From: Phreatobacter stygius
GTDB taxonomy: Bacteria; Pseudomonadota; Alphaproteobacteria; Rhizobiales; Phreatobacteraceae
Direction of reading: 5' to 3'
Assembly: GCF_005144885.1 (NCBI RefSeq)
Contig: NZ_CP039690.1
Coordinates: 62,001 to 126,000 of the forward strand
Length of the DNA stretch: 64,000 nucleotides
Under the pieces are notes generated by a model. That model did no database searches. It saw only the letters and a program-made list of their open reading frames with translations, and was not told where the DNA came from. The position numbers and the translations under genes are program-made. Shown piece after piece: positions 1 through 64,000 of the stretch. Numbering within the stretch: position 1 is the stretch's first letter; the number at the start of each line of letters is the position of its first letter.

Positions 1-2
1 TC

Positions 3-53
3 GCCGCCTACAAGCCGGCCGGCTCCGAAATCCTCATCACCAGGGGGGCTTGA
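3..53 (+). CDS. C-terminal tail of an upstream gene (partial)
   Basis: An open frame enters from the left edge and ends with TGA at 51-53, giving 16 residues that finish ITRGA. Too little remains for identification. In related Hyphomicrobiales a molybdopterin-binding (CinA-like) gene often precedes gpt, so that is a possible identity, but this is inference from neighbourhood only. Confidence 0.35.
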   Translation, partial: AAYKPAGSEILITRGA

Positions 54-165
54 GCGCCGACAGCGGTGGATTTCCGGCGGAATCGGCGCCGGCGCGCTTG
101 TCACGCCCCGCGACGTGGCTAGTGTGCCCGTCCCTTGATCACGCGCCGACCGTGCGGAGTTCTCC

Positions 166-660
166 ATGGCCACGCCGAACCCAGACAAAGCCTTTCCCGT
201 TTCCTGGGATCAGTTCCACCGCGATGCCCGGGCGCTGGCCTGGCGCCTCGCCGGCCAGGGGCCGTTCCGGGCGATCGTCTGCATCACCCGCGGCGGCCTG
301 GTGCCGGCAGCCATCGTGACGCGCGAGATCGGCATCCGGCTGATCGAGACGGTCTGCATCGCCAGCTACCACGACTACCAGAACCAGGGTCAGCTGCAGG
401 TCATCAAGACCATCGCGCCGGACCTGCTGGCCGATCGCGGCGAAGGCATCCTGGTGGTCGACGACCTCGTCGACACCGGCAAGACCGCCAAGGTGGTGCG
501 CGACATGCTGCCCAAGGCCCATATCGCCACCGTCTATGCCAAGCCGCAAGGGCGCCCGCTGGTCGACACCTTCGTCACCGAGGTGTCGCAGGACACCTGG
601 ATCTATTTCCCCTGGGACATGGGCTATACGTTCCAGCCGCCGATCCGCGACGGCGCCTGA
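166..660 (+). CDS. gpt: Xanthine(-guanine) phosphoribosyltransferase
   Basis: Transfers the phosphoribosyl group of PRPP to xanthine/guanine in cytoplasmic purine salvage. The 164-residue product has the type I PRTase signature [12 protein letters not shown] at residues 97-108 (PRPP-binding loop) and the TRGGLVP segment at 41-47 characteristic of Gpt. Its length is close to the usual 150-165. The ATG is preceded by GGAG six bases upstream. It stands alone, convergent with the B3/B4-domain gene that follows. Symbol is by family resemblance; preference for xanthine over guanine cannot be told from sequence. Confidence 0.9.
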
Positions 661-718
661 CCGCCAGCAAGCCTTGGTCTCGCCGCGATCGAGACCGGCG
701 CGCGAAGCCATGGCCGGC

Positions 719-1411
719 TCAGAACTCCAGACGGGGTGACGCTGGGCCGAGGACCGCGATCTTTGGCGCGCTCGACCAGATGGCGTCGAGCTCGTCCGCC
801 AGCGCCGCCATCAGCTTGCCGACATCCTGCCCCGCCGAGGCGTGCAGCGCCTCCGCGACGATCAGCACGGCCTTGGTGTCGTCGCGAACCGCCGACGTGC
901 CGCTCTGCCGGTTGGTCCAGCGCCGGGCATGAGCCCTGTCGGCACCGTCGGCGAAAATGACCTCCCCGGCTTCGGGATGCTCGATTTCGCCGGCGAAGGT
1001 CAGATAGGTCTCCTGGCCGCCGGCATGGCGAACCTCGAGATGATCGGCGATGTGGGCGACATCGAACACGGCGATCGGAATGGCAAAGGCCATCGAGACC
1101 GCGTTGCACAGGTCGATCAGCGGATGGATCCGCGGCAGCGCCTTGTCCTGCCGGAAGCGCCTGAGCAGTTGCTCCGAGGCGCAGCGATATTGCGTCGGCT
1201 TCAGCCCCATCTTCGAAAAGGCCCGCCGCCAGGCCTGGATCTCCGGCAGTTCGCTTTCCGGCCCCGCGGCGAGGCGTGATTGCGCTGTCGTGTTGAACTT
1301 GCCGATGCGACTTTCGACCGAAACATCCCGGCCAATCCCGGCGGCGAACAATGCGCCGGCGGCGAGCTCGGGAAATGCCGTCCAGATCTCAGGTGAATGG
1401 CCGAAATGCAT
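719..1411 (-). CDS. B3/B4 tRNA-binding domain-containing protein
   Basis: A 230-residue stand-alone B3/B4 domain protein, related to the editing-site region of the phenylalanyl-tRNA synthetase beta subunit. Stand-alone versions are widespread and most have no proven substrate; some are thought to edit or bind tRNA or an amino acid. Supporting segments are the central stretch with HPLIDLCNAVS (about residues 95-105) and the following AIPIAVFDVAHI, typical of the fold. It is convergent with gpt. It lies downstream, on the same strand, of the barstar-like gene, with about 80 bases between. The exact role is unknown. Confidence 0.75.
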   Translation of the reverse strand: MHFGHSPEIWTAFPELAAGALFAAGIGRDVSVESRIGKFNTTAQSRLAAGPESELPEIQAWRRAFSKMGLKPTQYRCASEQLLRRFRQDKALPRIHPLIDLCNAVSMAFAIPIAVFDVAHIADHLEVRHAGGQETYLTFAGEIEHPEAGEVIFADGADRAHARRWTNRQSGTSAVRDDTKAVLIVAEALHASAGQDVGKLMAALADELDAIWSSAPKIAVLGPASPRLEF

Positions 1412-1492
1412 GGGCTAACCTCGCCGGCGCGTGGATCGGAAGCGGCCATTGCCGGCCATGCCGCGCGGCGCAGCAAAGCGCCCGCGTCTCCT

Positions 1493-1846
1493 TCAGTCTT
1501 GAACGGAATTGCAGGGCGAAGCGCAATCCTGGAACGCGATCGACACCTCGATGCCCCGCTTCGCCCTGGCCTCTGCGAACAGCCGGCCGATGTTCGACAA
1601 GAGGGTCCGAACCGGCTCGGGGCGACCGCCGGCATGGCTGACCACGATGTGAAACGGCGGCTGGACGCCGTTGATAAGGCATGCCGGGTCCGGCCCGAGC
1701 CGCTGCGCGGCGCCTTCGGTCACCGTATCCCACAGCGCATCCAGGTTGCGGCCATGCCAGCCGGGCGCCTGGAGCGCCGCCAGAACAGCGGAATAGACAT
1801 CGTCTTCGGTTCGCCATTCGCTGGCGTCGAGCGCGATCCGGCGCAT
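1493..1846 (-). CDS. Barstar-family protein
   Basis: 117-residue protein resembling the barstar (RNase inhibitor) family: an N-terminal strand, then the motif NLDALWDTV (about residue 34) that matches the NLDALYD core of barstars. The open frame extends 88 codons further upstream, but the ATG at 1846 is chosen because GGAGG lies about eight bases before it and barstars are about 90-120 residues. No barnase-type ribonuclease gene is adjacent, so a toxin partner, if any, lies elsewhere. The extreme C-terminus (ASPCNSVQD) is not typical of the family. Confidence 0.75.
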   Translation of the reverse strand: MRRIALDASEWRTEDDVYSAVLAALQAPGWHGRNLDALWDTVTEGAAQRLGPDPACLINGVQPPFHIVVSHAGGRPEPVRTLLSNIGRLFAEARAKRGIEVSIAFQDCASPCNSVQD

Positions 1847-1905
1847 GGCGTCGGTCCTCCGGCCGGCAAGACCATGGCGGAACGCGCCGCCGATGACGAG
1901 CCGCG

Positions 1906-2070
1906 CTAACGCCGGCCCCACATGGCGATCCTGAGGCTCGCCGTGCCGAGCCCATCCTCGATGGCCACGCCGACGCGGCGGCCTTCGGTGCCGAACAGCC
2001 CGAGCACCATGGGCGGGTTGATGAGCACGAGAATGACCATGAAGAACATCACAATACGCGTCGAGGTCAT
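1906..2070 (-). CDS. Small single-pass membrane protein, unknown
   Basis: 54-residue product starting MTSTRIVMFFMV. It has one strongly hydrophobic segment (about residues 5-26) followed by a short polar tail containing GRRVGVAIEDG. An upstream GGAG sits somewhat far (about 13 bases) from the ATG. It precedes the barstar-like gene on the same strand (59 bases between) and may be co-transcribed with it. No family is recognised with certainty; similar tiny inner-membrane proteins are common in Hyphomicrobiales. Confidence 0.55.
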   Translation of the reverse strand: MTSTRIVMFFMVILVLINPPMVLGLFGTEGRRVGVAIEDGLGTASLRIAMWGRR

Positions 2071-2657
2071 GGTCAAATCTAATCTCCGGAACCGATCCTC
2101 CCTCACCCATTCACAGATTAGCGCTGTCCATTGAACGGCTGGTTCACACGATCTCTCGACTTGAAGCGATCGCCTGACGCTGTGCGTTGATGACCATATG
2201 ATTGCCACTCTCGCACCCGGAGCCGGTCTCAAGGCTCAGGACCAAGCAATGATCGTCGATGATCGCCGGGTCATCGACGCGGTTGGCGCGGCCGCGCGGC
2301 GCTCCTCCAAACGAGCCCTCCTATTCGAGCCGTCGCCGGCCGAGGCTCGGATCTCTCCGACCATCTCGCTCGATGGCGCGAGCGGCGCGCGGCTCTGGAC
2401 AGACGAGCGCCAGAACCGTCTCGATACGGTGACGGCCCGGTCCACCGCGGAGAGCGGCCGGCTTCCATCGTGATGGCGGCGCCGGCCCTGCCGCAGGCAC
2501 CGCCTGCGATCACCGGGAATGAAGCGCCTCCAGCGGAAGTCTCAGCGGAGATCCGCCGCCTTTTCGTCTCACATGGCAGCGTCCCCAAGCGTCGCCGAAC
2601 CTCAACATCAATCCGCTCTGTGCTGCGGTGTGCGCGCAAGCCGGCTTCGGCAGCCCC
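2071..2657. other. Gene-poor stretch between a small membrane gene and an autotransporter 3' end
   Basis: No open frame here resembles a known protein. The frames present are arginine/serine-rich and look like GC-rich chance frames. The only clear structure is one copy of a 35-bp repeat (listed separately). The stretch also contains the presumed promoter of the small membrane protein gene, on the minus strand. Confidence 0.5.
2142..2176 (+). repeat. 35-bp perfect direct repeat, left copy
   Basis: These 35 bases recur without mismatch and in the same orientation at 6497-6531. Identity stops abruptly on both sides. The core contains the palindrome GCGATCGC. The two copies flank the segment carrying the autotransporter (2658-5870) and the decayed secreted-protein gene (5951-6334). 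Confidence 0.85.
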
Positions 2658-5600
2658 TCACCAGCTCTGCCGCAATCCGACGCTGCCGCGGATGGAGCGG
2701 TGGCGCTCGCCGAGTTCACCGTCGAGGGCGAGGGAGACGCGGGTGCCCTGCCGGAAGCGCGCCTCCGCGCCGATCGTGGCGAGCGCCGTATGGGTCGAGG
2801 CGCGCGCGCCGAAGACGGTGAAGGTCGAGCCGGCAAGCGTCTGGAACTGGGCCGCAGCCCCGCGCTGGGTGTTGGACTGGACGGCATAGGCGAGGCGCGA
2901 GAAGGCGATGAGGTCGCCGGTCTCGCCGGCGGCGACGAGGGCATCGGCCCGGGCGCCGAACTCGCCCCGCAGCGTCGCGGTGGTGCGGCCGACATAGGCG
3001 AGCGCGAAGGCGCCGGTGGCGGGCGCGGTCCAGTTTTCCCGGTAACCCGGCGCAACATAGGCGATGGCCTCGGCGGCGGCATAGGGGGTCAGGCCGAGGC
3101 GGCCGAGGCCGAAGCCGCCGACCGCGAAGCGCCGTCCGGTCTCGATCCGGCCGCCGAACGTGTGGCCGACCGGGCCGGAGCGGTAGGTCTCGGTGAGGCC
3201 GAGGGCGGCGACGTTGCGCGTCACGTCGAAGCGGTTCCAGCCATAGGCGAGCGCCGCGGACACATAGCCGGGCCCGAGCCGCATGGAGGCATAGGCGCCG
3301 AGCTGGGCGAAGTCGCCGGTGCCCGAACCGAGCGCGCCGAGCCCGAAGCTCGTGCCGCCGCCGGCGAGCGCAAAGCCGACCAGCAGGCCGGGCGAGATCA
3401 GCCGGTCGGCGCCGGCCGCGACACCATAGAGCGAGGAGGCCGTTCCGGCCGCGCCAAGGCCTGTGTCGGAGGCGGTGCGTTCCGACTGGCCATAGGCCTT
3501 GGTCCAGATCGACCAGCCGGCCTCGACCCGCGCGGCGGGCGCGCGGGCGGAGGCGATATCGGCCATCTCGATGAGCGAGGAGCCGGGGGCATCCGCCATG
3601 GCGCCGCGCGCGCCGGCCATCGGGTCGAGCATGATGTTGAGGAAGGTCGAGGCGCCGGTGATGCCGCTGGAAACAGCGCCCGTGCCGGCCTCGCCGGTCA
3701 GCGCGTTCAACTGGCTCGCGAGGGGGGCGCCGGCGAGGCCGATAAGGGCATTCCAGGCGGCGGCGGGCACCGTGCCACCATTCAGCGCCCGGTCGATGCC
3801 GGTCGCGACGTTCTGCACGTTGACGCTACCGGTCCCAATCAACGATGCGGCCGCGCGATAGCCGTTGACCGTCAGCGTGACGTCGTTGGCCCCATAGATC
3901 ACGCTGGCGGTGGAGCCACCTGTTCCCGCGAGCGTGAACGTGCCGTTGACGCCCCCCGAGGCCGTCAGGACGGTGTGGGTCTGGGCCTGGAAACTCGTGG
4001 TCACGAACGGCAGCGCTGCTCCGCCCAGGGTTGCCGATCCGTTGACCGTCGTCAGGCTGGACGGTGTGAAGGCGTAGACGGAAGCGGAGCTAAGGCTGAG
4101 CGCGCCATTGATCGTCAGGTTTCCAGCCTGCAGCGTGCCGCCGGTGATCGCCGTCGCCGCATTGATCGTGCCGGTGCCGCCGAGCGTGGCTCCAGCGCTC
4201 ACCGTGACGCCGGAGCCGCCAATCGCGCCATTCACGACCAAAAGGCCGCCATTGACCGTGGTGGGGCCGGCATAGGTGCCGGTACCGGTCAATGTGAGGC
4301 TGCCCGTGCCGGTCTTGGTGAAGCCTCCGGCGCCACCCAACGCGCCCGACATGACAATCGAATTGCTCGCCGTGTCGATCGTGCCGCCGCCCGCGGCCAT
4401 GGTCATGGCATTGGCGACGGCATAGCTCCCGCCGAAGCGCAGGGTTGGGCTGCCGGAGCCGCCGCCAAGCTCGATGACGCTGGTGCCGGCGGCGGTCGCC
4501 GACCCAAGCTCCAGCGTTCCCGAGCGGATCAACGTCGAACCCGAGTAGGTATTCGCACCGGCGAGCACGGTCGTGCCATTCTCCACCAGCACCGTGCCGT
4601 TGCCGGTGATGGCGGGGGCGAGCACGTAGTTGCTCTCGATGTGGTTGAGGACGAGCCGGCCGGTACCGGCCCCGAACCGCAGTTCTGCCACGTCGAGGGT
4701 GCCGGCGGCCTGGGCTGCCGACCCCGACGCGGCACCGATATTGACCGTGCCGTTCGAGCCGGCCAGGTTGGCGATGAAGATGCGCCCGGTGCCGCCACTG
4801 ACGCGCACCATGCCGCCGTTGTCGACCGTCAACGTGCCGCCGCCGCCATAGCCGACGAGCAGATAGAGCGTGTCGTTCCACAGGGAGTTGGCGCCAGTCA
4901 CCCGCAAGGTGCCGCTGCCGGAGGCCAGCCGGCCGAGCACGCCACCCAAGGCACTGACAGTGCCGCCGTTCGAGATGAGGACGGACCCGCTGCCCCCCCA
5001 ACCCACGACCGAATTTGTGATGGGCGCCATGACATTCAGCGAGCTGCCGGCGCCGTCGACGGTCAGCGACCCCACGCCACCGGCCTGCCAGCCGACGACA
5101 AAATAAGTGCCGGCCTGCACATCGCCGCCGTTCGAAATCCCCAGATGGCCCGTGCCATAATTACCGACCACAAGGGTAAGCTCGACATTCAAGAAGCTGG
5201 CGTCGACGGTCGCGGTTCCGTTGCCGGTCGCCTTGTCGCCAAGCGTGGTAGCCCGCTCGTTCGCATGGGCGCCGTTGAGGACGTTCAGCACGCCCTGCCC
5301 TGAATCACCGGTGATGTGACCGTTGGCCGCATTCCACGCTGTCCCTGCGCCGGTGACCGTCACGGTGCCGGACGAGCCGGCGAAAGTGCCGGTCTGCACG
5401 AAGGAAGAGACATTGGCGGCGGCTCCGCCTGATAGCGTGAACACACCCGTCCCGCGGAATCCGGTATAGAGGTATTGGCTGTTCCACGTCGTGCCGGCTC
5501 CGCTGACCGTGACGCCGCCGGTCTGGCCGGCGAGGTCGCCGAGCGTCGCGGAATGGTGGGTGAAGGTTGATCCCGGCGAGACGCCCAGAGTCGCGCCCGC

Positions 5601-5870
5601 GCCGGCGGCGCCGATCTTGACGATATTGGCCGCGGCGGCGCCACTCGCGATCACGGGGCTGACCACCCCGCCACTGCCGATCACGACGTCGGTCACCGAG
5701 CTCGGAACGGCGTTTGTCGACCAGTTGGAAGCAGTCCCCCAATCCGATGTCGAACCCTGCCAGACCGACTGCGCGACAGCGGGGCTGGTGAGAAGGGCGA
5801 GAACGCTCGCGGCAGCGACCAAGGAAGCGACGACCGGGGACTTCAGCCCATACACAACATGGCTCATCAT
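2658..5870 (-). CDS. Autotransporter with beta-helical passenger and C-terminal beta-barrel
   Basis: Type V secretion protein of 1070 residues. Residues 1-34 form a signal peptide ending AVAQ. Residues about 35-700 are a glycine/threonine/serine-rich passenger predicted to fold as a beta-helix, with passenger-associated repeats of the type GSLTLTGTGTYAG then GATLGGTGTI (about 520-570). About the last 290 residues are an autotransporter beta-barrel beginning near GWSIWTKAYG. The chain ends in Trp, as expected for a barrel inserted by BamA. GGGGAG precedes the tandem ATGATG start. No protease or lipase motif was seen in the passenger, so the surface role is probably adhesive; this is inference. 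It is transcribed towards the barstar-like gene and away from the protease autotransporter. Confidence 0.9.
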   Translation of the reverse strand: MMSHVVYGLKSPVVASLVAAASVLALLTSPAVAQSVWQGSTSDWGTASNWSTNAVPSSVTDVVIGSGGVVSPVIASGAAAANIVKIGAAGAGATLGVSPGSTFTHHSATLGDLAGQTGGVTVSGAGTTWNSQYLYTGFRGTGVFTLSGGAAANVSSFVQTGTFAGSSGTVTVTGAGTAWNAANGHITGDSGQGVLNVLNGAHANERATTLGDKATGNGTATVDASFLNVELTLVVGNYGTGHLGISNGGDVQAGTYFVVGWQAGGVGSLTVDGAGSSLNVMAPITNSVVGWGGSGSVLISNGGTVSALGGVLGRLASGSGTLRVTGANSLWNDTLYLLVGYGGGGTLTVDNGGMVRVSGGTGRIFIANLAGSNGTVNIGAASGSAAQAAGTLDVAELRFGAGTGRLVLNHIESNYVLAPAITGNGTVLVENGTTVLAGANTYSGSTLIRSGTLELGSATAAGTSVIELGGGSGSPTLRFGGSYAVANAMTMAAGGGTIDTASNSIVMSGALGGAGGFTKTGTGSLTLTGTGTYAGPTTVNGGLLVVNGAIGGSGVTVSAGATLGGTGTINAATAITGGTLQAGNLTINGALSLSSASVYAFTPSSLTTVNGSATLGGAALPFVTTSFQAQTHTVLTASGGVNGTFTLAGTGGSTASVIYGANDVTLTVNGYRAAASLIGTGSVNVQNVATGIDRALNGGTVPAAAWNALIGLAGAPLASQLNALTGEAGTGAVSSGITGASTFLNIMLDPMAGARGAMADAPGSSLIEMADIASARAPAARVEAGWSIWTKAYGQSERTASDTGLGAAGTASSLYGVAAGADRLISPGLLVGFALAGGGTSFGLGALGSGTGDFAQLGAYASMRLGPGYVSAALAYGWNRFDVTRNVAALGLTETYRSGPVGHTFGGRIETGRRFAVGGFGLGRLGLTPYAAAEAIAYVAPGYRENWTAPATGAFALAYVGRTTATLRGEFGARADALVAAGETGDLIAFSRLAYAVQSNTQRGAAAQFQTLAGSTFTVFGARASTHTALATIGAEARFRQGTRVSLALDGELGERHRSIRGSVGLRQSW

Positions 5871-5950
5871 GCACTCCCCGGGGTTGAATTACTCTGGTAC
5901 CACAATCGAATGTTCTGCATGCCGAATGTCAAGACGGTCGGCTGCGCTTT

Positions 5951-6334
5951 TCACAAGTCTGTCGAATAAAACATCGCGTGGTCGCAATCGGCATCTTGGA
6001 AAATCTCAATATCGTTTAGCGGAAGGACTGTAACGCGCCGCGATATCCACACGATATCGGCAAAATTACCAGAGTTGACGTAACTGACGATGCCGGCGTC
6101 GCTGTCCGCGTAGCGAGGGGGAGCGCTGAACACAAAGGTTCCGCTCGGGGATGCGCCCTAGTTGGTCGCCGCCGAACAGTCGCCGGTCGTTGTGGCCCTG
6201 TCGATGCCGCCCTAACCATCGGTCTGCGCCATTGCGGCGGACGATGTCGCGGTCAGCGCCGTCGTTGCCAGCAGAACCTGGATCAGCGCCCGCGCGCCCG
6301 AAAGGCGCATCGGCGAACCATACCCAACCCGCAT
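5951..6334 (-). pseudogene. Decayed secreted/autotransporter gene with two in-frame TAG codons
   Basis: In one frame the sequence reads as a clear signal peptide (from MRVGYGSPMRLSGARAL through SSAAMA, ending QTDG). It then has a TAG stop, 17 codons rich in G/T/A, a second TAG, and a further 66 codons (GASPSGTFVFSAPPRYADSD onward) closing with TGA at 5951-5953. The frame is never shifted; only two amber codons interrupt it. The composition after the signal peptide resembles the start of an autotransporter passenger, so I read this as the 5' stump of such a gene that lost its barrel. The initiator could also be the ATG ending at 6310. It sits upstream of, and on the same strand as, the intact autotransporter. 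Confidence 0.55.
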
Positions 6335-6660
6335 GCCATGCCCCCCGCTTGCCCCGCGCAGGACGACAACGAGCCGATGCGCCGCCGCACGCTACGCACG
6401 TCGCGCGAGCGCGTCGTCTCATTCAGCGCAGAAGACCGGGGCACCTTGCCGCACCCGAAACGCGGATAAACTCGCCTAAGGGCAGCGACGCGGGTCGGTT
6501 CACACGATCTCTCGACTTGAAGCGATCGCCTCGGAACCCCGCGATGGCCCGCGACCGAAGGCCGCAGCCGGCGCAACCCAGATCGCCGGCAATGGGGTTT
6601 GAACTGGCGATGGAATCGTGGGACGCGTTCACGCGTGACGTGCATGTTCCGGGGGGAATT
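6335..6660. other. Intergenic region upstream of the subtilase autotransporter
   Basis: Contains the right copy of the 35-bp repeat (6497-6531) and the likely leader of the protease gene. An open frame runs through it in phase with the protease, but its first 147 codons are Arg/Pro-rich and unlike a signal peptide, so I treat it as untranslated. Confidence 0.5.
6497..6531 (+). repeat. 35-bp perfect direct repeat, right copy
   Basis: Identical to 2142-2176 and in the same orientation. It lies 130 bases before the chosen start of the subtilase autotransporter, so it could also act as a shared upstream regulatory element for genes on either side. Confidence 0.85.
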
Positions 6661-9600
6661 GTGTTGGTAACGCATCTTGGCGCGCTGGCTCGACGCGGGC
6701 GCTGTGCCAGTGTCTCATCGCTGCTTCTCGGTTCCGCTTTGGCCGTGATCCTGGCCGGCCGCGCTGGCGCGGACGACCGGCCGGCCCGCGCCGCAGCCCG
6801 CCCCGTGGTTTCGGCGCCATCGCCTCACGCCCTGCCACCCGCCACGGCGCGCCGGGCGCGCGCCGAGGGTCGCGCCCTGCTCTCGGGCCTGATCGAGCAG
6901 ATCAGGCTCAATCCCGCCAGCCGGGATCGGCTGACCGCCGCCGCCGTGGCGGTGTCGCCGCTGATGAGCGCGGAGATCGACCGGGCCGCCGAGATCGGCC
7001 GCCTGCTCGCCGAACGCAGCGGCACCGGCCGGGCCGACCCGCTCGCGCCAGCAACGGCCACCCGCTTCGCCAGCGCCGCCGTCGCGACGACCGCGTCGGC
7101 GCCGGGCCCGGTTGGCGCGCGCGCGGCGCCGGCGACCTTTCCCTACCTGACCGACAATGGCACGGTCACCGCCACGCCTCGGACCGAACAGCCCTGGATG
7201 GCCACGCGCACCGGCCTCGATGGCAGCTACACGGCCGATCAGAAACGCGAGTTCGCCGCCAATTGGGGCAATCTCGCCGTCGGCCAGGGCACCGCGCTGA
7301 ACGCCACCACCCGCCCCGACGGCACCGCCCTGCCGGGCAAGGGATTGACCGGCCGCGGCGTCACGGTGGCGGTGATCGACACCGGCCTCGACGCCACGTT
7401 CAATGGTGCGGGCACCGGCTTCAGCTATCTTCACCCCGAATTCGCCGGCCGGCTCGACACGCGCAGCCGGAACACGGTCGACAGCGCGACCGGCAGCCAC
7501 GCCATCCTGGACGACGCCGGCCACGGCACCCATGTCGCCGGCAGCATCGCGGCCGGCCTCGACGGCCACGGCATGGTCGGCGTCGCGCCGGGCGCCAATC
7601 TCCTGGTGATGAAGAGCCTGGGCGACGACGACGGTCCGGACCGGGCCCTCATGCTCATTGCCGCCATGTCAGATGTGCGCGTGATCAATGGCAGCTACGG
7701 CCCGACGGTGAAGCGCGGAGCCGTCTGGGACACCGACACCTTGGACACCGAATGGCAGGCGGTTCGTTCCGTCCTGGCGGCCGGCAAGGTGCTGGTCATG
7801 GCCAATGGCAATGACGGCAATGTCAACCCGAGCGGCATTGCGCTCTTCCCCTTCATCACGCCGGCCAATGCCCGCGCCGGCATCTACAATGACGGCGGAC
7901 GCAACTATGATTTCTCCGTGGCCAATTCCCCGGGCCTGCCCGGCCGCATCGTGGCGGTTGCCAATCTCGGCATCGACCTGACGATCTCGGAGGACTCCAA
8001 CCGCTGCGGCGTCACCGCGGCCTGGTGCATCTCAGCGCCGGGTGGCGGTACCGGCGCCGAGCCGCCGAGCGCCAACGAGACCTTGTCGACCGTCCAGCGC
8101 GGCAACAAGGATCCGGTCTTCACCGCTCCCAATGGTGCGACCTACGGCTACATGACCGGCACGTCCATGGCCGCGCCCCATGTCTCCGGCGTCATCGCCG
8201 TGCTGATGGAGGCCTATCCAGACTATTCCGCCGCCGAGATCGTTCGCCTGATGTTTGCGACCGCCCAGGACCTCGGCGCCCCCGGCATCGACGCGATCTA
8301 CGGCCATGGCCTGGTCCGGCTCGACCGGGCGCTCGCCGGCTCACCGGCGATCGGGCCAACCGCTTCCAGGACGACCACGGTTGCCGCCGGCCAGATCGAA
8401 ACCTGGACGGCGCCGGTATCGACCACCGGAACCCTGACGATCGACAATGCCGCGGCCGCCGCCGGCCCGCGATCGAGCCACGCCCCTGCGCCCTATGGCC
8501 AGTTGCAGATCGCCGGCGAAGCGCAGTTCGGCGCCGTCGACGTGCGCAATGGCCAGCTCTCGGTCGACGGCACCTTGCGGTCGCCCACCATCACCGTCTT
8601 TGCCAACGGCCACCTCGGCGGCTTCGGCGAGATCTTCGGCAATGTCACGGTCCATGGCACGCTGAAGCCCGGCCACTCGCCCGGCGAACTGTTCATCACC
8701 GGCAATGTCGCGATGGGGCAAACCGGCATCTATCAGGTCGATATCGACGGCGCCGCCGACACCGGCGGGCCGGGCAGCTACGACACCCTGTTCGTGCTCG
8801 GCGCCGGTCACTCCTTCGCCGCCGGCGGCACCTTCCAGGCGCGGTTCCGCGGCATCGAAGGCGGCGCCACCAACTCCTATGTCCCGACCATCGGTAGCAA
8901 GTTCACCGTGGTTCGCGCCGAAGCCGGCGCGCGCGTGACCGGCCGGTTCGGCGATGTCGAGGTCGAGCCGGACGCCCAGGGCCTGACCGGCCTGCCGGTC
9001 AACAGCCGGCTCGACGTGCTCTATTATCCGACATCCGTGGTCGCCGCGGTGACGCCGGCCTCGTTCGCCAATCTGGCCCAGAACGGCATTTCGCTCAGCG
9101 CCCGTCAGTCGGCGGTCGCCGGCGCCCTCGACCGGGGTCGCCCGGCGCCGGGCGCGGCCATGAGCGGCAGCGAACTGCATGTCTACGATCTCATCTACGG
9201 CCTTGCGCCCGCCGGGCTGCAGAGCGCGTTCGACGAGATGTCCGGCCGGGGTTATGGCGGCATGACCAGCAGCGTGCTTAAGACCACGCTCGGCTTCGGC
9301 GCCATGCTGCAGCAGCGGCGCGACGGCCTGCGCAGTGGCAGTTCGCACGCGGCCTTCGCGCCGTCCTTCGGCTTCATGGGCGGCAATCGGCTCGAAATGT
9401 CCGCGGGCCTGCCGTCGGCGGCGCCCGCCTCTGCCGATGGCGATGGCGCGGGGGCTTCGGCCACCGGCTGGAGCCTCTGGGGCCAGGCCTTCGGCAATAC
9501 CACGCAGGCCGGCGCCGACCGGCTCGGGTCCGGCTGGTCGAGTTCCGGCGGCGGCATCGTGATCGGTGTCGACCGGCTCATCTCGCCGTCTTTGCTCGTC

Positions 9601-10296
9601 GGCGTCAGCGGCTTCTATGCCAATGACAAGACCCGCAGCACGGGTTTCACCGGCACCTCCAACACCTTTGCCGCCGCGGTCTACGGCTCCTGGACGCTCG
9701 GCCGCTTCGAGGCCGACGCCGCCTTCGGTGGTGGCTGGACCGAAATGTCCGCCGATCGCAGCCTCAACATCCAGGGCATCCGGCTCGCCGCGCGCGGCGC
9801 GACCCAGGGCTTCGGCCTGCTGGCGACGGCTGAGATCGGCTACCGCTTCTCGGTCGCGACCGCGCTCGGCTCGGCCTTCCTCAAGCCCTTCGCCGGCTTT
9901 GCTTATGCCGACATCAACCGGGGTGCCTTCGGTGAAACCGGCGCCGGCGGCTTCAATCTCACCGTGCTCGCCGACCGGCCGTCGCGCGCCCTGGCGCAGC
10001 TCGGTCTCAGCGCCGGCCTGTCGGTCACTGGCGCGCATGGCGTGACCTGGCGTCCCGAACTGCGCCTGGCCTGGGGTCACGACTTCAAGGATCCCTCGGC
10101 CGCGACATCCGCCACGCTCCTCGGGCAAACCTTCACCACCAAGGATGCCAGCCTCGGCCGCGACGCCGCGCTGGTCGGCGTCCAGATCGCGGCGAGCCGT
10201 TCCGACCGGTTGCAGGTCTATGCCGGCTATAACGGCGAATTCCGCGGCGACGGCACGTCCCATCAGGGCCGGATCGGCGCGCGCCTGCGCTGGTGA
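6661..10296 (+). CDS. Subtilisin-like serine protease autotransporter (S8 family)
   Basis: Secreted serine protease carried to the surface by its own beta-barrel. With the GTG at 6661 the product is 1211 residues. GGGGGG lies five bases upstream, and the N-terminus becomes a normal signal peptide (SVSSLLLGSALAVILAGRAGA). An in-frame ATG at 6592 has no ribosome site. The catalytic triad is visible: Asp240 in VAVIDTGLD, His291 in GHGTHVAG and Ser502 in GTSMAAPHVSG. The oxyanion-hole Asn is probably in the NGNDG region. After about residue 560 comes a passenger linker with GGFGEIFGNVTVHGTLKPGHSPG, typical of subtilase autotransporters. The last ~270 residues are the beta-barrel, ending in Trp. 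The natural substrate is unknown. Confidence 0.92.
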   Translation: MLVTHLGALARRGRCASVSSLLLGSALAVILAGRAGADDRPARAAARPVVSAPSPHALPPATARRARAEGRALLSGLIEQIRLNPASRDRLTAAAVAVSPLMSAEIDRAAEIGRLLAERSGTGRADPLAPATATRFASAAVATTASAPGPVGARAAPATFPYLTDNGTVTATPRTEQPWMATRTGLDGSYTADQKREFAANWGNLAVGQGTALNATTRPDGTALPGKGLTGRGVTVAVIDTGLDATFNGAGTGFSYLHPEFAGRLDTRSRNTVDSATGSHAILDDAGHGTHVAGSIAAGLDGHGMVGVAPGANLLVMKSLGDDDGPDRALMLIAAMSDVRVINGSYGPTVKRGAVWDTDTLDTEWQAVRSVLAAGKVLVMANGNDGNVNPSGIALFPFITPANARAGIYNDGGRNYDFSVANSPGLPGRIVAVANLGIDLTISEDSNRCGVTAAWCISAPGGGTGAEPPSANETLSTVQRGNKDPVFTAPNGATYGYMTGTSMAAPHVSGVIAVLMEAYPDYSAAEIVRLMFATAQDLGAPGIDAIYGHGLVRLDRALAGSPAIGPTASRTTTVAAGQIETWTAPVSTTGTLTIDNAAAAAGPRSSHAPAPYGQLQIAGEAQFGAVDVRNGQLSVDGTLRSPTITVFANGHLGGFGEIFGNVTVHGTLKPGHSPGELFITGNVAMGQTGIYQVDIDGAADTGGPGSYDTLFVLGAGHSFAAGGTFQARFRGIEGGATNSYVPTIGSKFTVVRAEAGARVTGRFGDVEVEPDAQGLTGLPVNSRLDVLYYPTSVVAAVTPASFANLAQNGISLSARQSAVAGALDRGRPAPGAAMSGSELHVYDLIYGLAPAGLQSAFDEMSGRGYGGMTSSVLKTTLGFGAMLQQRRDGLRSGSSHAAFAPSFGFMGGNRLEMSAGLPSAAPASADGDGAGASATGWSLWGQAFGNTTQAGADRLGSGWSSSGGGIVIGVDRLISPSLLVGVSGFYANDKTRSTGFTGTSNTFAAAVYGSWTLGRFEADAAFGGGWTEMSADRSLNIQGIRLAARGATQGFGLLATAEIGYRFSVATALGSAFLKPFAGFAYADINRGAFGETGAGGFNLTVLADRPSRALAQLGLSAGLSVTGAHGVTWRPELRLAWGHDFKDPSAATSATLLGQTFTTKDASLGRDAALVGVQIAASRSDRLQVYAGYNGEFRGDGTSHQGRIGARLRW

Positions 10297-10375
10297 GGCT
10301 CCTGCCCTTCCGAAACGCGTCAGCCGCATTTCTCCGTTTCCAAAGCCCGGCGGAATGTTCTAGAGGGCGATTGGA

Positions 10376-10460
10376 GCGCACGTGGTGGAATCGGTAGACA
10401 CACGAGACTTAAAATCTTGCGCCTTCGGGCGTGCCGGTTCGAGTCCGGCCGTGCGCACCA
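10376..10460 (+). tRNA. tRNA-Leu (anticodon UAA)
   Basis: 85-base gene. Acceptor arm GCGCACG pairs with CGTGCGC, followed by discriminator A and an encoded CCA. The anticodon stem CGAGA/TCTTG closes the loop CTTAAAA, with TAA at 10410-10412. It has the long class II variable arm (GCGCCTTCGGGCGT) and the TpsiC arm GGTTCGAGTCC. It reads UUA/UUG leucine codons, rare in this high-GC genome. Confidence 0.96.
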
Positions 10461-10561
10461 CAGTTTCGATCGCCGCCCGCGCAGCGCCGGCCTGCCCGCG
10501 CCCGCCCCGTGCCGGTCATGCCCGGAGCAAGCCAGGCTGCCATCCTTGAACCGCTCCTCAT

Positions 10562-10594
10562 AGGCCGGTCCGGCGGCGCTCCGGCCCGGCCTTT
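10562..10594 (+). terminator. Candidate terminator after tRNA-Leu
   Basis: A 12-bp stem with one mismatch (AGGCCGGTCCGG against CCGGCCCGGCCT) and a 7-base loop, followed by a weak T tract (TTTCTT). About 100 bases downstream of the tRNA and on its strand. Confidence 0.4.
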
Positions 10595-10622
10595 CTTCAT
10601 TGGCAAGGCTCCTTGCCGCGCC

Positions 10623-11480
10623 TCATCCGGCCGATGCCCGGTGCTCCCGGAAGGCCGCGGCAAGCGTGCGCAGCGCATCGCGCGACTTGGCATCCGACAG
10701 CGTCGAATGCAGCACGATCTCCGATGACGGCAGTTCCGGAAGCCTGAACCGCTCGCCGACATCGACCGTGCCGGGCGGCACGACGCGGCAGGAGAACACC
10801 GAGACCGCCAGGCCGGCCGAGACGGCAGCCATGACGGCCGACGACCCGCCGCCGAGAAACACCTCGGTCCAGGGGATGCCGGCGGCATCGAGCGCGCGGG
10901 TGGCAATGTCGCGCACGCCGCAGGCCGGCGCCAGCGCGGCCAGGCGCAGCGGCTCGCCCTGGCGATGTTCGAAACCCGGGGTCGCGAACCAGCCGAAATG
11001 TTCCGGCCCGAGCACCTCGCCGTCGCGCCGGTCGTCGTCGCGGCGGATGATCGTCGCGTCGAGTTCGCCCCGGTCGAAGGCATCCAGCAGGACACGCGAG
11101 CTGTCGAGCCTGACCTCGATGGTCAGTGCCGGGTCGTGCGCATGCAGCCGGGCCAGCAAGGTCGGCACTTCCGGCCCCATGACATGGGCGGCGATGCCGA
11201 GCGCGAAACGCCGGCGCGACGAGGCAAGGCCGGCGAGCGCGCGCTCATGGGCCGCCAGGAAGTCGCGAGCGGCGTCGAGGAACACCGCGCCGCGCGCCGA
11301 CAGGCGGACCAGCCGCGGCGTGCGTTCGATCAGCCGGTGGCCGAGCCGGTCTTCGAGCCGCTTCAGCTTGACGCTGATCGCGCCTTGCGTCGTCCCCAAC
11401 GCCTCGGCGGCACGGGTGAAACTCTGCAGATCGGCGATCGCCACGAAGGCCTTGACGGCATCGACATCGAGAGACGCCAT
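10623..11480 (-). CDS. LysR-family transcriptional regulator
   Basis: 285 residues. An N-terminal winged helix-turn-helix occupies about residues 4-62 (FTRAAEALGTTQGAISVKLKRLEDRLG), followed by the LysR substrate-binding domain. It is divergent from the MFS exporter at 11700, with 219 bases between. That is the usual arrangement for a LysR protein controlling its neighbour and itself. The inducer is unknown; by context it would be a substrate of the exporter. It ends shortly downstream of tRNA-Leu. Confidence 0.9.
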   Translation of the reverse strand: MASLDVDAVKAFVAIADLQSFTRAAEALGTTQGAISVKLKRLEDRLGHRLIERTPRLVRLSARGAVFLDAARDFLAAHERALAGLASSRRRFALGIAAHVMGPEVPTLLARLHAHDPALTIEVRLDSSRVLLDAFDRGELDATIIRRDDDRRDGEVLGPEHFGWFATPGFEHRQGEPLRLAALAPACGVRDIATRALDAAGIPWTEVFLGGGSSAVMAAVSAGLAVSVFSCRVVPPGTVDVGERFRLPELPSSEIVLHSTLSDAKSRDALRTLAAAFREHRASAG

Positions 11481-11483
11481 GTC

Positions 11484-11534
11484 AAATATCCAAAACCGTT
11501 ATCTCTGAAATATCCAACCATCCAATTCAGATAT
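11484..11534. promoter_or_regulatory. Candidate LysR operator in the regulator/exporter intergenic region
   Basis: AT-rich patch between the divergent LysR and MFS genes. The 10-mer AAATATCCAA occurs twice (11484-11493 and 11508-11517). ATATC at 11510-11514 is matched by GATAT at 11530-11534 as a dyad. This fits the dyad plus second-site layout of LysR targets. No experimental support; prediction by eye. Confidence 0.35.
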
Positions 11535-11699
11535 GATCAAGGCCGGACTATGTTGCCTTAACCCAAGCAACAGGCGGACCGGCCCAAAGCCGGGCATCCC
11601 GACAACCGGACATCCCCTGAGCGCCGGCAATGCCGCGCGCCCTGTCCGGCCGTCTCCGGATGTCGCGCCTGCCCGTCTCGACGCCGAAAGACCCGACCC

Positions 11700-13253
11700 A
11701 TGACCCATGCCTCCACCGGCCGCAGCACGATCGCTCTGGCCGCCGTCTCCCTCTCGGCCCTGATGTTCGGCCTCGAAATCTCCAGCATCCCGGCGATCCT
11801 GCCGACGCTCGAACAGGTGCTACATGCCGACTTCAAGCAGCTCCAGTGGATCATGAATGCCTATACCATCGCCTGCACCACGGTGCTGATGGCGACCGGC
11901 ACGCTGGCCGACCGTTATGGCCGCAAGCTGATCTTCATGATCGGCATCGTCGCCTTCGGCATCACCTCGCTGATCTGCGGGCTGGCGCAGGATGCCGCCG
12001 TGCTGATCGCCGGCCGCTTCCTGCAGGGCATGAGCGGCGGCGCGATGCTGATCTGCCAGGTCGCCATCCTGTCCCACCAGTTCCCGGCCGGCCGGCAGCG
12101 CGGCACCGCCTTCGGCTGGTGGGGCATCATTTTCGGCATTGGCCTCGGTTTCGGCCCGATCATCGGCGGCGCCATCGTCGCGGTGTCGAACTGGCAATGG
12201 GTCTTCCTCGTCCACGGCGTGCTGGCGCTGGTGACGCTCGCCCTCGCCATGGCCGGCGTCGGCGAATCGAAAGACCCGAAAGCCGAGCGCCTCGATGTCG
12301 CCGGCATCGCCACCCTGTCGGTCGCGGTCTTCTGCCTCGCCTATTTCATCACCCAGGGACCGGATCTCGGCTTCGCCAGTCCTTCGGCCCTGGCGATCAT
12401 CGGCCTCGCCGCCGCGAGCCTGGTCGCCTTCGTCGTCGCCGAGACGCTCAACCCGCGCCCGATGTTCGATTTTTCGGTGTTCCGCATCCGCAGCTTCTCG
12501 GGCGCGCTGATCGGCTCGGTCGGCATGAATTTCAGCTTCTGGCCGTTCATGATCTACCTGCCGATCTATTTCCAGGCCGGCCTCGGTTATGACAGCGTCG
12601 CCGCCGGGCTGGCGCTGCTGGCCTATACGCTTCCCACCCTGGTCGTGCCGCCGCTGGGCGAGCGCCTGGCGCTGCGTTACCGGCCCGGCCTCACCATTCC
12701 CGCGGGTCTGTTCACGATCGGCCTCGGTTTCATCCTGATGTGGTTCGGCAGCGCCGCCGACCAGGCGAGCTGGCTGACCATGCTGCCCGGCTGCCTGCTC
12801 TCGGGCGTCGGGCTCGGCCTGACCAACACGCCGGTCACCAACACCACCACGGCCTCGGTGCCCGGCGAGCGCGCCGGCATGGCCTCCGGCATCGACATGA
12901 GCGCCCGGATGATCTCGCTCGCCGTCAACATCGCCCTGATGGGCTTCATCCTGGTCGAGGGCGTTCTGTCTCACCTGCGCGGCGCGCTGCCGTCCCTCGA
13001 CGCGGCGCAATTGCGGCCGCTCGCGGAGCGTATCGCCGCCGGCAGCGTCACCGCCGCGACCCAGGCCGCGCCCGATCCGTCGTCCCTCGGCACCAGCGCG
13101 ACCATCGTCCACCAGGCCCTGGTTCATGGTTTCGGCTGGGTGCTGCTGTTCGGCGGCATCGGCATCTGGCTGCTGGCGGCGCTGAGTTTCATCGCCTTCG
13201 GCCCCGCGGCGCCGGCCGGCGCGCCGACGCCGTCTCAGCGGGCCTCGTCATAG
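11700..13253 (+). CDS. MFS exporter, DHA2 (14-TM) family
   Basis: 517-residue inner-membrane proton-driven multidrug-type exporter. The 14 hydrophobic segments, the motif A-like loop LADRYGRKLIFMIG after TM2, and the length match the DHA2 (EmrB/QacA) family. It has no EmrA-type partner nearby. It is divergent from a LysR gene that probably regulates it. Its 3' end overlaps by 19 bases the convergent DUF4287-type gene. The exported compound is unknown. Confidence 0.88.
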   Translation: MTHASTGRSTIALAAVSLSALMFGLEISSIPAILPTLEQVLHADFKQLQWIMNAYTIACTTVLMATGTLADRYGRKLIFMIGIVAFGITSLICGLAQDAAVLIAGRFLQGMSGGAMLICQVAILSHQFPAGRQRGTAFGWWGIIFGIGLGFGPIIGGAIVAVSNWQWVFLVHGVLALVTLALAMAGVGESKDPKAERLDVAGIATLSVAVFCLAYFITQGPDLGFASPSALAIIGLAAASLVAFVVAETLNPRPMFDFSVFRIRSFSGALIGSVGMNFSFWPFMIYLPIYFQAGLGYDSVAAGLALLAYTLPTLVVPPLGERLALRYRPGLTIPAGLFTIGLGFILMWFGSAADQASWLTMLPGCLLSGVGLGLTNTPVTNTTTASVPGERAGMASGIDMSARMISLAVNIALMGFILVEGVLSHLRGALPSLDAAQLRPLAERIAAGSVTAATQAAPDPSSLGTSATIVHQALVHGFGWVLLFGGIGIWLLAALSFIAFGPAAPAGAPTPSQRASS

Positions 13254-13789
13254 GCGCGGCGCAACCACTCGATCAGCTCGGCATCGACCTCGGCTGCATC
13301 CGCAATGCGCACGCGGTGGGTGACCATGCTGTTCCATGAGCCGGCGGCGGCGAAACGTTCGGTCGCGTCAGCGCCCTTGCGCTTGATGCCGATGTCCATG
13401 TGTCCGGCCGAGGGTTGCACGATGGCGAACTTCTTCTTGCCCCGCACCAGGCTGGCATAGCTGTCGGTCGGTGCCACCGCGACATCGTCGCCGAAGGCCT
13501 GAACCTGCCGCAGCAGCGCGTCGAACTGCGATTGCCAGACGGCCTTGCCGCCGGCGAACAGCTTGGCGAGCCGGTCATCGGGCGCGGCCCGCGGTCCGCC
13601 ATTGGCTTTCAAGAGCGCGTAGATCGCCATCGCGTGGCCACGGCCGAGCCCGAAATCCTGCGCCAGCCAGGCAACGATATCGGCGGCCTTGGCGCTGGCG
13701 AGGCCCTTTTCCGCCGCCAGCGCCCTGAAATCGTCAGGCCCCTTGCCGGTCTTGGCTTTGATGGTGTCGAGATAGGCCTGAAATGACAT
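13235..13789 (-). CDS. DUF4287/DUF5655-type protein
   Basis: 184 residues. The N-terminal part (MSFQAYLDTIKAKTGKGPDD through DFGLGRGHAMAIYAL) is the DUF4287 module, and the C-terminal half resembles DUF5655 (predicted to be nucleic-acid associated, function unproven). The ATG at 13789 is chosen over a longer frame because GGAGAA lies just upstream and DUF4287 proteins begin at this point. The 3' end overlaps the MFS gene by 19 bases in convergent orientation. Confidence 0.75.
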   Translation of the reverse strand: MSFQAYLDTIKAKTGKGPDDFRALAAEKGLASAKAADIVAWLAQDFGLGRGHAMAIYALLKANGGPRAAPDDRLAKLFAGGKAVWQSQFDALLRQVQAFGDDVAVAPTDSYASLVRGKKKFAIVQPSAGHMDIGIKRKGADATERFAAAGSWNSMVTHRVRIADAAEVDAELIEWLRRAYDEAR

Positions 13790-14146
13790 GGGATTCTCCG
13801 AAAGACGATCGGCAACGTACCGCGGCCGCTGGCCGGCGCGAAGCCCGTTGCCGGTCGTCTCGGCGAGAATGATGGCGGCTTGCGGGCCGCCGGTCGAGGC
13901 AATCCGAGACACCGCTGACAAGCCGTGCGCGCCACTCTCGTGCCGTCGGGAATTGGGCCATGACTATAGACCCGCTAAACTCTACAGGCAGAAGACAGCG
14001 TTTCTATCGCTTTGAATTACCGGTCATTCTGTTGATCGAGGGCATTGGCGATATTTAGCCCTCCTCGCCCCGAATGGACGATGGATCCGTTGCGCACTTG
14101 GCGCCGGACCCGTGCCTGACACAGCAGCCAAGGAACACCATCTCTC
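13790..14146. other. Intergenic region without a supported gene
   Basis: Divergent promoter space between the DUF4287-type gene (minus) and the luciferase-like monooxygenase (plus). The middle (about 13960-14060) is AT-richer than its surroundings. I see no convincing open frame, RNA or terminator. Confidence 0.4.
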
Positions 14147-15196
14147 ATGACCCTCGCGACCAAGACGCCCACGGCCGGACAACGTGCCGGTGGCGCGTCC
14201 TTCGACGCCTTCGCAGGCCATCCCGGCTATCGCCGGATGTTTGCTCCCGATCAGCTCACCCTTGGCATCTTCCTGCCCTTGCGCTTCTTCCGCGGCGACA
14301 TGCGCGTGCTGGCGGATCAGGCCGATCTTGTCGCCGACGTCGACCGGCGCGGCTTCGCGGCCGTCTGGGTTCGCGACGTGCCGCTTTTTGATCCGGGCTT
14401 CGGTGATGCGGGACAGGTCTTCGACCCTTTCACCTACCTCGCCTATCTGGCTGCCCGGACCGAGCGGGTGGCGCTGGCAACCGGCAGCGCGATCTTTTCG
14501 CTGCGCCACCCGATCGATCTCGCCAAGATGGCAACCACCATCGATCGTCTGTCGGGCGGACGCCTCGTGCTGGGCATCGCATCCGGTGATCGGCCCGTCG
14601 AGTTTCCGGCCTATGGCATCGATATCGATACGCGCGGAGACCGCTTCGCGGCAACCGTCACCTATTTCCGGCAATTGATCGGGGGCGATCGTCCCTCGGT
14701 CCACTCGCCGCTCGGCACCATGGATGGCGTCGATCTCCTGCCCAAACCGGCGGCCGGGCGCATACCGCTCATCGTCACCGGCTCGAGCCGGCAGGACCTG
14801 TCATGGGTTGGCGACCATGCCGATGGCTGGCTGACCTATCCGCAGTCGACCCACACGCCGGAAGGGCCGCGGCAGCTGTCCGATAAGATCCGGGCCTGGC
14901 GCGCGCTCATCCCGGATGGCGGTTTCCGGCCCCACCTGACCAATGAATGGCTCGACCTCGCCGAAGATCCGAACTTTCCCAGGACGCCGCTTCAGGGTGG
15001 TTACGTTCTGAAGACCGGCCGCAAGGCGCTGATCGACCTTCTCGGCGAATGGCGCGCGGCCGGCGTGAACCATGGCGCTCTCGGCATTCAGTTCGCCGCG
15101 CGGCCGGCAGCCGAGATCATCCAGGAGCTGGCGGAAGAGGTGCTGCCGCTGTTCCCGTCGCATCCGGGCCCGCCGCCACTGACGCAGAAATGGTGA
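14147..15196 (+). CDS. Luciferase-like monooxygenase (LLM class flavin oxidoreductase)
   Basis: 349-residue F420/FMN-dependent type TIM-barrel oxidoreductase. LTLGIFLPL near residue 38, then AAVWVRDVPLFDPGFGD, GSAIFSLRHPIDLAKMA and LSGGRLVLGIASGDRPVEFPA, match the BA3436-like subgroup of luciferase-type oxidoreductases. The substrate is unknown. It is followed, convergently, by the MhqD/MhqO-like genes, so a link to aromatic or electrophile metabolism is possible but unproven. Confidence 0.82.
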   Translation: MTLATKTPTAGQRAGGASFDAFAGHPGYRRMFAPDQLTLGIFLPLRFFRGDMRVLADQADLVADVDRRGFAAVWVRDVPLFDPGFGDAGQVFDPFTYLAYLAARTERVALATGSAIFSLRHPIDLAKMATTIDRLSGGRLVLGIASGDRPVEFPAYGIDIDTRGDRFAATVTYFRQLIGGDRPSVHSPLGTMDGVDLLPKPAAGRIPLIVTGSSRQDLSWVGDHADGWLTYPQSTHTPEGPRQLSDKIRAWRALIPDGGFRPHLTNEWLDLAEDPNFPRTPLQGGYVLKTGRKALIDLLGEWRAAGVNHGALGIQFAARPAAEIIQELAEEVLPLFPSHPGPPPLTQKW

Positions 15197-15230
15197 TCGT
15201 CGGCGAGGAATGGCCACCCTCGCCCCGAAA

Positions 15231-15878
15231 TCACTCCCCCTCGTCGCGCAACAGGCCGGCGATCAGGCGGCGAACCTGGCCGATCTCGTCGTCGTTGATG
15301 GTATGGCCCATGCCCGGATAGATCCGTTCGGTGACGGTCGCGCCGAGGCCGGCCAGCACCTTGCTGGTCTCCTTGACCCGGCCGAGCGGGATGTGGCTGT
15401 CGACATCGCTGCAGCCGAGGAACACCGGCGTGCCGCCGAGCGTTCCCGCATAGTCGCGCGGCGTCCCCTCAGGGCCGATCAGGCCGGCGCTCAGGCCGGC
15501 CACGCCGCCGAAGTGGCGGGCATTGCGCGCGGCATATTCCAGCGCCAGGCAGCCGCCCTGCGAGAAGCCGGCGAGGATGATGCGCTCCGGCGCGAACCCC
15601 TCCCCGGCAAGCGCCTCAACGGTCGTTCCGACAATGCCGAGCGCGCGCGTCAGCGACGGCTCGTTCTGGGCCAACGGCGCCAGGAAGGATTGCGGGTACC
15701 AGCTGTGGCCCGGCGCCTGCGGCGCCAGATAGGCAAGGTCCGGCTGGGCGAACACCTCCGCCAGCGACAGCATGCCCTCGGCGCTGGCGCCGCGGCCGTG
15801 CAGCAGGATCATGGCGGCGCGGGCGCGCGACAATGGCGCGCCCGCACGTGCGATCGAAAGGCTCTGGTCGGTGGCCAT
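15231..15878 (-). CDS. Phospholipase/carboxylesterase-type alpha/beta hydrolase (MhqD-like)
   Basis: 215-residue hydrolase. Nucleophile Ser106 is in GFSQGG, the acid is Asp158 or Asp160 (CSDVDSHIP), and the base is His192 (GMGHTIN). Its start codon shares one base with the stop codon of the ring-cleaving dioxygenase upstream (TGATG), so the two are translationally coupled. In Bacillus the paired MhqD hydrolase and MhqO dioxygenase act in hydroquinone/quinone resistance; the same pairing here suggests the same role. Confidence 0.83.
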   Translation of the reverse strand: MATDQSLSIARAGAPLSRARAAMILLHGRGASAEGMLSLAEVFAQPDLAYLAPQAPGHSWYPQSFLAPLAQNEPSLTRALGIVGTTVEALAGEGFAPERIILAGFSQGGCLALEYAARNARHFGGVAGLSAGLIGPEGTPRDYAGTLGGTPVFLGCSDVDSHIPLGRVKETSKVLAGLGATVTERIYPGMGHTINDDEIGQVRRLIAGLLRDEGE

Positions 15879-16807
15879 CAGGCGGTCTCCAGGGGCAGCA
15901 GGATCTTTTCGAGCTCGCCACGGCGGGCTTCCAGGAAGCGCGGCAGTTTCAGGTCCTGGCCGAGCGTCGCCAGGGGCTCGTCGACGGTGAAGCCCGGGAC
16001 ATCGGTGGCGATCTCGAAGATCACGCCGCCGGGTTCGCGGAAATAGACCGAGCGGAAATATTGCCGGTCCTTCTGCTCGGTCACCTGCAGGCCGTGCCGG
16101 GCGCCGAGCTTGCGTGCCATCTCGGCCTGCGCGGCATCATCGGCGGCGCGAAACGCGACGTGATGCACCGCGCCGCGGCCCATGGCGCCGCGCGCGCCGC
16201 CCTCAACCTGCCTGATGTCGACGATGCCGCCGGCCGCCTCGCTGCCGCGGAAGCGGATCAGGGCGCCGTCGCGGCCGGCCTCGCTGAAACCGAAGACGTC
16301 GGTCAGCACCGCGCCGGTGGCCGCCGCCGTTTCGATCGCCAGGGTGACCCCGTGGAAGCCCCTGATGGCATGGTCGGCCGGAATGTCGTCGCGGGCCCAG
16401 CCCGCTTCGGTTTCCGCGCCGGTGACGCCGGCCAGCGCCAGCCGCATGCCGTCGGGATCGGCGAAAGCCAGCACCGGCTCGCCGAAACGCTCGGCCACGG
16501 CGTCATGGGCGACGCCCTTCTCGGCGAGACGGCGGGCCCAGAAATCGATCGAACCCGCCGGCACGCGGAACCGCGTCTCGTCGGTCAGGCCGACGCCGGC
16601 CCGCCCGGGACCGGCATGCTCCCAGGGGAAGAAGGTCAGGATCGTGCCGGGATGGCCGGCCTCGTCGCCGTAATAGAGGTGATAGGTGCCGGGATCGTCG
16701 AAATTGACCGTCTTCTTGACGAAGCGCAGGCCAAGGCTACGGACGTAGAAGTCCAGGTTGCGATGGGCCGAGCCCGAAATCGCCGTGACGTGATGAATGC
16801 CAGACAT
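15878..16807 (-). CDS. VOC-family ring-cleaving dioxygenase (MhqO-like)
   Basis: 309 residues with two vicinal-oxygen-chelate modules. The first begins GIHHVTAISG with YHLYYGDEAGHPG; the second contains VHHVAFRAAD and ends with EPGGVIFEIATD, which supplies the glutamate metal ligand. Predicted extradiol-type cleavage of hydroquinones, as for MhqO. Coupled by TGATG to the hydrolase gene downstream. A WrbA quinone reductase gene lies upstream on the same strand after a terminator, and the three probably form one detoxification regulon. Confidence 0.87.
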   Translation of the reverse strand: MSGIHHVTAISGSAHRNLDFYVRSLGLRFVKKTVNFDDPGTYHLYYGDEAGHPGTILTFFPWEHAGPGRAGVGLTDETRFRVPAGSIDFWARRLAEKGVAHDAVAERFGEPVLAFADPDGMRLALAGVTGAETEAGWARDDIPADHAIRGFHGVTLAIETAAATGAVLTDVFGFSEAGRDGALIRFRGSEAAGGIVDIRQVEGGARGAMGRGAVHHVAFRAADDAAQAEMARKLGARHGLQVTEQKDRQYFRSVYFREPGGVIFEIATDVPGFTVDEPLATLGQDLKLPRFLEARRGELEKILLPLETA

Positions 16808-16969
16808 GAGTGGGTCCTCCTCTTCCGTCGGGTGCGACGGGTCAATGCTGTCTCTGCGGACATATTGATCCGAGCCCAGGAGAAGACAATTCCATCAGTT
16901 TTGCAGACACTGTCTATGAAACAGCGACAAAATCTGGCGAGCCGTCGAGCAGCCTACTCCGCGCGCACG

Positions 16970-17002
16970 AAAAAGGCGCCCCTGGGAAACCAGGGACGCC
17001 TT
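16970..17002 (-). terminator. Rho-independent terminator downstream of wrbA
   Basis: Read on the minus strand, AAGGCGTCCCTGG pairs with CCAGGGGCGCCTT across a short TTTC loop and is followed by a T tract. It begins about 33 bases after the wrbA stop, separating wrbA from the mhqO-like gene. Confidence 0.75.
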
Positions 17003-17034
17003 CGTATCGGCGGATGATCGGGAGGAACCGGCGC

Positions 17035-17631
17035 TCAGCGGAGTTTGGCGGCGATCCCGGCGACATGGCGGCCCTGGTAGCGGGCGCCGTCGAGCTCGAT
17101 CCTGGAGGGCTGCCGGCTGCCGTCGCCGGCGGCGATGGTGGAGGCGCCATAAGGCGAATTGCCCATCACCTCGGTGACGCCCATCTGGCCCTGGAAAGCA
17201 TAGGGCAGCCCGACGATCACCATGCCGAGATGCAGGAGCACCGGGTGGAAGGTGAGGATGGTCGATTCCTGGCCGCCGTGCTGGGTCGCCGACGCGGTGA
17301 ACACCGAACCGACCTTGCCGGTCAGCTTGCCCCGCGCCCACAGGCCGCCGGCCTGGTCGAGGAAGTTCTTCATCTGCGCGGTCATGTTGCCGAAGCGCGT
17401 GCCGGTGCCGAAAATGATGGCGTCATAGTTCGGCAGGTCGTCGATGCTGGCGATCGGCGCGGCCTGGTCGAGCTTGAAGCCGGATTTGCGCGCGATCTCT
17501 TCCGGCACCAGTTCCGGCACCCGCTTGATGGTCGCTTCCGCGCCCGCCTCGCGCACCCCTTCGGCCACGGCCCGAGCCATGGTTTCGATATGGCCGTAGG
17601 ACGAATAATAGAGCACCAGAACCTTGGTCAT
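17035..17631 (-). CDS. wrbA: NAD(P)H:quinone oxidoreductase, WrbA type
   Basis: 198-residue flavodoxin-fold enzyme that reduces quinones by two electrons, avoiding semiquinones. The FMN phosphate loop [12 protein letters not shown] is at residues 7-18, with [19 protein letters not shown] near 77 and GNSPYGAS near 157, all WrbA hallmarks. The frame opens 19 codons earlier, but the ATG at 17631 gives the family start ([10 protein letters not shown]) and has GGAGA upstream. It is divergent from a LysR gene, its probable regulator, and upstream of the mhqO/mhqD-like pair. Confidence 0.93.
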
Positions 17632-17754
17632 CACTGTCTCCGCGTTGAATTCCGCGGCGACTATTGACATGCTACGCTTTGACGACAATCTCTTAATTCA
17701 TGGCAATAGCGTCTTCAATCTGGCGACAATTGCTGACCCATTCCCGGTGAGGCC
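17632..17754. promoter_or_regulatory. wrbA/LysR divergent promoter region
   Basis: 123 bases between the two start codons, markedly AT-richer than the genes around. It holds TTGACA-like hexamers and repeated ATTG/CAAT half-sites (for example CGACAAT twice). Such dyads are usual LysR binding sites; boundaries were not defined. Confidence 0.4.
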
Positions 17755-18672
17755 ATGGACAAGCTCAGCAGCATCAAAGCCTTCACCAAGGTGGTCGAGC
17801 ACGGCAATTTCTCCGAGGCCGGCCGCGAATTGCGGCTGTCGCGCTCGGCGATCAGCAAATATGTCATCGAGCTGGAGCGCGAGCTCGGGGTCCAGCTGCT
17901 CAACCGGACCACCCGCAGCGTCAGCCCGACCGACAACGGCCAGGCCTATTACCGCCGCTGCCTGGCCATTCTCGCCGACCTGGAAGAGGCGGACATGGCG
18001 GTGACCCAGGCCCAGGTCGAGCCGCGCGGCATGCTCAGGGTCAATGCGCCCATGTCCTTCGGCACGCTGCATCTCGGCCAGGCCATTGCCGATTTCATGG
18101 GGCTCTATCCCGAGCTGACCATCCAGCTCATCCTCGGCGATCACTTCGTCGATCCGGTCCAGGAGGGCTTCGACGTCACGCTCAGGATCGCCGATCTCGC
18201 CTCGTCCAGCCTGATCGCCCGCAAGATCGTGCCGGCCCGGCGCGTGGTCTGCGCGGCGCCCGACTACCTGGCGCGGCGCGGCACGCCGCAGCACCCGAAC
18301 GACCTGCGCGACCACGACTGTCTCACCTATGATCATCTCGCCACCGGCACCCAGTGGAAGCTCTCCGGGCCGGACGGCGACCATTGGATCCAGGTCTCGT
18401 GGAACCTCTGTTCCAACAATGGCGAGGTGCTCGGCGACGCGGCGATCAAGGGCCGCGGCATCGCGCTCCTGCCGACCTTCCTGGTCGGCCCGGACCTCCA
18501 GGCCGGCCGGCTGACCGCTATCCTGACCGACTACAAGGCGCCCGATCTGGCGCTCTACGCGATCTATCCGCCGACCCGCCACCTCTCGGTCAAGGTCCGG
18601 TTGTTCATCGACTTCCTGGTCGAACGTTTCGGCGGCCAGCCGGCCTGGGACAGGGCCAGCGCAGCGGCCTGA
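17755..18672 (+). CDS. LysR-family regulator, probable controller of wrbA
   Basis: 305 residues. An N-terminal helix-turn-helix (FSEAGRELRLSRSAISKYVIELE) is followed by an effector domain of the CrgA/aromatic-responsive type found beside many quinone and aldehyde detoxification genes. It lies head to head with wrbA, so it likely senses an electrophile or quinone and controls wrbA and perhaps the mhqO/mhqD-like pair. Ends in an alanine run (ASAAA). Confidence 0.88.
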   Translation: MDKLSSIKAFTKVVEHGNFSEAGRELRLSRSAISKYVIELERELGVQLLNRTTRSVSPTDNGQAYYRRCLAILADLEEADMAVTQAQVEPRGMLRVNAPMSFGTLHLGQAIADFMGLYPELTIQLILGDHFVDPVQEGFDVTLRIADLASSSLIARKIVPARRVVCAAPDYLARRGTPQHPNDLRDHDCLTYDHLATGTQWKLSGPDGDHWIQVSWNLCSNNGEVLGDAAIKGRGIALLPTFLVGPDLQAGRLTAILTDYKAPDLALYAIYPPTRHLSVKVRLFIDFLVERFGGQPAWDRASAAA

Positions 18673-18795
18673 CGCCAGATTCGCCACGCGCGCCGGCGCG
18701 CCACATATCGGCATACCGCCCAGGCGGCTTGCTCCCTTGCAGAAGCCCGCAGAATCCCGGCCTGTTCGTTGGGTCCGACCTGCGGGAATTCCACC

Positions 18796-19998
18796 ATGGC
18801 AAGCGGCTCGACGGGCCTGCACCTCGATCTGACCACGCTGCTCTTCATCTCCCTCCTGGTCACCGTCACCACGGGCGCGATGTTCGTGCTCGATGCCGTC
18901 AGGCGCGGCGACGTCCGGTCCGGGCGCTGGTGGAGCCTCGCCTTCGGCGCGGCGACATTGGCCTCGTTCACCTATATCGCGGCGGCGCAGAGCCCGGCGC
19001 TGGCCTGGGCCTATGTCGTCGGCAATGGCCTTGCCGGCACCGCCACGGCGCTGATCTGGGTCGGCGCCCGCAGCTTCAACGGCCGTCCGCCGCTGGCGGC
19101 GGTCGGCGTCGCCGGCCCCTGGCTCATGGCCGGCGGCACGCTTCTGAGCACGCCGTCATTCGATGCCTGGAGCGGCGCGGTCAGCTTCCTTCTGGTCGTC
19201 GCGGCCTATGCGCTCGTCGCGGCACACGAATTCTGGCGGGCCAACGGCACCCGGCTGCTGAACCACGTGGTGCTGGCGGTGGCTTGCGCCGCCAGCGGGC
19301 TGTTCTATGCGGCCCGTGCCACGGCGCTGGTGCTGCTCGGCCAGGACGACCCGGTCTTCCTGAGCGTTTTCGGGCCTGAGGTCGCCGCCACCGTGGTGCT
19401 GCTGCTGATCGTCATCCTGACCTTCAGCCTGGTGGCGCTCGGCAAGGAGCAGTCCGACATCGCGCTCTATCGCCTGGCCACCCGCGACGCGCTGACCGAT
19501 GTGTTGAACCGGCGCGAATTCGCCCGCCAGGCCGAGCTGATCCTGCGCCGCCTGGCCTTCGAGCGCGCACCGGTGGCCGTGCTGCTGCTCGATCTCGATT
19601 TCTTCAAGACGATCAACGACACCCACGGCCATGCCGCCGGTGACCTGGTGCTGGCGCATTTCGCCGCCGCCGCCGCCCACTGCCTCAGGCCGTCCGACCT
19701 CCTGTGCCGTTATGGCGGCGAGGAGTTCGCCGTCGTGCTGCCGCGCGTCTCGCTCGACCAGGCCGAGATCGTCGCCGAGCGCATGCGCGCCGCCGCCGCC
19801 GCGCTGGCGGTGCCCGCCGCAAGAAGCGAGGTGCGGCTGACCACCAGTATCGGGCTGGCCTTTTCGGCGACCTCGGCTGCCGACCTGTCGGCCTTGCTCC
19901 AGCGCGCCGATACCATGCTCTACCGGGCCAAGGCCGAAGGTCGCAATCGCGTCATCATCTCTGCGGTAGAGCCGGAAGCCGCAGCGGCGGCCGCCTGA
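18796..19998 (+). CDS. Membrane-anchored diguanylate cyclase (GGDEF)
   Basis: 400 residues. The N-terminal ~215 residues form about six to seven membrane helices of no named sensor family. A GGDEF domain follows, with the active-site motif GGEEF at residues 307-311 and an intact inhibitory I-site RPSD at 298-301. It should therefore make cyclic-di-GMP with product inhibition. The ATG at 18796 is preferred to an upstream TTG because it starts just before the first membrane segment; its ribosome site is weak. No EAL domain. Confidence 0.9.
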   Translation: MASGSTGLHLDLTTLLFISLLVTVTTGAMFVLDAVRRGDVRSGRWWSLAFGAATLASFTYIAAAQSPALAWAYVVGNGLAGTATALIWVGARSFNGRPPLAAVGVAGPWLMAGGTLLSTPSFDAWSGAVSFLLVVAAYALVAAHEFWRANGTRLLNHVVLAVACAASGLFYAARATALVLLGQDDPVFLSVFGPEVAATVVLLLIVILTFSLVALGKEQSDIALYRLATRDALTDVLNRREFARQAELILRRLAFERAPVAVLLLDLDFFKTINDTHGHAAGDLVLAHFAAAAAHCLRPSDLLCRYGGEEFAVVLPRVSLDQAEIVAERMRAAAAALAVPAARSEVRLTTSIGLAFSATSAADLSALLQRADTMLYRAKAEGRNRVIISAVEPEAAAAAA

Positions 19999-20166
19999 TT
20001 GGCCGGCCCGTCGCCAGGCCGCGGCCCTCCGGAACGTCCCGGATGCCGTGGAACGTCAACCTGTCGCACCTCGTCCTGGCGCCCTGGCCTGGGCTAGGGT
20101 GGCCACAGACCGTCTGGTCTTCGCTTCACGGGCTCCGCCCTCCCCGCCATCAACCAGAGATCTGAC

Positions 20167-20721
20167 ATGCGCGCCATTCCGCTTCTCGCCCTGCCCTTCG
20201 TCGTCGCCTCGATCAGCCCCGCCCTGGCCCAGGCCACCGTCGAATTTCCGGCCCGCCGCACCGGCCAGTGGGAAATCCGCATGGGAGCCGCGCAGGTGCC
20301 GGGAATGCCGGAAATGGTCGTCAAGACCTGCGTCGATCCGGCCAGCGACCGGCAGATGATGCAGGCCGGCATGAACATGCTGGCGCAGAACTGCGAGAAG
20401 CGTGACATGCGGCGCGATGCCTCGGGCATCGTGATCGATTCGATCTGCCAGATGGGCCCGATGCGCATCACCTCGAGCACGGTGATATCGGGCGACTTCC
20501 AGGCCAGCTACTCGGTGCGCAGCAGCGCCACCGTGCAAACCCCGAATCAGCCCAATCCGCAGACGACGACAACCGTCCAGGAGGCGCGCTGGGCCGGCGC
20601 CACCTGCACCGACGGCATGGTGCCGGGCGACATCCTCATGCCGGGCGGCCAGAAGATGAACATCCGCAGCCTGCCGGGCATGGCGCCTGGCCAGCAGCAG
20701 CCGGCGACGCCGACGCGCTGA
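20167..20721 (+). CDS. DUF3617 family secreted protein
   Basis: 184 residues. A signal peptide (residues 1 to about 22, ending ALAQA) is followed by a DUF3617 domain beginning FPARRTGQWEIR and containing the usual paired cysteines (TCVDP and NCEKR). The tail is Gln/Pro-rich. DUF3617 proteins are periplasmic and of unknown function. It is followed immediately by short repeats and the IS110 insertion. Confidence 0.8.
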   Translation: MRAIPLLALPFVVASISPALAQATVEFPARRTGQWEIRMGAAQVPGMPEMVVKTCVDPASDRQMMQAGMNMLAQNCEKRDMRRDASGIVIDSICQMGPMRITSSTVISGDFQASYSVRSSATVQTPNQPNPQTTTTVQEARWAGATCTDGMVPGDILMPGGQKMNIRSLPGMAPGQQQPATPTR

Positions 20722-20725
20722 GGGG

Positions 20726-20760
20726 GCGAGTGGCGAATGGCGAGTAGCGAATGGCGAGGA
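20726..20760 (+). repeat. Short iterated repeat (GAGTGGCGAATGGC units)
   Basis: Imperfect iterations of GAGTGGCGAATGGC/GAGTAGCGAATGGC just after the DUF3617 stop. The same units occur in inverted orientation at 22191-22222, just after the stop of the convergent monooxygenase gene, so they frame the REP/IS110 segment. Confidence 0.65.
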
Positions 20761-20783
20761 AGCGAAACGCGTAGCGCGCGTAA

Positions 20784-20806
20784 ACCCTCGCCCGCTTGCG
20801 GGAGAG
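20784..20806 (+). repeat. Left half of a REP-like palindrome, split by the IS110 element
   Basis: ACCCTCGCCCGC-TT-GCGGGAGAG matches the beginning of the complete REP at 22071-22125 (reverse strand). The element stops abruptly at 20806. Its missing second half reappears at 21978-22008 on the far side of the transposase gene. Confidence 0.7.
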
Positions 20807-20821
20807 CATCTGTGTTTCGGG

Positions 20822-21802
20822 TCAAGCCTGTTTTGGAGCGTGAGTGGCCCAAGTGCGGTCCTGAGCGATAAGGGTGTTGGCGAGGACGACGAGCTTTCGA
20901 GCCACGGCGATGAGGGCGCATTTGGGCTTCTTGCCCTTGGCGATCAGGCGGTCGTGGAAACTTTTCATGTCGGCGTTGCAGCGCGTGGCCGAGAGCGCCG
21001 CCAGGTAGAGAACGCGGCGCACCCGGGAGCGTCCGCCCCAGATGACGCGGACGCCCTGTCGTTCACCCGAATCATCGGCGATCGGGGCTAGTCCCGCCAA
21101 CAGGCTGATCTGTTTGATGTTGCAGGTCCCCAGCTCGGTCAGGGCGGCCACCAGGGTCGTGGCGACCGCCGGGCCGAACGAAGGGATCGAGATCAGAATG
21201 TCGTGGCGTCTGGCCAGGCATGGATCGGCCGCGATGCGTTTGGCGATCTCGCCGGCGATGGCTTCGATAGCCTTGGCGATCCGGGTGAGACGGTGAGCGA
21301 GATGGCGGATCAGGAACTTGTCGGTGACCGCGTGCCGCTGGTTCTTGAGGGCTGTCTGTTCGTCGACGGCCGCATCGCGGGCGCTGACCAACTCATTGAG
21401 CGCATCGAGGGCTTCCGGTGCCGGCGGTCGCTGGGCCGGGTTCATGGCCCGCGCGAACAGGGCCAACACGCGGGCATCGAGCCGGTCGGTCTTGGCCAAG
21501 GTGCCCGTGGCACGCGCGAACATGCGCACGCGATAAGGATCGACCACGGCAACCGGCACGCCCGAGGCATGCAGGCTTCGGCGAACCTGGCGGTGCCACT
21601 TGCCGGTCGCCTCGACCACGACCAGCGCCAGATCAAAGCGCTGAAGCCAGCGCTTCAACTGCCGGATGCCCAACTCGGCATTGGCAAAACGGTGGGTCTC
21701 CCCGCCGGGCAGAACGTGGATGTCGAGCCAGCTCTTGCTGACGTCGATTCCCACGGTAGACTTGCCTTCGGTCTCTTGTTTGGACGCTTCCTTGCCTTGC
21801 AT
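20822..21802 (-). CDS. IS110-family transposase (DEDD)
   Basis: 326 residues. The N-terminal DEDD RuvC-like domain opens VGIDVSKSWLDIHV (first catalytic Asp), with VVEATGKWHR and KTDRLDARVLALFAR in order. The C-terminal transposase_20 region contains SIPSFGPAVATTLVA, LLAGLAPIADDSGERQGVR and GRSRVRRVLYLAA with the conserved serine area. The start at 21802 has GGGGAGG eight bases upstream; longer in-frame extensions are not family-like. It appears intact. Confidence 0.92.
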   Translation of the reverse strand: MQGKEASKQETEGKSTVGIDVSKSWLDIHVLPGGETHRFANAELGIRQLKRWLQRFDLALVVVEATGKWHRQVRRSLHASGVPVAVVDPYRVRMFARATGTLAKTDRLDARVLALFARAMNPAQRPPAPEALDALNELVSARDAAVDEQTALKNQRHAVTDKFLIRHLAHRLTRIAKAIEAIAGEIAKRIAADPCLARRHDILISIPSFGPAVATTLVAALTELGTCNIKQISLLAGLAPIADDSGERQGVRVIWGGRSRVRRVLYLAALSATRCNADMKSFHDRLIAKGKKPKCALIAVARKLVVLANTLIAQDRTWATHAPKQA

Positions 21803-21975
21803 ACGGGACTTCCTCCCCAGCATCTGTTCAGGACAAGAGCCAGAGGACGGCCGGACCATGCTCTCCCGCGGTGCTGAGCCAAAGGGTGAAACGGTCCCGG
21901 ACATCCGCGTCGAGGCCGGTGGCCACCGGCCTCGACGCACCTCTCAGCCTGCGCTGAGTCGGTCCCGCAAACATG
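21803..21975 (-). ncRNA. Candidate bridge RNA region of the IS110 element
   Basis: Non-coding, structured stretch between the transposase start and the inferred element end. It contains a perfect 32-base palindrome at 21907-21938 and a second hairpin (CTCAGC 21943-21948 with GCTGAG 21953-21958). In characterised IS110 members such as IS621 this position encodes the bridge RNA that pairs with donor and target. The assignment rests on position and hairpins only; guide loops were not resolved. Confidence 0.4.
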
Positions 21976-21977
21976 CA

Positions 21978-22008
21978 AGGGTGGCGCCGTTAGGCGCCGG
22001 GTGAGGGT
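21978..22008 (+). repeat. Right half of the split REP-like palindrome
   Basis: AGGGTGGCGCC-GTTA-GGCGCCGGGTGAGGGT has the same layout as the second half of the intact REP (hairpin, then GGGTGAGGGT). Joined to 20784-20806 it regenerates one complete REP. Confidence 0.65.
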
Positions 22009-22070
22009 CTCAAATTCCACACCCCATCAATCACTTACAACCGAAATGCACCTCACGCACCGACGCAACC

Positions 22071-22162
22071 ACCCTCACCCGGCCGCTCCGCGGCCACCCT
22101 CTCCCGCGAAGACGCGGGCGAGGGTTGACGCGCGTAAACCCTCGCCCGCTTGCGGGAGGGTT
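22071..22162 (-). repeat. Complete REP-like element and a second partial copy
   Basis: 22071-22125 is a full element in reverse orientation: two hairpins, GGCCGCTCCGCGGCC and CTCCCGC-GAAGAC-GCGGGCGAG. A partial inverted copy follows at 22138-22162 (AACCCTCGCCCGCTTGCGGG). They sit between convergent genes, where such palindromes usually act as transcript ends. Confidence 0.7.
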
Positions 22163-22190
22163 GGTTTCACCGCGCGTGTCGCATCATCCC

Positions 22191-22222
22191 CATTCGCCAC
22201 TCGCCATTCGCCACTCGCTCTG
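22191..22222 (-). repeat. Inverted copy of the GAGTGGCGAATGGC iterated repeat
   Basis: CATTCGCCACTCGCCATTCGCC, the reverse complement of the units at 20726-20760, immediately downstream of the monooxygenase stop. Confidence 0.6.
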
Positions 22223-22228
22223 CCCCGC

Positions 22229-23425
22229 TCAAGCCCGGAAACGGTAGATCCAGTCATAACCGGCGACGAGCTGGCGGCCGCCGAGCACACGCATCGCGGT
22301 GTCGCGTGCCCAGCCCATCGGGCCTTCGAGGTGATAGATCCGGCCATTGGCGCGGGCGCCACGCTGGACCGCAGCGACCCGGCGGGCGCGCGCCTGTTCA
22401 TAGGCGCGGAAGCCCCCGTCGAGGTCGTCCGGACGCGCCGCCAGCGCCTTGGCCAGCACCGCGGCATCCTCGATCGCCATGGCCCCGCCCTGGGCGAGGA
22501 ACGGCAGCATCGGATGGGCGGCGTCGCCGAGCAGGGTCAGCGGCCCCTGTCCTTGCCCGAACCAGGGCGCGCGGTCGGCGAGCGACCAGGTCGTCCAGGC
22601 CTGCGGCGCGGCCACCAGCGCCTGCGCCTGGCTGGTCCAGCCGCGAAACCGGGCGATCAGCGCCAGCCGGTCGCCGGTCCCGCTCCAGCCGGTGCGGGGT
22701 TCGGGATCGCTGACCACCGCGACCAGGTTGAGCGCCGCGCCGGCGCGCACCGGGTAATGCACGAGATGGGCGCCCGGGCCGAGCCAGAGCCCCAGCCGGC
22801 GATCCGAAATGCCCTCGGGCACGGCGCTGCGCGGCAAAAGCGCGCGCCAGGCGGTGCGGCCGCCATAGGCCGGCGGCTTGCCGTCGCCGAACAGTTCACG
22901 TGTCGCCGACCAGAGGCCGTCGGTGCCGATCAGAGCCGCGCCACGATGGGTGCTCCGTTCGCCGACGCCCACGGCGGTGACCGCGACGCCGTCGCCGTCA
23001 CGCGCCACGGTCTCGACGGTCCGGCCCATGGCAACCGTGACATGCGGGTCGTCATGCACGGCGGCCACCAGCGCCGCCTGCAGGTCGGCGCGATGCACCA
23101 TCCACCAGGGCGCGCCATAACGCGCGGCGATCGCCGCTCCGAGGTCGGCCGACGCCAGCAGCCGGCCATTGCCGCCGGCCCGCACATCCATGCCCTCGGG
23201 GGTCACGGCAACCTCGGCCAGCGCCTTGCCCAGCCCGAGGTCGACGAGGATCCGGCTGGCATTGGGGGTGATCTGGATACCGGCGCCGATCGCCTCGAAA
23301 ACCGCGGCACGCTCCAGGAGCTGGACGCGAAAACCGCCCCGCGACAGCAACAGCGCTGCGGTCAGGCCGCCGATCCCGGCGCCGGCGATGATGACCGTGC
23401 GGCGCCCGGCCGGAGCGGTGGCCAT
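22229..23425 (-). CDS. FAD-dependent aromatic-ring monooxygenase (salicylate hydroxylase-like)
   Basis: 398-residue class A flavoprotein hydroxylase. The FAD-binding GAGIGG is at residues 15-20, the LIGTDGLWSATRE segment carries the GD-type motif, and LLGDAAHPMLPFLAQGG is the second FAD site. The ATG at 23425 starts just before the Rossmann fold; the upstream frame overlaps the preceding gene and is not family-like. It lies ten bases after the CHCC zinc-finger gene, a pairing common in Hyphomicrobiales. The substrate is unknown. Confidence 0.87.
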   Translation of the reverse strand: MATAPAGRRTVIIAGAGIGGLTAALLLSRGGFRVQLLERAAVFEAIGAGIQITPNASRILVDLGLGKALAEVAVTPEGMDVRAGGNGRLLASADLGAAIAARYGAPWWMVHRADLQAALVAAVHDDPHVTVAMGRTVETVARDGDGVAVTAVGVGERSTHRGAALIGTDGLWSATRELFGDGKPPAYGGRTAWRALLPRSAVPEGISDRRLGLWLGPGAHLVHYPVRAGAALNLVAVVSDPEPRTGWSGTGDRLALIARFRGWTSQAQALVAAPQAWTTWSLADRAPWFGQGQGPLTLLGDAAHPMLPFLAQGGAMAIEDAAVLAKALAARPDDLDGGFRAYEQARARRVAAVQRGARANGRIYHLEGPMGWARDTAMRVLGGRQLVAGYDWIYRFRA

Positions 23426-23435
23426 CGGCGCGCGA

Positions 23436-23684
23436 TCAGGCGTCCGCCAGGGTCTGCACGAAGGCGCCCGCCGGCGTCGTCTGGTTGGCGTGCAGGTTGG
23501 AATCGAATTTGTAGAGGGTCGAGCAATAGGGGCAGATGATCTCGCCGTCCGAACCCATGTCGAGGAACACATGCGGATGGTCGAACGGCGCGCGCGCGCC
23601 CATGCATTTGAATTCCTTCACGCCGACATGGATGACCGCGACGCCCTGGTCGTTGGCGAAATGGGGCACGACATGATCGGCCAT
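23436..23684 (-). CDS. CHCC-type zinc-finger domain protein
   Basis: 82 residues. The predicted zinc ligands are Cys27, His36 (DHPHVFLD), Cys51 and Cys54 (CPYC), which is the zf-CHCC layout known from a small subunit of mitochondrial complex I (NDUFS6) and from bacterial stand-alone proteins. Fourth gene of a minus-strand operon Usg-ExoD-ExoD-zf-monooxygenase. Its function in bacteria is not established. Confidence 0.85.
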   Translation of the reverse strand: MADHVVPHFANDQGVAVIHVGVKEFKCMGARAPFDHPHVFLDMGSDGEIICPYCSTLYKFDSNLHANQTTPAGAFVQTLADA

Positions 23685-23752
23685 GGGTCAAATCCTCTCG
23701 GCAATGGGCAGACGCGGGACCATAAACCCGGCGCGCGACAGCTGGTCAAGCC

Positions 23753-24376
23753 TCAACCGATCAGCCAGGCCGCGCCGGCGATCACGCCGCCGACAATGAC
23801 CACGACCAGCAAGGTCGCCAGCAGGCCCAGGATATGGGCCGCGCCGACCAGCAGCCCGTCCTCCTCCAGGAACCCCACGGACATGATCAGCAGGGCCACG
23901 CCGGGCGGGAAATTGCCGATCCACGACAGCGGCAGGGCAAGCACCACGCCGAGCATCACGAACATCGCGCCGATCAGCATGCGCATCACGCCGCGGGTCA
24001 TGAACAGCGCCCGCGGCCGGGCCAGGGATTCGAGTTTTTCGACCCAGGGAATCGCCCGCTCGATCATCTTGGCGGTCTCGGCGCGCGGCAGGCCCCGGTC
24101 GGCGATGAAGGCCGGCAGCCAGGGATCATGCCGGCCGATCAGCATCTGCAGGCCGACAATGGCAATGACCACGCCCGATATGGTCGAGACGCCAGGGATC
24201 ATCGGAATGATGTTGGGCAGCGCGAAGATCAGCACCAGAAGGCCAAAGGCCCGGTCGCCGAGCGCCTGGGTCAGGGCTCCCAGCGGAATGGTCTCGCCCT
24301 CGCCGAGGCGGGTCAGCCCGCGAAACACCTCGGAGGTCCGGACGGTGGCTTGATCGGCATTCAGGTCCACGCGCAA
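23753..24376 (-). CDS. ExoD-family membrane protein (downstream paralogue)
   Basis: 207-residue inner-membrane protein of the ExoD family, named after a Rhizobium exopolysaccharide/alkali-tolerance gene. GDRAFGLLVLIFALPNIIPMIPGVSTISG and LARPRALFMTRGVMR are family hallmarks. It has about four to five hydrophobic segments. It starts 36 bases after the stop of a second, clearly homologous ExoD gene. Biochemical function is unknown. Confidence 0.85.
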   Translation of the reverse strand: MRVDLNADQATVRTSEVFRGLTRLGEGETIPLGALTQALGDRAFGLLVLIFALPNIIPMIPGVSTISGVVIAIVGLQMLIGRHDPWLPAFIADRGLPRAETAKMIERAIPWVEKLESLARPRALFMTRGVMRMLIGAMFVMLGVVLALPLSWIGNFPPGVALLIMSVGFLEEDGLLVGAAHILGLLATLLVVVIVGGVIAGAAWLIG

Positions 24377-24412
24377 AATCTCCGGCGGCGGTTGGGGTCC
24401 AAGGTCGCGCTA

Positions 24413-25033
24413 TCAGAAGATCGCCTGCGCCCCGGCGAACACCGTGTAGCCGATGCCGGCGCCGATGGCGGTGGCGATCGCCGCCAGAATGAAGCCGCAG
24501 ACCACCAGCACGCCGTCGCGCTCGGTCAGCCCAAGCCCGAAGACGCAGAGCGCAAGCCCTTGCGGCATCGAACCGATCCACGGGATCGGCACCAGAACCA
24601 GCAGGACCGCCAGCACCAGCACGGCAACACCGACGGCGCGCCGCGCGGTCGGCCCTGCCGCCAGCCCGAGCCGCGGCCGCGTCAGCGTCTCGAGCTTGGT
24701 CAGGAGCGGCATGGTCCGGTTCATCACGGCGGTCAGCTTTTCCCGCGGCAGCGCCGTCCGGGCGATCCGGTCGGGCAGCCAGGGCACGTCGCGGCCGACG
24801 ACGATCTGCAGCGCCAGCAGCACCAGAACCAGGCCGGTAATGATCGGCAATCCCGGGATCGGCAGCAGGTTGGGCAGGCCGAACAGGATCAGCGACAGGC
24901 CGAAGGCGCGGTTGCGCAAGGCGGCCAGGAGGTCGCCGATGGTGATGGTCGACAGGATCTCGGAATGGGTCGACGCCTGAGCCGACATGAGAGAGGAGAT
25001 AATTTGCGACGTCTTTTCGGGCGCGCTGGTCAC
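24413..25033 (-). CDS. ExoD-family membrane protein (upstream paralogue)
   Basis: 206 residues with the GTG at 25033, matching the 207 of its neighbour. A GAGG lies upstream, whereas the ATG at 24988 has no ribosome site. LRNRAFGLSLILFGLPNLLPIPGLPIITG and LTRPRLGLAAGPTARR align with the paralogue, so the two arose by tandem duplication. It follows the Usg-like gene in the same operon. Confidence 0.82.
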   Translation of the reverse strand: MTSAPEKTSQIISSLMSAQASTHSEILSTITIGDLLAALRNRAFGLSLILFGLPNLLPIPGLPIITGLVLVLLALQIVVGRDVPWLPDRIARTALPREKLTAVMNRTMPLLTKLETLTRPRLGLAAGPTARRAVGVAVLVLAVLLVLVPIPWIGSMPQGLALCVFGLGLTERDGVLVVCGFILAAIATAIGAGIGYTVFAGAQAIF

Positions 25034-25111
25034 GATCGGTTCTGGTCCTCGAAATTCGGCCGGACCATAAGGGGTCGCGCGGCAAGTTTCCATGCCGAAG
25101 GCTGAGATCGG

Positions 25112-25411
25112 TCAATGCAGATGTGTCAGGGTCCGCGCGACGGCCAATTCGCAAGGCCGGATCAGCCTGGCCGAGGCCACCCTCACCGTGTGCAGCCGGC
25201 CCTCCAGATTGTGCTGCCAGAACGCCAGGAAACGCTGCAGCACCGGGAAATGCGGCGCCTGATCGTAATCCTGCCAGATATAGGCCTGCAGCAGCAGCGG
25301 ATGATCCGGCATGCGGTAGAGGATTTCGGCCGTGGTCAGGGCGTAACCTTCGATCTGGCGCAAGAAATCGCCGTCGACGGCAGGGGCCGGGCGCGCTGCG
25401 GAATGAAGCAT
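25112..25411 (-). CDS. Usg-like family protein
   Basis: 99 residues. IEGYALTTAEILYRMPDHPLL then YIWQDYDQAPHFPVLQRFLAFW is the near-invariant core of the Usg family, an alphaproteobacterial group of unknown function. The ATG at 25411 is fixed by GGAGG six bases upstream. It is the first gene of the operon that continues into the two ExoD genes. Confidence 0.88.
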   Translation of the reverse strand: MLHSAARPAPAVDGDFLRQIEGYALTTAEILYRMPDHPLLLQAYIWQDYDQAPHFPVLQRFLAFWQHNLEGRLHTVRVASARLIRPCELAVARTLTHLH

Positions 25412-25798
25412 GACAGCCTCCAAGATGCGAAAACGCATGCACTGTCGATTGGCCGGTCTGTTGTCGTCTGTCGCCTCTCGAACCCTCCCGGTTCATCGAA
25501 TTGAGCGACCGATATGGTTACCGCGGGCTTAACGACACATTCGGCCATGCCTTCATCTGGATACGGATGAACCGGCCAGTTGGTGCTGTCGGCCGCCGCC
25601 GGAGCCAGCGAATATCCGGCGGCAAGCCGGCGGCGCACCTCCGGCGGGCGAGGCGCGAACCGGTTGCAGCGCAAGACAATGAGCAAGACCAGTCACTTGA
25701 AGCACATTTCGGATCAGAAACGTGAAAGACCGGCCGCCCCCCTTCGGGGACGGTGATCGCCCCGGCGCGGAGGGCGACCAGCCGAACCGCAAGGCCGG
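25412..25798. other. Intergenic region without a supported gene
   Basis: Promoter space of the Usg operon and 3' flank of the GT39 gene. The small frames here look like chance frames. No repeat family of this window is present. Confidence 0.4.
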
Positions 25799-27388
25799 TC
25801 AATAGGGCGTGCCGATATCCGGAAAGCCCTCGCCGATCGGGTCGGCGACCAGGAACAGCGACAGGGTGTCGACATAAGAACCGGCCGCGAAGGACCAGAG
25901 CGGCGCGCGCCAATGCCGCTCGACGCTGCCGGCCCGCGCGACATGGCGAAACCGGCGGCCGAGCGCGGCGTGGACTTCGCCGTCGCGCCGGCTTTCGGCG
26001 ACCACCAGGATCGGCCGGGTGCGCAGCCGCGCGACGTCAGGTGCGGGTTCCATGGCGAAACGCAGCCGCTCGTTGAGCTGCACCACCGGCGGCTGGCCGC
26101 TGCCATGGAAGCGCAATTCACCGGTCATCGTATAGGAGGCGGTGCCAATGGTGCCGGCGCCCTTCTCGGCCGCCGCGCGCTCGATGCCGGCGACCGCATC
26201 GCGCCAGCCGAACAATTGGGCCGTCGGGTCCGGGGTCAGCGGCACGATGCGCCAGACCGCATGGGCGACGACGAACAGGCCGAGGCCAACCCCGACCACG
26301 ATGCTGAAGCGGAGCGAGACACGCAGGATCGCCGCCAGCACGCCCTGGGCCGGAAACGCCCTGACACCGATGACGGCGGCGGCGATCGAGGCCGGCAGCA
26401 GGCAAGCGGTCCAATTGCCCTGGACCCGGCCGAACAGGCCGTACCAGAGGAGATAGAGGATCAGCGGAACCGTGGTGGCGACGATCAGCGTCGCGCCGGC
26501 CTCGCGCTCGCGCCAGGCCCGGCCCAAGACGACGAACAGGCCGTAGAGCACCAGGATGCCGACCAGCGGCGTCAGCAAGGCCGCCTGCCCGGCGAAAAAT
26601 TCCGGCACGAAACGCGGGTCGAAGGCCTGCGGCACGGCACGGCCGAACTGCTTGGTCAGCGACGCGCCGCCCTGCATCAGGTTCCAGGCGACGACCGGCG
26701 CCATGACGGCGAGGCACGCCAGGCCGCCGGCATAGGGCCAGGGCGAGGTGAACCAGCGCCGGAGCTCCGGCACCCAGGCGAGCCAGATGAGAATGCCCAG
26801 GCCGAGAAACACGGCGCTGTATTTCGAGATGAAGGCCAGGCCCACCGCCAGGCCCACCGCCAGCCACCAGGCGCCCTGGCCGGTGCGCCAGAGCTCGGCC
26901 AGCGCCAGCAGAGCAATCGTCCAGAACAGCACCAGCGGCGTGTCCGGCGTGACCAGCATGGCACCGGCGCCGAGGAACAGGGTTGCCTGCACCAGGCCCG
27001 CCCCGGCCAGCGCCGCCACGTGGTCGTCGGTCAGCCTGATGACCAGGCGCCAGACGCCGAGACTGGCGGCGGCGCCGAGCAGAACCGAGAGCCAGCGCAC
27101 GCCGAAAGCGGTGTCGCCGAACACCGCGGTCGAGGCGCGGATCAGCAGCGCCACGGCGGGCGGATGGTCGAAATAGCCGAAGGAGAGGTGTTTCGACCAG
27201 ATCCAGTAATAGGTCTCATCCGCCGCAAGCCCGAGCCGGCCCGCGGCCCAGAGCCGGATCAGCGTCAGGACCGCGACCAGCGCCAGGACGGCGCCGAGAC
27301 TGCCGGCGCCGAGACTGCCGGCGCCGAGCGGGCGCGGCCCGAACGGGCTGGGATCAGCGGCGCCAGACAATGGCTGATGAGGCAGCAT
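25799..27388 (-). CDS. GT39/ArnT-like membrane glycosyltransferase
   Basis: 529-residue polytopic GT-C enzyme that should use a polyprenyl-phosphate sugar donor and act on the periplasmic face. The first periplasmic loop carries the catalytic acidic motif ADETYYWIWSKHLSFGYFDHPP. About 11-12 membrane helices follow. The N-terminus has an odd low-complexity run with LGAGSLGAGSLGAV. Its start overlaps by 35 bases the end of the GT2-GtrA gene, which would supply the lipid-linked sugar. The acceptor (lipid A, polysaccharide or protein) is not evident. Confidence 0.87.
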   Translation of the reverse strand: MLPHQPLSGAADPSPFGPRPLGAGSLGAGSLGAVLALVAVLTLIRLWAAGRLGLAADETYYWIWSKHLSFGYFDHPPAVALLIRASTAVFGDTAFGVRWLSVLLGAAASLGVWRLVIRLTDDHVAALAGAGLVQATLFLGAGAMLVTPDTPLVLFWTIALLALAELWRTGQGAWWLAVGLAVGLAFISKYSAVFLGLGILIWLAWVPELRRWFTSPWPYAGGLACLAVMAPVVAWNLMQGGASLTKQFGRAVPQAFDPRFVPEFFAGQAALLTPLVGILVLYGLFVVLGRAWREREAGATLIVATTVPLILYLLWYGLFGRVQGNWTACLLPASIAAAVIGVRAFPAQGVLAAILRVSLRFSIVVGVGLGLFVVAHAVWRIVPLTPDPTAQLFGWRDAVAGIERAAAEKGAGTIGTASYTMTGELRFHGSGQPPVVQLNERLRFAMEPAPDVARLRTRPILVVAESRRDGEVHAALGRRFRHVARAGSVERHWRAPLWSFAAGSYVDTLSLFLVADPIGEGFPDIGTPY

Positions 27389-28457
27389 AATTGAACACCG
27401 CGCCCATCAGCGCACCGGCAATGCCGGCGAGCCACCATTCCGCCGCCTCGGCGTAGAGCCAGCTCGCAACCCCGACATTGGCGAAAGCGCCGAGGCTGCA
27501 GACACCATAGAACAGCACCAGGCCAACCAGGAAACGCGATCCCTTGAGCCGGCCGTCGCGATAGGTGATCTCGTTGTTGATCAGGAAGTTGGAGGTCATG
27601 GCGACGAAGGTCGCCAGTGTCTGCGCCCATTCGAACTGCAGGCCGGCGCCCAGCGCCAGGTAGAGCGACACCATGTGGACGACGAGGCCGGTCGAGCCGA
27701 CCAGCGCGAAGAAGATGAAGCGCAGCGGGATGAGGCCGCCCGACAGCTTGTTGAGGATGAAACCGAGATAGTCGAGCGCCACCTTGGCGTCGAGCTTGCT
27801 CTCGCCATGGACCCGCTCGCGGAACACATAGGGCACTTCGGCGAAGCTCGGCCGCGACGACACCGACGCCGCGATATCGGCCAGGATCTTGAAGCCGGCG
27901 GTGGCAAGCTTCGGCGCGACCTGTTCGACCAGGTCGCGCTTGATCATGAAGAAGCCCGACATCGGATCCGACAGCGGCGCCTTCAGGATCATCGCCGACA
28001 GGCGCCGGCCGAGATCGGAAATGGCGCGGCGGATCGGCGACAGGCCTTCGGTCTTCGAGCCGCCCTCGATATTGCGGCTGGCGACCACCAGGTCCTTGCC
28101 GGCACGGATATGGTCGAGCATGGCGGGCAGGATCGTCTCGTCATGCTGCAGATCGGCATCCATGACCGCGACCACCGGCGCCGAAGACGCCAGCATGCCC
28201 TCGATGCAGGCGCCGGCCAGGCCGCGCCGGCCGACCCGCCGGATGCAGCGGATGCGCGGGTCGCGGCGCGCCAGGTCCTTGACCACGCGGGACGTTCCAT
28301 CCGGGCTGTCGTCGTCGACGACGATCATCTCCCAGGCAATGCCTGCGAGCACACGATCGAGCCGGGCGGCGAGCTCGGGCACGTTGTCGCGCTCGTTATA
28401 GCTCGGCACCACGACGGTCAGCTCGGGGGCGATGGCGATAGCGGGGAAATCAGTCAT
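27354..28457 (-). CDS. Dolichyl-phosphate sugar synthase-like GT2 fused to a GtrA domain
   Basis: 367 residues. Residues about 12-235 are a GT2 catalytic domain of the DPM1 type (IVVDDDSPDGTSRV, then DADLQHDE as the DXD, and SDPMSGFFMIKRDLV). Residues about 240-367 form a four-helix GtrA domain (FIFFALVGSTGLVVHMVSLYLA). It should make a polyprenyl-phosphate hexose and help flip it across the membrane. Fused to GtrA and overlapping the GT39 gene, it forms a complete make-flip-transfer pair. Confidence 0.9.
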   Translation of the reverse strand: MTDFPAIAIAPELTVVVPSYNERDNVPELAARLDRVLAGIAWEMIVVDDDSPDGTSRVVKDLARRDPRIRCIRRVGRRGLAGACIEGMLASSAPVVAVMDADLQHDETILPAMLDHIRAGKDLVVASRNIEGGSKTEGLSPIRRAISDLGRRLSAMILKAPLSDPMSGFFMIKRDLVEQVAPKLATAGFKILADIAASVSSRPSFAEVPYVFRERVHGESKLDAKVALDYLGFILNKLSGGLIPLRFIFFALVGSTGLVVHMVSLYLALGAGLQFEWAQTLATFVAMTSNFLINNEITYRDGRLKGSRFLVGLVLFYGVCSLGAFANVGVASWLYAEAAEWWLAGIAGALMGAVFNYAASSAIVWRR

Positions 28458-28764
28458 CTGGCCGCGGGTGATAGCCCTCGCCCGTCGATGGGGTCAAGCG
28501 GCGGCGCGACGATCGCGGCCCGCAGATGCCGGGATGGTTCCAATTGGCGCGGTTGCGCAAGCCGATCGTTAGGGTCAACCGGTAGGGTAAAGATGGGGCT
28601 TTTGTTGTCACCCAAGACCGCTCCCGCCATGGTTGAGCGGCAATGACGTCGTGCCCGGCGTCCGATCTTGCCTCAGGTTTACTCCGCGTCCACGGAGCGA
28701 CACATTGGCCTCGAACCCTCAGTTCGAGGCCTTTTTTTGCGCGGAACGGTCGATGACCCGCCTA
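28458..28764. other. Intergenic region with a plus-strand terminator and no plus-strand gene
   Basis: Lies between two minus-strand genes. Besides the terminator at 28707-28738 there is a small hairpin at 28683-28698 (CTCCG/CGGAG) and two TAGGGT hexamers near 28570-28590. No protein-coding frame is convincing. Confidence 0.45.
28707..28738 (+). terminator. Strong Rho-independent terminator on the plus strand
   Basis: Perfect 10-bp stem GGCCTCGAAC/GTTCGAGGCC, 5-base loop, then seven T residues. No plus-strand gene is annotated upstream, so it either ends a small RNA from the preceding ~150 bases or blocks antisense transcription into the molybdopterin gene. Confidence 0.75.
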
Positions 28765-30375
28765 TCAGGGCGCGATCTCGCCGCCGGCCGCGGCCAGCGC
28801 TTCCTGGGTGTCGAAGTCGAGATGCACGCTGTCGGTGCCCGCTTCGACCTCGGCGACGGCTTCCGGATTGGCGACCAGAACGGCCCGACCGCCCTGGTCG
28901 CCGGTAACCCTGCCGAGCTCGGCAAAGAAGCGCCGGCCCCACAGCACCGGGTTGCCGCGGCGGCCATTGGCTGTCGGCACCACGACATGGAGGCCCTCGG
29001 CCGGCGCGAAACCGTCGACCAGCCGGCCGACCAGTTCGGGCGAGATGCGCGGCATGTCGCCGAGCATCACCACCACCGCGTCGATGTCGGGCCCAAGCGC
29101 TGCAAGCCCGGTCTTGAGCGAGGTCGACAAGCCCTCGGCGAAATCGGGATTGTGCACGAAACGCACGCCGAGATCGTCGAGCGAAGCTTCCACGGCATCC
29201 GCTTGGTGGCCGGTGACCACCACGATCTCGGCGAGCCCGGCGCCGAGCGCCGCCTTGGCGGCATGGCGGACCAGCGGCGTGCCCTCGAGCGTTGCCAGGA
29301 GCTTGTTCGGCCCGCCCATGCGGGTCGATCGGCCCGCCGCCAGCACCAGGGCGGCGATGCGTGGCGCCGCCGGCAGCTCCGGTTCGCCCTCGCGCGGCTG
29401 CGGACGCGACACGATTTCCATCAGAAGCCCTCCGACCCCCATGCCGGTAATATCCGCTTTCGTCACCGGCAGGCCGGCGAGCAGCCGGGTCAGCACCCAG
29501 TCGAAGCCGTTCTCCTTCGGCGAGCGGGCGCAGCCCGGCGCGCCCAGCACCGGCACGGCGCCGAGCCGGCCGACCATCAGGAGATTGCCCGGATCGACCG
29601 GCATGCCCAGATGCTCGATCTCGCCGCCCGCCTGTTCGAGCGCCGCCGGAATCACGTCGCGACGGTCGGCGATGGCCGAAGCGCCAAACACCAGGACGAG
29701 GTCGATGTCCTCGGTCGCACCGGCCTGCAAGGCAGCCCTCAGCGCCGCCGCCTCATGGGCGATCCGCCGCTCCGAAACGATGGTCGCGCCCGCCGGCTTC
29801 AGGCGGTCTTCGGTCACCCTGAGCGTCTTCTCGATCACCTTGTCGGCAAGACCCGGGAGCAGCGTCGAGATGACCGCGACACGGCTGCGGACGAACGGCG
29901 CGACGCGCACCAGCGATCGCGCCGCGGCCGCGCGCGTCACCGCGGCGGCCGGCGCCGCATAAGGAATGATCTTGACGGTGGCGATCATCTCGCCCGGCTC
30001 GACGGCGGCAAATGCGCCGAGCGTCGCGAAGGTGATGGCGTCATCGAGGCGGTTGACCTGATCGACACCGGACCGATCGACCAGCAGGACGCCGGCATGT
30101 TCGGCGAACAGATTGGCGCGGCCGGTGAAGGCCGGATCGACCCTGACCCCGCGTCCGCCGACCGCGGCAGCGATCCGCGCCGCCGCCTCGTCCTCGGCGA
30201 CATCGTCAGGTTCGGCCAGTGCCACGGTGACGCTGGCGGCGCCAGCCGCATGCAGGGCGGCGATTTCGGCCGCGCCGATCCGCGTGCCCTTCTTCAGGAC
30301 AAGCCCGTTCGACCTGACCGCGTGAGCGACCACGCCGCCGAGCGCCTCGTCGACCGGCACGGGACCGAACTTCAT
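28765..30375 (-). CDS. Molybdopterin-binding domain fused to Mo-cofactor cytidylyltransferase (MocA-like)
   Basis: 536 residues. Residues 1 to about 335 are a MoeA/MogA-like molybdopterin-binding region (LVLVFGASAIADRRDVIPAA, then GAPGCARSPKENGFDWVL). Residues 340-536 are a MobA/MocA-type nucleotidyltransferase with AALVLAAGRSTRMGGPNKLL at 341-360. Such an enzyme makes molybdopterin cytosine dinucleotide, the cofactor form of CO dehydrogenase and xanthine-oxidase family enzymes. It follows the two XdhC-type genes by 24 bases and serves the coxSLM enzyme in the same locus by inference. Confidence 0.88.
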   Translation of the reverse strand: MKFGPVPVDEALGGVVAHAVRSNGLVLKKGTRIGAAEIAALHAAGAASVTVALAEPDDVAEDEAAARIAAAVGGRGVRVDPAFTGRANLFAEHAGVLLVDRSGVDQVNRLDDAITFATLGAFAAVEPGEMIATVKIIPYAAPAAAVTRAAAARSLVRVAPFVRSRVAVISTLLPGLADKVIEKTLRVTEDRLKPAGATIVSERRIAHEAAALRAALQAGATEDIDLVLVFGASAIADRRDVIPAALEQAGGEIEHLGMPVDPGNLLMVGRLGAVPVLGAPGCARSPKENGFDWVLTRLLAGLPVTKADITGMGVGGLLMEIVSRPQPREGEPELPAAPRIAALVLAAGRSTRMGGPNKLLATLEGTPLVRHAAKAALGAGLAEIVVVTGHQADAVEASLDDLGVRFVHNPDFAEGLSTSLKTGLAALGPDIDAVVVMLGDMPRISPELVGRLVDGFAPAEGLHVVVPTANGRRGNPVLWGRRFFAELGRVTGDQGGRAVLVANPEAVAEVEAGTDSVHLDFDTQEALAAAGGEIAP

Positions 30376-30399
30376 GACGTCGCCCCTGTCGCATCCATC

Positions 30400-31077
30400 T
30401 CAGGCAATGCCCTGGCGCCAGGCCTGGGTCACCTCGGCCATGATCGAGACCGCGATCTCGGCCGGCGTGATGGCGCCGATCGCCAGCCCCACCGGCGCCT
30501 TGATGCGCGCCATGGCCTCGGCCGAGACACCTTGCGCGCCAAGCCGTTCGACTCGCTTGGCATGGGTCTTCCGCGAGCCCAGCGCGCCGATATAGAAGCA
30601 GTCGCGTTCGAAAGCATGGATCAGCGCGGGATCGTCGATCTTCGGGTCATGGGTCAGCGCGATGAAGGCGGTATAGCGGTCGACATTGAGCGGCGGCAGC
30701 GCGACATCGGGCCATTCGGCATGGACGGTCACGTCGGGAAACCGCTCCTTGGTGGCAAAGGCGGTGCGCGGGTCGACGATGACGGGATCGTAGCCGAGCA
30801 AACGCGCCAGCGGCACCAGGGCCTGGCTGATATGAACCGCCCCGATCACCACCATCTGGGCCGGCGGCACCTGCACGGTCAGGAAGGTTCTGGTCTCGCC
30901 GACCACGCCGCTGCGGCCCGACCGCAGCGCGGCGCGGATCGGTTCTTCCAGCCTGTCGCCGGCCAGCACATCCTCGGTGACGATCCGCGCCGGGCCGCCG
31001 TCGAGATCGGTCACCAGCACGGCGGCCTTGCGGGCCCGGCGCGCGGCATTCAAGGCCGACAGGAGTTTCAGGTCCAT
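30400..31077 (-). CDS. XdhC-family molybdenum hydroxylase maturation protein (C-terminal-domain type)
   Basis: 225 residues. The Rossmann-type XdhC_C domain (MVVIGAVHISQAL at about 75-87; later HDPKIDDPALIHAF and YIGALGSRKTHAKR) follows a short N-terminal module. XdhC proteins bind the Mo cofactor, help sulfurate it and insert it into the hydroxylase. Its start shares a base with the stop of the preceding XdhC gene (TGATG), so the pair is coupled and corresponds to one XdhC split in two (CoxF/CoxI-like). Confidence 0.87.
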   Translation of the reverse strand: MDLKLLSALNAARRARKAAVLVTDLDGGPARIVTEDVLAGDRLEEPIRAALRSGRSGVVGETRTFLTVQVPPAQMVVIGAVHISQALVPLARLLGYDPVIVDPRTAFATKERFPDVTVHAEWPDVALPPLNVDRYTAFIALTHDPKIDDPALIHAFERDCFYIGALGSRKTHAKRVERLGAQGVSAEAMARIKAPVGLAIGAITPAEIAVSIMAEVTQAWRQGIA

Positions 31078-31400
31078 CAGCCGACCTTCTCGACATAGAC
31101 GGCGATGCGTCCGCCGCAGGATAGTCCGGAGCGCCAGGCCGTCTCGTCGGCGACGCCGAATTCGAGTAGGCGCGGCTTGCCCGAACCGATCACGTCGAGC
31201 GCCTCGGTCACCACCTCGCCTTCGACGCAGCCGCCCGAAACCGAGCCGAGAAAGGTGCCGTCCTCATCGATCACCAGATGCGAGCCGACCGGCCGCGGCG
31301 CCGACCCCCAGGTCTCCACGACGGTCGCGACCGCAACCCCCTTGCCGGCTTTCGCCCAGGTTTCGGCCTGGGCCAGAATGTCGTCGTCGGATGTGAGCAT
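31077..31400 (-). CDS. XdhC-family small subunit (N-terminal CoxI-like domain)
   Basis: 107-residue protein consisting of the XdhC/CoxI N-terminal domain only: VATVVETWGSAPRPVGSHLVI and GSVSGGCVEGEVV with its conserved cysteine. The ATG at 31400 is set by GGGAGG six bases upstream; the longer frame runs into the repeat island. Coupled by TGATG to the XdhC_C gene. Probably part of the maturation set for coxSLM. Confidence 0.85.
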   Translation of the reverse strand: MLTSDDDILAQAETWAKAGKGVAVATVVETWGSAPRPVGSHLVIDEDGTFLGSVSGGCVEGEVVTEALDVIGSGKPRLLEFGVADETAWRSGLSCGGRIAVYVEKVG

Positions 31401-31448
31401 GACGGCCTCCCTATCCAGTTCACGTCGTCGTGGTGCGTCGTCTTCACG

Positions 31449-31480
31449 CCTCGTCTTGGCCGGGCTTGTCCCGGCCATCC
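31449..31480 (+). repeat. Palindromic REP R1
   Basis: CTCGTCTTGGCCGGG-CTTGT-CCCGGCCATCC type palindrome, the first of eight copies in the 31.4-34.3 kb island. It is followed by a GIY-YIG gene remnant. Confidence 0.8.
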
Positions 31481-31485
31481 GCGCG

Positions 31486-31620
31486 TCAGGTCAGTCGACC
31501 ATAGAGATCGGTCCAATCCGGGTTTTCCGCAAGGATCAGTCGGACCTTCGCGATGCTCCCATGCGCGACGCGACAGGCCGCTCGTCGCGCCGATATGGAG
31601 CGCGCCATTTCCCCGCACAC
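31486..31620 (-). pseudogene. GIY-YIG nuclease gene remnant A (internally deleted)
   Basis: The 3' part (KVRLILAENPDW, stop at 31486) is joined directly, in a different frame, to a piece of the middle (LSRRAWEHREG). About 150 bases of the gene are missing and the reading frame is broken. It is linked to REP R1 at its 3' side only. Confidence 0.7.
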
Positions 31621-31638
31621 GTCTCCCTGCAGATTATT

Positions 31639-31669
31639 CTCGTCTTGGCCGGGCTTGTCCCGGCCATCC
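31639..31669 (+). repeat. Palindromic REP R2 (left bracket of unit B)
   Basis: Same palindrome as R1, followed by ACGAATTC and then the stop codon of GIY-YIG copy B. With R3 in inverted orientation it brackets a 443-base unit. Confidence 0.85.
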
Positions 31670-31675
31670 ACGAAT

Positions 31676-31971
31676 TCAGCCGAGTTGGTCATAGAGATCG
31701 ACCCAATCCGGGTTTCCGCGAGGATCAGCCGGACCTTCCAGGCGCGCGGCCAGTGCTTGATGTTTCTCTCGCGCTGAATGGCATCCCTGATATCCTCGAA
31801 CCGCTCGAAAAAGACCAGCATCTTCAAGCCATAGCGACGCGTGAACCCAGGCATTGCGCCCTCGCGATGCTCCCATGCGCGACGCGAAAGATCGCTCTTC
31901 ACGCCGGTATAGAGCGTGCCGTTGGGCCGGTTCGTCATGATGTAGACCCAGCCACCATAGGCCCTTGGCAC
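31676..31971 (-). pseudogene. GIY-YIG nuclease gene copy B (one-base frameshift)
   Basis: Small URI-type GIY-YIG endonuclease (COG2827-like). It has the GIY/YIG strands WVYIM and LYTGV, then SRRAWEHREG and FEDIRDAIQRERNIKHW. Compared with the copy at 33757-34107 one T is missing from a TTTT run near 31713. The frame slips after VRLILAE and the native end (NPDWVDLYDQLG, stop at 31676-31678) is out of phase. The likely start is the GTG at 31971. It is bracketed by R2 and R3. Confidence 0.8.
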
Positions 31972-32050
31972 GGGAGGCGCGCCTTCTCGCAATGGTTGAG
32001 TAAAACCAAAGCGAGATAAGAACCGGTTGTTTCGATGCAGACAAGTCGTG

Positions 32051-32081
32051 GGTGGCCGGGACAAGCCCGGCCAGGACGATG
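32051..32081 (-). repeat. Palindromic REP R3 (right bracket of unit B)
   Basis: The REP palindrome in the orientation opposite to R1/R2. Flanked by CAGACAAGTCGTGG on the gene side and by a spacer starting GTTGAGCTCACG on the other side, as in R7. Confidence 0.85.
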
Positions 32082-32159
32082 TGTTGAGCTCACGCTATCT
32101 TGCGTCACCGCGCAGGCCCTGCGACCGGTCAATGCCGCGCGCGTCCCCAGGGAGCCACC

Positions 32160-32190
32160 CTCGTCTTGGCCGGGCTTGTCCCGGCCATCC
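32160..32190 (+). repeat. Palindromic REP R4 (left bracket of deleted unit C)
   Basis: Direct-orientation palindrome, 140 bases from the start of R3 to its end, giving an inverted REP pair with a spacer shared in outline with R5-R6 and R7-R8. Confidence 0.82.
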
Positions 32191-32221
32191 ACGAATTCAG
32201 CCAGGTTGGCCATCCGCGCCT

Positions 32222-32275
32222 TCAGCCGAGCTGGTCATCGAGATCAACCCGATCCGGGCCTTCCGCGAGGATCCG
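32222..32275 (-). pseudogene. GIY-YIG remnant C inside a deleted unit
   Basis: Only the last ~18 codons of the nuclease gene survive (degraded match to LAENPDWVDLDDQLG and its stop). They are fused directly to the 5' flank (ACAAGTCGTGG) and REP R5. R4-remnant-R5 is 162 bases against 443-444 for complete units. Confidence 0.65.
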
Positions 32276-32290
32276 CCGGCACAAGTCGTG

Positions 32291-32321
32291 GATATCAGGG
32301 ACAAGCCCGGGCAAGACGATG
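32291..32321 (-). repeat. Palindromic REP R5 (right bracket of unit C, degenerate)
   Basis: ATATCAGGGACAAGCCCGGG: the palindrome with several substitutions, in inverted orientation. Confidence 0.75.
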
Positions 32322-32400
32322 CGTTGAGCTCACGCCATCTTGGGTCCCCGCGCGGGCCCTTCGACCGGTCGTTCCCCGGCACATTTCCAGGGCAACGGCT

Positions 32401-32431
32401 CTCGTCTTGGCCGGGCTTGTCCCGGCCATCC
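32401..32431 (+). repeat. Palindromic REP R6 (left bracket of unit D)
   Basis: Direct-orientation palindrome followed by ACGAATTCA and the 8-bp IS256 target site GCCGAGTT. It is the left part of the unit interrupted by the IS. Confidence 0.85.
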
Positions 32432-32448
32432 ACGAATTCAGCCGAGTT

Positions 32449-33813
32449 GGTCATGTCCCGTAGCGTGGTGTAGCTGGCGCAAGGCCCCACGATCGCCGGC
32501 ATAGGCCGGGCTGGTCAGGCTGCCACGGCTGGCAGGCCGACACTAGGATCATCGCTCAGGCCGGCCATGGTTTCCAGGGTCATGTAGCGGGCCCGCTGGA
32601 CGGCCCATTCATCGTTCTGTTCGAGCAGGATCGCGCCGACGAGCCGGGCGATGGCGGCCTCGTTGGGGAAGATGCCGACCACCTCGGTCCTGCGCTTGAT
32701 CTCGCCGTTGACGCGCTCCAGCGGATTGGTGCTGTGGAGCTTCGCCCGATGTTGCGTCGGGAAGGTCATATAGGCCAGCACGTCGGTCTCGGCGGTATCC
32801 ATCAGAGCCGCCAGTTTCGGCACCGTTGGCCTGAGCTGGTCGGCGACCCGGCGCCATTGCTGGCTGGCGGCGGCGGCATCGTTCTGGGCGAAGGCGGTGG
32901 CGATGAAGGCTGAGACAACGCGCCGCCCGCTGCGGCCGGCATGGGCGAGCGCATTCCTCATGAAGTGCACGCGGCAGCGCTGCCAGGTCGCGGTGAGCAC
33001 CTTGGAGACCGCCGCCTTGATGCCTTCGTGGCTGTCGGAGACGACGAGTTTTACGCCGCGCAGGCCGCGTCTGGCCAGTTTGCGCAAGAACGCCGTCCAG
33101 AACGTCTCTGCCTCGGAGGGGCCGATATCCATGCCCAGCACCTCGCGCCGACCGTCGCCGCTTACACCGACCGCCACGATCACCGCCACCGAGACAATCC
33201 GGCCGGCCTGGCGGACCTTCACATAGGTCGCGTCGATCCACAGATAGGGCCAGTCGCCCTCGATCGGCCGGTCGAGGAACGCATGGACGCGCTGGTCGAT
33301 TTCCTCGCAGAGCCGGCTGACTTGGCTCTTCGAGATGCCGCTCATGCCCATCGCCTTGACCAGGTCATCGACCGAGCGGGTCGAGATGCCCTGGATGTAA
33401 GCCTCCTGGATCACCGCGGTCAGCGCCTTCTCGGCCAGCCGGCGCGGCTCCAGAAAGCCCGGAAAGTAGGAGCCTTTGCGTAGCCTCGGGATGCGCAGCT
33501 CGACCGTGCCGGCGCGGGTCTCCCAATCCCGCTCGCGATAGCCATTGCGCTGGGCCAGGCGGTCCGGGCTCTTCTCGCCGAAGCCGGCGCCGGCAAGGCC
33601 GCTGACCTCAAGCTCCATCAGCCGCCCGGCGGCAAAGCCGATCATCTCGCGCAGCAAATCGGCGTCGGGGCTCTTCTCCAGCAGCCCGCGCAGGTTCATC
33701 ATCTCGTCGGTCATCGGTGGATCTCTCGGTTCGGGGTTGGTCGTCGCAACCCAAACCTAACCGGCAACCGCCGATGACCACCCGTCAGTTACACCACCAG
33801 TCGGGACACGACC
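32449..33813 (-). mobile_element. IS256-family insertion sequence, 1365 bp, with 8-bp target duplication
   Basis: Terminal inverted repeats GGTCATGTCCCG (left) and, on the opposite strand, GGTCGTGTCCCG (right), both continuing into GTGGTGTA. The 8-bp direct duplication GCCGAGTT flanks it at 32441-32448 and 33814-33821. It carries one transposase gene on the minus strand. The matching duplication and intact transposase suggest a recent single insertion. The target is the last codons of a GIY-YIG gene. Confidence 0.92.
32515..33714 (-). CDS. IS256-family (mutator) transposase
   Basis: 399 residues with the DDE catalytic core of the mutator superfamily: first Asp in [11 protein letters not shown], second Asp in [14 protein letters not shown], and the C-terminal Glu in [25 protein letters not shown]. 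It has the usual N-terminal [27 protein letters not shown]. It appears full length and intact, and lies within 1365 bp bounded by terminal repeats. Confidence 0.95.
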
Positions 33814-34107
33814 GCCGAGTTGGTCATCGAGATCGACCCAATCCGGGTTTTCCGCGAGGATCAGCCGGACCTTCCAGGCGCGCGGCCAGTGCTTGATGTT
33901 CTTCTCGCGCTGTATGGCGTCCCTGATATCCTCGAACCGCTCGAAAAAGACCAGCATCTTCAAGCCGTAGCGACGCGTGAACCCAGGCATTGCACCCTCG
34001 CGATGCTCCCAGGCGCGGCGGGAAAGGTCGCTCGCCACGCCGGTATAGAGCGTGCCGTTGGGCCGGTTCGTCATGATATAGACCCAGCCGCCATAGGCCC
34101 TCGGCAC
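33757..34107 (-). CDS. GIY-YIG endonuclease family protein (copy D), C-terminus altered by IS256
   Basis: Small GIY-YIG nuclease: WVYIM and LYTGV motifs, then SRRAWEHREG, FTRRYGLKMLVFFERFEDI and RAWKVRLILAENPDWVDLDDQLG. The GTG at 34107 is the likely start because the GIY strand begins six codons later and no ATG precedes it nearby. The IS256 insertion lies exactly between the last codon (Gly) and the native TGA. The frame therefore reads 15 extra codons into the IS before stopping at 33757. It is the only copy in the array with an intact core. Natural DNA target unknown. Confidence 0.8.
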   Translation of the reverse strand: MPRAYGGWVYIMTNRPNGTLYTGVASDLSRRAWEHREGAMPGFTRRYGLKMLVFFERFEDIRDAIQREKNIKHWPRAWKVRLILAENPDWVDLDDQLGGRVPTGGVTDGWSSAVAG

Positions 34108-34186
34108 GGGAGGCGCGCCTTCTCGCAATGGTTGAGTAAAACCAAAGCGAGATAAGAACCGGTTGTTTCGAAGCAGACAAGTCGTG

Positions 34187-34217
34187 GGTGGCCGGGACAA
34201 GCCCGGCCATGACGAGG
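34187..34217 (-). repeat. Palindromic REP R7 (right bracket of unit D)
   Basis: GGTGGCCGGGACAAGCCCGG, nearly identical to R3 with the same flanks on both sides. Without the IS and one target copy, R6 to R7 spans 444 bases, one more than R2 to R3, and that base is the frameshift deletion of copy B. Confidence 0.85.
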
Positions 34218-34286
34218 TGTTGAGCTCACGCCGTGCTGGGCCACGGGGGCGTGGCGACCGACCCTGCATGCTCCCGGGGAGCAATC

Positions 34287-34317
34287 CTCGTCTTGGCCGG
34301 GCTTGTCCCGGCCATCC
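34287..34317 (+). repeat. Palindromic REP R8
   Basis: Direct-orientation palindrome followed by ACGAATTCGG but by no gene. It ends the array about 105 bases before the oxidase gene stop and, paired with R7, forms the last inverted REP doublet. Confidence 0.8.
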
Positions 34318-34422
34318 ACGAATTCGGCCCAATTGGCCGCCGAAGCTGACGGCCACCCGGCATGGGCCCGGCATGAGCCGGCACAAGCCGCGCTGCCAGG
34401 AGCCCAAACAATCCCGCCGTCC

Positions 34423-35607
34423 CTACTTCGTCGCAAACAGCCCGGCCAGCCGCGCCACCGCCGCCTCGGATGCCGCCCGATCCACCGTCGTGTCGGCATT
34501 GCCGAAATCACCATCGGCCTGGGCCTGCACCAGAATGCCGTCCCGGCGCGGCACGACATAGAGATTGTGATTGCGGTAGAGCACGCCGTAATTGACCTGC
34601 GGCTGCGGGATCAGCCGCGCGGTCTGGCCGCGCACCGGCACGATCGTCTCGTCGCCGAGCAGGGCGCGCGCGCCATAACCCGTGCAATTGACCAGCGTCT
34701 TCTCGCGCAGGTCGGCGAACTGGCGCGGGCTTTCGAAAGCGCGGGTTTCGATTTCGCCGCCGAGCCGCAGGAAGTCGTCCAGCAGCAGCCGCGCATAGGC
34801 GGTGATGTTGAAGATCATCTGGGAATAGCGCCGCGCATGGGGCACCTGGAAGGGATGCTGCCCCGGTTCCAGGGCCTGCATCGGCCCGCGGATGTCGGCG
34901 AGCAGGCGCCGCTCCAGATCCGGATAAGGCGGCTCGCGCTCGTCGCCATGGCCGGCCGGCTGGTCGAACGGCGTGTCGGACAACATGTAGCCGTCGCGCC
35001 ATTCGATCGGGCTGTCGGCGAGGCCAAGCAGGGTCTGATAGGTCCGGAACGACAGGCGCGCCATGTCTTCCCAGCGCCGCTCGAACTCCGGTGTCGCGTG
35101 TTCCACCGTGCAGATGCGCGAATCCGGCGACCATACGCCGGTGGCGTTGAACGATCGCGTCTCGGGCGGCCGCTCCTTGGCGTAGATGCGCACGTGCAGG
35201 CCGGCGCGTTGCGCGACCAGTGCCGTGGTCAGGCCGATCGCGCCGCAGCCGATCACCGCGATCCTGGTTTCGCGGGTCACCTGGGCCAGGCGCACGGCCA
35301 GCGCCGCCGAGCCCCAGGACAGGGACCAGCCGCTGCCGCCATGGCCGTAATTGTGCACCACCGTCTTGCGGCCGATCCGTTCGGCCTCGATGCGCGGGCC
35401 TTGCGCGCGAAACGGCCGCGAGCAGACATTGATCGCGACGATGCGGTCGGCGCGCGCCCGGATCGGCACCAATGGCGGCGGCGGCGCGAAGGAGATCGGT
35501 TGCGCCGGCGCACGGGCCGACGATGGCAGGCTTTCATCGGCGGCGGCACCACCGGACAGCGCGACGACGGCGGCCCCGGCCCCATAAAGGAAATGACGGC
35601 GTTGCAT
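34423..35607 (-). CDS. Secreted D-amino-acid-oxidase-like flavoprotein with permuted domain order
   Basis: 394 residues. A Tat-type signal (RRHFLYGAGAAVVALSGGAAA) sends a folded flavoprotein to the periplasm. The mature part has all DAAO motifs, but the segment that is C-terminal in DAAO comes first: RPFRAQGPRIEAE at 64-76 and VVHNYGHGGSGWSLSWGSA at 83-101. The Rossmann FAD site VIGCGAIGL at 118-126 follows, and VNCTG (306-310) with VRGQT (325-329) close the chain. It should oxidise amines or D-amino acids with FAD. It lies 163 bases downstream of coxE on the same strand and next to the REP island. The substrate is unknown. Confidence 0.85.
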   Translation of the reverse strand: MQRRHFLYGAGAAVVALSGGAAADESLPSSARAPAQPISFAPPPPLVPIRARADRIVAINVCSRPFRAQGPRIEAERIGRKTVVHNYGHGGSGWSLSWGSAALAVRLAQVTRETRIAVIGCGAIGLTTALVAQRAGLHVRIYAKERPPETRSFNATGVWSPDSRICTVEHATPEFERRWEDMARLSFRTYQTLLGLADSPIEWRDGYMLSDTPFDQPAGHGDEREPPYPDLERRLLADIRGPMQALEPGQHPFQVPHARRYSQMIFNITAYARLLLDDFLRLGGEIETRAFESPRQFADLREKTLVNCTGYGARALLGDETIVPVRGQTARLIPQPQVNYGVLYRNHNLYVVPRRDGILVQAQADGDFGNADTTVDRAASEAAVARLAGLFATK

Positions 35608-35770
35608 ATCGATCCTCGGTCAATCCTTGTCACGCCCCGCGCCGAGCAGCGTGTCTAGCCGCAGGGCATCTCGAAGGCCAGACATCGGGTGAGGCGCCCG
35701 CGCATGGTGACCATGCGAAGCGGCCCGATCTTGCGCAATGCTGCGGCAATGCTCGCTCCCGGCCCGGCCC

Positions 35771-36967
35771 TCACGCCGCCTTGAGCCACAGGCGCGGATC
35801 ATGCGAGCGATCCACCCGGCGCGCGTCGAGCGCGGTCACCAGGTCGGCGACGGCGGCGATATTGTGGACGGTGCGGAACTCGTCGACATGCGGCAGCAGC
35901 GCGCGGATCCCCTGCGCCTTGGCTTCGAAACCATCGAACCGCAGCAGCGGGTTGAGCCAGACCAGCCGCCGGCACGACCGGTGCAGCCGGTCGGCCTCGC
36001 GCGCCAGATCCCCCGAGACATCACGCTCCAGCCCGTCGGTGACCAGCAGCACGACGGCGCCACCCGACAGCACCCGGCGCGACCAGAGCTTGTTGAAGGC
36101 GTGCAGCGACGGCGCGATGCGCGTGCCGCCCGACCAGTCTTGCACGGCCGAGGTGGTGGCCGCCAGCGCCTCGTCCGGGTCCTTGGCCTTCAGGGCGCGG
36201 GTGATATTGGTCAGCCGGGTGCCGAACACGAAGGCATGGACGTGCCGCCGCCGGTCCATCAGGGCGTGAATGAAATGCAGCATCACCCGAGTGTACTGGC
36301 TCATCGAGCCCGAGATGTCGCAGAGCACCACCAGCGGCGGATGCTTGTCTTTGGCTCCGCGCATGGCGAGATCGATGATCGCGCCGCCCTGCCCGATCGA
36401 ACGGCGCAGCGTGCGCCGGAAATCGATGCGATGGCCACGCGGATCGGGCGCCAGCCGGCGCGTCGGCACGGCATCGTCGGGCAGGACCAGGGCCGCGACG
36501 CGCCGCTGCGCCTCGGAAATCTCGGCCGCCGTCATCTGGGCGAAGTCTTTCTGCTGCAGCACCTCGACATCGGAGACCGTGAAACGGGCGTCCACCTCGA
36601 GCTCCGGCCGCTCCACCGGCGTGGCTTCGGTGTCCTTGAAGAAAGCCTCCTGCAGGCGCAGCGACACCGGGTCGGGTTTGGCCTGCGGCGCATGCGCCAC
36701 CGGCATCAGCACCTGCAGCAGTTTTTCCATCAGGTGCCGCCGCTTCCAGAAGATCTCAAAGCCGTCATGGAAGATGATCGAATGTTCGTGTTTGCCGACG
36801 AACACCGAGTGCAGCGTCCAGTAGAAATCCTCGCGCGAACCGATGCCGGCGGCTTCCACCGCGTGAACGGCGTCGATCACCGTGCCGGGCCCGACCGGCA
36901 GGCCGGCGACCCGCAAAGCCCGGGCGAAATGGGCGATGTTCTCGGTCAGCGCATGAGCCATGGTCAC
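35771..36967 (-). CDS. coxE: CoxE-like VWA-domain protein
   Basis: 398 residues. A CoxE-type N-terminal region is followed by a von Willebrand A domain whose metal site DISGSMSQ (DxSxS) is intact. In Oligotropha, CoxE works with the MoxR-type ATPase CoxD in post-translational assembly of the CuSMo active site of CO dehydrogenase. Here it follows the membrane protein gene by four bases and coxD before that, so the three are one operon downstream of coxSLM. Confidence 0.88.
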   Translation of the reverse strand: MTMAHALTENIAHFARALRVAGLPVGPGTVIDAVHAVEAAGIGSREDFYWTLHSVFVGKHEHSIIFHDGFEIFWKRRHLMEKLLQVLMPVAHAPQAKPDPVSLRLQEAFFKDTEATPVERPELEVDARFTVSDVEVLQQKDFAQMTAAEISEAQRRVAALVLPDDAVPTRRLAPDPRGHRIDFRRTLRRSIGQGGAIIDLAMRGAKDKHPPLVVLCDISGSMSQYTRVMLHFIHALMDRRRHVHAFVFGTRLTNITRALKAKDPDEALAATTSAVQDWSGGTRIAPSLHAFNKLWSRRVLSGGAVVLLVTDGLERDVSGDLAREADRLHRSCRRLVWLNPLLRFDGFEAKAQGIRALLPHVDEFRTVHNIAAVADLVTALDARRVDRSHDPRLWLKAA

Positions 36968-36971
36968 GCCT

Positions 36972-37478
36972 TCAAGCAGAGGGTCTCAGGAGAAAGGCCC
37001 AGACCGGCGACAGGCCGATCGAGCCGAGATTATAGACCGCATGGGTCAGCGCCACCGCGCCGAGCGCAAACCAGCGCCGGCCGGACCGCGCGAACCAGCC
37101 GGCATATTGCCAGGCGAAGACCAGGAACAGCACGGCGGTCACCGGCGCACGCGCCAGGGTGATCGGCATATGGGCGGCCACCGCGATCGCCGCGAGAACA
37201 GCCACGAAGAGCGGCACGGCCAGCCGCAGCTTGTCGACCGCGAGCCAATGGACCATGGCCAGTACCGCGGTTTCGAGCAGAGGCGAGGCAATCACCGCGG
37301 CGAGCAGGATGATCACGATCGTCAGCGGCGAGGCCTCCGGCACCGGCGGCCGATAGGGCGTCAGCCACAAGACGCTCCACCAGGCGAGCGGGACGGCGAG
37401 CAGCGCCGCGCCGATGCTGATGGCCTTGAGCCAGGGCCGCTCGCCGGGCTCGCCGATCCAGCGCAAAACCGACGTCAC
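36972..37478 (-). CDS. Multi-pass membrane protein, distantly CPBP/CAAX-protease-like
   Basis: 168 residues with about four to five membrane helices. ASPLLETAVLAM (Glu69) and THAVYN (His146, Asn150) recall the E...HxxxN pattern of CPBP intramembrane metalloproteases, but the second Glu of the usual EE pair is absent, so activity is doubtful. The start overlaps the coxD stop by four bases (ATGA) and coxE follows after four bases. This tight packing implies a role in, or co-expression with, CoxD/CoxE maturation. Confidence 0.65.
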   Translation of the reverse strand: MTSVLRWIGEPGERPWLKAISIGAALLAVPLAWWSVLWLTPYRPPVPEASPLTIVIILLAAVIASPLLETAVLAMVHWLAVDKLRLAVPLFVAVLAAIAVAAHMPITLARAPVTAVLFLVFAWQYAGWFARSGRRWFALGAVALTHAVYNLGSIGLSPVWAFLLRPSA

Positions 37479-38392
37479 CGCCCTGCCCTGACCTCGTCGA
37501 GGATGGCCTTGGCTTCGCCGCCCTGCATCTTGACGATGTCGTCCTGGTATTTGAGCAGCACGCCGAGCGTGTCGGTGACCCCTTGCGGATCCAGCCCGAC
37601 GGCGTCGAGCTCGGTCAGCGCGGTGGCCCAGTCGATGGTTTCGGCGACACCCGGCACCTTGAACAGGTCGGTCTTCCTCAGCCGCTGGACGAAAGCCACG
37701 ATGTCCTTAGTCAACCGCTCCGGCGCGCCCGGCGCCTTGGCCTTGAGGATCGCCAGCTCGCGCGTCGCATCGGGATAGTCGACCCAGTGATAGAGGCAGC
37801 GGCGTTTCAACGCGTCATGGATCTCGCGGGTCCGGTTGGAGGTGACGATGACGATCGGCGCGTGCGGCGCCCTGATGGTCCCGAGCTCGGGCACCGTCAC
37901 CTGGTAGTCCGACAGCACTTCCAGGAGGAAAGCCTCGAAGGCCTCGTCGGTCCGGTCGAGTTCGTCGATCAGCAGCACCGGTGCGCCGCGCGGATCCGGC
38001 TCGAGCGCCTGCAACAGCGGCCGCTTGACCAGATAGCGCTCGGAGAAGATGCCGGCGGTGAGGCTTTCCTTGTCGACCGTGCCCTCGGCTTCGGCCACCC
38101 GGATGGCGATCATCTGGGCGGCATAGTTCCACTCATAGACCGCCGCCGAGACGTCGAGCCCCTCGTAACATTGCAGCCGGATCAGGCCGCGGCCGAGCGT
38201 TGCCGCCAGGACCTTGGCGATCTCGGTCTTGCCGACCCCCGCCTCGCCCTCGAGCAGCAGCGGCCGACCCATTTTCAGGGCAAGGAACAGGACGGTGGCG
38301 AGCGAACGATCGGCGACATAATGGCCGCGTTTCAGCAAGGCCAGGGTTTCGTCGATCGAGGTGGGCAAGGCTGAAGGAGAATGAACGGTCAC
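37475..38392 (-). CDS. coxD: CoxD-like MoxR-family AAA+ ATPase
   Basis: 305 residues. Walker A GEAGVGKTE at 49-57, Walker B LLIDELDRTDEAFEAFLLE, and the MoxR sensor region IVIVTSNRTREIHDALKRRC. CoxD is an ATP-dependent chaperone that unfolds or remodels apo-CO dehydrogenase so that S and Cu can be added at molybdenum. For form II-like enzymes its client is less clear. It precedes the CPBP-like and coxE genes and follows the DUF3108 gene after 55 bases. Confidence 0.9.
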   Translation of the reverse strand: MTVHSPSALPTSIDETLALLKRGHYVADRSLATVLFLALKMGRPLLLEGEAGVGKTEIAKVLAATLGRGLIRLQCYEGLDVSAAVYEWNYAAQMIAIRVAEAEGTVDKESLTAGIFSERYLVKRPLLQALEPDPRGAPVLLIDELDRTDEAFEAFLLEVLSDYQVTVPELGTIRAPHAPIVIVTSNRTREIHDALKRRCLYHWVDYPDATRELAILKAKAPGAPERLTKDIVAFVQRLRKTDLFKVPGVAETIDWATALTELDAVGLDPQGVTDTLGVLLKYQDDIVKMQGGEAKAILDEVRAGR

Positions 38393-38447
38393 TTAGGCAC
38401 TCCGGCTGCGCGCCCACAATAACGCAGCCTGCGCCCGGCGCGAGGGG

Positions 38448-39296
38448 TCAATCCGCAGAGGCGCGCCGCGCTACCGGCAGGCCGGGATTGAGGTCGAGCT
38501 TGGTCGCCTGCGCGACGCCGGTGCCATAACCCGTGGTCAGCGAGATGCGCGCCGGGATCAGCGTGCGCGACCCCTGTATCGGCACCAGCGTGATTTCGGC
38601 CGAGCGTCGCCGCGCCGCCTGGATGTCGGAACGGTCGGTGCGATAGCCGGCAACCGGCTCGAAGCGGACGCTGCAAATGGCGGCATCGCCCTTGTAGCCG
38701 GCAATCTCGACCTGGCGCGTGCCGACAAAGGCATAGATCAGGTCGAAGCGGACCACGCCGTTATAGATGCGCGAGCGCCGCTCGCAAGCCGCCGCGCCGG
38801 TCACCGGGCCGGTGCCGCCGGCAATGAAGATGCCCGCCGACAGGGGGTCGACGACACCGCGCAGATGCTCGGCGGTGACCGGTGTCGCGCGGGTATGCGG
38901 CGGCTTGTCGGGATTGCGCACCACCGAGCGGACATTGCCCTCGGCCATGGCGATCCGGGTGGTTTCGACCTTGCCGCCGGAATGGACCTCGATGTTGAAA
39001 CTCGCCGGAATGGCCGCGGCGCCGGCGATCCGCCCGGTCGCCGTCGCCGTGCCCGAACCGCCGGCGAACATCGCCGCCACGCCGGTCACCCGGGCGTTCA
39101 GCGTCGTGCGATAGGTCGTGCCGTCGGTCGACGAAACCATCGTGCCGGTGCCGATCGGCAATCCCAAGAACGACACGGCATATTCCGCCGAAACCTGGCC
39201 GTTGATGGCCAATGCCGGCGCCGGCGCTCCGGTCCCGAGCGCAAGCGCCAGGCCGGAGACCTGCAAGAGCCCTGTGGTGGTCAGCCGTGTCGTCAT
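38448..39296 (-). CDS. DUF3108 family periplasmic protein
   Basis: 282 residues. A signal peptide (ending APALA, about residue 30) is followed by a DUF3108 domain starting SAEYAVSFLGLPIGTGTM. DUF3108 proteins are predicted beta-barrel-like periplasmic proteins with no known function. The ATG at 39296 has CGGGG upstream and sits right before the signal peptide; the longer frame is not signal-like. It is placed inside the cox locus between coxM and coxD, on the same strand. Confidence 0.8.
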   Translation of the reverse strand: MTTRLTTTGLLQVSGLALALGTGAPAPALAINGQVSAEYAVSFLGLPIGTGTMVSSTDGTTYRTTLNARVTGVAAMFAGGSGTATATGRIAGAAAIPASFNIEVHSGGKVETTRIAMAEGNVRSVVRNPDKPPHTRATPVTAEHLRGVVDPLSAGIFIAGGTGPVTGAAACERRSRIYNGVVRFDLIYAFVGTRQVEIAGYKGDAAICSVRFEPVAGYRTDRSDIQAARRRSAEITLVPIQGSRTLIPARISLTTGYGTGVAQATKLDLNPGLPVARRASAD

Positions 39297-39556
39297 CTTT
39301 TTGCCCCGCGGCGATACGGGCGCAGGCGGGCCCGTCGGTCCGAAAATCATGATGCGCAAAACATGGTGCGCAAGACATCGTGCACAACAAACCCGGCGCA
39401 ACGGAATCAGGTTCGCCGCGGCTGTTGGCGATTTTGCGGCAGGCTACGGGAAAACACCAAGTCCGCTTCGGCCAGACCCGCTTCGACCAAACCCGGAAAC
39501 GGCAACGGCCGGGGCAGCTTGCGCCACCCCGGCCGCCAATGCCCTGATCCTGGTGG

Positions 39557-40351
39557 TCAGGCCGCCGCGGCCACCGCCCGGCGCGCCATGACGCCGACCA
39601 GATGCGCGCGATAGTCGGCGGAGGCATGAATGTCGCCGTTCAGGTCCTTGGCTTCCGTTGCGATGCCTTCGAGCGACTTGGCGTTGAAGCGCTTCGACAG
39701 CGCCTCCTCCATGGCGGCATGGCGGAACACGCCGTTATTGCCCGCGCCGGTCACCGCGACGCGTACCGAACGGCCCTTCTTGGCGACGAAAACGCCGACG
39801 ATGGCATAACGCGAGGCGGGGTTCGGAAACTTGACATAGGCCGCCTTGCCCGGCGCCGGGAAAGCGATCTTGGTGATGATCTCGTCCTCGTCCAGCACGG
39901 TCGAGAACAGCCCGGCGAAGAACTCCTCCGCCGGCAGCTTGCGCTTGTTGGTGTGCACGGTCGCGCCAAGCGCGATCAGCGCCGCCGGATAGTCGGCGGC
40001 CGGATCATTGTTGGCCACCGACCCGCCAATGGTGCCTTTGTGGCGCACCTGCGGGTCGCCGATATTGCCGGCGAGACGGGCGAGCGCCGGGATCGTCGCC
40101 TGCACGGCGGCCGAACTGGCCACCTCGGCATGGGTCGTCATCGCGCCGATGACGATGGTGCGGCCCTTCTGCTCGATGCCGGAAAGGCCGGCTCCGGCCA
40201 GGTCGATGATCGCCTTCGGGCTGGCCAGCCGCTGCTTCATGGTCGGGATCAGCGTCTGCCCGCCGGCGAGCAGCTTCGGCTCCTCCGCCTTCTTGAGCAG
40301 CGAGACGGCGCCACGAACCGTGGCGGCCTTGTGGTACTTGAAAGGATACAT
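39557..40351 (-). CDS. coxM: Aerobic CO dehydrogenase-like medium subunit (FAD)
   Basis: 264 residues, FAD-binding subunit of a xanthine-oxidase family hydroxylase that passes electrons from the 2Fe-2S clusters. The FAD loops are LLAGGQTLIPTMKQR (27-41) and the TIGG block (GTIGGSVANNDPAADYPAAL, 107-126). The ATG at 40351 has GGGGGAG upstream. It follows coxL by 17 bases, the order S-L-M rather than the M-S-L of classic form I operons. Confidence 0.92.
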   Translation of the reverse strand: MYPFKYHKAATVRGAVSLLKKAEEPKLLAGGQTLIPTMKQRLASPKAIIDLAGAGLSGIEQKGRTIVIGAMTTHAEVASSAAVQATIPALARLAGNIGDPQVRHKGTIGGSVANNDPAADYPAALIALGATVHTNKRKLPAEEFFAGLFSTVLDEDEIITKIAFPAPGKAAYVKFPNPASRYAIVGVFVAKKGRSVRVAVTGAGNNGVFRHAAMEEALSKRFNAKSLEGIATEAKDLNGDIHASADYRAHLVGVMARRAVAAAA

Positions 40352-40368
40352 CGTGCTCCCCCTGAACC

Positions 40369-42738
40369 TTACTCGGCCGCCTTGGCCGTCTTTGCCAGTT
40401 TCTGGATGACGTTCCACACCGCGAGCGGTGTCGCCGGCATCGGGATATCTTCCGTGCCGAGCGCGTCGGTGAGTGCGTTGATGACCGCCGGTGGAGAGGC
40501 GATCGCGCCGGCCTCGCCGCAACCCTTGATGCCCAAGGGATTGGACGGGCACGGTGTCACCGTCATGCCGACGTCGAAGGACGGCAGGTCGTGCGCCCGC
40601 GGCATGGCATAGTCCATGAACGAGGCGGTGATCAGCTGCCCGTCCTTGGTATAGACCGTGCCTTCCAGCAGCGCCTGGCCGACGCCCTGGGCGATGCCGC
40701 CATGGACCTGGCCTTCGACGATCATCGGGTTGATGACATTGCCGAAATCGTCCACCGCCGTCCATTTGGCAATGGTCGAAACGCCGGTCTCGGTATCGAC
40801 CTCGATCTCGCAGATATGGCAGCCGGCCGGAAAGGTGAAATTGGTCGGATCGTAGAACGACCCTTCCTTCAGGCCCGGTTCCAGCTCCTGCGGATTGAAC
40901 TTGTGGGCGATATAGGCATTCAGCGCCACCGTGCCGAAATCCACCGACTTGTCGGTGCCCTTGACGGTGAACTGGCCGTCCTTGAAGTCGATATCGGCTT
41001 CGGCCGCTTCCAGCACATGGGCCGCGACCTTCTTGGCCTTGGCCTCGATCTTGTCGAGCGCCTTGGATATCGCCGACATGCCGACCGCGCCGGAGCGCGA
41101 GCCATAGGTGCCCATGCCGAACTGCACCTTGTCGGTATCGCCATGGACGATCGAGACATTGTCGATCGGAATGCCCAGGCGGTGCGAGACGAGCTGGGCG
41201 AAGGTCGTCTCGTGACCCTGGCCATGGCTGTGAGAGCCGGTCAGGACCTCGACGGTGCCGACCGGATTGACCCGGACCTCGGCCGATTCCCACAAGCCGA
41301 CGCCGGCGCCAAGCGAACCGACCGCCTGTGACGGCGCGATGCCGCAGGCCTCGATATAGGTGGAATAGCCCAGGCCCCGGAGCTTGCCGCGCTTGGCCGC
41401 CTCCCGCTTGCGCTTGCCGAACCCCTTCACGTCGGCCATGTCCATCGCCTTCAAGAGCGAGGCTTTGTAGTCGCCGACGTCGTACATCATGATGACCGGC
41501 GTCTGGTGCGGGAATTTGGCGATGAAATTCCGCTTGCGGAAGGCGGCCGGGTCCATGCCGATCTCGCGTGCCGTGACCTCGACCAGGCGCTCGACCACGA
41601 AGGTCGCTTCCGGCCGTCCGGCGCCGCGATAGGCGTCGACCGGCGCGGTGTTGGTATAGACCGCATCGACCTCGGCATAGATGGCCGGAATGGCATATTG
41701 GCCGGACAGCAGGGTCGCGTAGAGATAGGTCGGCACCGACGAGGCGAAGGTCGAGAGATAGGCGCCCATATTGGCGATCGTCTTGACCCGCAGGCCGGTG
41801 ATCTTGCCTTCGGCGTCGGTGGCAAGCTCGGCCCGGGTCACGTGGTCGCGGCCATGGGCGATGGCCAGGAACTCCTCGGTCCTGTCGGCCGTCCACTTGA
41901 CCGGCCGGTTGACCTTGCGCGCGGCCCAGACGCAAACCGTCTCCTCGGCATAGATGAAGATCTTCGACCCGAAGCCGCCGCCGACATCCGGCGCGATCAC
42001 CCTGAGCTTGTGCTCGGGCGCAATGCCGATGAAGGCGGACAGCACCAGGCGCGCCACATGCGGGTTCTGGCTGGTGGTATAGAGCGTCAGCGCGTCGTTG
42101 CCGGCATCGTAGTCGCCGATCGCCGCCCTGGGCTCCATCGCATTGGGCACCAGGCGGTTGTTGATGATGTCGAGCTTGGTGACGTGTTTGGCCTTGGCGA
42201 AAGCCGCGTCGGTCGCCGCCTTGTCGCCGATATGCCAGTCATAGACCGTATTGGCCGGGGCTTCCGAATGGACCTCCGGGGCGCCCTTGTCCTGCGCCCT
42301 GGCGGCGTCGGCATTGGCCGGCAGCACGCCGTAATCGACGACGATCGCCTCGGCCGCGTCCTTGGCTTGCGCCAGCGTCTCGGCGATGACCACCGCGACG
42401 TGGTCGCCGACATAACGCACCTTGCCCTGGGCGAGCACCGGATGCGGCCCTGCCCGCATCGGCGTGCCGTCCTTGGAATGGATCATCCAGCCGCAGATCA
42501 GCCCGCCGATCTTGTCGGCCGCGATGTCCTCGCCGGTGAAGATCGCCACCACGCCCGGCATGGCCCGGGCCTTGGCGGTGTCGATTTTCTTCAAGGTCGC
42601 GTGGGCATGCGGCGAGCGCAGGAAATAGGCCTGCGTCTGGCCCGGACGGTTGATGTCGTCGGTATATTGGCCCTTGCCGGTGATGAAACGGAAATCTTCT
42701 TTGCGGCGTACAGCCGCACCAATGCCGGTCACAGTCAT
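40369..42738 (-). CDS. coxL: Aerobic CO dehydrogenase-like large subunit, form II (Mo-MCD)
   Basis: 789-residue molybdopterin subunit. The active-site loop is AYRGAGR at residues 369-375, the form II signature; form I CO dehydrogenases have AYxCSFR with the Cu-ligand cysteine. The general base Glu742 is in GCGEAGA. It has the usual VGGGFGSK and QGHETTFAQ cofactor contacts. Form II enzymes oxidise CO poorly, if at all, and may hydroxylate another substrate. It lies between coxS (67 bases) and coxM (17 bases). Confidence 0.93.
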
Positions 42739-42805
42739 GGCGCCCTCCCTGGGGATCGCTCGAGACGGAACTATCAGACGGAAATGCGAGAACGGTCGCG
42801 CGCCG

Positions 42806-43300
<495 letters not shown>

Positions 43301-43316
43301 GGGCGTTCCTCCTCAC

Positions 43317-43350
43317 AAAACGGTCGGGTAAAGGCGATTTCGGCCGTTTT
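43317..43350. promoter_or_regulatory. Hairpin in the coxS leader
   Basis: AAAACGGTCG pairs with CGGCCGTTTT (one G-U) around a 14-base loop, ending about six bases upstream of the coxS Shine-Dalgarno sequence. On the plus strand it is followed by extra T residues and would look like a terminator; on the minus strand it would sit in the coxS mRNA leader. It could limit ribosome access or end antisense RNA. Confidence 0.35.
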
Positions 43351-43554
43351 TTGTTATGACCGTTGTTTTTCACCGCCAGAAACTGAGTGTTTTCAGCGTG
43401 ATTTGCAGTTTGGACCCGTTCTTAACGGGACGTCAAGCTGTCACGGCCGGGCCTTGGCCCGGGAGTGGTTGCAAGGCATGCATGTCTCCCCCTTTCCCTG
43501 CGCGCGGCAGCCGGCCTAGTGTCTCGCCAAAGCATTTTCCCAAGGGAGAGACGG

Positions 43555-44334
43555 ATGCCGCGCTTCACCACCTCCGACGGCCTGTCGCTGCGCTATGAGG
43601 ACACCGGCGGGGCCGGGCCGGCGCTCCTGCTGTCGAACTCGCTCGGCACCCGCCTGGAGATGTGGGATCCGCAAATGCCGGCCTTTTCCAGCCTCTATCG
43701 GGTGGTGCGCTACGACAAGCGCGGCCACGGCGAGAGCGACCTGAAGGCCGGCCCGACCAGTTTCGCCCGGCTGACCCGGGACGCCGTCGAATTGCTCGAT
43801 CATTTGAACATCGACAAGGCCGACTGGTGCGGCCTGTCGATGGGCGGCATGAGCGGCATGTGGGCCGGCACCCATCATGGCCGGCGCTTCGGCAAGATCG
43901 TCCTGTGCAACACCGCCGCGTCGATGCCGACCGCCGACATGTGGAACCAGCGCATCGCCATCGTGAAGAGCCAGGGGCTGAAGCCGCTGATCCCGACCAT
44001 TGTCGACCGCTGGTTCACCAAGCGGTTCCAGGCGGCCGACGGCAAGGCCGTCGCCCGCGTCGTCGAGATGCTCGAGACGACCCCGGCGGAAGGTTATGCC
44101 GCCGCCTCCGCCGCCATCCGCGACATGGACCAGCGCGAGGCGATCCGGTCGATCGGCAATCCCGTGCTGGTCATTTCGGGCACCCATGACGGCTCGACGC
44201 CGCCCGAGCGCGGCCGCGAGATCGCCGCCGCCATCCCCAAGGCGAAATATGTCGAGCTCGACGCCGCGCACCTGTCGAATATCGAGCAGGACAAGGCATT
44301 CACCGCCACGGTCACCGATTTCCTGAAGAGCTGA
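43555..44334 (+). CDS. pcaD: 3-oxoadipate enol-lactonase-like alpha/beta hydrolase
   Basis: 259 residues. Nucleophile Ser95 is in GLSMGGMSG, the oxyanion and core regions are LLLSNSLGTRLEMWDPQ and YDKRGHGESD, the acid is in GTHDGSTPP, and the base is His in DAAHLSNIEQ. These match PcaD, which hydrolyses beta-ketoadipate enol-lactone in the protocatechuate branch. GGGAGAG precedes the ATG. It is followed after 14 bases by a pcaC-like decarboxylase gene; pcaB, pcaG and pcaH are not in this window. Confidence 0.85.
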   Translation: MPRFTTSDGLSLRYEDTGGAGPALLLSNSLGTRLEMWDPQMPAFSSLYRVVRYDKRGHGESDLKAGPTSFARLTRDAVELLDHLNIDKADWCGLSMGGMSGMWAGTHHGRRFGKIVLCNTAASMPTADMWNQRIAIVKSQGLKPLIPTIVDRWFTKRFQAADGKAVARVVEMLETTPAEGYAAASAAIRDMDQREAIRSIGNPVLVISGTHDGSTPPERGREIAAAIPKAKYVELDAAHLSNIEQDKAFTATVTDFLKS

Positions 44335-44348
44335 GAGACACCAACGCC

Positions 44349-44735
44349 ATGGACGAGAAAGAGCGCTTCGAGGCCGGCCTCAAGGTGCGCCGCGCGGTAC
44401 TGGGCGATGCCCATGTCGACCGTTCGCTCGCCGCCCGCGACAGCTTCACCACCGAGTTCCAGGACCTGATCACCCGCTATGCCTGGGGCGAGATCTGGAC
44501 CAGGCCCGGCCTCGACCACAAGACCCGCAGCTATCTGGTGCTCGCCATGACCGCCTCGATGGGCCGGTGGGAAGAGTTCCGGCTGCATTGCCGCGCCTCC
44601 TTCGCCAATGGCGTGACCACCGACGAGATCAAGGAAGTGCTGCTGCAGATCGCCATCTATGCCGGCGTTCCCGCCGCCAATACCGCGGTCAAGGAGGCCA
44701 AGGAGGTCTTCGCCGAAATGGGCATCAAGACCTGA
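44349..44735 (+). CDS. pcaC: 4-carboxymuconolactone decarboxylase-like protein
   Basis: 128 residues, the usual PcaC length. RRAVLGDAHVDRSL near the start, then FQDLITRYAWGEIWTRPGLD and the helical CMD core with LHCRASFANGVT. PcaC converts 4-carboxymuconolactone to the enol-lactone used by PcaD, and the gene is directly downstream of pcaD, which supports the assignment. Confidence 0.9.
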   Translation: MDEKERFEAGLKVRRAVLGDAHVDRSLAARDSFTTEFQDLITRYAWGEIWTRPGLDHKTRSYLVLAMTASMGRWEEFRLHCRASFANGVTTDEIKEVLLQIAIYAGVPAANTAVKEAKEVFAEMGIKT

Positions 44736-44870
44736 GCGGCAAGCCCGCGCCCTTTCGGCGGAAGCGGCAAAATTGCGCAAGAACCCTGCGAGCCAAAAAC
44801 CCTGCGAACAATGCCAGGTTCGGCGAGCTTAATGTTGCGCTCGTCGTGGGGCCCTCACGCGGAGAATCCG

Positions 44871-45455
44871 ATGTTCTTGCAAACCATCGCCGAGGCCGAA
44901 GCAACCGGCAGGGTTGCCGAGATCTACGCGGCGCAGAAGGCGCAGATGGGTTTCGTCATGGCCGCCGCGCAGTGCTTCACCACGCGCCCCGACCTGCTGC
45001 CGGCCTATACCGAGTTTCTCGACAAGATCCGCTCCGGCTTCTCGCTCGGCCCGCGGGAATGGCGCCTGATCACGCTGGTCGCGGCAAAACATGTGCCGTC
45101 GACCTATTGCTCCTATGTCTACGGCAAGCAGCTGATCGGTGACCTCGGGTCGAAAGAAGCGGTCATGGCCGTCCAGCGCGACTTCCGCACCGCGGGCCTG
45201 TCGGACCGGGATGTCGAGATGCTGGCCTATGCCGAGCAGGTCACGACCGATGCATCGAAGATTTCGCAACATGATATCGGCCGGCTGCAATCGCACGGAT
45301 TCACCGATCAGCAGATCTGCGACATTGCCCTTTGCGCCGCCTTTCGATGTTTCGTCAGCCGGTTCTTCGACGCCGTGGGCGCCGGTCCCGAGGCTGCCTT
45401 CATCGACAGCGACGCGGAGTTTCGCGCGGCCATGACCGTCGGCAAGGCCTCCTGA
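44871..45455 (+). CDS. AhpD-like / carboxymuconolactone decarboxylase family protein
   Basis: 194-residue all-helical protein of the peroxidase-related AhpD-like group. The expected CxxC redox pair is reduced to a single cysteine: Cys80 in TYCSYVYGKQ, with Val at the second position. It may therefore lack thiol-disulfide activity or use another cysteine (Cys35). GGAGAATCCG precedes the ATG at 44871. It follows pcaC by 135 bases on the same strand; function unknown. Confidence 0.75.
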   Translation: MFLQTIAEAEATGRVAEIYAAQKAQMGFVMAAAQCFTTRPDLLPAYTEFLDKIRSGFSLGPREWRLITLVAAKHVPSTYCSYVYGKQLIGDLGSKEAVMAVQRDFRTAGLSDRDVEMLAYAEQVTTDASKISQHDIGRLQSHGFTDQQICDIALCAAFRCFVSRFFDAVGAGPEAAFIDSDAEFRAAMTVGKAS

Positions 45456-45478
45456 GACCGGGCGTTTTGACCTGCCGG

Positions 45479-46021
45479 TCAGCGCCGGCCGAACGGGAAC
45501 ATCGGTACGCTATCCTGGCGGGCGAGCTCCCAGCGCAGCAGCTTTTCGGCGTCGAGGCGCTCCGCCACCGCCGCGACCAGGCTCAGCGCCAGCCCGCCGG
45601 CCATCGGCCAGAGCGCCATCGCGACCGGGCCGGCGCAATGCGCCTGGACTGCCGCGACGAAGACGATGGCAAGCGAGGTCAGCGCCATGGCCAGTCCCAG
45701 GATCAGCATGGCCGAGCCCGGCAGGATGTCGGCGCTGTCGCCGGTCGCCATCTCATAAAGCGCGGCGAGCAGGAACATCGCGATGGTGATCTCCCAAGCG
45801 CCGACGAAGGGCTCCATCAGGCCGATCTTGGCGAGCGGCCAGTTGAGCCCGGAAAAGATCCTGACGGCATGGGGCAAGATGTCGGCGCCGTACCCGTGCA
45901 ACGGCCCGATCATGGTCGGCGGCAGCCACCGCAGGAGGCCGTCGACGACGAACAGCGAGCCCCAGAACGCGGTGAGCCCGCTGGTCAATCGGTTGTGGCA
46001 ATGCCCGGCGATGCGATCCAT
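45479..46021 (-). CDS. Multi-pass membrane protein, unknown
   Basis: 180 residues with about four hydrophobic helices (LTAFWGSLFVVDGLL, ITIAMFLLAALYEMA, ILGLAMALTSLAIVFVAA, MALWPMAGGLALSLVAAVA). There is no recognisable family motif. Convergent with the AhpD-like gene, 23 bases apart. Start at 46021 is the first ATG of a coding-looking frame. Confidence 0.6.
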   Translation of the reverse strand: MDRIAGHCHNRLTSGLTAFWGSLFVVDGLLRWLPPTMIGPLHGYGADILPHAVRIFSGLNWPLAKIGLMEPFVGAWEITIAMFLLAALYEMATGDSADILPGSAMLILGLAMALTSLAIVFVAAVQAHCAGPVAMALWPMAGGLALSLVAAVAERLDAEKLLRWELARQDSVPMFPFGRR

Positions 46022-46446
46022 GGCGCCCTCTCGCGGCGGGGCTTGCCCGCTCGTCAGATGGCGCGATCATGGCCGGCGCCGGCTTCGGCACACAACCGAA
46101 ACCCTTTATTTACCTTAAGAGCCGAGCCGGGACGGTGACCAGCGCGGGCTCGGCGGGCGGCGGGGCAAGGAAAATCCGGCCGCGGCCAGGCGGGTTGCCG
46201 ACCGCATCAGGTCGATCGGCGCGTGCCTGGGCGACGCCGCGACCGGCCGGCCGGGACGCGTGCCGGGCGGCTGTGAGCGCTCGATCGGCGGCCTGCCCGA
46301 TGGGATGGCCTTTGCTCTCGCGCCAAGCGCGGAGGCGAGGCGGTGATCCCTCTGCGGGTGATCCACACGGCGCGCGATTGGCCCCGGGAGCGTTGGCCGG
46401 GCTGACCGGACCTCGCCGAAAGCCGGCGTGACCCCGCCAACGCCGA
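46022..46446. other. Intergenic region without a supported gene
   Basis: The frames on both strands here are Arg/Pro/Ala-rich and show no family motifs. The stretch 46100-46120 is AT-rich and could hold the promoter of the membrane protein gene. Confidence 0.4.
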
Positions 46447-46728
46447 TCACTCGTCGCGGTCGCGCGAGACGATCGAGAAATCGACCTGGCTGAGCTTCAG
46501 GTCGTATCGCTGGCCGTCGCGGGCGACCGCCTTGGCCACCTCGAACTGGCCGTTGCCGTAATCGATCTCGCCCCATTGGGTGAAACCCTCGCCGCGCAGG
46601 ATCTGTTCGATTTGCCTGCGCTCCTCCGGCGTCGGCAGCCGGTCGCCGGCGCGCGCCGCGGACAGAGGCAGCGGCGCGACATTCAGCATGGTCACCACGA
46701 GGGCGAGGTGCAGCTTGTTCAGCAGCAT
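46447..46728 (-). CDS. Small secreted PepSY-like protein
   Basis: 93 residues. A signal peptide (to about residue 27, SAARA) is followed by one PepSY-like repeat: TPEERRQIEQILRGEGFTQW then a strand pair with FEVAKAVARDGQRYDLKLS. Proteins of this kind are periplasmic with no established function. It stands alone between intergenic stretches. Confidence 0.65.
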   Translation of the reverse strand: MLLNKLHLALVVTMLNVAPLPLSAARAGDRLPTPEERRQIEQILRGEGFTQWGEIDYGNGQFEVAKAVARDGQRYDLKLSQVDFSIVSRDRDE

Positions 46729-46885
46729 GATCGTCTCCTTGGATTTGGCGCTTGGGATCGAGGGTTTGCGTCTCCCTAACGTCCGAAAGCGGCGAAGGAT
46801 CGATCAGGTTCGGGACTTTTTGTGTTCAGACAGCCGGGCTCCGGCCGACGCCATCAGGCGTGGGACTGGCGCCCGGCGCGATCGT

Positions 46886-47413
46886 TCAGCGCGGAATCGA
46901 CCGGTAGCCGCGGCCGAAATAGGCCAGCGCCGGACCGCCGGGACCAACGCGGAGCGCCTCGACCTGGCCGATGAAGATCGCGTGGGTGGCGATCGGCTTG
47001 ACCTCGATGACCCGGCAATCGAAGGTCACCAGCGCCGTGTCGAGGGTCGGCGAGCCGGTGACGAGCTGCGACCACAGGCCTTCCTTGAACCGCGCCGCGC
47101 CGGCCAGCCCGCGCCGGCCGGCAAAGGTCTCGGCCAGCACCTCGGCCCCGGCGGCGAGCGCATTGACCGCGAACACGCCATTGGCCTCGATCAGGCCGCC
47201 ATTGGCGGACTTGCGGTTGAGACAGACCAGCAGGGTCGGCGGATCATCCGAAACCGAGGCGACCGCGATGGCGGTGAAGCCGCTGGTGCCCGACGGCCCG
47301 GCGGTGGTCACCAGATGGACATGCCCGGCGACCGAGGCCATGCCGTCGCGATAAGTTTCCGGCGTAATGCTCGCGCCCGGCACAATCATGCTGCGGTTCG
47401 TTCCGCCTTCCAT
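46886..47413 (-). CDS. Flavin reductase family protein (split barrel FMN-binding)
   Basis: 175 residues. FRDGMA-like start (YRDGMASVAGHVHLVTT), then GTSGFTAIAVASVSDDPPTLLVCLNRKS and a closing LAYFGRGYRSI motif, typical of the FMN reductase components of two-component monooxygenases (RutF/HpaC type). The ATG at 47413 has GAGGTG upstream; the longer frame is not conserved-looking. No oxygenase partner is adjacent. Confidence 0.87.
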   Translation of the reverse strand: MEGGTNRSMIVPGASITPETYRDGMASVAGHVHLVTTAGPSGTSGFTAIAVASVSDDPPTLLVCLNRKSANGGLIEANGVFAVNALAAGAEVLAETFAGRRGLAGAARFKEGLWSQLVTGSPTLDTALVTFDCRVIEVKPIATHAIFIGQVEALRVGPGGPALAYFGRGYRSIPR

Positions 47414-47748
47414 CGTCGACACCTCAAATCTCGGCCGGATATAGGCGCTCGGCAACCGTTCGCCAATCGCGGCGGGGACAATACTGACATGAGGGCGGTT
47501 AACCCTTCGGATAAGCCGTTGGCCGTCAAACCCAGCAGGAATGGGCGGTCGGGCCGGTTTTGGCCCGGACCTATCCCCTGCCGGCCGAGAAAAACGCACG
47601 ACAGCCATTGTCGCCCGGCAGAGCGCTTGCTACCCATTTCATCAGGCTGGTCTTCCAACCGAACCGCGCGACAGTCGCGGAGGGGCAGAAGGCGCAGCCG
47701 CGGCGCATCGTTTGCGCCGAGGGGAAAAAGCAATGGGATGGTGTCGGC
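47414..47748. other. Intergenic region between flavin reductase and livH
   Basis: Divergent promoter region. The plus-strand leader of livH probably lies here. No open frame or repeat is convincing. Confidence 0.4.
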
Positions 47749-48666
47749 ATGGAAGTCTTCTTCCAGCAGCTGATTAACGGGCTTACGCTCGGATCGATCT
47801 ATGGCCTAATCGCCATTGGCTACACGATGGTCTTCGGCATCATCGGCATGGTGAACTTCGCCCATGGCGACGTGTTCATGGTGTCGTCCTTCATCGCGCT
47901 GATCGCGCTGATGGTGATCACCACCTGGCTCGGCGTCGGCTCGATCATCCTGGCGCTGCTGATCGTGCTGATCATCGCCATGGTCTTCACCTCCCTGATC
48001 AGCTGGACCATCGAGCGGATCGCCTACCGGCCGCTGCGCGGTTCGTTCCGGCTCGCCCCGCTGATCTCCGCGATCGGCATGTCGATCGTCCTGATGAATT
48101 TCGTCCAGGTCGCCCAGGGCCCGCGCAACAAGGCGGTCGATCCCATCCTCAACACGGTGATCATCCTGTTCGACAACGGCACCTATGCGGTGACGCTATC
48201 TTACAAGCAGATCATGATCGCGATCACCACCGCCGTCCTGCTCATGGTGTTCTGGTGGGTGGTCGCCAAGACCCCGCTCGGCCGCGCGCAACGGGCCTGC
48301 GAGCAGGACCGCAAGATGGCGGCGCTGCTCGGCGTCGATGTCGACCGCACCATCTCGGTGACCTTCGTCATGGGTGCCGCGCTGGCCGCCGTCGCCGGCA
48401 CGCTCTACCTCGTCTATTACGGCGTGGTGAATTTCGCCGACGGCTTCACGCCGGGCGTCAAGGCCTTCACCGCCGCGGTGCTCGGCGGCATCGGTTCCTT
48501 GCCCGGAGCGGTGCTGGGCGGGCTGCTGATCGGTCTGATCGAGACCTTCTGGTCGGCCTATTTTTCGGTCGAATACAAGGATGTGGCGGCCTTTTCCATC
48601 CTTGCCGTGGTGCTGATCTTCCTGCCCCAGGGCATTCTCGGCCGCCCCGACGTCGAGAAGGTGTGA
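47749..48666 (+). CDS. livH: Branched-chain amino-acid ABC transporter permease LivH
   Basis: 305 residues, about eight membrane helices, starting MEVFFQQLINGLTLGSIYGL. The EAA-type loop region (QRACEQDRKMAALLGVDVDRTISVTF) and GGIGSLPGAVLGGLLIGLIE are diagnostic for LivH. First gene of the liv operon; livM begins four bases after its stop. The ribosome site is weak (GGGATGG). Confidence 0.93.
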   Translation: MEVFFQQLINGLTLGSIYGLIAIGYTMVFGIIGMVNFAHGDVFMVSSFIALIALMVITTWLGVGSIILALLIVLIIAMVFTSLISWTIERIAYRPLRGSFRLAPLISAIGMSIVLMNFVQVAQGPRNKAVDPILNTVIILFDNGTYAVTLSYKQIMIAITTAVLLMVFWWVVAKTPLGRAQRACEQDRKMAALLGVDVDRTISVTFVMGAALAAVAGTLYLVYYGVVNFADGFTPGVKAFTAAVLGGIGSLPGAVLGGLLIGLIETFWSAYFSVEYKDVAAFSILAVVLIFLPQGILGRPDVEKV

Positions 48667-48670
48667 CCGC

Positions 48671-50942
<2,272 letters not shown>

Positions 50943-50946
<4 letters not shown>

Positions 50947-51665
50947 CCGCGCTGCTCTCGGTGCGCGGGGTCGAGACCTTCTACGGTTCGATCCAGGCTT
51001 TGAAGGGCGTCGACATCGATGTCGAGCCGGGCGAAATCGTCACGCTGATCGGCGCCAACGGCGCCGGCAAGTCGACGCTGATGATGACCATTTGCGGCAG
51101 CCCGCAGGCGCGCCGCGGCTCGATCGTTTATGACGGCGTCGACATCACGCGCATGCCGACCCACGAGATCATGCGCCGGCGCATCGCCCAGTCGCCCGAG
51201 GGACGACGCATCTTCGCGCGCATGTCGGTCTACGAGAACCTGCAGATGGGCGCCTCGCTGTCGGACCCGGCCTGTTTCGCCGAGGATCTCGACAAGGTCT
51301 TCGCCCTGTTTCCGCGCCTGAAGGAACGGCGCGACCAGCGCGGCGGCACGCTGTCGGGTGGCGAGCAGCAAATGCTGGCGATCGCTCGTGCCCTGATGAG
51401 CCGGCCCAAGCTCTTGCTGCTCGACGAGCCCTCGCTCGGCCTGGCGCCCTTGATCGTCGCCGGCATCTTCAACGCCATCCGCGAGCTGAACCGCCTGGAG
51501 GGGCTGACCGTCTTCCTGGTCGAACAGAACGCCTATCACGCCCTGAAGCTCGCCCATCGCGGTTATGTCATGGTCAATGGCGCCGTCACCCTGTCGGGCA
51601 CCGGCGCCGAACTCCTGGCGCGCGAAGAGGTCCGCGCCGCCTATCTCGAGGGAGGACGGCACTGA
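50943..51665 (+). CDS. livF: Branched-chain amino-acid ABC transporter ATPase LivF
   Basis: 240 residues. Walker A GANGAGKST, signature LSGGEQQMLAIARAL, Walker B LLLLDEPSLGLAP, and PEGRRIFARMSVYENLQMGA typical of LivF. Pairs with LivG as the ATPase heterodimer. Its stop and the start of the following membrane gene share a base. Confidence 0.94.
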
Positions 51666-52042
51666 TGCAGGGCATTCTCTACGAAGAACCCTCGATCTGG
51701 CTGTTCCTGCTGGTCACCATCCTGATGGGCGGCTGGGGCGCCTGGATGACCGGCAAGGCCTGCGCCGAAACCTGGCGCGGCATTCCCCAGACCGTGCTCT
51801 ATCTGCTGATCCTCGGGCTGGTCATCCGCTTCATCCATTTCGCGCTGTTCCACGGCACGCTCCTGTCGCTGCGCTACTACCTGGTCGACACCGTCATCCT
51901 CATCGCGATCGGCATCATCGCCTGGCGCGCCACCCGCGCCCGCCAGATGTCGTCGCAATATTGGTGGCTCTACGAACGTTCCGGACCGCTTTCCTGGACC
52001 AGGCGGCCGGCCCCTCTGTCTTCCCGTCCGGAAGGTTCCTGA
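51665..52042 (+). CDS. DUF6867-type small membrane protein in the liv operon
   Basis: 125 residues with three hydrophobic helices (IWLFLLVTILMGGWGAWMTG, VLYLLILGLVIRFIHFALFH, LVDTVILIAIGIIAWRAT) and a polar C-terminus. Its position between livF (TGATG coupling) and livK is characteristic of a small protein found in alphaproteobacterial liv operons. Function unknown; it may modulate the transporter. Confidence 0.72.
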   Translation: MQGILYEEPSIWLFLLVTILMGGWGAWMTGKACAETWRGIPQTVLYLLILGLVIRFIHFALFHGTLLSLRYYLVDTVILIAIGIIAWRATRARQMSSQYWWLYERSGPLSWTRRPAPLSSRPEGS

Positions 52043-52172
52043 TGACAGCAGAGAACACCAACGAACGGCTGACAATTCACGTGAAAGGGTGTTCGATCTC
52101 GCCAAGGGCGGCGTCTTCCGTCCTCGACTGGGACGTCCACCAAGCTTCAACTCTCTAAGGGAAGGATGAGAG

Positions 52173-53291
52173 ATGACCAATAAGTTCCTAGCCGGGCTGA
52201 CGCTCGGCCTGGGTCTGGCCCTGGCGATACCCGCCCAGGCACAGATCCGTCTCGGGGTCGCAGGTCCCATTACCGGTCCCAACGCGGCCTTTGGCGCCCA
52301 GCTGCGCCAGGGCACGGAACAGGCCGTTGAGGACATCAATGCCGCTGGCGGCATTCTCGGTCAGCGCATCACCTTGTCGGTCGGCGATGACGTGTCCGAT
52401 CCCCGCCAGGGCGTCAACGTCGCCAATAAATTCGTCGGCGACGGCATAAAATTCGTGATCGGTCACTTCAACTCCGGCGTCACCATGCCGGCTTCTGAAG
52501 TCTATGCCGAGAACGGCATGGTCTTCATCACGCCGTCCGCCACCAACCCGCGGATCACCGAGCGCGGTCTGTGGAACGCGTTCCGCACCTGCGGCCGCGA
52601 CGACCAGCAGGGCGCGGTCGCCGCCGCCTATCTCGTCCGCAACTACCAGGGCAAGAAGATCGCCATCGTCCACGACAAGACGACTTATGGCAAAGGTCTC
52701 GCCGACGAGACCCAGAAGGCGCTCAACGCCGCTGGGATCCGCGAAGTGATCTATGAAGGCGTCAATACCGGCGAAAAGGACTTCTCGGCGCTGATCTCCA
52801 AGCTGAAGGCCGCCGGTGTCGACATCGTCTATTGGGGCGGCCTGCACACCGAAGGCGGCCTGATCGTTCGCCAGATGCGCGACCAGGGCGTCCAGGCGCC
52901 GCTCATGTCGGGCGACGGCATTGCCGACGATGAATTCGCCGCCATTGCCGGTCCCGGCGCCATCGGCACGCTGATGACCTTCCCGCCGGACCCGCGCAAC
53001 CGTCCGGAAGCCCGCGCCATCGTCGAGCGCTTCCGCACCGGCCGCAGGTTCGAGCCGCAGGCCTATACGCTCTACAGCTACGCGGCCGTGCAGATCTTCC
53101 AGCAGGCGGCAATTGCCACCAACTCGCTGGATCCGAAGAAGGTCGCCGAGTACATGCGCTCCGGCGTGGTGTTCAAGACCGTGATCGGCGATATTTCCTA
53201 CGACAAGAAGGGTGACATCACCCGCGCCGACTACGTCACCTATACGTGGCGCCGCGGCGCGGACGGCAAGATCACCTATACCGAGAACTGA
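52173..53291 (+). CDS. livK: Branched-chain amino-acid periplasmic binding protein LivK/LivJ-like
   Basis: 372 residues. A signal peptide (LALAIPAQAQ) is followed by a type 1 periplasmic binding fold: IRLGVAGPITGPNAAFGAQL, NKFVGDGIKFVIGHFNSGVTMPASE, and FITPSATNPRITERG contacting the ligand. It delivers Leu/Ile/Val to LivHMGF. AAGGGAAGG precedes the ATG, and a terminator follows 45 bases after the stop. Confidence 0.93.
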   Translation: MTNKFLAGLTLGLGLALAIPAQAQIRLGVAGPITGPNAAFGAQLRQGTEQAVEDINAAGGILGQRITLSVGDDVSDPRQGVNVANKFVGDGIKFVIGHFNSGVTMPASEVYAENGMVFITPSATNPRITERGLWNAFRTCGRDDQQGAVAAAYLVRNYQGKKIAIVHDKTTYGKGLADETQKALNAAGIREVIYEGVNTGEKDFSALISKLKAAGVDIVYWGGLHTEGGLIVRQMRDQGVQAPLMSGDGIADDEFAAIAGPGAIGTLMTFPPDPRNRPEARAIVERFRTGRRFEPQAYTLYSYAAVQIFQQAAIATNSLDPKKVAEYMRSGVVFKTVIGDISYDKKGDITRADYVTYTWRRGADGKITYTEN

Positions 53292-53335
53292 GCCGAATCC
53301 GAGGCCTCAAGGCCTCCCGTCCAGAGGGGACGCCG

Positions 53336-53366
53336 CCCCGCCCGGAGCAATCCGGGCGGGGTTTTT
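53336..53366 (+). terminator. Rho-independent terminator of the liv operon
   Basis: CCCCGCCCGGA pairs with TCCGGGCGGGG across GCAA, followed by five T residues. An 11-bp perfect stem on the plus strand directly after livK. Confidence 0.92.
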
Positions 53367-53427
53367 CATGGGGCGGACGAGACGCGTTGCAGACCGGCAG
53401 CGCAGCGGGGTCTCGATCGAAATCCCC

Positions 53428-54159
53428 TCACCCGATCGCGGCAAGCGCCGGAAAAGTCTCGAGCAACCAGAAAGCTGCGGTCGCCATTCCGCCGGTGAGG
53501 AAGGCGATGCCGGTGGCGACCAGCAGCCCGCCCATCACCATTTCGATGGCGCGCAGCCGCTTCTTGACCGCCGCGGCGAAGCCGAGGAACCGGCGGATCG
53601 CCAGCGCCGCCAGGACAAAGGGAATGCCGAGGCCGACCGAATAGGCCGCCAGCAGCAGCGCGCCGCGATACACGGTCATTTCGGAAGCCGCCACCGCCAG
53701 GATCGCCGCCAGCACCGGGCCGATGCAGGGCGTCCAGCCGAAGGCGAAGGCAAGCCCCATGACATAGGCGCCGACCGGACCGGCCCGCGGCACGACGTCG
53801 ACCTTGGCCTGCCGATAGAGCAGCGGAATGCGGAACAGGCCGAGGAAATGCAGGCCCATGATGATGATGGCGACGCCGGCAACGCTGGCGAGCGTCCCCG
53901 AATGGACCCGCACCACCTGCCCGATCATCGAGGCCGAGGCACCGAGCAGCACGAAGACCGTGGTGAAACCGGCAACGAAGACCAGCGCCAGCGATACCGC
54001 GCGCTTGACCAGCGCGCGGCCGGTGTCGATTTCGGCGAGGTCGTCGAGCGTCGCCCCGGTCAGATAGACCAGATAAGGCGGCACCAGCGGCAAGACGCAG
54101 GGCGACAGGAAACTGACAAGGCCCGCGATCAATGCCGCGGTGATGGTCACATCAGGCAT
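53428..54159 (-). CDS. ccdA: Cytochrome c biogenesis protein CcdA
   Basis: 243-residue inner-membrane thiol-disulfide carrier with six helices. The two redox cysteines are in SFLSPCVLPLVPPYL (Cys21) and FGWTPCIGPVLAAIL, the CcdA/DsbD signature. It moves reducing power from cytoplasmic thioredoxin to periplasmic partners for cytochrome c maturation. Divergent from the P1 peptidase gene. Confidence 0.92.
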   Translation of the reverse strand: MPDVTITAALIAGLVSFLSPCVLPLVPPYLVYLTGATLDDLAEIDTGRALVKRAVSLALVFVAGFTTVFVLLGASASMIGQVVRVHSGTLASVAGVAIIIMGLHFLGLFRIPLLYRQAKVDVVPRAGPVGAYVMGLAFAFGWTPCIGPVLAAILAVAASEMTVYRGALLLAAYSVGLGIPFVLAALAIRRFLGFAAAVKKRLRAIEMVMGGLLVATGIAFLTGGMATAAFWLLETFPALAAIG

Positions 54160-54332
54160 TCAGGTTCCGCCAACACGTCTGCCGCATCCATGCGATGCCG
54201 CGGCAAAGGCCAGATGCGCCATCGCCGGATGCCTTCTCGTCTATCGCCCTCTTCGGCCAATCGGAAGCGTTGACTTCAGCTGATCGCACAGGCGTGATCG
54301 TTCGTGAAGACAATCACCGGATCACCATCATC

Positions 54333-55331
54333 GTGCTGAACGCCATTACCGACGTCGCCGGGCTCACCGTCGGCCATGCCACCGACCTCGTGCGCGCCAC
54401 CGGCGTCACCGCCATCATCTTCGACCAACCGGCCGTTTGCAGCGTCGATGTGCGCGGCGGCGCGCCCGGCACGCGCGAAACCGACCTGTTGGATCCGGAA
54501 AGGACCGTCCAGGCCGTCGACGCCATCGCGCTGTCGGGCGGCTCGGCCTTCGGACTGGAGGCCGCCGCCGGCATCGGCGCCTGGCTGGTCGCCCAGGGCC
54601 GCGGCTTCGCCATTGGCGCGACGCGGGTGCCGATCGTGCCCGGCGCTATCCTGTTCGACCTGTTGAACGGTGGCGACAAGTCATGGGGCCGCTATGGGCC
54701 CTATCGCGAGCTCGGCTTCAGCGCTGCGGAGGCGGCACGCGCCGGCCCGGTCGCCATGGGCACCGTCGGCGCCGGCACCGGTGCCAATACCGCCGACCTC
54801 AAGGGCGGGCTCGGCACTGCCTCCGCCCTGTCGCCCTCGGGCCACCGGGTCGGCGCGCTGGTCGCGGTCAATGCGCTCGGCAGCGTCACCATCGGATCGA
54901 CAGGGCATTTCTGGGCCGCCACCGACGAACAGCACGGCGAGTTCGGCGGCCGCGGCCTGCCCTCGCCCTGGCCAGCGGACGCCAACCGGATCAAGCTCAA
55001 GGGCACGACGGCGGCCAATACCACCATCGCGCTGGTCGCTACCGACGCCGTCCTGACCAAGGCGGAAGCCCGCCACCTCGCCGTCATGGCGCAGGACGGG
55101 CTCGGCCGCGCGATCCGGCCGATCCATACGCCGCTCGACGGCGACACGGTGTTCGCCGCCGCCACCGGCAAGCAGCCGCTCGCCGATATCCCGCGCGATA
55201 TGGCGCTGATCGGCGCGACCGCCGCCAGCGTGCTCGCCCGCGCCGTGGCGCGCGCCGTCCACGAGGCGACCGCGCTCGCCGTGCCCGGCGCCTTGCCGGC
55301 ATGGCGCGCTGAATTCGGAGCATCGTCATGA
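54333..55331 (+). CDS. P1 family peptidase (DmpA/BapA-like, N-terminal nucleophile)
   Basis: 332 residues from GTG at 54333, which gives the family start LNAITDVAGLTVGHATD; an in-frame GTG at 54294 is the alternative. ALSGGSAFGLEAAAG and GTGANTADLKGG are family motifs. The autocleavage/nucleophile site is expected in AANTTIALVATDA, with Thr in place of the Ser of DmpA. Acts as an aminopeptidase or amidase on small substrates. The stop overlaps the DsbA-like gene by four bases. Confidence 0.85.
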   Translation: MLNAITDVAGLTVGHATDLVRATGVTAIIFDQPAVCSVDVRGGAPGTRETDLLDPERTVQAVDAIALSGGSAFGLEAAAGIGAWLVAQGRGFAIGATRVPIVPGAILFDLLNGGDKSWGRYGPYRELGFSAAEAARAGPVAMGTVGAGTGANTADLKGGLGTASALSPSGHRVGALVAVNALGSVTIGSTGHFWAATDEQHGEFGGRGLPSPWPADANRIKLKGTTAANTTIALVATDAVLTKAEARHLAVMAQDGLGRAIRPIHTPLDGDTVFAAATGKQPLADIPRDMALIGATAASVLARAVARAVHEATALAVPGALPAWRAEFGASS

Positions 55332-56002
55332 CCGACCCGAGCGCGCCCGACAGCCTGCACGTCACCTATCTGTTCGATCCGCTCTGCGGCTGGTGTTACG
55401 GCGCCGCGCCCATGGTGCGGCAGCTCGCCGCGACGCCCGGCATCACGGTCGAGCTCGCTCCGACCGGGCTGTTTTCCGGTGATGGCGCGAGGCCGATGGA
55501 CCAGGGCTTCGCCGCCTATGCCTGGTCCAACGACCAGCGCATCGAACGCCTCAGCGGCCAGCGCTTCACCGAGGCCTACCGGCAGAAGGTGCTGAACGCA
55601 CCAGCCTTGAATGCCCGGCCGCAAATGTTCGATTCCGGGCCGGCGACCCTGGCGCTCACCGCCGTGTCGCTGACCGCGCCGGACGCCGAGCGCGACGCGC
55701 TGAACGCGATCCAGGAAGCGCGTTATGTCGATGGCCGCGACATCGTCTCGCCCGCCCGGCTCGCCGAAATCCTGCGCGAGGCCGGCCTCGACGCGGCCGC
55801 CGGCCTGATCGCGACGCCAAGCGACGCGCTGGTTGCCGCCAACCGCGCGCGCACCAACAAGGCCCGCCAGATGATGGCCGCTTTGGGCGCTCAGGGTGTG
55901 CCGACCCTTGTCGTCACCGACGCAAGCGGCCGGCGCATGCTGCGCTCGAACGCCCTGTTCGGTGGTTTCGACGATCTCCTGGCGGCGATCCGCGCGGCCT
56001 GA
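55328..56002 (+). CDS. DsbA-family protein (FrnE-like subgroup)
   Basis: 224 residues, thioredoxin fold with an inserted helical domain. The redox motif CGWC is at 20-23 (FDPLCGWCYG), with the cis-Pro loop QGVPTLVV near 195. There is no signal peptide, so it is cytoplasmic. Overlaps the P1 peptidase gene by ATGA, implying co-translation. Function unknown. Confidence 0.85.
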   Translation: MTDPSAPDSLHVTYLFDPLCGWCYGAAPMVRQLAATPGITVELAPTGLFSGDGARPMDQGFAAYAWSNDQRIERLSGQRFTEAYRQKVLNAPALNARPQMFDSGPATLALTAVSLTAPDAERDALNAIQEARYVDGRDIVSPARLAEILREAGLDAAAGLIATPSDALVAANRARTNKARQMMAALGAQGVPTLVVTDASGRRMLRSNALFGGFDDLLAAIRAA

Positions 56003-56037
56003 CGCCCAAGAACGCCTCGACCTTGACGCCTCGGCCG

Positions 56038-56664
56038 TCAGTTCTGCCCGGCGCGCAAGCCGACGGTTGCCACGCCCGCGCCGATCAGCAGCGAGCCGCC
56101 GACCCGGTTGAACAGGCCGATGGCCCGGGCATTCGCCACCAGGCCGCGCGCCTTGGCCGCGACCAGCGCGTAGCCGAAGGCATTGGCGAAGGCGAGCACG
56201 AGGAAGGTCGTCTCGAACACCAGCATCTGGGTGAGGAAATCGACCTTCGGATCGAGGAACTGCGGCAGGAAGGCGACGAAGAAGGTGATGCTTTTCGGGT
56301 TCAGCGCGGTCACCAGCCAGGCATGGCCGAGCATTTTCGCGGCCGACACCGCATCATGGCGCGGTTCCGCCTGCAGCGCGCCGCCGGCGCGCCAGAGCTT
56401 GATGCCGAGCCAGATGAGATAGGCGGCGCCGATCCATTTCAGCACGGTGAACACGGTGGCCGACGTCGCCAGCAGCGCACCGACACCGAGCATGGACAGC
56501 GTCATGGCGGTGAAATCGCCGAGCGCCACCCCGACCGCCATGGGCAAGGCGGTGCGCCAGCCCTGGCCGAGCGCGTAGGAGACGACCAGCAGAACCGTCG
56601 GCCCCGGGATCAGCAGCAGGATGGTGGATGCGGCGGTAAAGGCGAGCCAGGCTTCGATGGTCAT
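56038..56664 (-). CDS. LysE/RhtB family exporter
   Basis: 208 residues, six helices. The LysE start region IPGPTVLLVVSYALGQGWRTALPMAVGVALGD and LNPKSITFFVAFLPQF are diagnostic. Exports an amino acid or related metabolite. Convergent with the DsbA-like gene; the substrate cannot be inferred. Confidence 0.9.
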   Translation of the reverse strand: MTIEAWLAFTAASTILLLIPGPTVLLVVSYALGQGWRTALPMAVGVALGDFTAMTLSMLGVGALLATSATVFTVLKWIGAAYLIWLGIKLWRAGGALQAEPRHDAVSAAKMLGHAWLVTALNPKSITFFVAFLPQFLDPKVDFLTQMLVFETTFLVLAFANAFGYALVAAKARGLVANARAIGLFNRVGGSLLIGAGVATVGLRAGQN

Positions 56665-56848
56665 GATGGGTCTCCCGTCAGGCCAGACTAAGCCATGGGC
56701 CGTGCCGGTTGTCGAGACAGCCCGATCGGTTCGGGCAAGATGTTGCTAACCATCAAGCCAACAACCGGTCCGCCGGCCGGCCCGATTTAGGGTAATGGCA
56801 AGGGCGGAAACCTACATTACAGGATTGTACTAAAGGGAGCGTGTCGCC

Positions 56849-57109
56849 ATGATCCCGATCATCAATGGCTATGCATGCGTCACCAGCGAGGACGCGGCCC
56901 TCGCCCGGCACGGGTTCGACCCCCAGAACCCGACCAACGACCCGGCCAAGGCCGAAGAGCTTGCCGCGAGCGTCGGCCGGGCGGTCATGCCCGAAGAAGC
57001 CTTCGATGCGCTGATCGCCCATCCGGAGGCCGCCGTCGAAGAGGTCCGGGCCAATGCCGGTCCCAAGCCCTCGACCGGTCCCGGCCGGATCTTCGACTTC
57101 AAGGCTTGA
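56849..57109 (+). CDS. Small protein of unknown function
   Basis: 86 residues, acidic, without signal peptide or membrane segment; starts MIPIINGYACVTSEDAALAR and ends with FDFKA. AAGGGAG precedes the ATG. The 3' end overlaps the convergent DJ-1-like gene by 11 bases. Regular codon use and a good ribosome site argue it is real, but I recognise no family. Confidence 0.6.
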   Translation: MIPIINGYACVTSEDAALARHGFDPQNPTNDPAKAEELAASVGRAVMPEEAFDALIAHPEAAVEEVRANAGPKPSTGPGRIFDFKA

Positions 57110-57794
57110 CGTCCACGCTCGCCTTCAGCGCCGCCGCCGCGCGTTTCGATATCGCCACCCGCTCCGCCAGGAACGGCGCCAGGACAGCGGTGACCGCGCT
57201 GACTGTCGCGGCCGGCGCGGTCGACGGCGTGCCGCCGGCAAAGGGCGGCTCCGGGTCATATTCCATGCCGAGCTGGGCTGCCCGCGCCCGCTCTTCGCCG
57301 AACAGCATGGCGGTCAAGGTCAGGCCGAAATCGATGCCCGAGGTGACGCCGGCACCGGTCACCCGGTTGCGGTCGACCACCACGCGCTGGCACACAGCTT
57401 CGACATCGAACAGGGTGAGCTGGTCGATCGAGGCCCAATGGCTGGTGGCGCGATAGCCGGTCAAGAGGCCTGCCGCCGCCAGCACCAGCGAGCCGGTGCA
57501 GACCGAGGTGATCCAGCTTGCCCCTTTCGCCTGGCCACGCAGGAAGTCCAGGGTCTCCTGGTCTTCCATCAGCGCCATCTGGCCCGGCCCGCCCGGCACG
57601 AACAGGATGTCGGCCGGCGGACAGTCGGCGAAGGTCTTGGACGGGACGAGGCGAAGACCCGAGGCGTCGGTGACCGGCCCGGCCGTCTTCCAGACCAGGT
57701 CGACCTGCAACTCCTTGAACCGGGTGAACACCTCGAACGGCCCGGTCAGGTCGAGCTGGGTCATGCGCGGAAAGGCGAGCATCACGACATGCAT
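57099..57794 (-). CDS. DJ-1/PfpI family protein (isonitrile-hydratase-like)
   Basis: 231 residues. Nucleophile-elbow Cys99 in ITSVCTGSLVLAAAGLL, His119 in RATSHWAS, and the N-terminal acidic site near LDLTGPFEVF. This resembles isonitrile hydratase (InhA) and GlxA-type amidase domains. The ATG at 57794 has GGGAG nine bases upstream; the longer frame is not conserved-looking. The next gene on this strand upstream is the dadA-like gene. Confidence 0.85.
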   Translation of the reverse strand: MHVVMLAFPRMTQLDLTGPFEVFTRFKELQVDLVWKTAGPVTDASGLRLVPSKTFADCPPADILFVPGGPGQMALMEDQETLDFLRGQAKGASWITSVCTGSLVLAAAGLLTGYRATSHWASIDQLTLFDVEAVCQRVVVDRNRVTGAGVTSGIDFGLTLTAMLFGEERARAAQLGMEYDPEPPFAGGTPSTAPAATVSAVTAVLAPFLAERVAISKRAAAALKASVDVKP

Positions 57795-57886
57795 GGGTGA
57801 AACTCCCGTAGGCGACGAACCGGTTGAACCGTGGCAGCCGGCAGCCCGGAGCGAAGGCCGGCCCGGTTCGCACCGGACCCTGGTAT

Positions 57887-59134
57887 TCAGCCCCAGCGGC
57901 CCATCCGATAAGGCGTCAGGTCGACATGCGGCGGCTCGCCGGACATGGCCGAGAGCAGCGCCTTGGCGGTCGCCGGGCCAAGGGTGAACCCCCAATGGCC
58001 GTGGCCGAAGGCGAACCACAACCCCTCATGGCCGGGTGCCGGCCCGATGATCGGCCGCGAATCCGGCGTTGCCGGCCGGCGGCCCATCCAGGGTTCGGCC
58101 TCCACCGGCTCGCCCAGGTCGAACAGGTCGCTGGCGGCGCGGAAGGCGCGCTCGACCTGCACCGGCGTCTTCGGCGCCTCGGCAAGCGCGATCTCGACCC
58201 CGGTGGTCAGCCTTATCCCCTGTTCCATCGGGCAGAGCACATAACCGACATCCTCGTCGCAGACCTGCCGGGACAGGAAGGCATTGCCCTTCGGCTGATA
58301 GTGCCGGTGATAGCCGCGCTTGGCGGCCAGCGGCACCGAGTAGCCGAATTTGGCGACCAGATCCTTCGACCAGATGCCCAGCGCCACCACCGCCTGACGG
58401 GCGAGCACGCGGCCCTCGTCGGTATCCACCGCGAAGCCCTCGGGCACCTTGGCGAGCGTCATGGCGTCGCCCTTGGCGAGCCGGCCGCCGGCCGCGACGA
58501 AGGCCTCGGCATAGGCCTTGGTGACGCCGCCCGGGCTCGACACCGTATCGGAATCCTGCTGCCAGATCGCGCCGGCGAAGGCGCCCTTCAGATGCGGCTC
58601 CAGCTCCAGCGTCTCGCCCATGCTCAGCTTGGTGCTGTTCAGGCCGTATTCCTTGGCAAGCTTCAGCCGGCGCTCCTGGGCGTCGAGGCTCGACTGCAGG
58701 CGGTAGAGCTCCAGCCAGCCGTCCTGGCGGAAGAAGCGCTCGGCACCGGCGATCTTGGCGAATTCGCGATGGCTGCCGACCGCCTCGGCGAAGAACGGCC
58801 GCATGACACGCGCCGTCTCCTCCAGCTTGTCGACCGCCGACCAGCGCCAATAGTCGAACATCCAGCCAGCCACCCTCGGCAGCGCCGCGAGATGGTAATG
58901 GGATGCGGTCTGGCGGTTCAGCGCATGTTTGAACAGGGTCGGCAGGTCGCGCGGCATGGCCACCGGATAGAGGTTGCCGCCATCGATCACCCCGGAATTG
59001 CCATAGCTCGTTTCCTCGCCCGGCCCGCGCCGGTCGACCAGCACCACCGACAGACCCCGGCGGCGCGCCTCGAGCGCCGCGGAAACGCCGACCATGCCGG
59101 CGCCCAGAACCAAGACATCATGGATTGCAGTCAT
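57887..59134 (-). CDS. dadA: D-amino-acid dehydrogenase-like FAD oxidoreductase
   Basis: 415 residues. The FAD-binding [13 protein letters not shown] is at residues 9-21, followed by the DadA-typical [16 protein letters not shown] and the C-terminal [18 protein letters not shown]. DadA oxidises D-amino acids (for example D-Ala) at the inner membrane, feeding electrons to quinones. No alanine racemase gene is adjacent. Divergent from rpe. The exact substrate is uncertain. Confidence 0.85.
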
Positions 59135-59261
59135 TGCCCGACCATCATTTCAATGCGGTCGTCACAGTGCCGTTTCGCCATGCGCCAGACAAGCGCAGGC
59201 CAGCTCCTCATTGCCCGGGCACCTTGTCGCATGGTACCGGCGACACGACACGGAGACTGCG

Positions 59262-59945
59262 ATGACCAATCCCATCCTGATCGCCCCCTCGATCCTGGCC
59301 GCCGACTTTTCCAAACTCGGCGAGGAGGTGCGCGCGGTCGACGCCGCCGGCGCCGACTGGATCCACCTCGACGTGATGGACGGTCATTTCGTTCCGAACA
59401 TCTCGTTCGGACCCGATGTCATCAAGGCCATGCGCCCGCACACCAGCAAGGTGTTCGACGTGCACCTGATGATCCAGCCGGCCGATCCCTATCTGGAGGC
59501 CTTCGCCAAGGCCGGCTCCGACATCGTCACCGTCCATGCCGAGGCCGGGCCGCATCTGCACCGCTCGCTGCAGGCGATCCGCAATCTCGGCAAGAAGGCC
59601 GGCGTCTCGCTCAATCCGGCGACGCCCGAGAACGTGCTCGACCATGTGCTCGACCTCACCGACCTGATCCTGGTCATGACGGTCAACCCAGGCTTCGGCG
59701 GCCAGGCCTTCATCGCCTCGCAGGTTCAGAAGGTCGCCCGGATCCGGCAGATGATCGCCGGCCGCGACATCGTCATCGAGATCGACGGCGGGATCACGCC
59801 GCAGACCGCGCCGCTGGTCGCCGCCGCCGGCGCCGACGTGCTGGTCGCCGGCTCCGCGGTGTTCAAGGGCGGGCCGGCGCATTACGCCGCCCATATCGAG
59901 GCGATCCGCACCGCCGCCGACGGCGCTCGCGGCACCATGGTCTAA
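59262..59945 (+). CDS. rpe: Ribulose-phosphate 3-epimerase
   Basis: 227-residue TIM barrel. [15 protein letters not shown] at the start, metal and catalytic residues in [16 protein letters not shown] and [12 protein letters not shown], and [11 protein letters not shown] with the phosphate site. Interconverts ribulose-5-P and xylulose-5-P in the pentose phosphate and Calvin pathways. GGAGACTGCG precedes the ATG. No cbb genes are nearby. Confidence 0.95.
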
Positions 59946-59953
59946 GGCGGTGG

Positions 59954-59984
59954 GGCGCTCGTGCCGTCCGGGGTCACGAGCGCC
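59954..59984 (+). terminator. Hairpin after rpe, possible terminator
   Basis: GGCGCTCGTG pairs perfectly with CACGAGCGCC 9 bases after the rpe stop. The T tract is missing, so termination would be weak or Rho-assisted. Confidence 0.35.
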
Positions 59985-60028
59985 TCTGAGCCCAAGGATC
60001 ATTGTCGTCCACGAGCCCCCAGGCAATT

Positions 60029-60058
60029 CTCGTCCTGGCCGGGCTTGCCTCGCCCGAC
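60029..60058 (+). repeat. Degenerate copy of the island REP palindrome
   Basis: CTCGTCCTGGCCGGGCTTGC then CTCGCCCGAC: a decayed relative of R1-R8, about 25.7 kb from the island, without a GIY-YIG remnant. It shows that the repeat family occurs elsewhere in this genome. Confidence 0.55.
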
Positions 60059-60127
60059 AGCGACTTCACCCCCCTGCCCCCAACGTGATTCAGACCCCGT
60101 CAACCGCTCGCCGGTAAGCTCGGTGTC

Positions 60128-60745
60128 ATGGCGACGACTCAGGCAGCGAAAGTTCAAGTCGACGGTGCGGACGAGGCCGGCGAAGCCCCGGTCCGCCGGC
60201 CAAGGCGTCCACGTGCGGCAACCACCGCCGCCGCCGCCCCGCGCCGGGCCGTCAAACCGGCCCCCGCGCGCGACGACGGCCCGTGGCGGCGCGCCTTCAG
60301 GGTCGGCTTCTGGGTCATGCTGGTGGCGATCGCCGCCGCTGCGACACTGTCGATCCGGGCCGGACACGCGCCCTCCTGGCGCAGCCTGTCGGTGGTCTGC
60401 CTGCAGGCCTTGCCGCTGTTTCCCGGCATGGCGCTGTTCTGGCGCGCCCTGGAAGGGCTGCGTCGCCGCTTCGACGGCGCCCCCTTCGCACTCTGGCTCG
60501 GCTTTGCCCTGATCGGCGCCGCCGCCACCATGCTGATCGCGCCCGGCATCGTCTTCGCCGTTCATTCCCGCTCTCTGGCGATCTCCGAGGACCCGGACGG
60601 CGAGATGACCCTTTGGCATCACGTCTTCGGCCTTGGTTATGCCTTCACGCTTTATGTCTCGACCGCCTTCCGGCTCTGGTGGCCCTGGGGAGCGCTGCTG
60701 CCGGTGATGGTCGCCGGGCTGTTCTGGCGCGCCCACCGGCGCTGA
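60128..60745 (+). CDS. Multi-pass membrane protein, unknown
   Basis: 205 residues. A basic Arg/Pro/Ala-rich N-terminal tail (about 55 residues) is followed by four hydrophobic helices (FWVMLVAIAAAATLS, LSVVCLQALPLFPGMALFW, LWLGFALIGAAATMLIAPGI, LGYAFTLYVSTAFRLWWPWG). No family is recognised. 52 bases upstream of the DUF2259 gene on the same strand. Confidence 0.6.
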   Translation: MATTQAAKVQVDGADEAGEAPVRRPRRPRAATTAAAAPRRAVKPAPARDDGPWRRAFRVGFWVMLVAIAAAATLSIRAGHAPSWRSLSVVCLQALPLFPGMALFWRALEGLRRRFDGAPFALWLGFALIGAAATMLIAPGIVFAVHSRSLAISEDPDGEMTLWHHVFGLGYAFTLYVSTAFRLWWPWGALLPVMVAGLFWRAHRR

Positions 60746-60797
60746 TTGCCGGATCGCCCGGCGCCTGCCAGGCTGCGTCTCCGGTGGGGAGCGCCCG

Positions 60798-61502
60798 ATG
60801 ATCCGCTTGCTGATGCTGCTTTGTGCGGTTCTGGCGCCTGCCGCGGCGGCGGCCGGCGACATCGCCAGCCGTTCCCTGCTCGGCTTCAACGCCGACGGCA
60901 GCCGGTTCGCCTTCGAGGAATATGGCACCGCGGACGGAAGCGGTTTTCCCTATGCCACCATCTATGTCGTCGATACCGCGCGTGACACCTGGGTGCCGGG
61001 CACGCCGGTGCGCGTCCGCCTCGAGGACGAGACCAGGACCATAGCCCAGGCGCGCGCCGCGGCAGCCGCCCGCGCCAGGCCGCTGCTGTCAGGCATATCG
61101 CCGCGCGGCGAGCTGGTCGCCAGCAATCCGATCTCCGAGATCTCGGCCGATCCGCACCGCGTCGCCTTCGTGCCGCGGATCGTGCATCCGCCGGTCGACC
61201 CGCCGCTCACTCTCGAGCTTGCCGAATATGACCTGCCCTCGCCGTCGCCTTACGACGAGACCAAGGGCTTTCGGCTGGTGCTGAAGACCGGCGAGACCGC
61301 CCGCACCCTGCACGAGGACCGGGCGATCCCGCCAAACCGGGGCCTGCCCTTCGGCTACCGCATCGCCGATGTCGTGACCTATCATCCCCCGGTCGGGACC
61401 AATGCGCCGCCGGTCCTGGTCGTCCTGATCCTGGTCCTGGCCAAGGGGTTCGAGACCCCCGACGGCCGCCATCTCGCGGTGGCGGCGAGGCTTGGCCCCT
61501 GA
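60798..61502 (+). CDS. DUF2259 domain secreted protein
   Basis: 234 residues. A signal peptide (ending AAAAAGD) is followed by DUF2259: LGFNADGSRFAFEEYGTADG, then a beta-rich region. Proteins with this domain are predicted secreted, with no known function. It precedes purB by 80 bases. Confidence 0.8.
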   Translation: MIRLLMLLCAVLAPAAAAAGDIASRSLLGFNADGSRFAFEEYGTADGSGFPYATIYVVDTARDTWVPGTPVRVRLEDETRTIAQARAAAAARARPLLSGISPRGELVASNPISEISADPHRVAFVPRIVHPPVDPPLTLELAEYDLPSPSPYDETKGFRLVLKTGETARTLHEDRAIPPNRGLPFGYRIADVVTYHPPVGTNAPPVLVVLILVLAKGFETPDGRHLAVAARLGP

Positions 61503-61582
61503 GACGGCGCGCGCCCGCATTTGCGGCGATGCCGCCCGCCTGCTAGACCGCGCACGACCCCTTTTTCCGCCGAGGCCCCGCG

Positions 61583-62890
61583 ATGATCCCGCGCTATTCC
61601 CGTTCCGAGATGACCGCCATCTGGGAGCCGCAGACCAAGTTCCGCATCTGGTTCGAGATCGAGGCCCATGCCTGCGATGCGCTGGCCGAGCTCGGCGTGA
61701 TCCCGAAGGAGGCTGCCGCCAATATCTGGGCGCGCGCCAAGGACGTTACCTTCGATGTCGAGCGGATCGACGCCATCGAGCGCGAGGTCAAGCACGACGT
61801 CATCGCCTTCCTGACCCATCTCGGCGAGTTCATCGGGCCGGATTCGCGCTTCGTCCACCAGGGCATGACCTCGTCCGATGTGCTCGACACCTGTTTCAAC
61901 GTCCAGCTGGTGCGCGCCGCCGATCTCCTGATCGCCGACACCAAGGCCCTGCTGGCGGCGCTGAAGCGGCGCGCCTTCGAGCACAAGCTCACGCCGACCA
62001 TCGGCCGTTCGCACGGCATCCATGCCGAGCCGACCACCTTCGGCCTGAAGCTGGCGCAAGCCTATGCCGAGTTCGACCGTTCGCTCGCCCGCCTGGAGGC
62101 GGCGCGCGAGGAGGTGCGCACCTGCGCCATTTCCGGTGCGGTCGGCACCTTCGCGCAGATCGATCCGCGCGTCGAAGACCATGTCGCCAAGGCGATGGGA
62201 CTGAAGGTCGAGCCGGTCTCCACCCAGGTGATCCCGCGCGACCGCCACGCCATGTTCTTTGCGACCCTTGGCGTGGTCGCGTCGTCCGTCGAGCGGCTGG
62301 CCGTCGAGATCCGCCACCTGCAGCGTTCGGAGGTGCTGGAGGCCGAGGAATTCTTCTCCGAGGGCCAGAAGGGCTCGTCGGCCATGCCGCACAAGCGCAA
62401 TCCGGTGCTCACCGAAAATCTCACCGGCCTTGCCCGCCTCGTCCGCGGCATGGCCATGCCGGCAATGGAAAACGTCGCGCTCTGGCACGAGCGCGACATC
62501 TCGCATTCCTCGGTCGAGCGGATGATCGGCCCGGATGCCACCGTGACGCTCGACTTCGCGCTGGTCCGCCTCACCGGCGTCATCGACAAGCTCCTGGTCT
62601 ATCCGGCCAACATGCAGAAGAACCTCGACCGGCTCGGCGGCCTCGTCCACTCCCAGCGCGTGCTGCTGGCGCTGACCCAGAAGGGCGTGTCGCGCGAGGA
62701 TGCCTATCGGCTGGTCCAGCGCAACGCCATGCCGGTCTGGCGCGGCGAAGGCGACTTCCTGACGCTGCTGAAGGCCGACGCCGATGTCCGCAAGGCGTTG
62801 AGCGAGGCCGAGCTCGAGGAGAAGTTCGACCTCGGTTACCACCTGAAACACGTCGACACGATCTTCAGCCGGGTATTCGGAGCAAGCTGA
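61583..62890 (+). CDS. purB: Adenylosuccinate lyase
   Basis: 435 residues, fumarase/aspartase superfamily. The signature GSSAMPHKRNPVL (about 271-283) supplies the catalytic serine loop, and TSSDVLDTCFNVQL and GRSHGIHAEPTTFG carry the catalytic His residues. Catalyses two steps of AMP synthesis: SAICAR to AICAR and adenylosuccinate to AMP. The next gene starts four bases after its stop. Confidence 0.96.
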   Translation: MIPRYSRSEMTAIWEPQTKFRIWFEIEAHACDALAELGVIPKEAAANIWARAKDVTFDVERIDAIEREVKHDVIAFLTHLGEFIGPDSRFVHQGMTSSDVLDTCFNVQLVRAADLLIADTKALLAALKRRAFEHKLTPTIGRSHGIHAEPTTFGLKLAQAYAEFDRSLARLEAAREEVRTCAISGAVGTFAQIDPRVEDHVAKAMGLKVEPVSTQVIPRDRHAMFFATLGVVASSVERLAVEIRHLQRSEVLEAEEFFSEGQKGSSAMPHKRNPVLTENLTGLARLVRGMAMPAMENVALWHERDISHSSVERMIGPDATVTLDFALVRLTGVIDKLLVYPANMQKNLDRLGGLVHSQRVLLALTQKGVSREDAYRLVQRNAMPVWRGEGDFLTLLKADADVRKALSEAELEEKFDLGYHLKHVDTIFSRVFGAS

Positions 62891-62894
62891 TCCG

Positions 62895-63449
62895 ATGCGC
62901 ACTGCCGACGCCGATATCCTGATCGTTCCCGGCTACACCAATTCCGGCGAAGACCACTGGCAGTCGCGCTGGGAGGCCAAGCTGCCGACCGCGCATCGGG
63001 TCAATCTCGGCGATTGGCACAAGCCTGAAAAAGCGCGCTGGGTCGACAGTCTCGCCACCGCGGTCGCCTCCTGCACGCGGCCCGTCGTGCTGGTCGCCCA
63101 TTCGCTTGGCGTCATCACGGTGGCGCATGCGGCGCCGCTGTTCCCGAGAGGCGTCGTGCACGGCGCCTTCCTGGTCAGCATGCCCGACATCGAACAGGGC
63201 GCCGATATTCCCGACGTCGACCGGGCCTTCGCACCGATCCCGCGCGATCCCCTGCCCTTCCCCTCGGTCCTGGTCGCCAGCCGCAACGACCCGCATTGCG
63301 CTTACGCGCGCGCCGAGGATTTCGGTTACTCCTGGGGTTCGGCTCTGTCGGACGCGGGCGAAGCCGGCCACATCAACACCGCGTCCGGCCACGGACCGTG
63401 GCCGGAGGGTCTGATGCGGTTCGCCGGCTTCATGAAGGCGCTCGGCTGA
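62895..63449 (+). CDS. RBBP9/YdeN-family serine hydrolase
   Basis: 184 residues. Nucleophile Ser70 in VAHSLGVIT, the acid in SRNDPHC, and the base His in SGHGPWPEG, with the family start VPGYTNSGEDHWQSRWE. Small intracellular alpha/beta hydrolases of unknown substrate. Four bases after purB, so probably co-transcribed. Confidence 0.85.
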   Translation: MRTADADILIVPGYTNSGEDHWQSRWEAKLPTAHRVNLGDWHKPEKARWVDSLATAVASCTRPVVLVAHSLGVITVAHAAPLFPRGVVHGAFLVSMPDIEQGADIPDVDRAFAPIPRDPLPFPSVLVASRNDPHCAYARAEDFGYSWGSALSDAGEAGHINTASGHGPWPEGLMRFAGFMKALG

Positions 63450-63468
63450 ACCGCCGGGCGCGCGCGGA

Positions 63469-64000
63469 TCAGCCGCGCACCACCTTCAGGGCGGCTTGAG
63501 CACCACCGCGGATGATGATGGCGTCGTTGACCAGCGTGATGAAGCCCCAGCCTTGGCTCGCCAGCTCCTTGGCTTTTTCGAAGCTCGGCGCATAACAGCC
63601 GGTGAGCTTGCCGGCCTTTTTCGCCGCCGTCATGATCTTGTCGAAGGCGTCGACCACGACCTCGTTGTTGGGGTCGAGCTTCGCGCCCTTGAGCAGGGTG
63701 ATCGATAGGTCCGAGGGGCCGGCGAAGACGCCGTCGATACCGGGCACGGCCAGGATATCGTCGACCGCGGCAAGCGCCGCCGTGGTCTCGATCATGGCGA
63801 GCGTCACGGTCATCGTATTGGCCTTCTGCAGGTATTCCTGCGGACCCAGGCCGGTGAGCTGCTGGAACCGGTTGCCACCCCAGGAGCGGTCGCCGAGCGG
63901 CGGGTATTTGGTCGCGGAGGCGAAACGCTTGGCGTCGGCGACCGAATTGATCATCGGCGCGATGATGATTTCCGCGCCGACGTCGAGCAGCCGGGCCGCA
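63469..64000 (-). CDS. HpcH/HpaI aldolase family protein (partial, 5' end outside window)
   Basis: 176 residues are visible, continuing past the right edge. VGAEIIIAPMINSVADAKRF, YPPLGDRSWGGNRFQ, MTVTLAMIETTAALAAVDDILAVPGIDGVFAGPSDLS match class II pyruvate/oxaloacetate-type aldolases (4-hydroxy-2-oxoheptanedioate aldolase family). The metal ligands are the Glu of IETTAAL and the Asp of GPSDLS. Convergent with the RBBP9-like gene. Confidence 0.88.
   Translation of the reverse strand, partial: AARLLDVGAEIIIAPMINSVADAKRFASATKYPPLGDRSWGGNRFQQLTGLGPQEYLQKANTMTVTLAMIETTAALAAVDDILAVPGIDGVFAGPSDLSITLLKGAKLDPNNEVVVDAFDKIMTAAKKAGKLTGCYAPSFEKAKELASQGWGFITLVNDAIIIRGGAQAALKVVRG

Follow-up and report, generated by a model that had tools for sequence, protein, structure and literature searches.

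We analysed a 64,000-nucleotide stretch of Phreatobacter stygius DNA (the window), in which palindromes and small GIY-YIG nuclease genes form a tandem array. Seven exact palindromes, a decayed eighth, two units of about 444 bp carrying the nuclease gene, unit remnants and an inserted IS were confirmed there, as follows:

31457..31477, plus strand: palindrome R1, exact copy
31493..31609, minus strand: deletion remnant of a nuclease unit after R1, from repeat families; present in the relative G104 too
31646..31666, plus strand: palindrome R2, gene-distal end of unit A, exact copy
31676..31971, minus strand: GIY-YIG gene copy A (46.2 bits to PF01541), with a frameshift close to the 3' end, where one T is missing
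32053..32073, minus strand: palindrome R3, upstream end of unit A, exact copy
32074..32166, no strand: spacer common to other units, from a repeat family
32167..32187, plus strand: palindrome R4, exact copy
32208..32285, minus strand: short unit remnant between R4 and R5, from repeat families
32293..32313 (approximate), minus strand: palindrome R5, degenerate, from inverted repeats
32408..32428, plus strand: palindrome R6, gene-distal end of unit B, exact copy
32450..33813, minus strand: IS in unit B, with the 9-bp target duplication GCCGAGTTG at 32441-32449 and 33814-33822
32515-33714: transposase-sized ORF inside the IS of unit B
33814..34107, minus strand: GIY-YIG gene copy B (50.2 bits to PF01541), frame kept, the last codons extending into the IS
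34189..34209, minus strand: palindrome R7, upstream end of unit B, exact copy
34294..34314, plus strand: palindrome R8, exact copy, with a right flank similar to the one that the second palindrome has at the G104 site

The seven exact copies of TGGCCGGGCTTGTCCCGGCCA compare with a chance expectation of 0.00 on average over 100 shuffles of the sequence. The first-pass annotation, which had described eight alternating palindromes, was right on the order of orientations and on seven of the copies, but the eighth, R5, is degenerate: it was recognized as an inverted-repeat arm, and a search allowing up to 3 mismatches to TGGCCGGGCTTGTCCCGGCCA misses it. R1 starts a first remnant, which lacks a palindrome at its other end. 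When remeasured, the unit lengths agreed with those given earlier. Unit A (R2-R3), taken over the span CTCGTC...GACGATG, is 443 bp long; by the identical measure unit B (R6-R7) is 1817 bp, and 444 bp once the 1364-bp IS, which we take to belong to the IS256 family, and the 9-bp duplication are subtracted. The two units are 95% identical across 300 bp. The spacers, already thought to be shared between units, are indeed members of a 112-nt repeat family (81% and 67%) that takes in part of the palindrome. No transposase-sized ORF was found in unit A, and that of unit B lies inside the inserted IS.

For the gene copies, a GTG start was assumed and the gene ends were placed by hand. The frameshift had been assigned to copy B, but the missing T is in the R2-R3 copy: the C-terminus of copy A (LILAETRIGSISM) departs from the frame of the homologues, while copy B reads LILAENPDWVDL, matching them until its final residues run into the IS. 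Both proteins score above the curated PF01541 cut-off of 22.6 bits. Y19, Y30, R39/R40 and E77, presumably the catalytic residues of the GIY-YIG motif, are invariant across 27 aligned rows, 8 of the 35 rows first listed having been dropped. The nuclease model resembles UPF0213 proteins, for which the entries shown name no function, and the nuclease domain of Slx1; the best match was 1zg2 (E 1.2e-5 by sequence, 1.3e-4 by fold), with Slx1 next by fold at E >0.04. Slx1 differs in acting with Slx4 on branched DNA, according to the entry titles. A group I intron endonuclease model gave a sub-threshold match (19.6 bits, cut-off 56.05), and phage records contain no relative at 1e-8.

The palindromes have nearly constant tags and loop (GTCA...CTTG(T/A)...TCCA), and a stem that varies with compensation. 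In a search that left the stem open, 47 of the 53 distinct sequences listed pair at 6 or 7 of the 7 stem positions; of their 371 stem cells, 322 are paired, against a mean of 211 and a maximum of 242 in shuffles. The P. stygius genome contains 26 plus-minus palindrome pairs spaced 52-62 bp which, as dispersed inverted copies with a short insert, are REPINs in form only. Mapped on the protein tree, loop-letter changes number 11 (14-27 in 500 shuffles) and stem changes 28 (33-37 in shuffles), a pattern of co-inheritance that is indistinguishable from species history.

The gene-between-inverted-palindromes unit recurs outside the window. Of 80 close relatives taken, 74 were testable, and an inverted repeat surrounds the gene in 56 of these, compared with 1 of 533 shifted control windows; in a wider set, 17 of 31 loci have the bracket. 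With this control and the shuffle mean of 0.00 at the locus, chance inverted repeats were rejected as an explanation. Up to 200 bp from the gene, hairpins number 4.9-5.6 per kb; in bins beyond 600 bp the density is 0 to 0.52 per kb. The geometry is oriented: among loci of the 80 with a hairpin within 350 bp, the nearest upstream one is plus in 47 of 64 and the nearest downstream one minus in 47 of 66. Tandem units with deletion derivatives occur in S. meliloti as well as in the window, and target-like repeats surround the gene in close relatives and at the Neisseria gonorrhoeae homologue. Across genomes, palindrome-rich ones (at least five framework palindromes) make up 34 of the 63 with the nuclease and 7 of the 38 without it (p=0.0004), so palindrome-rich genomes are commoner with the nuclease, and palindromes track it, with exceptions.

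Next to these counts, syntenic sites were compared, between species or plasmids rather than between strains of one species; here the empty or solo sites that had been looked for do exist. Sphingobium TomTYG64 has a solo palindrome at the exact place of the unit in others (degenerate in TomTYG74), and the same exchange of one palindrome for palindrome-gene-palindrome separates Sinorhizobium C101 and S. meliloti Ak57. When the aligned sites of Sphingobium and Sinorhizobium were read by eye, no duplication other than the palindrome itself was noticed. The Sphingobium plasmids that carry the gene group in a single clade, nested among solo or empty ones; the polarity of gain and loss is weakly suggested by this tree, which was rooted on its longest branch, has one node at 69/70 and gives 3 versus 4 steps by hand count. 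A. lipoferum has the gene between sufB and sufC, a position where four aligned Azospirillum relatives lack it; these four and two aligned Shinella relatives have neither gene nor palindromes at sites that do not join cleanly. At the site of the window, G104 has an R1-like palindrome, the remnant that follows R1 here and one further palindrome, with no gene unit; the palindrome was not found at 10 of the 16 own-genome sites located in G104. No useful empty site came from the Rhizobium tumorigenes plasmids or the Novosphingobium plasmid, and in the 25 of 62 records listed the CIAT894 matches are to its IS or its neighbour gene. That relatives' sites hold a single hairpin or nothing suggests that the gene spreads into repeats probably recognized by the nuclease.

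Altogether, we favour, with somewhat better than even confidence, a homing-like unit of selfish type, in which a hairpin-targeting GIY-YIG nuclease of about 95 aa is bracketed by its own target and leaves solo palindromes and REPIN-like pairs behind. The bracket, its preferred geometry, the nearly constant tags and loop, the compensating stem, the syntenic gain and loss and the exact exchange in two genera support it at the level of sequence. Several observations count against it. The bracket is lacking at threshold in 18 of the 74 close relatives and 14 of the 31 wider-set loci, and is not clear around the Rhizobium tumorigenes and Planktothrix copies. Of the 41 palindrome-rich genomes, 7 are without the nuclease, each having only a single UvrC-sized GIY-YIG match, 19 nuclease-bearing genomes have zero framework palindromes, and seven site alignments between the P. 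stygius genome and G104 gave no clean empty-site join. Moreover, deletion between the arms accounts for solo sites without any insertion, and the enzyme could have a host role instead.

In an alternative reading, to which we give a minor share of belief, an Ssn-type resident host gene would target the repeats and tune recombination or DNA uptake at them, the bracket being context rather than element. The gene would then sit among palindromes because these are hot spots of recombination and gene exchange. The gonococcal homologue (49% identity over 85 aa), which we take to be the single-strand nuclease Ssn, lies among 16 dRS3-like repeats that share the GTCAT-stem-ATC frame, within 4.3 kb, and like ours is a small GIY-YIG protein. 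Work by Chenal and colleagues (2025, Nature Communications) reportedly defines Ssn as a GIY-YIG family of site-specific single-stranded DNA nucleases, the Neisseria member going with NTS repeats. These nucleases are said to cut single-stranded and not double-stranded target DNA, and the study is said to cover target cutting and natural transformation, which the Neisseria enzyme modulates. Such a role would suit the seven genomes that hold many palindromes without the nuclease, and ordinary homologous exchange could produce gains and losses at sites; it fits poorly with the oriented geometry, the tandem units with deletion derivatives and the exchange of one palindrome for exactly palindrome-gene-palindrome. 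A palindrome-bracketed unit, solo/unit exchange and REPIN-like derivatives are not known to have been described for Ssn. If the gonococcal protein is indeed Ssn, the system is not wholly uncharacterised, and the earlier statement that a nuclease partner of REPs had not been characterised was too strong.

A pure deletion history, in which the units are old, solo and empty sites arose by arm recombination, slippage or loss of intergenic DNA, and nothing spreads now, appears improbable to us. Arms of near-identical sequence, whichever way they are oriented, would make deletion easy, remnants are present in the window and in S. meliloti, and some copies are broken (copy A of the window, and that of Sphingobium TomTYG73, by a one-base gap). 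The nesting of the gene-bearing Sphingobium plasmids within solo and empty ones, and the sufB-sufC position peculiar to A. lipoferum among its aligned relatives, speak against it.

RAYTs showed no association with the palindromes: 5 of 12 genomes with a RAYT and 36 of 89 without one are palindrome-rich (p=1), and PF01797 (E<=1e-5) is missing in 36 of the 41 palindrome-rich genomes. The single RAYT-like gene of P. stygius (76.5 bits to NCBIfam NF047646, below the cut-off of 80) sits between inverted repeats unrelated to the array palindrome, no copy of which turned up in the 3.3-kb locus of this gene when as many as 5 mismatches were allowed. On these grounds RAYT was rejected as the palindrome partner, and the idea that the palindromes are REPs moved by a RAYT (HUH) or another transposase, with the GIY-YIG gene as a passenger, is very unlikely despite the REP/REPIN-like architecture and that one RAYT-like gene, the association test having covered RAYT only.

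The homing-like unit resembles known systems. With REP/REPIN-RAYT systems it has in common the singlet, inverted-pair and gene-flanking forms of one constant-tag hairpin, and one or few enzyme genes for many non-coding copies; the enzyme here is a GIY-YIG nuclease and not an HUH transposase. With homing endonucleases of the I-TevI type it shares the GIY-YIG fold, and insertion at a recognized site would fit homing; it differs from them in that no intron, intein or separate DNA-binding domain was seen here and that the target is a dispersed repeat, which persists in the unit as its two arms. No paper of the collection searched combines GIY-YIG with repetitive extragenic palindromic sequences, and no such system appears among the titles and abstract openings listed. 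The excerpted text of PMC3898611 describes neisserial dRS3 repeats and NIMEs as short palindromes in intergenic arrays, as here, with about 700 copies per meningococcal genome, and dRS3 as the target of Nf1 phage integration; that excerpt gives no link between dRS3 and a nuclease.

Under the homing-like reading, the nuclease would cut the palindrome when single-stranded or extruded as a hairpin; it would recognize the tags GTCA/TCCA and the loop CTTGT/CTTGA, and accept a wide range of paired stems. The broken palindrome would pair with the arms of a unit elsewhere, and repair would copy the unit in. Recombination of the two near-identical arms would remove the gene and leave a solo palindrome, internal deletion would give inverted pairs like REPINs, and unequal exchange of direct copies could build tandem arrays like that of the window, whose copies then decay. 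Both the cutting and the movement of the unit are what we infer from sequence comparison. Mobility, offered as an inference in the first-pass annotation, is better supported now but stays putative.

We put forward more tentatively, and at less than even odds, that these units belong to a widespread, unrecognized kind of mobile element, GIY-YIG hairpin nucleases homing into GTCA-stem-TCCA palindromes, which would have seeded the REP-like repeats found in many Alphaproteobacteria and, probably, those of dRS3-like type in Neisseria and others. Nuclease and host repair would then do what RAYTs do with a transposase; since tags and loop would carry recognition, the stem would be free to drift, and new repeat families could therefore arise through compensated stem changes.

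REP-like palindromes are common repeats of bacterial genomes, and, to our knowledge, RAYTs are the source accepted for them. If a nuclease family does home into its palindromes, the origin of the repeats in RAYT-free genomes would be explained, REPIN-like elements would have a second, simpler route of origin, and the origin of neisserial-type repeats would become testable, the solo/unit exchange sites being ready-made substrates for testing homing.

In the window array, TGGCCGGGCTTGTCCCGGCCA recurs seven times without mismatch, where shuffling predicts no occurrence, and there is also one decayed palindrome copy. As the first-pass annotation had described, these eight palindromes bracket GIY-YIG units. 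Two genes (PF01541, 50.2 and 46.2 bits) and two remnants are present, and the annotation's unit lengths of 443 and 444 bp were measured the same once the 1364-bp insertion sequence (IS) and one copy of the 9-bp duplication were subtracted. The frameshift that it had placed in copy B, the gene between palindromes R6 and R7, is actually in the R2-R3 copy, judged by the C-terminal frame of the homologues, which is kept in the R6-R7 copy and lost in the R2-R3 copy. The IS (window 32450-33813, with the 9-bp duplication) sits at the very end of copy B and therefore the copy B ORF continues into it.

In the whole P. stygius genome (7.35 Mb, one contig), the window palindrome occurs 97 times at no more than 2 mismatches, versus once for the reversed control. 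Among 40 palindrome neighbours at distances of up to 200 bp, the orientation is plus-minus in 27, minus-plus in 9 and direct in 4; 26/27 of the plus-minus ones are spaced 52-62 bp, and thus many REPIN-like inverted pairs exist without a gene. A second inverted-pair family has unlike arms, TGGCCGTGCTTGTCACGGCCA and TGGCCGGCCTTGTGCCGGCCA, which in most cases lie exactly 54 bp from each other; it is present in many copies and may be a REPIN-like element with fixed arms that spread recently. Examples are:
C1:584094-584168, pair of the second family
C1:927417-927491, pair of the second family
C1:1604367-1604441, pair of the second family

Four PF01541 matches occur in the genome; besides the two in the window there is one at 464600, and the last is in a UvrC-sized frame of 680 residues. 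The third nuclease (G000:C1:464290-465150, locus L001 1190-2050) is 49% identical to that of the window and has on both sides copies of another palindrome, GTCACCCCCGGC...GGGGGTCCAGG, which is longer than that of the window; the copy at L141, a same-genus locus, is surrounded by the same palindrome type.

The association of nuclease and palindrome is real, widespread and well beyond chance. Relatives were the best 80 of 123 from one contig scan, selected for their resemblance to the protein in the window, many of them MAGs; 6 of the 80 loci did not have 250 bp on one side, leaving 74. An inverted repeat across the gene (score of at least 16) was found in 56 of these 74. Of 533 control windows, shifted in position inside these loci, one reached this score, and it lies in L107, where a second gene copy is present. 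In a second set of 31 (30 order-level loci and L001), 17 passed the same test, and window copy B is among the 14 failures because the IS pushes R6 out of range. Around the 80 genes, hairpin density was 4.9-5.6 per kb up to 200 bp away; it was 1.0-1.1 per kb between 200 and 400 bp, and bins beyond 600 bp had 0-0.52 per kb. In Aestuariivirga (L112 2624-3866), the nuclease gene lies within a tandem run of inverted palindrome pairs spaced at about 45 bp. On a Planktothrix plasmid (L196 2672-3588), a nuclease relative with TGTCATTCTGAG-type repeats nearby lies between a type IIL restriction gene (MmeI) and DISARM drmA. The sizes of three records labelled plasmid (NZ_CP119140.1, NZ_AP026896.1 and CP090106.1; 2.2-4.9 Mb) suggest chromosomes, as do gltA, lpxB and lpxA on CP090106.1.

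Among 72 palindromes, one per locus having one, GTCA (94-97% per position) and TCCA (88-97%) were conserved and the stem was variable. The fifth loop base was T in 37 and A in 30; CTTG was at 100%, a figure that tests neither this motif nor pairing because the scan required both. Pairing is testable with GTCAT-N7-CTTG-N8-ATCCA, a pattern that leaves the stem open and was found in 60/101 genomes of the order (reversed control, 0/101). Among the matches listed, from 12 genomes, 47 of 53 distinct sequences had at least 6 of 7 stem positions paired, with 322/371 paired stem cells over the 53; shuffles averaged 211 and did not exceed 242.

We compared the nuclease (alignment, E<=1e-10) and the RAYT family (PF01797, E<=1e-5) in these 101 genomes, P. 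stygius included, where they matched 63 and 12 genomes, respectively. At least five framework palindromes (GTCA-stem-CTTG loop-stem-TCCA type) were present in 34/63 genomes with the nuclease versus 7/38 without (p=0.0004); p was 0.007, 0.0002, 0.002 and 0.036 at thresholds of 1, 3, 10 and 20, and 0.0008 when the two weakest nuclease matches were dropped (33/61 versus 8/40), all values being optimistic because the genomes are related. For PF01797, no association with palindromes was seen in the 101 genomes (at least five in 5/12 with versus 36/89 without, p=1). The seven palindrome-rich genomes without nuclease, each with one PF01541 match in a UvrC-like frame of 656-778 residues, count against an exclusive pairing. 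Nineteen nuclease-bearing genomes have zero framework palindromes, and some of their loci carry other palindromes (e.g., L121, L134, L135, L144). The single PF01797 gene of P. stygius (RAYT-like; G000:C1:6071804, L035 1130-1920) lies between unrelated inverted repeats, GGTGACACGTACCTA, and transposase-like ORFs adjoin it.

The evidence is good that palindromes are sites where units are gained and lost. At the window's site in the same-genus genome G104 (flanks 85-89% identical), we found a palindrome like R1, the remnant known from the window and a further palindrome, with a left flank resembling that of R2 and a right flank resembling that of R8, and no gene unit; G104 has only one, weak, nuclease relative (1.6e-13). 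Of 19 P. stygius sites sought in G104, 16 were located; by reading of the comparison, 6 of them (L018, L024, L025, L027, L028, L029) carry the palindrome, and at the other 10 it was not found. None of seven aligned sites showed a clean join, which indicates turnover and leaves insertion unproven.

The mobility proposed in the first-pass annotation gained support from other genera, where solo palindromes were seen in Sphingobium and Sinorhizobium and gene and palindromes were both missing from aligned Azospirillum and Shinella relatives. In three aligned Sphingobium plasmids (of 7 gene-bearing ones listed), one arm, GTCA-CCCCGGG-CTTGA-CCCGGGG-TCCC, is followed by the gene and the other arm, GGGA-CCCCGGG-TCAAG-CCCGGGG-TGAC (loop GCAAG in TomTYG46). 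Exactly where these hold the unit, TomTYG64 has one palindrome, GTCACCCCGGGTCAAGCCCGGGGTGAC, TomTYG74 a degenerate one, and TomTYG72 and TomTYG65 none. S. meliloti Ak57 has an array much like that of the window (palindrome, gene remnant, palindrome, spacer, palindrome, gene, palindrome, spacer, palindrome); in Sinorhizobium C101, the first bracket is represented by a solo palindrome and the remainder by one that is degenerate. In Azospirillum lipoferum (L202 1854-2472), the gene is flanked by inverted palindrome pairs and located between sufB and sufC of the suf operon, and neither gene nor this palindrome was found there in the four aligned relatives (A. ramasamyi, A. oryzae, B510, A. thermophilum), the join not being clean because spacer DNA differs too. 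Two aligned Shinella plasmids carry the gene and four palindromes, both absent from 2 aligned relatives (of 5 listed with a shortened match), again with no clean join.

At the level of sequence, these comparisons establish the bracket, a constrained hairpin and gain or loss of units, and in two genera they show a single palindrome exchanged for palindrome-gene-palindrome. Deletion by recombination would yield the same solo sites because, read in either orientation, the two arms hardly differ. In a tree of two flanking genes, the three gene-bearing Sphingobium plasmids form one clade (100/100), which nests in the others if the root is set on the longest branch (TomTYG65); a step count by hand gave 3 for gain at an existing palindrome and 4 for the reverse, with one node at 69/70. 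Gain and deletion probably both occur. Homing is the best-supported mechanism, if unproven: the nuclease would cut the palindrome as a hairpin or single strand, and repair would then copy the unit into the cut palindrome. The nearest match to an AlphaFold2 model of the nuclease (pLDDT 86) is a UPF0213 protein (E 1.3e-4), followed, with E above 0.04, by another UPF0213 protein and an Slx1 domain; the predicted fold allows a structure-dependent nuclease.

The Br-REP elements of Bradyrhizobium (PMC5082802) differ in sequence from these palindromes, and the text of that paper never uses the word nuclease. A literature search found no paper with both 'GIY-YIG' and 'repetitive extragenic palindromic'. 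A gonococcal homologue, 49% identical over 85 aa, is surrounded by 16 dRS3-like repeats within a 4.3-kb stretch, and each of the 16 has the sequence GTCATTCCC...GGGAATC on either the plus or the minus strand. A GIY-YIG family, Ssn, was reportedly described in 2025 as cutting single-stranded DNA at the Neisseria repeat NTS, and is said to have many homologues with matching targets. If that description holds, the pairing of nuclease and repeat is already known, and what is added here would be the unit bracketed by palindromes, the solo and paired forms derived from it, its tandem decay and the free stem.
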